Origin: Patescibacteria group bacterium UBA4664
GTDB lineage: Bacteria; Patescibacteriota; Saccharimonadia; CAILAD01; BJGX01
Assembly (NCBI GenBank): GCA_943354575.1
Contig: CALRCL010000003.1
Coordinates: 1-39,207 of the forward strand
Reading direction: 5' to 3'
DNA: 39,207 nt
The notes below the pieces were generated by a model, which saw only the letters and a list, made by a program, of their open reading frames with translations, was not told where the DNA came from and made no database searches. The stretch's first letter is position 1; every line of letters starts with the position of its first letter. Position numbers and translations under genes: made by a program. Shown here in pieces: positions 1 through 39,207 of the stretch.

Positions 1-711
1 TATAACTGTGGTTTTGGACTTAGCGATAACGCCAGTTAGCTTACGCAAAGCTTGGCTCATTAGGCGAGCCTGCAGGCCCATGTGGCTATCACCCATATCG
101 CCTTCTATTTCGGCACGGGGTACAAGTGCTGCCACCGAATCGATAACAACAATATCGACGGCGCTACTACGCACTAGCGTCTCACATATTTCGAGGGCTT
201 GTTCGCCAGTATCTGGCTGCGAAATCAGCAAGTCGTCGAGCTTAACACCTATCTTAGCGGCATACTCTGGGTCGACAGCATGTTCGGCATCGATGAAGGC
301 AGCCAGGCCACCGCGCTTTTGTACCTCAGCCACTGCATGCAGGGCCAAGGTAGTTTTGCCACTAGATTCTGGGCCGTATATTTCGATAATTCGACCTTGT
401 GGCAGACCGCCACCCAAAGCGATATCAAGAGACAGGCTGCCGGTAGGGATTGTCTCGACTGCGACATTCATACCCTCACCCAGTTTCATGATTGAGCCTT
501 GCCCAAACTGGCGTTCGATTTGCTCGACGGCTAACTCGACGGCTTTGAGCCTCGAAGCTTTTTCTTTGGCATCTACGCTAGTTATTTTGTCTGATTTTGC
601 TTTTTTTGCTGGTTCGGCCACTGAGTTCTCCTGTGTTTTAGTTGCTGATGATTGCTGCTTTGTAACCTCTGCGGTACTTGCTGGTTGTTTTTGTAATTGT
701 GCTGTTGTCAT
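1..711 (-). CDS. recA: RecA recombinase, N-terminal part (runs off window start)
   Basis: Reverse-strand translation read by hand: [68 protein letters not shown]..., Walker [12 protein letters not shown] at 711-709 preceded by GGAGG. Not in the ORF track because it is open at the window edge. Confidence 0.96.
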
Positions 712-758
712 TATACCCTCCTAAAGATATGTTCGGTTTTTATTCTTAAAGTAAGATT

Positions 759-788
759 ACTATACCGAACATCAGGCGTACATGTCAA
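759..788 (-). promoter_or_regulatory. Putative recA promoter TTGACA-N18-TATAGT
   Basis: Minus strand TTGACA (788-783), 18 nt spacer, TATAGT (764-759), about 50 nt upstream of the recA start. Confidence 0.65.
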
Positions 789-860
789 CATATTTTTTGA
801 ACTTTTATAGCATTTTGTACCATTAACGGCTTTGGCAGATTTGTTTTGTACTCTTATTTA

Positions 861-877
861 AGCAGAAATCGTCTGCT
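861..877 (-). terminator. Small hairpin downstream of yajQ, possible terminator
   Basis: AGCAGA-AATCG-TCTGCT inverted repeat; U-tract is weak. Confidence 0.35.
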
Positions 878-897
878 AATGAAAGCGTTGGCGAACA

Positions 898-1395
898 CTA
901 GCGAAAATTGGTGAAGTTTAGGGGCATATCGAGCTCGGAACCCTTGAGCAAGTGCATCACATTTTGGAGGTCGTCTTTGGAGGCCGATGTCACGCGGACT
1001 TCTTGGCCTTGGATTTGGGTTTTGACCTTGGGGTAAGTGTCGCGGATTAGTTTGGTGATTTTTTTGGCCTTATCTTGATCAAGCCCCTGCACCAACGGCA
1101 GCGACTTCTTATAGACCATCGATGACTGCGTGATTTCCTGAGACTTGTCCATATATTTGAGGTCGAGACCGCGTTTTATAAACTTCGACTCGAGTGTATC
1201 GACAATGGTTTCGAGCTTGAGCTCGGAATTAGATTCGATATCTATTTTTTGAGATTCTTTGTCGTAGTTAATTTTGGAGCCGGTACCTTGAAAATCGTAG
1301 CGAGTTTGGATTTCGCGGGCAGTTTGATCAACTGCATTGTTCATTTCGGACTGATCGAACTCACTGACTACATCGTAAGAAAATGTTTTGCTCAT
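898..1395 (-). CDS. yajQ: YajQ family (UPF0234) nucleotide-binding protein
   Basis: MSKTFSYDVVSEFDQSEMNNAVDQTAREIQTRYDF...; start overlaps upstream stop (ATGA). Confidence 0.9.
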   Translation of the reverse strand: MSKTFSYDVVSEFDQSEMNNAVDQTAREIQTRYDFQGTGSKINYDKESQKIDIESNSELKLETIVDTLESKFIKRGLDLKYMDKSQEITQSSMVYKKSLPLVQGLDQDKAKKITKLIRDTYPKVKTQIQGQEVRVTSASKDDLQNVMHLLKGSELDMPLNFTNFR

Positions 1396-2414
1396 TGGAC
1401 AGAAGTATCCTTATTAAATATTATGTCTTGCTTGGATTCGCCCTCCGGACCGAGGCTGCCGATAGACTTGTTGGCGACTACCGAATTGGTCAATACTACA
1501 CTGGTACTGCCGGCATTACCAGTGGTAATTCTGATAGACTGCTTGGCCTGAAACAACTGCTTGGAGCCTGGCAGCATGGTGCCCTTGAAGGCCTCCTTGC
1601 CATCAATTTTGGTGATAATATAAATCGCCTGAGGACCAGCTGTAACGACAAGCTCGACACCATCGAACACCGTACTCCTGACTACCGGCAGCGACGAATC
1701 GTTGCTGGTAGTTTTGGCATCTACGACGATTGTTTTGGTTGTTTCTTTGCCGAACTTATTGCGAGCGCTGACCTTGATTTGGTTGGAGCCATTGACCAGC
1801 ATTACGCGGTCGCTAAAAGATCCGTCGGGGGCAGATAAAATGGGCGAGTCGTTGATAAATACATCTGAACCGGTATCGACCTCGCCGCTGACGATTGCGT
1901 AGCTTGAGGTGGTGCTGGATTTTTCGGCATTAGAAAGGCGGATGCTGGGAGGCGTCGAGAGCTGCGAGAACTGCCAGCCGACATAGATGACCATCACCAG
2001 CACAAAGATGCTTGTCAGGGCCACCAAAATGGTGCGTGGGGTAATCGAATAGCTCTGCGAGCCTATTGGCTTAAGGCCGGCGATTTTTTTGGTTTTTCCA
2101 GCTGAGCCGAGCGACATATCGTATTCGTGGCGCTCGCGCGAGTATATTTTGAGTATTTCGATGGTATCAAAGCCGAGCTCTTCGGCGTAGTTTTTGACGT
2201 AGCCACGGCTGTACACATCGTTAGGCAAATTGGCGTAATCGCCTGCTTCGATTAGCTCTAGGTACTTGCGCCGAATGTGTGTGCTGCGCTCAACACTATC
2301 GAGCTCCAGCTCGAGCTGGTGCCGGCGCTTACCAAGAAGTTCGCTTAATTTTAAGCCGCCGAGACGGGCTGAGGTTATTTTTGCTGAAGATTTAGGTTTT
2401 TCATTCGGGCTCAC
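1392..2414 (-). CDS. RodZ-like protein: N-terminal HTH, TM segment, C-terminal Ig-like domain
   Basis: HTH_25-like N-terminus (RRKYLELIEAGDYANLPNDVYSRGYVKNYAEELG), single TM, beta-rich C-terminus. GTG start at 2414-2412 chosen because GGAGG lies 5 nt upstream; the ORF track start at 2435 lies further inside ftsK. Confidence 0.8.
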   Translation of the reverse strand: MSPNEKPKSSAKITSARLGGLKLSELLGKRRHQLELELDSVERSTHIRRKYLELIEAGDYANLPNDVYSRGYVKNYAEELGFDTIEILKIYSRERHEYDMSLGSAGKTKKIAGLKPIGSQSYSITPRTILVALTSIFVLVMVIYVGWQFSQLSTPPSIRLSNAEKSSTTSSYAIVSGEVDTGSDVFINDSPILSAPDGSFSDRVMLVNGSNQIKVSARNKFGKETTKTIVVDAKTTSNDSSLPVVRSTVFDGVELVVTAGPQAIYIITKIDGKEAFKGTMLPGSKQLFQAKQSIRITTGNAGSTSVVLTNSVVANKSIGSLGPEGESKQDIIFNKDTSVQ

Positions 2415-4521
2415 TAGTGCCTCCGCCGATTTCATCAGAGCCCGATATTAATAGCTTCCTGGGTTTTGAAGCACCTTCAGACGGACCAACAACACCTCGA
2501 TCTTCGAGCATATCTAGTAGTCTGGCGGCTCTGCCATAACCAACTCTCAGACGGCGCTGTATGAGGCTAGTTGAGCCTTTTCCGCTCTGCAAACAAACCT
2601 CAACAGCTTGGTCAAAAAGCTCGTCATCGTCGTCGTTGCCACCATCGCCGAGGATCGAAGACAGACCTTTGATCTTGACGGCTTGAGCCAAGACTTCGTC
2701 GTTGTACTGGGGCTCGCGCTGGGCTTTGAGGAACTTTGCTATTTTGGTGACTTCAGAATTACTTACCAATACACCCTGGACGCGCTTGGCCTTGAGCAGT
2801 ATTGGGCTCTTGTAGAGCATATCGCCATTGCCCAAAAGCTTTTCGGCGCCAGCGGCATCAATAATGGTTCGGGAATCGACATTGCTAGTAGTGGTCAGGG
2901 CGATCCGTGTTGGGATGTTGGCTTTGATGGTACCAGTTATGACATTGACGCTCGGGCGCTGCGTGGCAAGCACCAGGTGGATGCCTACAGCACGAGCCAT
3001 TTGTGAAATACGCTGAATCAACGCCTCTACATCTTTGCCAGCGACAATCATAAGATCAAATAACTCATCGATAACGATCACGATGAAGGGCATTTTGTCG
3101 ACATTTTTTTGCTTATTGAACTCGCCGATATCGCGCGCCGAATTGGCAGCCAGGAGCTTAAGTCGGCGCTCCATCTCGGCTACTGCCCATTTGAGTGCAG
3201 AAATGGTCTGGGTAGGCTCAAATATTACCGGGCTCAAAAGGTGCGGTATTCCTTCATAGAGTCCGAGCTCGACACGCTTGGGATCGACCAATATCAGCTT
3301 TAGCTCGCTGGGGCTGTTGCGATAAAGCAAGCTCACCAAAAGCGTATTGATCATTACACTCTTACCAGTATTGGTAGCGCCTGCTATAAGCAAGTGAGGG
3401 GCTTTTGTGAGGTCGCCAGTGACGATACCACCATTGACATCTCGCCCTAGCACAAATGTAAGCTTGGCTTTTTCGGCCTTAACTTCGTCGGATGTCATGA
3501 TATCTTTGAGACGTACGATTGAGGCTTTTTTGTTCGGAACTTCAACGCCGACCGAGCTCTTGCCTGGTATCGGGGCTTCGATTCGGATTTGCTCGGCCTC
3601 TAATGCAAGGGCTAGATTTTTGTCGAGTTCGGCGAACTTAGAGAGCTTTACACCATCTGGTGGCTTGAGCGAGTACTGCGATACAGTTGGCCCAACATCG
3701 ACACCCTCCATTTTGACTTCGTATCCGAAATCGGCAAAAGTCTTTTCGATGGTGGCGGCGTTTTTCTTGGCATCACCGGGGTCAGCCTGTGTAGTAGTGG
3801 TTTCGAGTAGTTCGGCAGATGGGTATTTCCACTCGGCATCAAATGAAGCCACGATAGGCTCTGACTCTGACTTGGGCTCGTCCTTGTCTTTGCCGATGGT
3901 ACCTGCAATTGGTAGGGTGTTGATCTTGAAAGCGGCGTCTGGATTGCCAACTTCATTTTTGTCTTTACGCATTGGGCCAAATAGCTTGCTAACAATTTGC
4001 TGGAGTCTGGCATTGGCCGATACTATCACCGATATAATGGTTAGCATTGCAAAAATAAACACTAGCACCCATCGAGTCAGAACTGGCGAGACGAGCGAAT
4101 AGATACCGTAGCCCACGACCCCTCCATAATTGCCGACGGTACTCATGCTAAAGCTCACTTCTGGGCCGAGTATAGCCTGGAGGATTGTACTAAAACATAT
4201 AAAGAAGCTAAAAATACCGACCAAGTTGTGTAGCCTGAGTGGGTGTTTTTCTTGAGCAAAAAGCATGAAAGCTACACCAAATAGAGCTATCGGGACCATA
4301 TAGACGCTCTGCCCTATCAGGAACTTTACGGCATCGAGAACCCACTTGCCGAGATTGCCGGCTACTCCGACTAGCGCCAATATCACGAATACGCCGATGG
4401 TAATTAGAAGTATCGCCAGCACTTCTTTGAGTACTGAGCGCTTTAAGCCTGTCTCCTGGTCCTGGAGATTGCTCTTGATTTGTTTTTTGCTCTTGGTTGG
4501 TTTTCGCTTGTGTTTGGCCAT
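2401..4521 (-). CDS. ftsK: DNA translocase FtsK/SpoIIIE
   Basis: N-terminal TM segments, Walker A GATNTGKSV, gamma-like C-terminal winged helix. Confidence 0.95.
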   Translation of the reverse strand: MAKHKRKPTKSKKQIKSNLQDQETGLKRSVLKEVLAILLITIGVFVILALVGVAGNLGKWVLDAVKFLIGQSVYMVPIALFGVAFMLFAQEKHPLRLHNLVGIFSFFICFSTILQAILGPEVSFSMSTVGNYGGVVGYGIYSLVSPVLTRWVLVFIFAMLTIISVIVSANARLQQIVSKLFGPMRKDKNEVGNPDAAFKINTLPIAGTIGKDKDEPKSESEPIVASFDAEWKYPSAELLETTTTQADPGDAKKNAATIEKTFADFGYEVKMEGVDVGPTVSQYSLKPPDGVKLSKFAELDKNLALALEAEQIRIEAPIPGKSSVGVEVPNKKASIVRLKDIMTSDEVKAEKAKLTFVLGRDVNGGIVTGDLTKAPHLLIAGATNTGKSVMINTLLVSLLYRNSPSELKLILVDPKRVELGLYEGIPHLLSPVIFEPTQTISALKWAVAEMERRLKLLAANSARDIGEFNKQKNVDKMPFIVIVIDELFDLMIVAGKDVEALIQRISQMARAVGIHLVLATQRPSVNVITGTIKANIPTRIALTTTSNVDSRTIIDAAGAEKLLGNGDMLYKSPILLKAKRVQGVLVSNSEVTKIAKFLKAQREPQYNDEVLAQAVKIKGLSSILGDGGNDDDDELFDQAVEVCLQSGKGSTSLIQRRLRVGYGRAARLLDMLEDRGVVGPSEGASKPRKLLISGSDEIGGGTSEPE

Positions 4522-4638
4522 ATTAAGTTATTATAGCCTTATTAAGATAAGGGTTGCTAGAGTATTTTTTGGTGTATTGTTATTCAAAACATAAGTATTA
4601 TAGCATATTTATGTAATAAATACAACGCTTGTCAAACC

Positions 4639-6753
4639 CTAAACTTCGACAACAACAGGCAGAACAATAGGGTTGCGTTTGGTAACCTTATAGAGGTAGT
4701 TGCTGAGCTCATCGCGCATGCGGGCCTTGAAGGCTGGCGAACTGGCTGGCACGCTCGGGCTTTTGCTGGCAAAGATGTTTTTAACAATCTTACGGGAGTT
4801 ATTGAGGATATCGGCGTTATCTTTGACATAAATAAAACCACGGCTAATGACATCGGGGCTGGTTACTAGCTTGCCGGTCCGCTTATCGACCGTTGCAATA
4901 ACCATAAACACTCCGTCGCTACTCATAGCTAGGCGGTCCTTAAGGACGATTTCTTGGACATCACCGATACCGGCACCATCAATTAGTACTGCGCCAGACT
5001 GAACCTTAGGTCCGAGCTTGATGGCGTCTTTGGTCATTTCGAGAGTTTGGCCGTTTTCGATAACGAAGACATCTTTTTTGTCGTAACCCATATCGGTCGC
5101 GATTTTGGCATTATGCACTAGGTGGTGCAGCTCGCCGTGAATCGGTAAGTAGTACTTGGGCTTGGTGAGCTCGAGCATTTCTTTGACTTCATCGACATTG
5201 GCATGGCCAGAGATGTGGAATATACCAAGGTCGTCGACTCCGCGCGTGGCAGTCTGATAGACATAGGCGCCCCAACGGTAGAGATTGTCGACCATACCCC
5301 AGACCGACTTTTCGTTGCCGGGGATAATCGAAGAAGAAAGTATTACAATATCGCCTTCTTTTAATTTGACATCGCGGTGCTCTCCTTTGCCCATGCGTTG
5401 CAAGGCCGAAAACTCTTCGCCCTGCGAGCCAGTAGTAAGCACGGCTATTTCGCTATCTTGGTAGTTTTTCATATCTTGGGCCTTGATTATTAAACCAGGC
5501 GGAACCTTGATATAACCGAGTTTCACGGATAGCTCGAGGTTGTTGAGCATACTTCGGCCGGCCACCACTAGCTTACGATGGGCTTTATCGACGGCATTAA
5601 TGATGATCTGCATTCTGGTAATCTGGCTACCAAATGAAGATATGATTGCCCGGCGGTTGTAATTGCGTACCATGATTTCGTCTAGAGTATCGACAATTTC
5701 GCGCTCCGATGGAGTGCGCCCAGGGTTTTCGCAATTGGTCGAATCGCACATTAGTAGTGCTACGCCTTCGTCGCCGAGCTCTTTTAAGCGGCTTTTGTCA
5801 GATAGCTTGCCGTCTAGCGGCTCTTCTTCGAAGCGCCAATCGCCAGTGTTGATGATGGTACCAACAGGGGTGTGGATTGCCAGCGCGCAAGCGTCAGGGA
5901 TAGAGTGAGTGACGCGAATAAACTCTACGGTAAATACACCAAGCTGGATTTTGTCGTGGTTGTCTTGGTTGATGATGTGTAGCTCGGGCTTAAAATCGAG
6001 CTTGTACTCTTCGAGTTTGCGCTCGATAAACTTGATGGTAAATTGAGCTGCATAAATCGGAGCCGGGATTTTTGGTAACAGAAACGGGATACCACCAACG
6101 TGGTCTTCGTGGGCGTGCGTGATGACGATTCCACGGATCTTGTGCTTGCGTTGCTCGAGGTAGGTGATATCTGATACAACCAAGTCGATACCAGGCTGGT
6201 CTTCGTTCGGGAAGGTAAAGCCCATATCCATTACAATAATGTCATCTTCGTACTCCAGAGCCATAATGTTTTTACCAATTTGGTTGAGCCCACCAAGCGG
6301 GATTATTTTGAGCTTACCGGCGTCGATTTTGCTCATTCCTACCGGAGCTGTAACGACCGGAGCAGCTGGCTTGATCTGGTTGAAGCTACCAACCGCGTAT
6401 TGGGTTGGTCGTTTGTCGAAACGCCTGTTGTTGTTGCCGCCGCCGCGAGGCTTTTGGTAGTTGCGGTTTGGGTTACCTGGTTTGGCGCTGTTATTGTTGC
6501 GGTTACCAGCGTAGGCCGGTTTTGGCTGGGCTGGGCTAGCAGTAGCCTGTGAAGCTGGCTGTGAAGCTGGCTGTTGGGTATTTTGGCTAACCGAGTTAGT
6601 TTGGTTTGAAGCCGGCACCGAAGCCTTGGCTGCGGTTGTAGGGCTTGATTGCCCTGACTGGCTAGGTTGGCTAGGTTGGCTCGACTGATTTGTCTTATCG
6701 AGTCCTAGATCTTGCGCCGTCAATGGACGGCTTTTGAAATTATCTTTTGACAT
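4639..6753 (-). CDS. rnj: Ribonuclease J with N-terminal Q/S/P- and RGG-like low-complexity extension
   Basis: Metallo-beta-lactamase motif HAHEDHVGG, beta-CASP region; about 130 aa disordered N-terminus. Confidence 0.92.
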   Translation of the reverse strand: MSKDNFKSRPLTAQDLGLDKTNQSSQPSQPSQSGQSSPTTAAKASVPASNQTNSVSQNTQQPASQPASQATASPAQPKPAYAGNRNNNSAKPGNPNRNYQKPRGGGNNNRRFDKRPTQYAVGSFNQIKPAAPVVTAPVGMSKIDAGKLKIIPLGGLNQIGKNIMALEYEDDIIVMDMGFTFPNEDQPGIDLVVSDITYLEQRKHKIRGIVITHAHEDHVGGIPFLLPKIPAPIYAAQFTIKFIERKLEEYKLDFKPELHIINQDNHDKIQLGVFTVEFIRVTHSIPDACALAIHTPVGTIINTGDWRFEEEPLDGKLSDKSRLKELGDEGVALLMCDSTNCENPGRTPSEREIVDTLDEIMVRNYNRRAIISSFGSQITRMQIIINAVDKAHRKLVVAGRSMLNNLELSVKLGYIKVPPGLIIKAQDMKNYQDSEIAVLTTGSQGEEFSALQRMGKGEHRDVKLKEGDIVILSSSIIPGNEKSVWGMVDNLYRWGAYVYQTATRGVDDLGIFHISGHANVDEVKEMLELTKPKYYLPIHGELHHLVHNAKIATDMGYDKKDVFVIENGQTLEMTKDAIKLGPKVQSGAVLIDGAGIGDVQEIVLKDRLAMSSDGVFMVIATVDKRTGKLVTSPDVISRGFIYVKDNADILNNSRKIVKNIFASKSPSVPASSPAFKARMRDELSNYLYKVTKRNPIVLPVVVEV

Positions 6754-6780
6754 ATTGGTTAATACATCCTTTCTTGTTAT

Positions 6781-7392
6781 TTATAATTTTACTTTGTTAA
6801 TAATGGCTAATATTTGAGGGATTTTGGCAAAATCATCAAATAATGTTTTACGCATTGATCCGTTATAAAGAGCGGCGGCTGGGTGGTAGAGTGGCAAAAA
6901 TGTTTGCTTCACTCGGACTTTAGGGCCTAGCTCGATTACCTGCATGAGAGGCTCACCGTGAGCTTCACCAATAGTGAGATTCGGGAAAAAAACATTGGCA
7001 GCGTGCCGACCCAAAAAAACTATCAGTTTGGGTCGTAAGGCGTCGATTTCCTGATACAAAATGTGCATACAGGCCTTGATTTCGGCGGCGCTGGGATCAC
7101 GGTTCTTGGGTGGTCGGAACTTGACGATGTTAGTGATAAAAACATCCTGCCGCTCGAGGCCAATGCTAGCAAGCATGGCGTCGAGGAATTTACCACTAGC
7201 TCCGACAAAAGGACGCCCGAGTTGGTCTTCCTTGGCACCTGGTGCTTCGCCAATTATCATTAGCTCGGCACTGGCGCTTCCCTCTCCTGGTACGGGGTTC
7301 AAACAAGATTTGGCGAGCTCAATATCTATAGCGCGGTTAGCGATAACACTGGCGATAGAATCTAGCTTGGCTTGCCGCTTATCTTGTTTCAT
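6781..7392 (-). CDS. Uracil-DNA glycosylase, family 4-like
   Basis: GEAPGAKEDQLGRPFVGASGKFLDAML, LPLYHPAAALYN. Confidence 0.9.
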   Translation of the reverse strand: MKQDKRQAKLDSIASVIANRAIDIELAKSCLNPVPGEGSASAELMIIGEAPGAKEDQLGRPFVGASGKFLDAMLASIGLERQDVFITNIVKFRPPKNRDPSAAEIKACMHILYQEIDALRPKLIVFLGRHAANVFFPNLTIGEAHGEPLMQVIELGPKVRVKQTFLPLYHPAAALYNGSMRKTLFDDFAKIPQILAIINKVKL

Positions 7393-7405
7393 TTATCCCC
7401 CCAGT

Positions 7406-7430
7406 TCTGCCCAGCTAATAGTTGGGCAGA
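7406..7430. other. Hairpin between pnp and UDG gene
   Basis: TCTGCCCA-GCTAATAGT-TGGGCAGA, 8-bp perfect stem just upstream of the UDG ribosome binding site. Confidence 0.5.
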
Positions 7431-7450
7431 CTCTGGAGCGACAAGGGGTC

Positions 7451-9589
7451 TTACTTGGCGGCCTTAATCGAAAGGTTGAGCCGTCCGCGGTCGTCGATTT
7501 CGGTCAGCTTTACCTTGACCTCGTCGCCTTCGTTGAGTTCCTTACGAATATCCTCGACACGCTCGTCGCGGATTTGGCTGACATGGACCATGCCTTCTTT
7601 GCCAGGCATAATCTCGACGAAAGCACCGAAATCCATGACCTTAATAACCTTACCATTATACACCTTGCCAACTTCTGGTTCAGCTACTATTGCCTCTATC
7701 ATTTCCTTGGCAACTTGAGCGGCACCCGAATCGGCGCTAGATATCATAATTAGGCCGGAATCCTCGATATCGATATCAACACCAGTCTCAGCGGTGATGC
7801 GCTGGATTGTTTCGCCACCCTTGCCAATAACTTCGCGGATTTTATCGGGGTTAATTTGGAGCTTCGTGATGCGTGGCGCATAGGGGCTGAGATCAGCACG
7901 GGGCTTATCTAAAACCTTGTTCATAGCAGAGAGGATTTCGGCTCGGCCCTGCTGGCCTTGCTCGAGAGCAGCTTTGAGGATTTCAAGGCTCAGACCTTTG
8001 AGCTTGATATCCATCTGGACTGCTGTAACGCCTTGGCTGGTACCAGCTACCTTGAAGTCCATATCGCCAGCAAAATCTTCGGCGTCTTGGATGTCTGAGA
8101 GTATTACGTACTGGCTAGGGTCAGCGTGGTTAACGATTAGACCCATGGCGATACCACTAACTGGGCTCTTGATCGGTACACCAGCGTCCATGAGGCTCAA
8201 GCTGCTGCCGCAAGTGGCGGCCATTGAGGTTGAGCCAGCGCTACTTAGTATTTCGGTAACAATTCGAATGGTATAAGGAAAGTCTTCTTTGGTCGGCAAA
8301 ACAGCTTGCAGGGCTCGTTCGGCCAAATTGCCGTGGCCTATTTCGCGGCGGCTAGTAGAGCGCATTGGACGAGCCTCGCCAATCGAAAAAGATGCGAAGT
8401 TGTAGTGGTGCAAAAAGAACTTTTCGGTGTCTTCGTCCATACTTTCTATTTGCTGGGCGGCACCGGCCGGAGCCAGTGTGGTTAGGGTTAGGGCTTGGGT
8501 CGCACCGCGCGTAAATAAGCCGCTGCCGTGAGTCCTTGGAATAATACCAACCTGCATGCTCAATGGTCGGATCTCGGTGTTTTTGCGGTTATCTGGTCGG
8601 GTGGCTTCTTCAAGAATAGCTCGGCGGATTTCGGCATCGATGATTTTTTCGAAAGTTATCTCGATATCTGGGTGGCCGTAGCGAGTTTTGCCATCGTCTT
8701 CGACGTCGTCTGGTAACAGTCCGAATTCGGCCATTACCTCGTCGTGTAATTCGCCAATCGCCTCGTGGCGTTTAGATTTGTCGGCGTGCCGAACACGCTC
8801 GCCCAAGCGGGTTTTGAGGTATTCTCCAATTTTGAGCTCGACTTCGGCGTTTGGTTTAAATAGCTCAAAGTCTTTTTTTGTAATGCCGAGGTCTTTGACC
8901 ATTTTGTTTTGTAATTCAATGACCGGCTGCCAGGCTTTAATAGCCAGCTCGAAGCCATCGAGAATGACAGCTTCCGAGACTTCTGAGGCGACCGACTCGA
9001 CCATCATTATGGCGTCTTTGGTGCCGGCAACGGTGAGGTTTAGTTTGCTATCGAGCTGCTCGGTGAGGGTGGGGTTAACAACCAGCTTGCCGTCGATTTG
9101 GCCAATACGAACCGCTGCGACAGGGCCCTCAAAAGGTGTGCCAGCCAGCATTAAAGCTGTGGAAGCAGCAATAATAGAGACCACATCGGGTTCGTTTTCG
9201 AGATCAACACTCAAGACCGTAATTACTACCTGCACATCATTGCGGTAGCCTTTGGGAAATAGCGGGCGGATTGGGCGGTCGATAAGTCGAGCTGTTAGTA
9301 TCGCCTTGTCCGAGGGCCTGGCTTCGCGTTTCATGTAGCGGCTTCCAGAAATCTTTCCGGAGGCGTACCAACGCTCTTCGTAGTCGATCATTAATGGGAA
9401 GAAATCGGTGTCGGGCCTCGGTTTGGGTTCGACTATTGCAGTTGCTAGTACCATGGTGTCGCCGTAGCGAACGGTGACTGCACCGTCGGCCCTAAAGGCC
9501 ATATTGCCTGTTTCGATTATTAGTTTTTTATCAGCAAAATCGGTTTCGAATTTGAAGGTTTTGCCTCCAAAAGGATGAATTATTTCCAT
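7451..9589 (-). CDS. pnp: Polyribonucleotide nucleotidyltransferase
   Basis: Two RNase PH domains, KH (IREVIGKGGETIQRITAETG) and S1 domain (GKVYNGKVIKVMDFGAFVEIMPGKEGMVHVSQI). Confidence 0.97.
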   Translation of the reverse strand: MEIIHPFGGKTFKFETDFADKKLIIETGNMAFRADGAVTVRYGDTMVLATAIVEPKPRPDTDFFPLMIDYEERWYASGKISGSRYMKREARPSDKAILTARLIDRPIRPLFPKGYRNDVQVVITVLSVDLENEPDVVSIIAASTALMLAGTPFEGPVAAVRIGQIDGKLVVNPTLTEQLDSKLNLTVAGTKDAIMMVESVASEVSEAVILDGFELAIKAWQPVIELQNKMVKDLGITKKDFELFKPNAEVELKIGEYLKTRLGERVRHADKSKRHEAIGELHDEVMAEFGLLPDDVEDDGKTRYGHPDIEITFEKIIDAEIRRAILEEATRPDNRKNTEIRPLSMQVGIIPRTHGSGLFTRGATQALTLTTLAPAGAAQQIESMDEDTEKFFLHHYNFASFSIGEARPMRSTSRREIGHGNLAERALQAVLPTKEDFPYTIRIVTEILSSAGSTSMAATCGSSLSLMDAGVPIKSPVSGIAMGLIVNHADPSQYVILSDIQDAEDFAGDMDFKVAGTSQGVTAVQMDIKLKGLSLEILKAALEQGQQGRAEILSAMNKVLDKPRADLSPYAPRITKLQINPDKIREVIGKGGETIQRITAETGVDIDIEDSGLIMISSADSGAAQVAKEMIEAIVAEPEVGKVYNGKVIKVMDFGAFVEIMPGKEGMVHVSQIRDERVEDIRKELNEGDEVKVKLTEIDDRGRLNLSIKAAK

Positions 9590-9623
9590 TTTATTTATAT
9601 ACCTTTCTTAAAGGACTCAAGAT

Positions 9624-9684
9624 GATAGTTAGTTTCGGAATCAATTGATCAATTCGTATTAGATCAATCCGTTCCGCCACTATC
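9624..9684 (-). promoter_or_regulatory. Long stem-loop in the rpsO-pnp intergenic region (pnp leader)
   Basis: Nested complementary blocks GATAGT/ACTATC, CGGAA/TTCCG, TTGATC/GATCAA. Confidence 0.5.
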
Positions 9685-9768
9685 TATGATTAGCTACGAT
9701 TAGCTACGAGACCTGAGATTATTTATTAAGCATTATTTATTAATTACAATGTACTGACCCGGGAAAAA

Positions 9769-10035
9769 CTATCGGCGTAGTTTGAGCTTTTTGACGAGCG
9801 CTTCGTAACGCTTGGCGTCTTTTTTGCTCAAGTAATCTAGCAATCGGCGTCTTTTGCTGACCATAGCCAGTAAGCCACGACGAGAGTGGTTGTCTTTTTT
9901 GTGCTCCTTGAGGTGCTCGGTCAATTGCTTGATCTGCTCCGTAAAAAGCGCAACCTGAACTTCGGCCGAGCCAGTGTCTTTGGCGTGGATACCGTTGTCT
10001 TTCATTACCTTAGCTTTGATAGTCTTTTGAATCAT
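9769..10035 (-). CDS. rpsO: 30S ribosomal protein S15
   Basis: [48 protein letters not shown]. Confidence 0.97.
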
Positions 10036-10065
10036 TATGGGACTATCTTAACAGATACCAGCAAA

Positions 10066-10704
10066 TTAATCAATGCTTAGGGCGTCTTTCAAATCGAATT
10101 GCCCAATTCGAGTGCGCACAATTTTTGTACAATAAGCACCAGTTTTTAGCTCTTCGCCGATCGTGCGAGCCAGCGACCTAATGTAGGTACCAGAGCTAAC
10201 ATCGGCTTTTAAGCTAACATTTGGGTAGTGGTAAGCAATAATTTCAAAACTTGCAATGCTCACCTCGCGGCTGGGCATATCTGGTGTTTGGCCTTGTCGG
10301 GCTAGCTTGTAGGCACGCTGGCCACCAATCTTGATGGCCGAATAAATCGGTGGGGTTTGGGTTATTACCCCTGTTAGGGCTTTTATAACTTCAGCTAATC
10401 TGGCTTTAGTTGGTTTGGCATCAGAGACCTTAGTTTTGTCACCCTCTAGGTCGTCAGTGCTAGAAAACTCACCAAGCTTTATATCAAATTGGTATGTTTT
10501 GTCGAGTTTCGAATAGTCGCCGGCTTGCCTGGTAAATTCCTTACCGACCAAGACTATCAAAAGGCCTTCGGCTTCTGGGTCGAGGGTGCCGGCGTGGCCA
10601 ACCTTTTTGATGCCACTGGTGCGTCGCACTTGAGCCACCATACTAAAACTACTTCGGCCTCGAGGCTTGTTTATTAGGTGTAGTCCTTCTGATTTGATAT
10701 CCAT
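10066..10704 (-). CDS. truB: tRNA pseudouridine(55) synthase
   Basis: HAGTLDPEAEGLLIVLVGK catalytic motif. Confidence 0.95.
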   Translation of the reverse strand: MDIKSEGLHLINKPRGRSSFSMVAQVRRTSGIKKVGHAGTLDPEAEGLLIVLVGKEFTRQAGDYSKLDKTYQFDIKLGEFSSTDDLEGDKTKVSDAKPTKARLAEVIKALTGVITQTPPIYSAIKIGGQRAYKLARQGQTPDMPSREVSIASFEIIAYHYPNVSLKADVSSGTYIRSLARTIGEELKTGAYCTKIVRTRIGQFDLKDALSID

Positions 10705-10834
10705 AGTTTATATTGTAGCTTAAAAGTTAGCTAAAGTGCGGACTAGGCTTGGGCGGCAGTTGGGCCAATTTTGCCCTGGAAAGGTCCAGGCTTAAAGGCT
10801 TCGTCTGTGTCTTGAAAATCGCCTTTAGACCAAA

Positions 10835-11881
10835 TTAGATCTTTTTTTTTGAGCCGTTGTGTTGGACTTCGCTAGCCTTGGTCTCTGGAGCTTTAGTTTT
10901 TGGAGTATCTTCTGGAGCCTTATTATCTGCAGTACCAATTGCTGACTCGGTTTCGGCAGCTATTTGAGCCTGCTTGATAGCCTCTTTAATGCTAGTTGCA
11001 GCGGTCGCATCCGGAGCTACAGCCTCGATATTGGGCTCTTTAGCAGCAGTTGGAGGCTGAGGGTTGGCGGTTATTGGGTTCGGTTTGTTGTATGGCGCAG
11101 GAGATGATGTAGGCTTGGGAGTATTATTAGATTGCAAAACCCTTACAATCTCTTGCTGTTTGGCGCCAGCTGCTAGCATCTGGGCGGCAACCGTCATAGA
11201 CTTGGCGGTTGTATCTGGGGTAGTAAAGTTGTGGGTGGCAGTAGTAATACCAGTATATAATGCTGTGGCGATCGATTCATCGACCATTCCCTGCTCTAGG
11301 GACTCAAATAGCGATACTAGCATTTCGCAGACTGAGCTAGAGTTTTGATCGATATAATTGACACTACCGTACTCTTCGTTGATGCGATGATAATCGATAT
11401 TAATAAGGTGAAGGCCGTCGAATATAGTTGGGTTTTTTTCGACAATTTTATCGAGTTTTATAATCTGTGGTACGCCTAGCGCAATAACTAAATCGAACTT
11501 AAATGGACCTTGCTCAAAGCTAACATCGCCGGCCTTAAAGTTGCCATTGAGGGGTGTAATCGTGACATCTAGCCTGTCGCCTTCGACATTGTATTTGAGC
11601 TTATCAACCACTACGGAATGCATTGCAACGCTAATTATAAAGTCGCGCACACCCTGGATGTCGTTACTGATAAATTGGGTATCGAAAAGCTCGGCGCTCT
11701 TGGGTAGTGCGTCGGTAATAACAATACTGGCCTGCTTTTGGAGCTTATTTAGTGCTCGCTGGGTAGCGATTGCAGCCGCAAGCTGATCGTTGCTTGGCTC
11801 TCGCCCTGTAACAATCACGATATTGTGAGCTTGCTTAATGAGCTCGCTGGCTTGCTGTTTTGGGGTTAAATCATTTTGCAT
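10835..11881 (-). CDS. DHH-family-like phosphoesterase homologue with degenerate motifs; possible -1 frameshift extension to 10743
   Basis: INIDYHRINEEYGSVNYID and later GITTATHNF resemble NrnA-like DHH motifs; Pro/Ala-rich C-terminus ending at a 9-A tract. Confidence 0.7.
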   Translation of the reverse strand: MQNDLTPKQQASELIKQAHNIVIVTGREPSNDQLAAAIATQRALNKLQKQASIVITDALPKSAELFDTQFISNDIQGVRDFIISVAMHSVVVDKLKYNVEGDRLDVTITPLNGNFKAGDVSFEQGPFKFDLVIALGVPQIIKLDKIVEKNPTIFDGLHLINIDYHRINEEYGSVNYIDQNSSSVCEMLVSLFESLEQGMVDESIATALYTGITTATHNFTTPDTTAKSMTVAAQMLAAGAKQQEIVRVLQSNNTPKPTSSPAPYNKPNPITANPQPPTAAKEPNIEAVAPDATAATSIKEAIKQAQIAAETESAIGTADNKAPEDTPKTKAPETKASEVQHNGSKKKI

Positions 11882-11928
11882 AATATTTGCGTAGTTATAA
11901 TTATTGTTATCTTCTTAAACAATGGGTT

Positions 11929-11957
11929 ATTATACACGACATAAGCGTTATTGTCAA
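11929..11957 (-). promoter_or_regulatory. Consensus sigma70-type promoter TTGACA-N17-TATAAT
   Basis: Both hexamers perfect with 17-nt spacer, upstream of the DHH-like gene start (11881). Confidence 0.85.
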
Positions 11958-11958
11958 G

Positions 11959-12230
11959 GTATAAGAGCCTTCAAGCTCGGTGGGGCTACCCCCGCTATAC
12001 TTTCCGCCACAGATCGCTAGTAAATTAGTGAGCTCTGGTGGTCGCCCCAGGGTGGATTCCTGGGGCGTTATTGTTTGGTGACGGCCAGACTTCTCTAGCC
12101 TCACGGAGCTTCCCCGTGATATTGCGGGCGGTTGTTTTACAAGAGTGCCATACTCTTGCCGTTCGAGAGAAGCTTGGGCTGTCGGTCGGGCAGTACCGAC
12201 TGTATGGTACTGGGCTAGCACCCCACATCC
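11959..12230 (-). ncRNA. Candidate structured RNA of unassigned class
   Basis: At least six potential helices by eye: 12212-12206/12197-12191; 12172-12166/12096-12090 enclosing 12158-12152/12146-12140 and 12119-12114/12106-12101; 9-bp 12067-12059/12051-12043; closing GTATA/TATAC (12000-11996/11963-11959) around two small hairpins. GC-rich against an AT-leaning background. Strand is inferred. Confidence 0.55.
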
Positions 12231-12398
12231 TCAATTCTCTCTTCGGAGTCGATGCAAACCATACGCATAGGCAATTGTGATGGTGCCCGCAATTGCTGCT
12301 ACCGCAAACTTAGTCTTGTATGGTGCACTGACCAGCAAGACGTATCCCATGGTGATTATGCAGATCCAAGTCGCCACCTCTAGCAGTCGGAGCTTCAT
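12231..12398 (-). CDS. Small membrane protein, 55 aa
   Basis: MKLRLLEVATWICIITMGYVLLVSAPYKTKFAVAAIAGTITIAYAYGLHRLRREN; GGAG before ATG at 12398; two hydrophobic stretches. Confidence 0.6.
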   Translation of the reverse strand: MKLRLLEVATWICIITMGYVLLVSAPYKTKFAVAAIAGTITIAYAYGLHRLRREN

Positions 12399-12434
12399 TT
12401 TTTCTCCTTTGATGCAAGGTATATTTGCCTCAAA

Positions 12435-12443
12435 ATTATAACA
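12435..12443 (-). promoter_or_regulatory. Extended -10 (TGT TATAAT) upstream of the 55-aa ORF
   Basis: TG-N-TATAAT on the minus strand about 37 nt upstream of the start. Confidence 0.5.
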
Positions 12444-12493
12444 TAACCTCAAAATGGTACTTAACAAGTGCGCCTCAATCGTGGCAAATACCC

Positions 12494-12522
12494 TTTACAG
12501 ATGAGGCATTATCAGGTATACT
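12494..12522 (+). promoter_or_regulatory. rpsT promoter TTTACA-N17-TATACT
   Basis: Hexamers with 17-nt spacer upstream of rpsT. Confidence 0.7.
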
Positions 12523-12580
12523 TATGCCTATCACTATTTATTAAGTAATTTACTCTTTAAAAAGAAGGATTAATCGTTAT

Positions 12581-12970
12581 ATGCCAGTAATCAAATCAGC
12601 TATCAAGAGAGTCCGCCAAGAAAAAAAGCGCAAAGCTTATAATATTGGTGTAAAGACATCTGTAAAAGCCAAGTTTAAAGCTGTTCGCGACGAAGTTGCA
12701 ACTGGCAAAGTCAAGAGCAACGAAGAGCTAGTTGCTGCTATTAAAGCTATCGACCAAGCTGTACGCAAGGGCGTTATCAACAAACACAGCGCCGGCCGCA
12801 AAAAGAGCCGCCTAACACTTGCCTACAACTCAGTAGCCGAAAAGGCTTTTGGAACCGAGCCTGCCAGCAAGCCTAAGGCTAAAAAAGCTGCCGTCATCAA
12901 GAAACCAGCTGCAAAAAAAGCTGCTACCATCAAAAAGACAGCTACCAAAAAAGCTGCTCCAAAAAAATAG
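12581..12970 (+). CDS. rpsT: 30S ribosomal protein S20 with Lys/Ala-rich C-terminal tail
   Basis: MPVIKSAIKRVRQEKKRKAYNIGVKTSVKAKFKAVRDEV...; tail AKKAAVIKKPAAKKAATIKKTATKKAAPKK. Confidence 0.93.
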   Translation: MPVIKSAIKRVRQEKKRKAYNIGVKTSVKAKFKAVRDEVATGKVKSNEELVAAIKAIDQAVRKGVINKHSAGRKKSRLTLAYNSVAEKAFGTEPASKPKAKKAAVIKKPAAKKAATIKKTATKKAAPKK

Positions 12971-13009
12971 AAGACTATCAGGCTCTACATACATACCGAG
13001 CTAGCATTT

Positions 13010-13036
13010 AAAAAACCTCCAAAACGGAGGTTTTTT
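13010..13036. terminator. Bidirectional intrinsic terminator between rpsT and holA
   Basis: AAAAAACCTCC-AAAAC-GGAGGTTTTTT. Confidence 0.9.
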
Positions 13037-13055
13037 AGTTTTTAGAGCTGGGCTC

Positions 13056-13967
13056 TTAGTTACAAAGGCTATAAAACAGCCCGTTCATGGCTTCTTCGGA
13101 CGACAGTGCACCAGTTTTGGTAGCAATGTCGGCCTCGGCGATGAGCTGATAGGCCCCTGAGATATCTTCGATATCTAGCCCCTTGACCAAAGGCAGGGCT
13201 TTTTGGGTTGAATACGGCGATATTTTGTAGGCCTGATTGAGCTGAGGGTTATTGATAATAACCAGCATCAATACCCGGAACTGATAAATAATAGCCCCTA
13301 GTATCATCTGGTCGGCGTAGCCCTGCAGCTTAAGGCTTTTGTATAATTTTATTACTCGCGGTAAATCCTTACGCACCAAGGCTTCGGCCAAGATGAAGGC
13401 GTTGTTTTCAAGACTCGGCGTAGCCAGCTCGTCGACCGAAGCCCGAGAAATATCGCTGTTGTAGCTGGCCAGCTTGGCTATTTCGTTATGCAAACTCCAC
13501 TGGCTCTCGCCCACTAGGTCGATGAGATAGCCAGCTAGCTGGCTATCGAGCGTAGCACCTGCCCTGTGGGCCTCGACCAGTGCCCATTTTGTTAGCTCGA
13601 CTCGGCTAGGCCGCCTAAACTCCGTAGCGCCCTTAACCTTACTAAGGCTCTTATAAAGAGTGGTACGCTTATCCGGATTGGGGTCGATAATCACCAAATT
13701 GGTACTCTCGCTGGTGTTTTGCAATATAGCATCAATCTGCTTTTGGCTTGGCTTCGATTTGGGTAGATTGGTCAAAACAATCAGCCGACTACTAACAAAC
13801 ATCGGCATCGCGGACAAATTAGCAATCAGACTATCACTACCCTGCTCGAGGGCATCGATAGTTTGCATATCTCCCTCGGATCCTGTTTTTTTGATATATT
13901 GAGATTTTATTAGACTCAGCTGGCGACTGATTGCATAACTATTTTCGCCATATAAATACAAGATCAT
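13056..13967 (-). CDS. holA: DNA polymerase III subunit delta
   Basis: ILYLYGENSYAISRQLSLIKSQYI..., HolA-like length and C-terminal helical collar region. Confidence 0.85.
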   Translation of the reverse strand: MILYLYGENSYAISRQLSLIKSQYIKKTGSEGDMQTIDALEQGSDSLIANLSAMPMFVSSRLIVLTNLPKSKPSQKQIDAILQNTSESTNLVIIDPNPDKRTTLYKSLSKVKGATEFRRPSRVELTKWALVEAHRAGATLDSQLAGYLIDLVGESQWSLHNEIAKLASYNSDISRASVDELATPSLENNAFILAEALVRKDLPRVIKLYKSLKLQGYADQMILGAIIYQFRVLMLVIINNPQLNQAYKISPYSTQKALPLVKGLDIEDISGAYQLIAEADIATKTGALSSEEAMNGLFYSLCN

Positions 13968-14035
13968 TTTTAAAACCTCTGCTTTCGAGCTTAATTATAC
14001 TTCATATCAGTGCAGGTGTGGCTAAAAGGTGCTGG

Positions 14036-14923
14036 CTAGCCTGCAAGTTTTGGCACTTTTTGACAGTGTGGACAGATGTGAGTACCCCTGCCTGCGGCGC
14101 GGATCTTGATAATTTTATGCCCGCAGTTGGGGCAAGCGCTACCCTCTTTGCGAAAAACCTGAGCAAATTTTAAGTAGCTGCCTTTGTTGCCCTTGGCATC
14201 GACGTAATTTCGGTCGCTGCTCCCGCCTAAACTAATACTGAGGCTCATGACCTCTCTTACTGCGTTAAAAAGCCTTTTGAGCTTCACAGCGCTAACATCG
14301 CCAACTTTGGTAAGGGGGTGGATTCTGGCCATAAAGAGAGACTCGTCGGCATATATGTTGCCAACCCCGGCCAGTACCGTCTGGTCTAGCAGGGCGGCCT
14401 TGATGCTAGTTTTGGAGCGCTTTTTAAGAGCCGAGCCAAATTGCTCAAAAGTATAGCTATCTTCGAGTGGTTCGGGGCCGAGCTTTTTCAAAAAAGCATT
14501 GTTTTGATACAGGCCGTCGCTTGGCTCGAGCTTGACCCAGCCAAATTTGCGCTGGTCGTTAAAAAATAGCGTGCCGCGGGTAAGCTCCATGATGACCCTT
14601 GTAGATTTGTCGGGAAGTTTATCGACCAAGCTAGCGTTAGGGTGCCCTCCCCCGAAGCCACGGCCAGATTTTGGCCGATACACCAATTGCCCAGTCATCT
14701 TGAGGTGTATCAAAATACTATAACCACTACTTAGTGGCATAATTATAAGCTTGCCGCGGCGCTGAACTGATTGGACTGTGGCACCAATCAGCTTGCTGGC
14801 CATCAGCGCCTCACTTATGGCCAAGCTCTTTGGCCAGTCACAAGTAGCTGATATTACCTTTTGCGTAGGCATAAACTCTTGTAAGCCGAATCGAACTGTC
14901 TCGACTTCAGGCAGCTCAGGCAT
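14036..14923 (-). CDS. mutM: Formamidopyrimidine-DNA glycosylase
   Basis: MPELPEVETVRFGL..., zinc finger CPNCGHKIIKIRAAGRGTHICPHCQ. Confidence 0.97.
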   Translation of the reverse strand: MPELPEVETVRFGLQEFMPTQKVISATCDWPKSLAISEALMASKLIGATVQSVQRRGKLIIMPLSSGYSILIHLKMTGQLVYRPKSGRGFGGGHPNASLVDKLPDKSTRVIMELTRGTLFFNDQRKFGWVKLEPSDGLYQNNAFLKKLGPEPLEDSYTFEQFGSALKKRSKTSIKAALLDQTVLAGVGNIYADESLFMARIHPLTKVGDVSAVKLKRLFNAVREVMSLSISLGGSSDRNYVDAKGNKGSYLKFAQVFRKEGSACPNCGHKIIKIRAAGRGTHICPHCQKVPKLAG

Positions 14924-14977
14924 TTGGTGATTTCTGGTTTGAATTGTTCATTAGTCCATTATACCTGATAATTAAGC

Positions 14978-15006
14978 TTTACTTTTATACAATTTTGTTA
15001 TATTAT
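14978..15006 (+). promoter_or_regulatory. Putative promoter TTTACT-N17-TATTAT
   Basis: Correct spacing, upstream of a short plus-strand gene pair. Confidence 0.55.
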
Positions 15007-15045
15007 GTTTTATTGAAATCCGTACCTACTACCGAAAGGTGTTTG

Positions 15046-15150
15046 TTGTCCAGAGCGAGTATTCCAGAGACAATAAAAACTTTAGCAGCCGTCGCGACCA
15101 TCTGCATTGCCGCCATGGCATGCATGATTGTCGTCATTAGCCTGCCCTGA
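15046..15150 (+). CDS. Possible 34-aa single-TM peptide, TTG start
   Basis: MSRASIPETIKTLAAVATICIAAMACMIVVISLP; AAAGG upstream. Confidence 0.4.
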   Translation: MSRASIPETIKTLAAVATICIAAMACMIVVISLP

Positions 15151-15166
15151 ACCATGAGGAGCTACC

Positions 15167-15517
15167 GTGTCTTATATCAGCAGAAGCAAGCTTGAAGGCC
15201 ACGGCCTTGTCGCTAAACTCATCAGAATGACAAAACGGCTCGACCTGTATAGCTACCAGGAGCAGCAAATTGTTAATACAAAACGGTCACAAAAAATGAT
15301 TGTTCGTTTCATGCACGAACACCAAGTAATGTTTTTTGAGTTTGAGGGCTTTGGCGACCTGCTCGGTCAGGAAGCCACCCTCTACTCAGGGAATGTTGAA
15401 ATATCGAGTGGATTTATTGGAATCAATAACGATGTCTCGCTCTACTATCGATGTCCACTACCAAAAGGTGGTATCTCAGTTACCGTTGCCAATCCCAACG
15501 AGCCTAGCTTTTATTAG
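15167..15517 (+). CDS. Hypothetical protein, 116 aa, GTG start
   Basis: AGGAG 5 nt before GTG; own promoter and terminator. Confidence 0.65.
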   Translation: MSYISRSKLEGHGLVAKLIRMTKRLDLYSYQEQQIVNTKRSQKMIVRFMHEHQVMFFEFEGFGDLLGQEATLYSGNVEISSGFIGINNDVSLYYRCPLPKGGISVTVANPNEPSFY

Positions 15518-15537
15518 CTAGGCTCGCTTTATTTATT
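15499..15537 (+). terminator. Intrinsic terminator overlapping the 3' end of the 116-aa ORF
   Basis: CGAGCCTAGCT-TTTATT-AGCTAGGCTCG (11-bp stem) followed by CTTTATTTATT. Confidence 0.85.
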
Positions 15538-15539
15538 GG

Positions 15540-18305
15540 CTATTTGAGATCCCCCCAGCTAGAGCCTTGGCGAACTTCTGCGACAATAGGAACCTCGAAC
15601 CGATGCACCCCCTCCATAGCCTGCTTGATAATCTCGGCGATTTTATCAGCATCTGCCTTGGGACATTCGGCTATTAATTCGTCGTGAATTTGCAGTAGCA
15701 AGTTTGCTTGCTCTGGGGCCTTCTTGCCCTCATTAAAATGCTCTAGTCTGTTGGCTATGTCGACCATTGCTAGCTTCATCATATCGGCCGCTGTACCCTG
15801 GAGAGGCAGGTTGACTGCAGCTCGTTCGGCAGAGGCACGAACTATAAAATTGCTAGAGCTAACATCTGGGCATGGGCGGCGGCGTCCAAAATATGTTTCG
15901 GTGTAGCCTTCGTCATGGGCAAACTTCTTAATACTAGCGATGTATGCAGCAACGCCTTTGCGCAACCCAAAGTAGCTGTCTATAAACTCTCGGGCTTTAT
16001 CGTAATCGAAACCCGTAGCAACTGATAGCCCGTGGGGGTTCATACCGTACAGTACTCCAAAATTGATGGTCTTGGCGGCGTAGCGCATTTCTTTGGTTAC
16101 TTTTGCTGGCGCAACGCCAAACATTTCGGCAGCGGTTAGTGTGTGGATGTCAGCCCCGCTCTTAAAATCGTTGATCATTGGCTGGTCTTTAGCTAACTCG
16201 GCAGCTAGGCGCAATTCTATTTGGCTATAATCGGCCGAAACCAGCACCTTGCCTGGGCTTGCCACAAAAGCCTTTCGTATCTCTCGGCCCATCTCGCTGC
16301 GAATCGGTATATTCTGAAGGTTCGGATTAGTACTGCTGAGGCGTCCCGTCTGGGCAATAGTTTGGTTGTAGCTGGTATGGATGCGGCCGTCTGGCTTAAC
16401 TAGCTTTGGCAAAGCATCGACATAGGTACTGGCGAGTTTTGTTAGCTCTCGATACTCGAACATCATATCGACCAGCTCATGCTTGCCACGTAATTTTTCG
16501 AGCTCACTGGCAGCAGTACTAATGCCAGTCTTGGTTTTTTTAAGGCCTGCCGTTGGTATCTTGAGCTTTTCAAATAGCACAACCTGAAGCTGAGCCGGCG
16601 AGCTAATGTTGAATTCGCCGCCAGCAAGCTTCCAGATATCGGTTTGTAGCTGGCTGATTTTTGAAGCGTACTGAACCGATAGTTTATTCAAGAAATTCGA
16701 GTCTAGCTCGACCCCGCAATACTCCATATCGCCAAGCACCGCAATTAGCGGCCACTCCATTTGTTCGGCAAGTTCGGAAAGTCGCCCGATTGCCTTCAGG
16801 GCTTTTTGCAACTTCAGGTACAATCGCCAGCTAATATCGGCGTCCTCGGCGGCATACTGGCCAGCCTCTTTAATGGGAACTGCGTCAAAAGTTCGTTGGT
16901 TTTTGCCTTTTGGTCCAATCAGCTCCTCGATACCTATCATTGATATTCCGAGCTCATTATAGGCCAGCTGACTGAGGCTCTGGGCCCGGCCGATGGGGTT
17001 TATAAGATAAGCTGCGACCATCGTATCGAAAACAATCGGCCCGAGTCGCAGATCGTTAAACGGGCGCATCATAACATAATCGTATTTGATATTGTGCCCG
17101 ACCTTGCCAATTTTATCGTCTTCTAGGATAGGGCCAATCAGCTCTACAAACTTGCCGTAGTCGATTTCGGTTTTCTCGGCGTGGGCGAGCGGCACATAGT
17201 ACGCCTCGCCGGCCTTGAAGCTAAAAGATGCACCTACTAACTCGGCGTCGATTTGGTCGGTACTGGTGGTCTCGGTATCAAAAGCAAAGTCTTTTTGCTG
17301 AGACAGCAGCTTGGCTAAGTCCTGCAGCTCGGAAACTTTTGTGATGAGCTGGTACTTGGCATCTTTGAGGTGTTGGCGGTTAAACTCTGCGGCGTCATTT
17401 TTGTGTTCATCAAAGGCTTCGGTTTGGTCGTCCGTGACTTTTTTATTCGGCAGTTTGGCCAGCAGGCTCTTGAACTCGAGCTGATGAAAAAGGTCGTAGA
17501 CACTTTTCTTGTCGTACTCGTGTATAACTGCGTCTTTGAGGTCAAAATCGAGCTTCAGATCGAGCTTGATGGTCGATAACTCTTGGCTCATATAGGCACT
17601 ATCTTTACCGAGCGTCAGCTTTTTGGCTACTGCAGGCTTTATATTATTAAGGTTTTCATAAATGGTGTCTAGGTCGTGATACTCCCTAACCAGCTCGGTG
17701 GCGGTCTTGTCGCCGATACCAGAAACGCCCGGGATATTGTCGCTAGTATCGCCCTTGAGTGCCTTATATACAATAAACTCTTTGGGGTTAACGCCATACT
17801 TGTCGATGACGGCTTGGGTATCATAAATAAAGGTATCGCTAAAACCCTTGCGCATCGTAAATACCGTTGTGCCGTCACTTACCAGCTGAAGCTCATCCAT
17901 ATCGCCCGTCACTACTACGACATCGACCTGGTCCTGGTACTGTGCACTGAGTGAGCCAATGATATCGTCGGCTTCAAAGCCAGGCATCTCCAAGAGCGGA
18001 ATATTGAAGGCCGCAACCACAGCCTTGGTTGTTGGGAACTGATCGTAGAGTTCTTGATCGGCCTTTTTGCGGGTGGCCTTGTATTGGTCGTACTGGTCGT
18101 GTCGAAAAGTTTTGCCTGGCGCGTCCCAGGCCACAGCGACGTAATCTGGCTTGAGCTCACGCAACGCCAAGAGCATCATCATCGTAAAGCCATACACCGC
18201 GTTGGTCGGAGTACCATCTTTGGTCGTCAAGTGCGGAATTGCATGGTAGCCCCTATGGACTAAGGCATGGCCGTCGAATACAACTAGTTTTTTGCGTTTG
18301 TTCAT
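15540..18305 (-). CDS. polA: DNA polymerase I (5' nuclease, 3'-5' exonuclease, polymerase)
   Basis: FDTETTSTDQIDAELVG exo motif; SADYSQIELRLAAELA polymerase motif A. Confidence 0.97.
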   Translation of the reverse strand: MNKRKKLVVFDGHALVHRGYHAIPHLTTKDGTPTNAVYGFTMMMLLALRELKPDYVAVAWDAPGKTFRHDQYDQYKATRKKADQELYDQFPTTKAVVAAFNIPLLEMPGFEADDIIGSLSAQYQDQVDVVVVTGDMDELQLVSDGTTVFTMRKGFSDTFIYDTQAVIDKYGVNPKEFIVYKALKGDTSDNIPGVSGIGDKTATELVREYHDLDTIYENLNNIKPAVAKKLTLGKDSAYMSQELSTIKLDLKLDFDLKDAVIHEYDKKSVYDLFHQLEFKSLLAKLPNKKVTDDQTEAFDEHKNDAAEFNRQHLKDAKYQLITKVSELQDLAKLLSQQKDFAFDTETTSTDQIDAELVGASFSFKAGEAYYVPLAHAEKTEIDYGKFVELIGPILEDDKIGKVGHNIKYDYVMMRPFNDLRLGPIVFDTMVAAYLINPIGRAQSLSQLAYNELGISMIGIEELIGPKGKNQRTFDAVPIKEAGQYAAEDADISWRLYLKLQKALKAIGRLSELAEQMEWPLIAVLGDMEYCGVELDSNFLNKLSVQYASKISQLQTDIWKLAGGEFNISSPAQLQVVLFEKLKIPTAGLKKTKTGISTAASELEKLRGKHELVDMMFEYRELTKLASTYVDALPKLVKPDGRIHTSYNQTIAQTGRLSSTNPNLQNIPIRSEMGREIRKAFVASPGKVLVSADYSQIELRLAAELAKDQPMINDFKSGADIHTLTAAEMFGVAPAKVTKEMRYAAKTINFGVLYGMNPHGLSVATGFDYDKAREFIDSYFGLRKGVAAYIASIKKFAHDEGYTETYFGRRRPCPDVSSSNFIVRASAERAAVNLPLQGTAADMMKLAMVDIANRLEHFNEGKKAPEQANLLLQIHDELIAECPKADADKIAEIIKQAMEGVHRFEVPIVAEVRQGSSWGDLK

Positions 18306-18375
18306 ACTTAAAATTATACACCTTATCTTATCAGCAAATTAGCAAAATATAACGCTGATGTGCTTTAATGTAACT

Positions 18376-18693
18376 ATGAGTGAAAAATCATTCCCACATG
18401 AAGCCGATGATTTCCCCAGGAATAGAGCTTTCTATGCAGAAAGTCTTAAGGACGATATAAAAAAAGAAACCAATCAGCACCTACCTGACCCAGGCGAAGA
18501 AACAGGTAAGCCAGGAGATTTGGGTGGTGGATACAATAGTCTAAACGAGGGCCAAATTACCCCTCCGCCAACCGTAAATCGTTACTGGCCCAACCAAGAG
18601 CAAAGAGCTGCTGGCCGAGAAGGCATCAAGAGGTCTCGTGAAGCACTCAAGCGACCTAAAGACCCTGAAGCTACTACCGAAGATCCTAGCTAA
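18376..18693 (+). CDS. Small polar/Pro-rich hypothetical protein
   Basis: [27 protein letters not shown]...; start at 18376 preferred, with TTTAAT 6 nt upstream. Confidence 0.55.
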
Positions 18694-19795
18694 TGTAGTC
18701 TCTGAGTCGTTTGCTGTCTTTGTGCTTGCGCAGCTTAGTGAGGGCTTTGGCTTCGATTTGGCGGATTCGCTCTCTGGTTACACCAAACTCCTGCCCGACT
18801 TCTTCGAGTGTGTGGCTTCGGCCGTCTTCAAGACCAAAACGCATGCGCAGTATCTTTTGCTCGCGTGGCGTGAGGAGCTCGAGGGTATCGTCGATGTGCT
18901 CTTTGAGCAGCTCGTAGGTAGCGGCTTCTTCTGGGCTGACGGTATCTTCGTCTTGAATAAAGTCACCCAAACTAGAATCTTCGTCTTCACCAACTGCGGC
19001 ATCAAGGCTGGTGGTGTCTTGGGATATTTTAAGAATATGGTTTACTTTATCGACATCGATTTCCATTTCTGCAGCTAGCTCCTCTGGTAGTGGCTCGCGA
19101 CCTAGCTCTTGAGTAAGTCGACGCTGGGTACGGATAAGTTTGTTGATTGTCTCAACCATATGGACAGGAATTCTGATGACCCTGGCTTGGTCGGCGATAG
19201 CGCGGGTGATGGCTTGGCGAATCCACCAAGTAGCGTAGGTACTAAACTTAAAACCTTTGTGATAATCAAATTTTTCGACGGCTCGGAGCAGGCCTGTGTT
19301 GCCCTCTTGGATGAGGTCGAGTAGGTCTAGCCCTCGGCCAATGTATTTTTTGGCGATACTAACCACGAGACGCATATTGGCTTCAGCCAGAGCGTCCTTG
19401 GCAGCTTTATCGCCCTTTTCGATTCTTTTGGCGAGCGATACTTCTTCGTCGGCGGTGATGAGTGATATTTTGCCAATTTCGCGCAAATACAAACGCACTG
19501 AATCGTCGGCGATATCCTTGATGTTGGCTTCGCTGGTGGCGTTTTCGACATCTTCCTCTGGCTCTGTCTCCCAAAGCTTATCTTTTTGGTCGGTAACTTC
19601 AATGCCTTTATCGATGAGTTGCGAATACAAGTCGTCGAGCAAATCGACGCTGTCTTCGGCCTCGGGAATAGTGGCCTGGATTTCTTGCTGGGTCACAAAG
19701 CCCTGCTGTCGTCCTTTGACGATTAGCTTTTCAATTGCTTCACTAAAATCATTTGTTAGTTTTGGCTCAGGAGTAGATTTGGCTTTTCTAGGCAT
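18686..19795 (-). CDS. rpoD: RNA polymerase primary sigma factor
   Basis: Sigma regions 2-4: [46 protein letters not shown]..., [28 protein letters not shown]. Confidence 0.97.
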
Positions 19796-19802
19796 GTAGT
19801 TA

Positions 19803-21587
19803 TTAATCCTCGTTTAATAGTGCTTGATAATCTCTTAGTAGCTGTTTTGTTTTTTTGGTGTCTCCAGAGGCCTCGGCTTCTGATAGCTGTCGGGCCAATT
19901 GGTGTTTGGCGTTTTGTCTGTTGATTTCTTGGATCCTAGCAACCTGGGTGAAGGCTTCGAGCCTAATGTCGTGCGCCGTCAAATCGGCGTAATTTTGTTC
20001 ACCTCTTAATGAAAGAATTTTAACATAATTTTCCTCTTTAGGCAATGCCTTTAGGATCGTCGCGAACTTTGCTTTCGGTGATTTTTTGATAACCTTGAAT
20101 ATCCTACGGTGCAGCTCCGAGGACTGATCCAAATCTAGGTCGTCAAGTGATGAGATGTTTTCAGGGAAAGCCAAGCAGAGTTCTAGCAGTATTTGCTCGA
20201 GCTTTTCTTGTCGGGTCAGCTTTCGTTTTTCTGATGGGCTTTTACTTGGGTCGGCTTGCGAGTCGCTATCAGGCTGGAGCTCTGGGTTGGGCTGTGAGTA
20301 GGCCGAGGTAGCTGTCTGGGTCTTGGCTAAAACCAATTTGCTAATACTGTCTTCGGTGGTATCTAGCAATTGAGCGACTACTTTAGTGTAATGTTGGTTT
20401 TCGATATCATCATGCAAGCTCAAGAGCATCGGTGTAATAAATTTAATAAACTGCTTCTTGCCAGGCGCTGTGGTGGTGCCATATCTACTCTTAGCGATTT
20501 CTACTAGGTAGTCTGGGGCGTACTTGGCACCCTCAACCGCCTTCTGCCATTCGGACTTACCTTTTTTGAGAAGTTCATCGGGATCTTTTGCGCCCTTGAG
20601 GCTGATGATATCGATTTTGACATCCATCGTGGCTGCGATATCGATGGCCCGAAGCGTTGCAGCAATACCAGCCTCATCGCTATCGAAGCAAAAAGCAATA
20701 TTGCCAGTTAGGCGGGCTAGCTGTTTTAATTGCAGTTGAGTTAGTGCTGTGCCGCTACTCGCCACGACATTACCAAAGCCAGCATTAGACAGTGCCACAA
20801 CATCCATATTGCCCTCTACCACAACGGCCAGGTCGGCCTGCCTGATGGCTTCCTTGGCCTGAGCCAGTCCATAAATGGCCTCACTCTTGTTGTAAATGGG
20901 CGTTTGGGGGGTATTAATATATTTGGCAGTTTTTTCGTTGCCGAGTATTCTGGCGCTAAACCCCACCACCCGAGCTTGGGCATCGAAAACCGGAAACATC
21001 ACGCGGGCCCTAAAAAGATCGTAGGCACCTTTGCCCTGCTTGCCCTCGACGCATAAACCCGCGGCAATCAGGTCTTCAACCTTGAAACCTTTTTTGGTCA
21101 AATAGTTTGTAAGCGATTCCCAGCTATCAGGCGAGTAACCTAGCTTATAATTCTTGATGGTTGCCGAGCTCAATCCTCTGGTTTTAATGAAGTACTCCTT
21201 TGCCTTCTCGTTTTTAGATAAGGACAAATGAAAGTATGCCATAGCCGACTGGCAAGCATCGTAGAGCTTGGTCTTATGGCTGGCGTTGGTTTGGTTCGAT
21301 CCAGATCTGGGCGTCAGCTTGACTCCAGCTCGCTTGGCGAGCATCTCGAGGGCTTCAGGAAAACTCAAGGCCTCCATCTCCATGACAAAACTAATAACAT
21401 CGCCGCCCTTGCCCGAACTAAAGTCGTGCCAGATATTTTTGTCAGGGCTAACAATAAAGGATGGTGTTTTTTCGGTCTTAAAGGGGCTAAGGCCCTTAAA
21501 GCTCTTGCCGGTTTGCTTTAATGGCACATAGCCACTTATGACATCGACTATGTCGAGGCGCGATTTGACTTCATCTACATCATTCAT
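19803..21587 (-). CDS. dnaG: DNA primase
   Basis: [50 protein letters not shown]. Confidence 0.95.
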
Positions 21588-21600
21588 ATATCTATTATAG

Positions 21601-21627
21601 TCTTACACCGCCGTTATAAAAGCAAAC
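21601..21627. repeat. Copy 1 of a 27-nt near-identical direct repeat upstream of dnaG
   Basis: tcttacaccgccgttataaaagcaaac; 2 mismatches to the copy near 23698. Confidence 0.75.
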
Positions 21628-21716
21628 CCAATATCTGACAATCGTACACTTGAAGGTTAATATTTATTCTATTGATGGCTACAAAATTATGAAATAATTG
21701 CAAAATAAATTGTCAA

Positions 21717-23660
21717 CTACCTAGTGTTCTCTAATTTATCGAGCAGACCCACAGCAGTTTGATTGCTACTATTTAAGGCTAACGCCTTTTTCAAGCTTTC
21801 TATGGCTTTCGGGTTGTCTCCATTGGCTATCAGCAAGATAGCTCGGAGTGTTAATATGTTAGAAATTTGAGCGACAAGATTGGGTCTAAGGGGTGCCTTG
21901 GCGCGGATTGTAGCATCATCATAATTCGTCAATATCCTATCGCTAAGCTCAAGTGCCTTTTGGGATTCATTATTGCGGGAAAGGAACCCGATATAGCTGA
22001 CATATATATCCAAATTATTAAACTGCGAACGACTCAAGGCTAGCTCGTAATTCTGACGGGCAGCTGAATGGTCTCCTTTGATATCGTAGATTTTAGCTAG
22101 TAGCAAATAGTTTTGATTATCAAATGGGTCAGCACTAATAGCTTTTTCGGTTAGCTTCCTGGCAGCTTCTAGTCTTTCAGCGCGTGCAGCTTGGTCACCA
22201 TTGACTGCCTCATTAATTAGATCGGCCGCTTGCATACCAATGATATCAGGGCTATAGAGTAGGGTACCGCTTGCGGCCAATAAGGATTTAGTGCGGTCTT
22301 CAGATGTGAAGCCGGTATATTCAGTTACTAAGTCTAGATTCATTTTAGATAAAAAATAATTAAAAGATAATAGGCTTGCCGCTATTATTAAAAATGCAGC
22401 TAGACCATAAAATACATACTTCAGCTTAGCTAATATAGGAAGTTGATTTTTAGACAACTCGAGATTGTCATCCGACGCGATGGATACTATACCCAGAAGA
22501 ATGAGTACTAAAAACAATATTGCCGGGTAAATAAAGTCTGTGCTGAAAAAAGCGTGTGCCAGTACGGCTAAAATACCAACTCCAGGGATTAGAACGTTGT
22601 TTTTGTCTCGATTTTTTATAATTGAAGTCAGCAAATAGAGTATAGCCAAGGACAATAATCCAAACCCCACAAGACCTGCTTCGGAGAAAACCTTGAGAAA
22701 GATGTTGTGCGGATCGTTTGTCTCGGCCATAGCATTGAGCTGGTAGCTTTGATAAATAGATCTAAAGGTGCCATAGCCAGTGCCCAACACAGGATAGTCT
22801 TTTATGATATTTAGGGTGCCAGACCAATAGCTTTCTCTATCGGAAAGGCTATTGCCAAGTGTTTCCTGAACCTGCTTACTGGTGTTGGTTGTATTGATAT
22901 TGATATTATTTTTAAATACCACAGATCTTATAAAATAAAGTGTCGACGCTAGAAGTATTGAAAGGACTAGCACTTTCAGCAGGCAAAGAATCCACTTTTT
23001 CTTTTCTTTGACTAATATGACAAGCAGAACAAGGCACGGAATAAAAATGACGTAGGCGCTTCTTGAGAAAGTTAGCCAGAAGCCAGCAGACAATACTGCA
23101 GCAGCCACCAAATAGTAGCTCCTGGCGCGACCTTTTGCCTGTGAATATCTATAAACAGTATAAATTATTACTGGCATCAAATATGCTGCCGTGGCATTCG
23201 GCCAGTATAGTAATGTCACAAACCTGCCATCTACGCTGTTTAGCATGTACTCTCCGATGCCCCATATTACAGTCGCTAGCGTAGAGCCAATCCATAGTAT
23301 CTGCCAAAGGTGATAGAGTTTTTCGTCGCATAAAAATTTGCGGGTTACTTCATATAGCAACCCGCCAACAATCAGCAATGTCACCCCTAGTGTAGTATCG
23401 AATCTACTTATGGACCACAAGTATGACATAGCCAGCCAAATACCCAGGGACAAAAGTAGCAACGACAATTTGTTAATGCTCGGTTGAACCTCTTTCTTAC
23501 TCTGATACAAGCAAATACCTAGCACCATAAGACTGGCTGAATATACAATATAGGCGACCCAATCTAATCCACCTGTCATCCAACTACAAGACAAGAATAG
23601 GATACCAGTTAGTGCCAATATTTGATTAAGGGCAAACTTAGTACTTTTAAAATCATGCAT
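21717..23660 (-). CDS. O-antigen ligase/Wzy-like polytopic membrane protein with C-terminal TPR-like repeats
   Basis: Many TM segments, NDPHNIFLKVFSEAGLVGFG, then TPR-like C-terminus. Confidence 0.85.
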   Translation of the reverse strand: MHDFKSTKFALNQILALTGILFLSCSWMTGGLDWVAYIVYSASLMVLGICLYQSKKEVQPSINKLSLLLLSLGIWLAMSYLWSISRFDTTLGVTLLIVGGLLYEVTRKFLCDEKLYHLWQILWIGSTLATVIWGIGEYMLNSVDGRFVTLLYWPNATAAYLMPVIIYTVYRYSQAKGRARSYYLVAAAVLSAGFWLTFSRSAYVIFIPCLVLLVILVKEKKKWILCLLKVLVLSILLASTLYFIRSVVFKNNININTTNTSKQVQETLGNSLSDRESYWSGTLNIIKDYPVLGTGYGTFRSIYQSYQLNAMAETNDPHNIFLKVFSEAGLVGFGLLSLAILYLLTSIIKNRDKNNVLIPGVGILAVLAHAFFSTDFIYPAILFLVLILLGIVSIASDDNLELSKNQLPILAKLKYVFYGLAAFLIIAASLLSFNYFLSKMNLDLVTEYTGFTSEDRTKSLLAASGTLLYSPDIIGMQAADLINEAVNGDQAARAERLEAARKLTEKAISADPFDNQNYLLLAKIYDIKGDHSAARQNYELALSRSQFNNLDIYVSYIGFLSRNNESQKALELSDRILTNYDDATIRAKAPLRPNLVAQISNILTLRAILLIANGDNPKAIESLKKALALNSSNQTAVGLLDKLENTR

Positions 23661-23697
23661 TATTAGTATATTATCATCTGGTCTTATGCTTCACAAG

Positions 23698-23724
23698 TCT
23701 TGCACTGCCGTTATAAAAGCAAAC
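23698..23724. repeat. Copy 2 of the 27-nt repeat, upstream of the O-antigen ligase-like gene
   Basis: tcttgcactgccgttataaaagcaaac. Confidence 0.75.
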
Positions 23725-23739
23725 TTAAAATAAATAAGT

Positions 23740-23764
23740 TCAGCTCAATGGTTGAGCCGAACTT
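23740..23764 (-). terminator. Hairpin terminator downstream of the 193-aa ORF
   Basis: GTTCAGCTCAA-TGG-TTGAGCCGAAC (one mismatch); minus strand continues TTATTTATTTT. Confidence 0.65.
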
Positions 23765-23775
23765 TATAAATAACC

Positions 23776-24357
23776 TTAATACTGCTGCTTAGTGACCGTA
23801 TATGGTAGGGCTATTAAGCCGTACTGGGTTCTGGCCTTACGAATCTCTTGATCTCGAGCATCGGCATGAGCCTCAACGCGGCGTTTATGTCGGATAGAAT
23901 CGATAAAGGCCAGGCTATCACTGAGGTCTTTTTTGGTAAAAGCTAGCTGGGTGTTATGACTTCTCGCGTAGTTATCAGCAACCTTACTATAAAGCTTGGT
24001 TCTGATAGTTGCGATTTCATCACGGCTGTAACTATCGACCATGTCCCACTGGGCGAGCCAGAGGTTAACAAAATCCAAACACTGAGTGGTTGGTCCAAAA
24101 TTCTGCCTAGGCTTTTTAACTTTTTTATTATTTAGATTTAGCAAGTAATCAACAGCCGAGCCTAGCTCGGCCTTAGTGAAACCAACCTGTCCAGTCGACA
24201 AATAGTTGCTTGCGACCTTCTTAGTCATAAAGCTCTTAATTACTGCCATCTCCAATGGGCTGTAGTTGGATGCCTCGGGCCAATTGGCTTCCCAGTTATC
24301 AAGGAAGCTATCGATGAGTCCTTCGGCGTCATTGAGTAGATTAGGTCTTTTTTTCAA
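23776..24357 (-). CDS. Hypothetical protein, 193 aa, two tandem homologous repeats, TTG start
   Basis: Internal repeats ...NWPEASNYSPLEMAVIKSFMTKKVASNYLS...FTKAELGSAVDYLL and ...QWDMVDSYSRDEIATIRTKLYSKVADNYAR...FTKKDLSDSLAFID. Confidence 0.7.
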   Translation of the reverse strand: MKKRPNLLNDAEGLIDSFLDNWEANWPEASNYSPLEMAVIKSFMTKKVASNYLSTGQVGFTKAELGSAVDYLLNLNNKKVKKPRQNFGPTTQCLDFVNLWLAQWDMVDSYSRDEIATIRTKLYSKVADNYARSHNTQLAFTKKDLSDSLAFIDSIRHKRRVEAHADARDQEIRKARTQYGLIALPYTVTKQQY

Positions 24358-24439
24358 GGCTAGCCTTTCTGGTACGGCGCTACGATGCGCGTTTTACAAG
24401 ACTACTACTATGCCAAGAATTTATCAAGTACTGCCCTTG

Positions 24440-25729
24440 TTACTGCCAGCGCCAGGTATCGAGTACGTTTTTTGTAACTGTTTTGTCGAATTCGTCTTGG
24501 TAGGTCGTAGTAATAGCAACAACCGTGACAGTTTTGCCATCTTGCTGATAGTTTTTGCCCACCAATAGCAATGCTACTAGGGAGTAGGTTTTGCCATCAG
24601 TAGCTTTGTATATAACCTGCGTAGCATCGAGACCGTCGAGCTTGATAACATCTGTTGATAGTACTGTTACAGAGGCACTAGATATTGCTAAGTATTCATC
24701 AATCTTTTGATAAGGTTCTGTCTTGGTATCCACCGCAATTGTACTAATTGCTTTTTGGCCAAATGTAGAGGTGGCGAAAGTGCAGGTTTCATCTTTAGGC
24801 ACGGTATTGGGTACATAAAGGGCAAAGCTATAGCACTGTTTAGTGATAGTGGCATAGCCTTCAGGGGGAGTGGCAGGGCCAGAGGTTGGTGTTGGTGTAG
24901 GTACCGGTGTAGGTGTCGGTGCTGGTGCTGGGGTTGGAGTCGACTTTTTAGCGATTACTGTAAAGTAATAAACTCCGCCGCCGACTAAGGCGAGGCCCAA
25001 AACTACGCCAAGAATAATAAATAAAAGCTTTTTGCTCTTTTTTGGGGGCGGTCCATAGCTACCCATGGAATCTAGCCCAGCTGCTACAGGCGCAAGCTGA
25101 TCGGCGCCTGGTAGTGCGCCAGGCTGAGCGTAGCTCGGTGGCAATTCTGATGGAGCAGTTACTGGTTGATTATAGCTAACTGGCATCGAATCTGGAGGCA
25201 TTGCAGGCTGTGGCTCCATTGGCATACCAGGTGGGAGTGAGCCACCAGGTACATCTTCGACAGGTGGTGGGCTAGCGACTGGTGAGCTGGGCAAAACTGG
25301 CTGGGGTTCTGCTATGGGCTGCGTTTGAGGTTGCTCGGCAGGCATTGCGGCAGGTATCGGTGCTGTAGCAACATCTGGCATTGGCATATCTAGAGGGTTG
25401 GGCTGTACAGGAGCGGACGGCTCGATGGTTGCAGCAATTGGTGGCGCATATGGTGGCTGAGAGGGTGGTGTAGCTATTTCTGGAACAGCGACAGGAGCTA
25501 CTGGCAAAGTTTGGTCTGAAGTTTGGGCGCCTAGCATACTAGCATCAGCTTGGGCGTCCTGCTGCCAAGCGGGAGCTGACTGGGTTGGGCTGGCTTGGGG
25601 CTGAAAAGTCGTACCACCCATTAGCGGGCCTGAGGCGGCGGCAGGCTGACTGGCTGCACCGGCAACACCAGCGGCTGATGTATCGGTCTTGATTTGATCT
25701 ATCGGAAAGTCGTTGTCTTGTGGTTGCAT
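24440..25729 (-). CDS. Pro-rich cytoplasmic domain, single TM, PT-linker, extracytoplasmic domain
   Basis: KKSKKLLFIILGVVLGLALVGGGVYYF TM; PTPAPAPTPTPVPTPTPTSGP linker. Confidence 0.8.
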   Translation of the reverse strand: MQPQDNDFPIDQIKTDTSAAGVAGAASQPAAASGPLMGGTTFQPQASPTQSAPAWQQDAQADASMLGAQTSDQTLPVAPVAVPEIATPPSQPPYAPPIAATIEPSAPVQPNPLDMPMPDVATAPIPAAMPAEQPQTQPIAEPQPVLPSSPVASPPPVEDVPGGSLPPGMPMEPQPAMPPDSMPVSYNQPVTAPSELPPSYAQPGALPGADQLAPVAAGLDSMGSYGPPPKKSKKLLFIILGVVLGLALVGGGVYYFTVIAKKSTPTPAPAPTPTPVPTPTPTSGPATPPEGYATITKQCYSFALYVPNTVPKDETCTFATSTFGQKAISTIAVDTKTEPYQKIDEYLAISSASVTVLSTDVIKLDGLDATQVIYKATDGKTYSLVALLLVGKNYQQDGKTVTVVAITTTYQDEFDKTVTKNVLDTWRWQ

Positions 25730-25863
25730 AATTAGCTTTATTATATCTAAAAAATTTATAAAGTTCTAGTGCTTAGTCAATCAATGCACCTTTTTAATAC
25801 TATTTTTTTAGTAGATCAGTTAGAGTCTAATGTAATAAACTTTTTTTGAGCTATAATGTAAGT

Positions 25864-27186
25864 ATGAAAAAAATGCTCAAAAAAATTGTTCAGCCAATAA
25901 TTCCAAAATCATTCATAAATTTTTTACACTACAGCGAATCGCTGGCTGCGGCCCAGAAGTATAAGCACCCAGGCAACAAGATGATTGTGATTGGGCTGGT
26001 CGGTAGCAAGGGCAAAACCACAACTGCCAATATGCTGTGGTCGATACTCTCAGCCGGTGGATCTAAGGTCGGGCTTATAGGTACCGCCAATATTCGTTAT
26101 GGGCAAAAAGAAGAACTCAATCGTTATCACATGACTATGCCGGGCGCTTTTGTGCTGCAGCGGCTGCTCGCAAAAATGTCGGCTATTAATTGTCAGTATG
26201 TAATTATGGAGGTTCCGTCGGAGGGTCAGACTCAATACCGACATGTTGGTATTAATTTTGATGTATTAATATTTACCAATGTCACCAATGAGCTAATGGC
26301 GGCCCACGACTTTAGCCTCGAAACCCTGCACAAACACAACAAACGCGTCTTTAAGCGACTCGCCCACTCCAAGCGTAAAACTATCGGGCTACAAAAAACA
26401 CCCAAAATAATTGTTGCCAACATCGACAGCAAAGATGCCCCAAACTACCTTCTGTTTCAGGCTGATAAAAAACTAACTTTTGGCACCAAAGCCAGCGCTG
26501 ACTACATTATAAAAGATGTCCAAGATACCCAAAACGGCATCAGCTTCGATATTAACAACACAAGCTATAGGGTTAAGATGCTTGGCAAAATAAATGCCGT
26601 TAACGCTGCTGGAGCTATCGCCACCGCCACCGCCCTTGGAGCAAATAAAAAAGCCATTGCGTTGGGACTCAGCAAGCTACCAACAATCCCGGGCCGCATG
26701 GAAGTTATCGAAGGCAAGCAGCCATTTACTGTGATAGTCGATTACGCCCACGAGCAAGCCAGTATGACCGCACTGATGGACAGTGCGCGCGATATGAAGC
26801 CAAAAGGTGCCAAGGTTATTACTCTTTTGGGCGCCGAAGGTGGCGGGCGCGACAAGGCCAAACGCCCCGAAATGGGCGCAATCTGCGCCAAGGGTTCAGA
26901 TATAATAATACTTAGTAATGTCGACCCCTATGATGACGATCCTATGACAATTCTTGCTGATATCTCTGAAGGGGCGCTTAGCACAGGTGCCGAAAAAAAT
27001 AAGAATATGTTTATTGTCCCCGACCGCCGCGAAGGTATCCGTAAGGCCCTTGAGCTAGCTAGCAAAGACGACTTGGTGCTAATTACCGGCAAAGGTGCCG
27101 AACAGTCGATGGAAATTGGCGGCCAGTCGATAGCTTGGGATGACAGAAAAGTTGTCAGAGAAGAACTGAATAAGTTAGTCGGCTAG
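25864..27186 (+). CDS. Mur ligase family (MurE-like UDP-MurNAc-tripeptide synthetase)
   Basis: GSKGKTTTANMLWSIL, DYAHEQASM, LITGKGAEQSM; start at 25864 rather than the tracked TTG 25846, which lies on the -10 box. Confidence 0.88.
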   Translation: MKKMLKKIVQPIIPKSFINFLHYSESLAAAQKYKHPGNKMIVIGLVGSKGKTTTANMLWSILSAGGSKVGLIGTANIRYGQKEELNRYHMTMPGAFVLQRLLAKMSAINCQYVIMEVPSEGQTQYRHVGINFDVLIFTNVTNELMAAHDFSLETLHKHNKRVFKRLAHSKRKTIGLQKTPKIIVANIDSKDAPNYLLFQADKKLTFGTKASADYIIKDVQDTQNGISFDINNTSYRVKMLGKINAVNAAGAIATATALGANKKAIALGLSKLPTIPGRMEVIEGKQPFTVIVDYAHEQASMTALMDSARDMKPKGAKVITLLGAEGGGRDKAKRPEMGAICAKGSDIIILSNVDPYDDDPMTILADISEGALSTGAEKNKNMFIVPDRREGIRKALELASKDDLVLITGKGAEQSMEIGGQSIAWDDRKVVREELNKLVG

Positions 27187-27203
27187 GCTTTGTAGGTGCA
27201 GCT

Positions 27204-29666
27204 CTAGGTATATACCGTACTAGGAACATCTCCTCCGTTGAACCTTACAGTGCCGTCAGGATCAATAATGATACTACCAGATGTTATTTCCTTTGAGGCT
27301 TCAACCTTCACATCATGGTAATCAGCAATAGACTCAGCGATATTTTTGCCATAGGTCACTTCTCCCGCCGTTGAGCAAGCTTTCAAAATAACCCTGAATC
27401 GTTTTCCTAAATGCCTTTGATAGTTATTGGATTTTTGGCTATTTGGTAGGCCTAACAGATAGTCGTCGGTGTCAATTCTTTGCCCTTCCGTACCAAGTAA
27501 TATTCCTTCCGGGTTGGCGTGCCCATCTATTACGAAGTTTTCCAGGCCGCTGTCTTCTTCGGGTATTCGACCGTTTGCTCGTTCCCTATTGCCAACAGCC
27601 ACCGCCACCTTTGCCATTTCAGTGCTATCGTTGGCTTCAAAAAAGAAAAGCCCGTCGTCTCCGAATAATTTATGAAAGCTTGAGCCCACGTCATCAACAG
27701 CACCGTTCCAATCGGATCTTGCACCTACAACGATATTTTTTACAGTTAAAGCACCGGATTTCCAGCTGATCAATTGTTCATGTAATAATTCGGGCTGATA
27801 ACGCATAAAATTATAAATGCCAAATGTTTCTACTATTGCCAAAGCCTCTTCGGTGCCAAAACGCTCTACATATGTTGTAAGTGCCTCTGCTTGTTGTGCT
27901 ATACGTTGACCCTGCTCTGCCAGAGTGCCATCAATATCTTCTGGATTCACGCTAGTTCGCATTTCGTCATTTTTATACAATCTTCGCCTTAATGAAGAGT
28001 AGCTAGCCCATGATGCAAACATCTCCTGCGCCAACTGTGGTGGTATGCCAAGACTTTCGAGGCGCTTACTTAGCTCCGGCAAATCTACAATCTTGGGCTT
28101 TGATTCAATATTTATTGAGCTTAATTGTCCAATTTCTCTGGCTGGTCGCCAGTACTCTTGATAGGCCAGCTCTGATTCATGACCAATCTTCCAATCGCTG
28201 CAATATCTTTCGACTGTACTAGGTTCTTTTCTACTCACTTCAAATAGCCCTCTAACCCCAATGTCTTCGATTGTCAGCCCGTATTTTTGAATTTCATCTA
28301 TGGATCTGACTATTTCATTGGCGGTAGTCTCAGGATTTTGGCCATTTAGTATTACCTTTTGTATTTCACGGCGCAGAGAATCGTCCAAGCTCTTGATTGA
28401 TGCTTCTATTATTGAAGCTGCTCGCCCTAATGCAATTGGGTATTCTGCTCTAGCGATATCACTCATAAGAGCTAGGTTTGAATCTGCCGAAACATTGGCC
28501 AGCCTTAGGCCTTCGGCAATATTTTTGGCACGCTCTACTGGATTATCGTTGGCATAAAATTGCGCTGATAATCCCTGTATGTAATCATCAGCTATGCCCT
28601 TGTCATCGCAATATTCTTTCATTATTTTCAGCGAGGCTATGTCCTCTTCCCTAAATCTTGCCAAATCTACTCCGTAGCCAGGATTTAGCAATCTATAGAG
28701 TTCTCGCAAGCCCTTTTGGGGGTCATCCGAACCATACATTGCGTTAGCAGCTTTTAGGGCACTCATAGGGTCTTCAAAGTTTGCAAGTTCTTGTGCAACT
28801 GAGCTTATATCTGGATTAAATTCCTCTTCGGCACTTTTGCGCTGGCCCAAAGATTCAATAGCCAGGCTAAGTGAGGCTAAATAGCGGGCAGACTTTTCTT
28901 TGTCGCCTATTGATATAACTTTTTTTAGTAAAGTTTTGTTATATTCCTGTAGTTCATATTTTTTAATGGCGTCTATGGAGCCTGCCGTTTTAGCCAAATC
29001 ACTACCTCCAGACTCCAATAGTTCCGTCAAAGAACTCTGCTGATCTGCGGCTAGCCAAAACTCGCTAGGTATATCAGCTGCTGAATCAGGGTCTGCAGAC
29101 CTAGTGATTATCCAATCTGTCACAGCTTCACTGACACCCTTAACTTTCAGTTCTTGCCTTAGCTCATCTTGCTTTTGTTGACATAATTTTTCCAACGTTG
29201 TCTTGATGTCACTTTTAGTTTTAGGCTCTAGCTCCACATATTCTAAGACGCGCTCTAAGTGCTGTGAATCTTGTGGCGATGATGATACAAGGTCTTTAGC
29301 GAGATCAAAATGCCCATCTTGGACAAGCTTTACCACGGCTAAATCAAGAGTATAAGTATAGCTGTCATTTATGCGATACGTACTATTGCCTGCTTGGCGC
29401 CTTATTCTGAGATTTCTTAATGCCAACTGTAGCTCATCCTTCGAAGAGGTGGTGCTGGCTTTTTCCAAAATTCCAACCAATTCATCCTCAGGAACATTTT
29501 CTATTCCTAGTCTCTTTAGGCTAGCGCTTGTCTCCTCATTTGCTGCTGGGCCTGTAATGTACTCAGAATTCTGGCCATTTTCTTGAGCAAGAGCTTTTAG
29601 TTCGTCATAAATAGTGCTCGGGCCTTGTTTGGGCCCGTTTTCACCTGATTTTAATTCTTTTGACAT
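27204..29666 (-). CDS. 820-aa protein: helical N-terminal region and C-terminal caspase-like/CHAT-like His-Cys domain
   Basis: C-terminus NFVIDGHANPEG...RFRVILKACSTAGEVTYGKNIAESIADYHDVKVEASKEITSG. Confidence 0.65.
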   Translation of the reverse strand: MSKELKSGENGPKQGPSTIYDELKALAQENGQNSEYITGPAANEETSASLKRLGIENVPEDELVGILEKASTTSSKDELQLALRNLRIRRQAGNSTYRINDSYTYTLDLAVVKLVQDGHFDLAKDLVSSSPQDSQHLERVLEYVELEPKTKSDIKTTLEKLCQQKQDELRQELKVKGVSEAVTDWIITRSADPDSAADIPSEFWLAADQQSSLTELLESGGSDLAKTAGSIDAIKKYELQEYNKTLLKKVISIGDKEKSARYLASLSLAIESLGQRKSAEEEFNPDISSVAQELANFEDPMSALKAANAMYGSDDPQKGLRELYRLLNPGYGVDLARFREEDIASLKIMKEYCDDKGIADDYIQGLSAQFYANDNPVERAKNIAEGLRLANVSADSNLALMSDIARAEYPIALGRAASIIEASIKSLDDSLRREIQKVILNGQNPETTANEIVRSIDEIQKYGLTIEDIGVRGLFEVSRKEPSTVERYCSDWKIGHESELAYQEYWRPAREIGQLSSINIESKPKIVDLPELSKRLESLGIPPQLAQEMFASWASYSSLRRRLYKNDEMRTSVNPEDIDGTLAEQGQRIAQQAEALTTYVERFGTEEALAIVETFGIYNFMRYQPELLHEQLISWKSGALTVKNIVVGARSDWNGAVDDVGSSFHKLFGDDGLFFFEANDSTEMAKVAVAVGNRERANGRIPEEDSGLENFVIDGHANPEGILLGTEGQRIDTDDYLLGLPNSQKSNNYQRHLGKRFRVILKACSTAGEVTYGKNIAESIADYHDVKVEASKEITSGSIIIDPDGTVRFNGGDVPSTVYT

Positions 29667-29691
29667 GCTACCAATATTGTAACATAAGGAC

Positions 29692-30561
29692 TTATAATAC
29701 TAATTTTTCCTTCACCGCCACTGGACACAATCCATTGTGCTTCTTGTCGCACTCTTTGCAGCAAATAAACAGCTGGTGGCAATCTGGCTTGGCGCAATCA
29801 ATGTATCGGTCGCTAGATTTTTTACAGTGCGCGCATTTGCTCAGCACCTTCTGGCCACTCTTGCTGTCGCCGTTGGTTGTCATGCGCTCATCAAACACGA
29901 AGTTTTTGCCTATAAAGTAGCCGTCGGGGTATTTTTCGAGGTATTTTACAATCCCGCCTTCTAGCTGGTAGACATCGGTAAAGCCCTCTTCGGCAAGTAA
30001 CGCTGTGGCTTTTTCGCAGCGGATTCCGCCAGTACAGTATGTAACTACTTTTTTATTCTTATCTATCTTCAGGTTCTTGATTTTTTCGGGTAGCTCATAA
30101 AACTTGACCGTGTTGGGCTGTATCGCACCGTCAAACCGCCCAACCTCGTACTCATAATTATTGCGCATATCTACCACCACCATATCTTCGCCCCTTTCAA
30201 AGAGCTGATGCATTGATTTAGGCGTTAGGTATTGGCCGGTTTTTTTCATATCGACCTTTTTACCGAGCGTCACTATCTCGGGCCGGTACTTGACTATCAT
30301 TTTTGGGAAAGGCATTTTACCAGCCGGGGTACGTTTGAATACGATACCTCCAAAGCTCGGGTGGGCGTTCATGTACTCAACATATTGCCTGAGCTCGGAG
30401 CGATGGCCGGCTACGGTACCGTTAATTCCCTCTTCGCTAATTAAAATACGGCCCTTCAAGCCGATGCCAGTACAGACCAGCTTGTGCTGTGTGGTTTCGA
30501 ACTTCGGGTCAGCGATATCTACGAATTTATAATAAAGTAGTACAAAAATGTTATTCGACAT
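29692..30561 (-). CDS. trhO: Rhodanese-domain tRNA uridine(34) hydroxylase
   Basis: VVTYCTGGIRCEKATALLAEEGF; Cys-rich C-terminus. Confidence 0.92.
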   Translation of the reverse strand: MSNNIFVLLYYKFVDIADPKFETTQHKLVCTGIGLKGRILISEEGINGTVAGHRSELRQYVEYMNAHPSFGGIVFKRTPAGKMPFPKMIVKYRPEIVTLGKKVDMKKTGQYLTPKSMHQLFERGEDMVVVDMRNNYEYEVGRFDGAIQPNTVKFYELPEKIKNLKIDKNKKVVTYCTGGIRCEKATALLAEEGFTDVYQLEGGIVKYLEKYPDGYFIGKNFVFDERMTTNGDSKSGQKVLSKCAHCKKSSDRYIDCAKPDCHQLFICCKECDKKHNGLCPVAVKEKLVL

Positions 30562-30681
30562 AATCCAAAGATTATAGCAATAAATAACTTCTTATTCCAG
30601 GAGAGCATGCTTGCTTTAGATATTGATATCTGGTAAAACTTATAACGATGCTTATCAATATTTCCGACCTAGAGGAGAAGC

Positions 30682-31440
30682 ATGGCACTAGAACTACAAG
30701 ACAGACTGTTCGAACTTCCGGATATCCAGCCGCCCTGTAATTTCAGGAGGGCCCTACTTAAACTTAGCGGTGAAGCCCTCATGGGCAGCCAAGAGTCTGG
30801 CATCGATGCCGATGTCATCAGAAGATTTGCTCAAGAAATTGTGATCGCTCGTCAAGATCTTGATGTAGAGCTAGCCGTGGTGGTAGGTGGCGGCAACTTC
30901 TGGAGAGGCAAGCAGCATCCAGAGATGGACCGCAACCAAGCAGATTTCGCGGGCATGCTGGCAACAGTAATGAACGGGCTTTGCTTGCAAGACCACCTCG
31001 AAAAGCTCAATCAACCAACTCGAGTTATGTCAGCAATTAGTATGGAGAAGGTTGCCGAACCCTACATTCGACGGCGTGCCATCAGGCACCTCGAAAAAGG
31101 TCGGGTTGTAATCTTGGCTGGAGGCACAGGCAACCCGACCTTCACTACCGATACTGCAGCCGCACTACGGTCGGTCGAAATCGAAGCCGAAGTACTGCTG
31201 ATGGCCAAAAATGGTGTCAATGGAGTTTACTCTGCAGACCCCAAAACTAACCCTGACGCAGTTCGCTACAAGGAGCTAACCTACCTTGATATCATCAATG
31301 ATGATCTACAAGTAATGGACCCCACGGCCGCAACCCATGCCATGGAAAACCATATGCCGATTGTTGTTTTCGATGGTTTGCGCGAAGGTGGCCTCGAGGA
31401 AGCCCTCGTCAACCCATATTCGGGAACCGTTATTAAATAG
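30682..31440 (+). CDS. pyrH: Uridylate kinase
   Basis: RRALLKLSGEALMG, VVGGGNFWRG, GTGNPTFTTDTAAALR. Confidence 0.95.
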   Translation: MALELQDRLFELPDIQPPCNFRRALLKLSGEALMGSQESGIDADVIRRFAQEIVIARQDLDVELAVVVGGGNFWRGKQHPEMDRNQADFAGMLATVMNGLCLQDHLEKLNQPTRVMSAISMEKVAEPYIRRRAIRHLEKGRVVILAGGTGNPTFTTDTAAALRSVEIEAEVLLMAKNGVNGVYSADPKTNPDAVRYKELTYLDIINDDLQVMDPTAATHAMENHMPIVVFDGLREGGLEEALVNPYSGTVIK

Positions 31441-31456
31441 CTCTCTCTAGAGAGCT
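31439..31456 (+). other. Hairpin at the pyrH stop codon
   Basis: AGCTCTCT-CT-AGAGAGCT. Confidence 0.5.
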
Positions 31457-31460
31457 CTAC

Positions 31461-31498
31461 TAGTCGCTTGCAATTACTGCAGGCGACTATTTTATTTA
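31461..31498 (+). terminator. pyrH intrinsic terminator
   Basis: TAGTCGCTTGCA-ATTAC-TGCAGGCGACTA then TTTTATTTA. Confidence 0.85.
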
Positions 31499-31501
31499 TA
31501 A

Positions 31502-31780
31502 TTAAGATTTACGGCGGCGTTTTTTGATAACGAAAGTTATGAAAGCTATAATAGCTACAAAATAAATTCCGAGCACCAATAGTAGAGCTGAGTCGTTGAG
31601 CACCGCAAAAAATGGCAGGATAAAAAACAACCCGAGCCCTAGCACTAACAATCCGATTACGACATCGCCAAATACTCCGGCTTGGTAATCTTCGTGCGGT
31701 GTTTGGTAGGATTGGTTCTCGTGCTTCTTTTTATGTTCATGCTTGGCGTGGCTGTTTTTGCTCATTTTAAAGTCTTTCAT
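31502..31780 (-). CDS. Small membrane protein with His/Lys-rich N-terminus
   Basis: KHEHKKKHENQSYQTPHEDYQ followed by two hydrophobic segments. Confidence 0.7.
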   Translation of the reverse strand: MKDFKMSKNSHAKHEHKKKHENQSYQTPHEDYQAGVFGDVVIGLLVLGLGLFFILPFFAVLNDSALLLVLGIYFVAIIAFITFVIKKRRRKS

Positions 31781-31801
31781 ATTATTTATATTAAATATAT
31801 T

Positions 31802-32770
31802 CTAACTCTTTTTTAGGATTAATTCTATCTCATCAAGGGCCTCTTGTGGCGAGTGAGTCTCCATTAGTTTGGCCCGAACTTTGGCCGAACCGTCGAAGCC
31901 ACTAATATAGAGCTTGAAGAATTTCTTGAGTGGCTCAAATGATTTGCTATCTCCCCAAGTTTTTTGATAGAGGCCAATATGCTCTACCAGGATTCCTAGC
32001 ATCTCGGCTAGGCTGTGCTCAGTTTGGGTTTCGTCGAAAACAAATAAATTTTGAAATACTCCCCGCCCAATCATAACTCCATCGACTCCGGTTTGTTTGG
32101 CTCTATCACTAGCCTCTGCCCTAGTGAGGACATCGCCATTACCAATTATGACTGTATTGGGCGAAATCTCATCGCGCAAAGCGACGGCCTTTTTGACTTC
32201 GTCCCAATGAGCAGGCACTTTGCTCATTTCTTTTTTGGTGCGACCATGCACAATAATGGCATCTAGCTTTTGTTGCAATAAAAACCCAATCCATTTTTCG
32301 GTATCGATAGTGTTAAACCCAATGCGAGTTTTAACACTAACTGGCACCTTACCATTGGCACCCTTAATCGTTGCGGCTATTACCTTGCTGGCTAGTTCGG
32401 GGTTTTGGATCATCGCGCTACAGGCGCCTTTTTTGATCATATCTTTTACGGGGCAGCCCATATTGATATCAATGCCGGCAAAGCCCATGGCAACCAAGTC
32501 TTGAGCCATAGTGAAGTAGTTGTCAGGATTAATACCCCAAATCTGAGCAATTACAGGGCCTTCGCTAGGACTTAAACGCAAGCGTGAGCTGATAGCTTCT
32601 TTACCGGGGCTACAATAGCCGTCGGCATTGGCAAATTCGGTCATCATCAGATCAGCTGGCGCATGCTTGGCGACTATTTGTCTAAAAACCGTGTCTGTTA
32701 CGTCGTCCATCGGCGCCAAAACACAAAATGGTTGTTTAGATTCTTTAAGATTTTGCCAGATGTTATTCAT
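31802..32770 (-). CDS. dus: tRNA-dihydrouridine synthase
   Basis: LAPMDDVTDTVFRQI, GIDINMGCPVKDMIKKGACSAM. Confidence 0.93.
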   Translation of the reverse strand: MNNIWQNLKESKQPFCVLAPMDDVTDTVFRQIVAKHAPADLMMTEFANADGYCSPGKEAISSRLRLSPSEGPVIAQIWGINPDNYFTMAQDLVAMGFAGIDINMGCPVKDMIKKGACSAMIQNPELASKVIAATIKGANGKVPVSVKTRIGFNTIDTEKWIGFLLQQKLDAIIVHGRTKKEMSKVPAHWDEVKKAVALRDEISPNTVIIGNGDVLTRAEASDRAKQTGVDGVMIGRGVFQNLFVFDETQTEHSLAEMLGILVEHIGLYQKTWGDSKSFEPLKKFFKLYISGFDGSAKVRAKLMETHSPQEALDEIELILKKS

Positions 32771-32781
32771 ATATTTTGGAT

Positions 32782-33594
32782 TTAAAAATGAGAATGCTCT
32801 GAATACTTTTTTAGTATCAGGCTATGGACTATCGTCTTGTCGTCTCCATAGACCTTGCTCTGGTGGGTAAAATGCTCTAGTAGGTCGTTATTGACCGGCT
32901 CATAAATAAACCCCCTCAGACCCTCAACGTTACGACATACCACCACCGCGCCTGCAGGCATAGTATCGCAGATTTGACGCATGATTAGCGGCTTTGGTTT
33001 GGCCAATGCTGCCACAACGATATGGGTATAACCCGAGTAATCATGCTCCGCCGCGTCACAATACCTGATGCTAATTGTCTTATCTAGCCCCAGCTCAGAT
33101 ATAATTTTGGTGGATAGAACAACAGCTTCGGGATTATTGTCTATAATTGTGATTTTACAATTATTCTGTTTGCTATAGGCGATTGCTGTTTCGGGAAACG
33201 GCCCTCCACCAATAAATACAACTTTTGATTCGGGCGTAAAACCAGCTTCTAGGGATTCCTTTTTAGCAAACTCAAAGGTACGGCCGATGAATTGATCCTT
33301 AAGAAAGTCTATTTTGCCAGAAACGATATCGAGGTAGGTGGATGTCTCCAGAAAAACCTCAAACAATTCATAAACGCGTCGAGTTTGGTGAGCTAAATTA
33401 CGAAAGTGTGCAGTATCTAAAAGCTCCTTCGATAGTTCATTGTACTGACGATCACGAGCGATGTTCTCTAACTGTTCTATGAGTGTGGTAAAGTCTTCAC
33501 TCAAAAAAACCGCTGGAGACTTTTCGGCGGCACAGAGCTCGGCGGTGATTGCTTCGATGTCAGATTTAAAATTATTATAAAGGTTATTTTTCAC
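32782..33594 (-). CDS. Nicotianamine synthase-like (NAS/CntL-type) protein
   Basis: VVFIGGGPFPETAIAYSKQNNCKITIIDNNPEAV..., PAGAVVVCRNVEGLRGFIYEPVNNDLLEHF, DKTIVHSLIL match the NAS fold pattern. Confidence 0.7.
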   Translation of the reverse strand: MKNNLYNNFKSDIEAITAELCAAEKSPAVFLSEDFTTLIEQLENIARDRQYNELSKELLDTAHFRNLAHQTRRVYELFEVFLETSTYLDIVSGKIDFLKDQFIGRTFEFAKKESLEAGFTPESKVVFIGGGPFPETAIAYSKQNNCKITIIDNNPEAVVLSTKIISELGLDKTISIRYCDAAEHDYSGYTHIVVAALAKPKPLIMRQICDTMPAGAVVVCRNVEGLRGFIYEPVNNDLLEHFTHQSKVYGDDKTIVHSLILKKYSEHSHF

Positions 33595-33666
33595 CGAAAT
33601 ACCATAGCATAAAAATGCTTATAATTCTAGTCACATTATGGCAATAAAAGCGTTATAATAGTCTGT

Positions 33667-35151
33667 ATGCCAGAAGAAAAACACAAGACTCAGCGCAAGA
33701 ATTCGAAAAAAGAGCAAGATAAGCCAGATTTTGTGTATGACCCCGAAAGTGACGAATTTCAGCAGTCTCGCGAGGCGCTGGCGCTGGAGCTTGACCCAAT
33801 TAAAAGCAATTCTGACAACACCTTATTGGACTCCAAGCTACTCCAAAAGAAAGCCAAGAGGAAAAAAAGAATCAAACGAACAATCATACTTACATTGCTA
33901 TTTTTACTTTTGCTGGGTGCTGGTGTATTTACATACCTAGTCATTAAGGCCGGTAAAATCAGCACCAACCCATTTAACCTCTCTAGTAAGCTCAAGGGTG
34001 AAGACGAAGGGCGCGTCAATATTATGCTGCTTGGGGTTGGCGACCCAGGGCACGAAGGCGAAACGCTGGCCGATACGAATATGGTCATTAGCATCGATAC
34101 CAGAAATAACAAAGTTGCAATGATCAGTATCCCCCGCGACACCAGAGTATATATACCCGGCGAGGGCTACGCAAAAATCAACAATGCCCATGCTATTGGT
34201 GAGAATAAAACACCTCCTCAGGGTATTGAAATAGCCCAAAAAACTATCGAACAAACACTGGATATACCAATACATTATTATGTACGAGCCAACTTCTCAG
34301 GCCTCAAACATGCCGTTGATGCTGTTGGCGGTATTGATATAGATGTCAAAGACGCTCTGTATGACCCCGAGTACCCCTGTGAAAAAAATGAGGGGCGAAG
34401 CTGTGGTTTCAAAATTAGCGCCGGCCAAACTCAGATGGACGGCTCGACGGCACTAAAGTATGCCCGATGCCGCAAGGGCAACTGTGGAGACGACTTTGGT
34501 CGAGCTTTGCGCCAGCAAGAGGTCTTGCAGGCTCTCCGCACCAAAGCCGCTAGTACAAAAACTCTTTCTGACCCCAAAAAACTCAGCGGTCTTATTGAGG
34601 CAGCAGCCAATAACATCAAGACCAATATGAGCCTTTCTGAAATGCAACGGGCTTATGAATTAAGTAAAAAGATATCACCCGAAAATATTATCGATGCAGT
34701 TCTTTCCTTAAACCCCAATGGATTCCTGAAGTCTGATCCCTCAAGCAGTGATTTGCTACCAGCGGCTGGCAACTTTGATGAGATCAAAAAATTCGTCAAA
34801 GACATATTCATCTTTGGTCCAATCTGGGCGGAAGATCCAAAAATAGTGTTGCAAAATGGAACCTCTGTAGTCGGTATCGCTGGGAAGCTAAATATTAAAC
34901 TGACTAATTCTGGAGTGCCTATCACGGTTTTAGAAATCCAAAACTCCGATACCAGAGATTACACCACCAGCGAAATAATTGATTATACTGATGGCAAAAT
35001 GCCCAATACCATTAAGTACCTTGAAGATCTACTCGGAGTTAAGGCTACTCTGTCAGATAAAGCCTCTAGGCCTCCGTCGGGCGAAGACATTACCGTTATT
35101 TTAGGCACCGACTATGCCGATAAAATTACCCAATACGGCACAGCTGACTAG
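33667..35151 (+). CDS. LytR-CpsA-Psr (LCP) family protein with LytR_C domain
   Basis: NIMLLGVGDPGHEGETLADTNMVISIDTRNNKVAMISIPRDTRVYIPG..YAKINNAHAIG; C-terminal LytR_C-like domain. Confidence 0.93.
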   Translation: MPEEKHKTQRKNSKKEQDKPDFVYDPESDEFQQSREALALELDPIKSNSDNTLLDSKLLQKKAKRKKRIKRTIILTLLFLLLLGAGVFTYLVIKAGKISTNPFNLSSKLKGEDEGRVNIMLLGVGDPGHEGETLADTNMVISIDTRNNKVAMISIPRDTRVYIPGEGYAKINNAHAIGENKTPPQGIEIAQKTIEQTLDIPIHYYVRANFSGLKHAVDAVGGIDIDVKDALYDPEYPCEKNEGRSCGFKISAGQTQMDGSTALKYARCRKGNCGDDFGRALRQQEVLQALRTKAASTKTLSDPKKLSGLIEAAANNIKTNMSLSEMQRAYELSKKISPENIIDAVLSLNPNGFLKSDPSSSDLLPAAGNFDEIKKFVKDIFIFGPIWAEDPKIVLQNGTSVVGIAGKLNIKLTNSGVPITVLEIQNSDTRDYTTSEIIDYTDGKMPNTIKYLEDLLGVKATLSDKASRPPSGEDITVILGTDYADKITQYGTAD

Positions 35152-35212
35152 CGAAGTTAACAAAATAATAGAATTTATTGTATAATCAGCTTAATTAACA
35201 AGGAGTTTTACA

Positions 35213-35779
35213 ATGGATTTAGTGTATTCGCCATCTCGCAGTTCAATGATATTAAGAAGCGCTGTCAATATCCTATTTGGGGCGGTTATTATTCTGTTCC
35301 CAGGCATTAGTTTACTGGTAGTGGCAGTTGCCTTTGCAGTCAATTTATTGGTACTAGGGATGTTTATGATATTTGAACCGACCATCGATAACCAGAATAA
35401 ACATGCCGTCCTAACTGTTATGCTGGGTATTCTAACGGTCGGCGCAGGAGTCTATGTGCTGTCTCGACCACTAGCAGGAATCGCCGTACTAAGCCTACTC
35501 TTTGCCGCCTGGGCGCTACTTTATGGCATCATCGATCTTATGATCGGCTTGAGACTATCAGACTCAAAAAACAAGAGCAGCTGGGTATTTTTGCTAGCCG
35601 GGCTAATATCAGTAATCTTTGCAGTCTACTTGGCGTTTAATCCGCTCGAGGGCAGCCTAACACTATTATGGATAGTGGGCGTTTATTCGATAGCGATTGG
35701 TTTGGTGCTAGCCTTTGAAGTGGCCGCTAGCAATCGAGGTAAAAAGGCTATTAAGGCTGTCCCCAAAGGCAAAAAATAA
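35213..35779 (+). CDS. DUF308/HdeD-like membrane protein
   Basis: Multi-TM; similar to 36545..37081; GGAG ribosome binding site. Confidence 0.8.
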   Translation: MDLVYSPSRSSMILRSAVNILFGAVIILFPGISLLVVAVAFAVNLLVLGMFMIFEPTIDNQNKHAVLTVMLGILTVGAGVYVLSRPLAGIAVLSLLFAAWALLYGIIDLMIGLRLSDSKNKSSWVFLLAGLISVIFAVYLAFNPLEGSLTLLWIVGVYSIAIGLVLAFEVAASNRGKKAIKAVPKGKK

Positions 35780-36462
35780 TGGATCGAGCCGATGTTCAGA
35801 GCAAGGCAGCCGGAACATTTAGCGACTACCTTTCTGGAATATTTGCCTGGATGTTCGCTGGGCTTTCTGCTAGTGGGCTTGTCGGATATTTAATCGCCAA
35901 TAGCGGAGATAGCATTAAGGCGCTGTTCTTGAACCCAATATCATTTTTTGTGCTAATTATCGCTCAGTTCGGGCTTGTAATATTCTTGAGTGCGCGCATC
36001 ACCAAGCTATCTGCCAATGCAGCCCGTGCGCTGTTTATGGCCTACGCCGTTAGCGTCGGGGCGACACTATCGACAATATTCTTAGTGTATACATCGAGCT
36101 CCATAATGCGCGTCTTCTTTATTACTGGCAGTATGTTCTTGGTGATGGCAATAGTCGGATACCTGACAAAAGTCGATCTCAGCAAGTTTGGTGCTCTACT
36201 CATAATGGGCCTTGTTGGAATCATTATTGCTAGCGTTGTAAATATCTTTCTGGGCTCCGACTCACTCCAAATGATAGTTTCGTATTTGGGTGTCGGCATT
36301 TTCTTGGGCCTGACGGCCTATGATGTTCAGAAAATCAAAAAGCTATACGCCGAATTCGGAAGCGCCGGAAACCTCGCAATCTTGGGTGCTCTTAGTTTGT
36401 ACCTAGATTTTTTGAATCTTTTTCTGTTTTTACTGAGAATCTTCGGAGTGAGCAAAGATTAA
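35779..36462 (+). CDS. Bax inhibitor-1 (BI-1/YccA) family membrane protein
   Basis: Multi-TM with GLTAYDVQKIKKLYAEFG...LGALSLYLDFLNLFLFLLRIFG; TAATG overlap with upstream gene. Confidence 0.92.
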   Translation: MDRADVQSKAAGTFSDYLSGIFAWMFAGLSASGLVGYLIANSGDSIKALFLNPISFFVLIIAQFGLVIFLSARITKLSANAARALFMAYAVSVGATLSTIFLVYTSSSIMRVFFITGSMFLVMAIVGYLTKVDLSKFGALLIMGLVGIIIASVVNIFLGSDSLQMIVSYLGVGIFLGLTAYDVQKIKKLYAEFGSAGNLAILGALSLYLDFLNLFLFLLRIFGVSKD

Positions 36463-36544
36463 AGTACTTAACCAGCTCAAAAAACTTGCATAATACATTA
36501 ATAAAGCATTACAATTAAAGATATTAATTTAAGGAGGAGTCATT

Positions 36545-37081
36545 ATGGAGATCGCAGTTTTACCATCGAAGAACGCAATATTAATAAGAGCAGCCCTGAA
36601 TATAGGTCTTGGAGCCATACTATTGATTTGGCCCGGAATCACACTATTGGTTTTGATCTATGCTTTTGCGCTGAACATACTACTGGTGGGGCTATCGACC
36701 CTTTTTGAGCCATCTTACGACAAATCCAGTAAGGGTTCTGTAGTGCACGTCTTATTGGGCATCGTAGGGATTGTAGCTGGCATATACCTAGTCGCAAGAC
36801 CAGAGCTAACAGCCGAAATAATTGCCCTACTTCTAGCTATGTGGGCCATAATTTTTGGTATCGTTGATATCTACCTTGGCTTCACAACCAAAGATGGTGG
36901 CGGCAACTTGTTATTTATCTTGGTAGGTATAGTTTCAGTGATATTTGGTATCTACGTACTAAATAGCCCATTGCAGACAATTCTAGATCTTGTGTATGTA
37001 ATTGGTATCTACTCTCTAATTGTTGGTGTAGTACTAGGCATCCTAGGCCTTGTCTTCTACCCAAAAACTAAGTCAAAATAA
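36545..37081 (+). CDS. DUF308/HdeD-like membrane protein, paralogue of 35213..35779
   Basis: Shared pattern ILIRAALNIGLGAILLIWPGITLLVLIYAFALNILLVGLSTLFEPSYDKSSK. Confidence 0.8.
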   Translation: MEIAVLPSKNAILIRAALNIGLGAILLIWPGITLLVLIYAFALNILLVGLSTLFEPSYDKSSKGSVVHVLLGIVGIVAGIYLVARPELTAEIIALLLAMWAIIFGIVDIYLGFTTKDGGGNLLFILVGIVSVIFGIYVLNSPLQTILDLVYVIGIYSLIVGVVLGILGLVFYPKTKSK

Positions 37082-37087
37082 TTTCTT

Positions 37088-38032
37088 ATGGCTGATAGTT
37101 TAAAAACAAAAATAGCACATTCTGGCTGGAACAGACTAGTCTTAGTTATACTAACGACTACTCTTGTTCTGGTCAGTTTTGCTACTGTCCTAAGAGACAA
37201 TTTCACTACCGGCGCAAAGAGTTATTTATTTTTAAAGGAATCGCAAGCTTTTGATAACATCTCGCAAATTGCTAAAAATGAAATCAGCAATAACTTGCCC
37301 GATAACATTAAAAACAACTTTGTAAAACGGGCAATCATTGCAAAGATTACGGATATTATAATAACACCCGAAAATGTAGCAAAGGTTGCCGAGCCAGGCA
37401 TTATAAGACTCTACACGGTAGCCGGCGAGGCTACAAAAATTGCCGACAAAAAGATTGTCTTTGATACGGCCACCTTTAAGTCGCAGGCCAAAGAATACCT
37501 ACCTGCGGTGGGGCTACCAAAAGGGCTAGCCGATACTACCTCAGAATTTGTAGGCTCAATACCCGACACAATCACAATACTAGATGTCGAAAATAACCCT
37601 AATTCGCCATTAGCAATACTAATAAAACTACAGTCGGCTTTTAAGGCCATCTCTACCGTTACCAGCGCCCTATGGTGGGCCGTGATAGCTAGCATCTTGG
37701 TTGTGCTGCTGCTAAATATTAAAAGCCTACGCAGGCTTCTCAAAACATACTATTTGGCTTTTGGTATTTCCGCCGCATTGGTACTTGGGTTGTCGTATGG
37801 TGGTCCTGCAATCACATCTGCCCTACTGCCAGCATCCACGCCCACCAATGCCCTAGTCAATAACCTAGTCAATAACTTCTGCCTGATGACTCAAGGCTAC
37901 GGCTGGATACTTTTATCGATTGCAGCTGCCACCCTTGCCATTAGCTGGCTAACGAACACTACGAAAGCTAAGCAAACCATTGCATCTGTTCAGCTAAAAG
38001 TATCAGACTTCAAGAAAAAGACTTTTTCTTAG
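37088..38032 (+). CDS. Membrane protein of unknown function
   Basis: N-terminal TM, extracytoplasmic region, three C-terminal TM segments. Confidence 0.75.
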   Translation: MADSLKTKIAHSGWNRLVLVILTTTLVLVSFATVLRDNFTTGAKSYLFLKESQAFDNISQIAKNEISNNLPDNIKNNFVKRAIIAKITDIIITPENVAKVAEPGIIRLYTVAGEATKIADKKIVFDTATFKSQAKEYLPAVGLPKGLADTTSEFVGSIPDTITILDVENNPNSPLAILIKLQSAFKAISTVTSALWWAVIASILVVLLLNIKSLRRLLKTYYLAFGISAALVLGLSYGGPAITSALLPASTPTNALVNNLVNNFCLMTQGYGWILLSIAAATLAISWLTNTTKAKQTIASVQLKVSDFKKKTFS

Positions 38033-38040
38033 ATAGCAGG

Positions 38041-38541
38041 CTAGATTCCTAAATCTGAGAAGCTGTCGATATAAAGATTAAGGTCGTCCAGAAGAGGCTG
38101 GATGCTTTCGGTAAAGCTGCTGTTCGCCTCGGTAGTGTATGTTTGCCCATTATTGAGCGTGATGCTAATGGTATAACTAGGGCCCCCGATTAGGGGTTTT
38201 TGAGCATCCTGCTTGTTGGCCATTATTTTATCGATGACCGAATAATTATAAATGTCTTTTTGGAGCGCGCCAAACTTATCGGCCTGAAGGTTACAAGCTG
38301 TAGATGTGGCCTCGTTTGAGATTGTCTTGGTAACTGTAATGCTACAGCTCGTGCTAGTTAGCTCAAAAACCGTAGTCTGCTGAAACTCTGGCGATACCGG
38401 GCCCGAGTTGGTGGTTATGGTGATAGACCGCAGCTTGTGCGAGAAGCTGTTTTGGGCAATTAATAATATCCCGACTATTAGGGCGACGAATATAAGTATT
38501 CCGGTGATAAGTTTTTTGGCTGCTGAATAATTGTTTGGCAT
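38041..38541 (-). CDS. Membrane-anchored extracytoplasmic protein of unknown function
   Basis: MPNNYSAAKKLITGILIFVALIVGILLIAQNSF...; internal ATG with GGAG upstream preferred over the tracked start at 38595. Confidence 0.7.
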   Translation of the reverse strand: MPNNYSAAKKLITGILIFVALIVGILLIAQNSFSHKLRSITITTNSGPVSPEFQQTTVFELTSTSCSITVTKTISNEATSTACNLQADKFGALQKDIYNYSVIDKIMANKQDAQKPLIGGPSYTISITLNNGQTYTTEANSSFTESIQPLLDDLNLYIDSFSDLGI

Positions 38542-38629
38542 TGTTTTCTCCTTTTTTATATCATAGCACCTTTCAAAAATAGTAAAATAGTACATTTATC
38601 TGTATCATGAAATTATATAAGGAGAACTA

Positions 38630-38998
38630 ATGAAAAAATTAAGCATTATAAACATCTGTGTTTCGCTACTGTTTTTAGCTATTGCCGTAATTGTACTAAT
38701 CGACTTGCTGGGGCTTCTTGACTCCTCGGTGATAATTTCTGAGTACTGGCCTGTGCTACTGGTTTTCATTGGACTCTTTACGATATCTCCCTCTAGGGCT
38801 AAGGGTAATGGTTTTTCGTTCGGTATTATGACTCTAGGGCTAATTTTTATGCTCCGAAACCTAGGCGTATTCAATACCCAGACAGGTAAAGTGATGCTTG
38901 TAATACTGCTAGCCTTGTGTGGTTTAGTAGTGCTGATATTCGCAACTTCCAAGAGTGGCGATAGCACCAAGCAAGACAAAAAAGATCTCTACTTCTAG
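38630..38998 (+). CDS. Small membrane protein, LiaF/DUF5668-like
   Basis: Four TM segments, SEYWPVLLVFIGLF; AAGGAG upstream. Confidence 0.7.
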   Translation: MKKLSIINICVSLLFLAIAVIVLIDLLGLLDSSVIISEYWPVLLVFIGLFTISPSRAKGNGFSFGIMTLGLIFMLRNLGVFNTQTGKVMLVILLALCGLVVLIFATSKSGDSTKQDKKDLYF

Positions 38999-39207
38999 TC
39001 TTTAGTAATTGGCTGGCGGATAATTGTTCTTAGCCGACCAGTCTTGGTGCGTGTTGGGTCGCTCAAATATATACTATGGAGTCTCAGGGCGGGCTTAAAG
39101 CCTTTTTTATCTAAAAAGGCATTCAGCGTATCGGTAGCTTTTTGTTCATTCTTAAGCAATCCTGTGTGTAATACCTGTACGGAAGTTTTTTCTTGTAGCG
39201 ACGCGAT
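38995..39207 (-). CDS. GyrI-like small-molecule-binding domain protein, C-terminal fragment
   Basis: Hand translation: IASLQEKTSVQVLHTGLLKNEQKATDTLNAFLDKKGFKPALRLHSIYLSDPTRTKTGRLRTIIRQPITKD*; runs off window end. Confidence 0.65.
   Translation of the reverse strand: MASLQEKTSVQVLHTGLLKNEQKATDTLNAFLDKKGFKPALRLHSIYLSDPTRTKTGRLRTIIRQPITKD

Follow-up and report, generated by a model that had tools for sequence, protein, structure and literature searches.

Comparative sequence evidence for a pseudoknotted RNA family borne 3' of small genes in Patescibacteria and uncultured viral contigs

The DNA analysed, hereafter called the window, is a stretch of 39,207 nucleotides (CALRCL010000003.1, positions 1 to 39,207) representing contig C3 of the 0.6-Mb genome of the Saccharimonadia bacterium UBA4664. 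A structured RNA and a 55-aa ORF are located there between a DHH-family gene (10835-11881, minus strand) and rpsT (12581-12970, plus strand); RNase J and PNPase are also encoded in the window. The spacer contains the following features around the conserved RNA.

11929-11957, minus strand: promoter of the DHH-family gene, 12/12 consensus match, conserved in G002 and roughly in G003
12003-12041, no strand assigned: imperfect palindrome CCACC..GGTGG, also in G002; host intergenic sequence outside the RNA
12043-12067, minus strand: 9-bp perfect hairpin CGCCCCAGG/CCTGGGGCG, directly 3' of the conserved RNA, with no T-run following on this strand
12165-12171 with 12235-12241: 7-bp helix GAGAGAA/TTCTCTC, its outer arm overlapping the end of the 55-aa ORF; outside the conserved RNA as defined
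12191-12212, minus strand: 7-bp hairpin CAGTACC/GGTACTG upstream of the conserved RNA, seen in the window sequence and fold
12234-12398, minus strand: 55-aa ORF with an AAAGGAG Shine-Dalgarno sequence and two hydrophobic stretches, read from the sequence
12435-12443, minus strand: probable extended -10 element TGTTATAAT for the unit of 55-aa ORF and RNA, read from the sequence; the same sequence is kept in G002

The DHH gene has its own promoter, independent of the RNA, and TGTTATAAT is the probable promoter element predicted for the 55-aa ORF and RNA unit. In the congener G003 the DHH-rpsT spacer is about 220 bp long and has no insert, and in the congener G002, which has similar flanks, the spacer contains an acetyltransferase-like gene instead; such a gene is present in this spacer in G008 and G010 as well. 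Since the spacer is empty in one congener and holds another gene in the other, the flanks being alike, the 55-aa ORF and the RNA most likely form an acquired insert, at about 12041-12430, without counterpart in these two relatives. The structured region was described at the outset as GC-rich, and its GC content is indeed about 55% vs 32-48% across most of the flanks. The interval then drawn around it, 11959-12398, was too wide: the structured RNA is real, but only 12158-12073 on the minus strand is conserved, and the tail of the interval, 11959-12041, is largely host sequence, because 11959-11985 and the palindrome at 12003-12041 are shared with G002, which has no RNA. The mismatches of the palindrome are kept at the same positions in G002, and it is possibly a protein-binding site or an old repeat. 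The leaders of the acetyltransferase-like genes of G002 (L005:1780-2725), G008 (L039) and G010 (L038) encode a short peptide, the end of which is conserved (..ALAYRMI / ..SLAYRIN), and a hairpin with a T-run comes next, an arrangement resembling ribosome-mediated attenuation.

All of the helices listed in the preliminary description (a 9-bp perfect hairpin, two 7-bp hairpins and a 7-bp helix) were found in the sequence. The region 11955-12250 on the minus strand folds at -116.6 kcal/mol vs a shuffled mean of -91.3 (z -5.1; 0/200 shuffles as good). The plus strand also folds above chance (z -4.2), so that single-sequence folding cannot choose the strand. The 7-bp helix 12165-12171/12235-12241, proposed to close a multibranch loop, is present in the sequence; a downstream helix that closes a multibranch loop in the window fold was not found conserved. 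Signatures of tmRNA, RNase P, SRP or riboswitches had been reported absent; in agreement with this, the window contains no Rfam match at the gathering threshold and no ARAGORN match, and nothing credible was found at E<=10 in 11880-12580. Weak matches to rteR, preQ1-II and snoR17 scored far under the gathering score, that to preQ1-II covering merely the Shine-Dalgarno sequence and ATG of the 55-aa ORF. Two likenesses, of the tail to a cobalamin-like GCNACUG and of GUAA...GGGGAA to 16S helix 45, were dropped, no model having matched.

In a BLAST search of the order, the RNA part matched an 83-nt stretch of G014, 70% identical, with compensatory stem changes (AGAG/CUCU to CGAG/CUCG and CACGG/CCGUG to CCAGG/CCUGG). 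A covariance model of these two sequences (R2) recovered copies in G007 (E 1.5e-8) and in G010 (E 4e-6), the latter located in the DHH-rpsT spacer, as in the window. A degenerate core pattern that did not demand pairing matched five IMG/VR contigs, and 5/5 of these score with R2 and form a 6-bp P2 helix. Further patterns raised the curated set to 17 sequences; curation dropped pattern matches without P2, among them L063, L065, L069-L071 and L077-L080, which were taken as chance along with most of one later scan. The conservation of GUAAU, GGGGAAG, CC and GC in the viral set is partly imposed by the search patterns. The 17-sequence model (R3), which covers a 47-nt core, matched 13 of 393 genomes of the class at E<=0.01, with ten places at or below 7e-8 and the best Saccharimonadia copies down to E 1e-12, and identified four further Patescibacteria among 381 genomes of the phylum. 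In all, about 35 homologues were gathered, from 13 Saccharimonadia genomes, four other Patescibacteria and 13 uncultured viral contigs. Carriers are few (about 3% of the class) and usually have a single copy. The family has no match in Rfam 15, and BLASTN searches of phage and plasmid records gave no convincing match to the element.

Sequence comparison thus shows 12158-12073 on the minus strand to be a copy of an RNA family that is not in Rfam 15. The family consensus comprises, in order, an H-type pseudoknot, GUAAU, a 6-bp P2 helix with the 7-nt loop GGRAGYW, a P3 helix of 3-5 bp and a tail like GUCACUG. In the window these parts are as follows, from 5' to 3' on the RNA.

12140-12158, minus strand: P1 hairpin CAAGAGU-AUGGC-ACUCUUG (DNA CAAGAGT/ACTCTTG), the loop bases GGC (12149-12147) being the 5' strand of the pseudoknot
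12126-12139, minus strand: A-rich linker UAAAACAACCGCCC, in which GCC (12129-12127) supplies the pseudoknot's 3' strand; the window copy has only 3 bp here
12120-12125, minus strand: conserved single strand GCAAUA (family GUAAUW), from the homologue alignment
12101-12119, minus strand: P2 stem UCACGG/CCGUGA with the 7-nt loop GGAAGCU (family GGRAGYW), paired in all 17 sequences (100%), both sides having changed in four pairs
12083-12100, minus strand: P3 hairpin GGCUAG-AGAAGU-CUGGCC, its closing pair switching between G-C and C-G across the family
12073-12082, minus strand: conserved tail GUCACCAAAC (family GYMACYG), from the homologue alignment

Several homologues have an intrinsic terminator at the place taken here by the 9-bp hairpin (12043-12067), which lies outside the conserved RNA as the homologues define it.

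The covariation expected of a structured RNA was found and is strong. P2 is paired in 100% of the cells of the 17-sequence alignment, with four variable, covarying pairs, a figure to be read with the curation in mind, which discarded matches without P2; the five unselected viral matches and the later genome matches are the cleaner evidence. Two-sided changes occur in 43 cells vs a shuffled mean of 15.8, pairing reaches 96.4% vs 71.9% in shuffles and the score is 0.69 vs 0.19, while sliding one arm by 1-3 columns lowers pairing to 32-50%. The closing pair of P3 alternates between G-C and C-G in the 17 sequences, and RNAalifold recovers the same two helices. On the minus strand P2 tolerates G-U pairs without A-C mismatches. 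The homologues therefore decide the strand on comparative grounds: the RNA is assigned to the minus strand, where G-U pairs keep P2 100% paired.

Upstream of GUAAU, nearly all of the inspected copies have the hairpin P1, often followed by an A-rich linker (UUAAA, UAAAA), and in many of them the bases of the P1 loop can pair with the last bases of the linker. Examples of such loop/linker pairs are GUCA/UGAC (G007), UUGGA/UCCAA (L059), GACGA/UCGUC (L133), CUUA/UAAG (L128) and CCCA/UGGG (G411), and the complementarity is clearest in copies found by the core alone (CCACG/CGUGG in L155, GGAGU/ACUUC in L153 and GUAUC/GAUAU in L154). When linkers are swapped among copies, mean pairing is 3.2 for a loop with its own linker vs 2.5 for permuted ones (p about 1e-4), and the joint hairpin-pseudoknot score is 16.5 vs a mean of 4.1 and a best value of 7.3 in dinucleotide shuffles of the 45 upstream bases. 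On this comparative evidence the P1 loop and the end of the A-rich linker form an H-type pseudoknot. In about one third of the copies the linker is short or absent, or no clear pseudoknot is seen. In the window copy P1 is strong (7 bp), but the second helix is only GGC/GCC; with GCAAU in place of GUAAU and a pseudoknot of no more than 3 bp, this copy may be weakened.

These results bear on the simplest alternative, namely that there is no family, and that the region is either a spacer that happens to be GC-rich and dense in hairpins or a cryptic coding region (ORF 11907-12221). The tendency of GC-rich DNA to fold on both strands and the presence of an open 104-codon frame would agree with it. 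However, covarying homologues occur in many independent genomes, and covariation, the genome-wide matches of the core model and the pseudoknot shuffles all contradict this view, which is scarcely credible. The coding variant was ruled out by the indels and covariation: no conserved coding signal was found across 11907-12234, changes follow helices rather than codons, the best-conserved stretch is interrupted by a 5-nt gap in the G014 homologue, and linkers differ in length between copies by any number of bases, so that the indels are not multiples of three.

The element does not code for protein, and in most cases a same-strand ORF ends a short way 5' of it, with the stop codon usually 10-140 nt before GUAAU. 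The suggestion that the RNA accompanies a small ORF is upheld by its recurrence 3' of a small ORF in most of the homologues, but does not extend to the 55-aa protein itself. This protein has no Pfam domain and only a weak PHROG match (E 0.004), PHROG matches of neighbouring proteins being weak as well, and tblastn gave no homologue among 16 other genomes of the order. The upstream ORFs are diverse and differ from one homologue to the next. Both of these facts argue that the 55-aa ORF is not a conserved or fixed partner of the RNA, contrary to the linkage first considered. Copies occupy intergenic sites that vary between close relatives, and the family is borne 3' of small cargo ORFs in sporadic, apparently mobile clusters of Patescibacteria and in uncultured viral contigs.

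An intrinsic-terminator-like hairpin comes directly after the element in L059, L134, L136, L137, L139 and L140 and next after the last G411 copy, and the ribosome-binding site of the next gene lies downstream in L062, L067 and L112, within about 10-20 nt of the tail, and in G007. Together with the high conservation of unpaired bases, such neighbours would suit a riboswitch-like sensor of a ligand or protein, in which the pseudoknot, GUAAU and GGRAGYW loop formed an aptamer and the downstream terminator or Shine-Dalgarno sequence an expression platform. Against this, the element tracks the upstream rather than the downstream ORF: the terminator behind the element of G336, like that closing the G411 array, has no close cargo gene beyond it. 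The downstream genes share no function, and one viral copy simply stands in series with twisters. A sensor of this kind appears unlikely.

The G411 array consists of four nearly identical copies, each after a different small ORF, and an apparent degenerate fifth. The degenerate copy (L152:3420-3470) keeps P1, the linker and GUAAUUAAUCGUCAC, while P2 and P3 are gone, suggesting that the P2-P3 part can be lost as a unit. An array of different ORFs, each followed by nearly the same element, and the occurrence of copies at variable intergenic sites recall the attC sites of integrons, so that an ORF and its 3' element might move as a gene cassette through single-stranded DNA hairpins. However, the leader around each gene of the array is likewise repeated, many copies of the element are single, and three helices with a pseudoknot are unlike attC. 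A DNA-level recombination site is also made unlikely by the tolerance of G-U without A-C mismatches in P2, which points to RNA, and the probability of such a site is judged very low.

Self-cleaving ribozymes are found in the same gaps between genes. Downstream of the element and within 200 nt of it, a hammerhead is present in G014, G138 and G111, and in G111 a second hammerhead is located 578 nt upstream. In L092 a twister, a separate neighbour, precedes the element by 21 nt, and the viral contig of L076 shows the order ORF-element-twister-ORF-twister-ORF and on, with five or six twisters. A hammerhead or twister lies within 200 nt of the element in five replicons, a positional association of the RAGATH type. 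Because hammerhead-like matches number just 0-4 per genome (20 genomes searched), a hammerhead less than 200 nt away in three element-bearing genomes is far above random placement; both RNAs may prefer the same mobile islands. The window copy has no hammerhead core (CUGAUGA...GAAA) within 1.5 kb, RF00008 has no match in G000, and the twister models match neither in G000 nor in the window.

Several further arrangements were observed in these surroundings. Hammerhead type III-like ribozymes, mostly just under the Rfam cut-off (G014:C12:50687, G138:C3:262502, G007:C3:20980, G111:C15:27569 and others), are common in the class, with matches in 11/20 genomes tested at E<=1. The rpsT to DHH gene region of G007:C3 (L040:535-2320) contains a small ORF resembling the pre-element ORF of G014, a hammerhead, a tmRNA-like gene, an ORF of lipoprotein type and a tRNA-like sequence; G014, too, has a tmRNA, located after its element and hammerhead. 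In L135 (G111:C15:67373-68125) two same-core hammerheads about 713 nt apart flank a small ORF and the element, an arrangement in which a circular or excised RNA is conceivable. A viral contig (L064:216-420 and 1020-1065) carries tandem 105-bp units, each composed of the element and a tRNA-like fold with acceptor and T arms and no clear D arm; similar folds occur elsewhere in this contig and in L058 (12045-12090). In contig IMGVR_UViG_3300021092_000047 (L076, 19180-22782) twisters occupy most gaps between small co-directional ORFs.

As the element stands in series with twisters and beside hammerheads, a role in mRNA processing would be the most economical reading. It would act on the RNA level as intercistronic or 3'-UTR punctuation, setting the mRNA end or separating cistrons, as is presumed of the hammerhead and twister ribozymes in the same gaps. 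In the window, transcription would begin near 12430, run through the 55-aa ORF and stop in or after the RNA, before reaching the DHH gene with its separate promoter. Taken whole, a new RNA family providing RNA-level punctuation of mobile small-gene operons is the best explanation offered here, and we regard it as having an even chance of being right.

The likeliest chemistry of such punctuation would be self-cleavage, although this step alone is held only tentatively. Its fullest form, a new class of small self-cleaving ribozymes with an H-type pseudoknot core, interchangeable with twister and hammerhead in Patescibacteria and viruses and cutting polycistronic RNA between small cargo genes, is possible but somewhat doubtful. 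The element matches no known ribozyme fold and no site of cleavage can be pointed out, the clustering with ribozymes could stem from a shared mobile, phage-like environment rather than shared function, and many copies precede a terminator, where cleavage would change the upstream mRNA little. A location near transcript ends or cistron borders, an H-type pseudoknot with an A-rich third strand, and the RNase J and PNPase genes of the window would also fit an end-protector or protein-binding 3'-UTR element, in which the pseudoknot would stop a 5'-3' exonuclease (RNase J) or be bound by a phage or host protein and so stabilise transcripts with ends made by neighbouring ribozymes. However, no ring-like exonuclease-resistant fold was recognised and no conserved protein partner occurs near the copies, and protection of this type is considered improbable. 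The copies and their surroundings show that ribozymes and RNA modules missing from the annotation occur in small Patescibacteria genomes, at hot spots between core genes, and the purpose of self-cleaving RNAs between the genes of phages and mobile operons becomes a cheaply testable question. No paper joining Patescibacteria or Saccharibacteria with ribozymes or structured RNA was found in the open-access literature searched.

Among known systems, the RAGATH motifs (Weinberg et al. 2015) are RNAs named for their association with genes that are themselves associated with twister and hammerhead ribozymes. They resemble the element in being orphan structured RNAs beside self-cleaving ribozymes and phage-type genes, whereas the element matches no Rfam 15 family, the RAGATH families there included. 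Not all published RAGATH motifs are in Rfam, so that the element could equal a published motif outside it. With the hammerhead (RF00008) and twister-P1 (RF03160) ribozymes it shares intercistronic gaps in five replicons, but it contains neither the CUGAUGA/GAAA core nor the twister core and is matched by neither model. The analogy with OLE RNA and OapA drawn at the outset, from a structured RNA adjoining a small membrane-protein ORF, could not be sustained: OLE RNA is about 600 nt long (PMC12054373), whereas the element is conserved over 12158-12073, no OLE model or other Rfam family matches, and the 55-aa protein is not conserved with the RNA. Theta ribozymes, HDV-like RNAs of gut phages that were found with an HDV-like descriptor and sorted by tRNAs within 5 nt (PMC10879173), are likewise phage-borne, and the viral copies in L058 and L064 stand beside tRNA-like sequences; most copies of the element, however, have no tRNA, and no HDV-like connectivity was seen. 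The pistol ribozyme shares a P1 hairpin loop engaged in a pseudoknot, an A-rich strand after P1 and a phage context, but in pistol this loop is paired to the P2-P3 junction (PMC6154101), whereas in the element, which has no Rfam match, it pairs with the P1-P2 linker directly before GUAAU. Ribozymes are enriched near other ribozymes and Mu-like phage genes, and it was ribozyme-associated gene context that led to pistol, hatchet and twister-sister (PMC10085705). A covarying, pseudoknotted family in the gaps of twister and hammerhead operons presents that same pattern.
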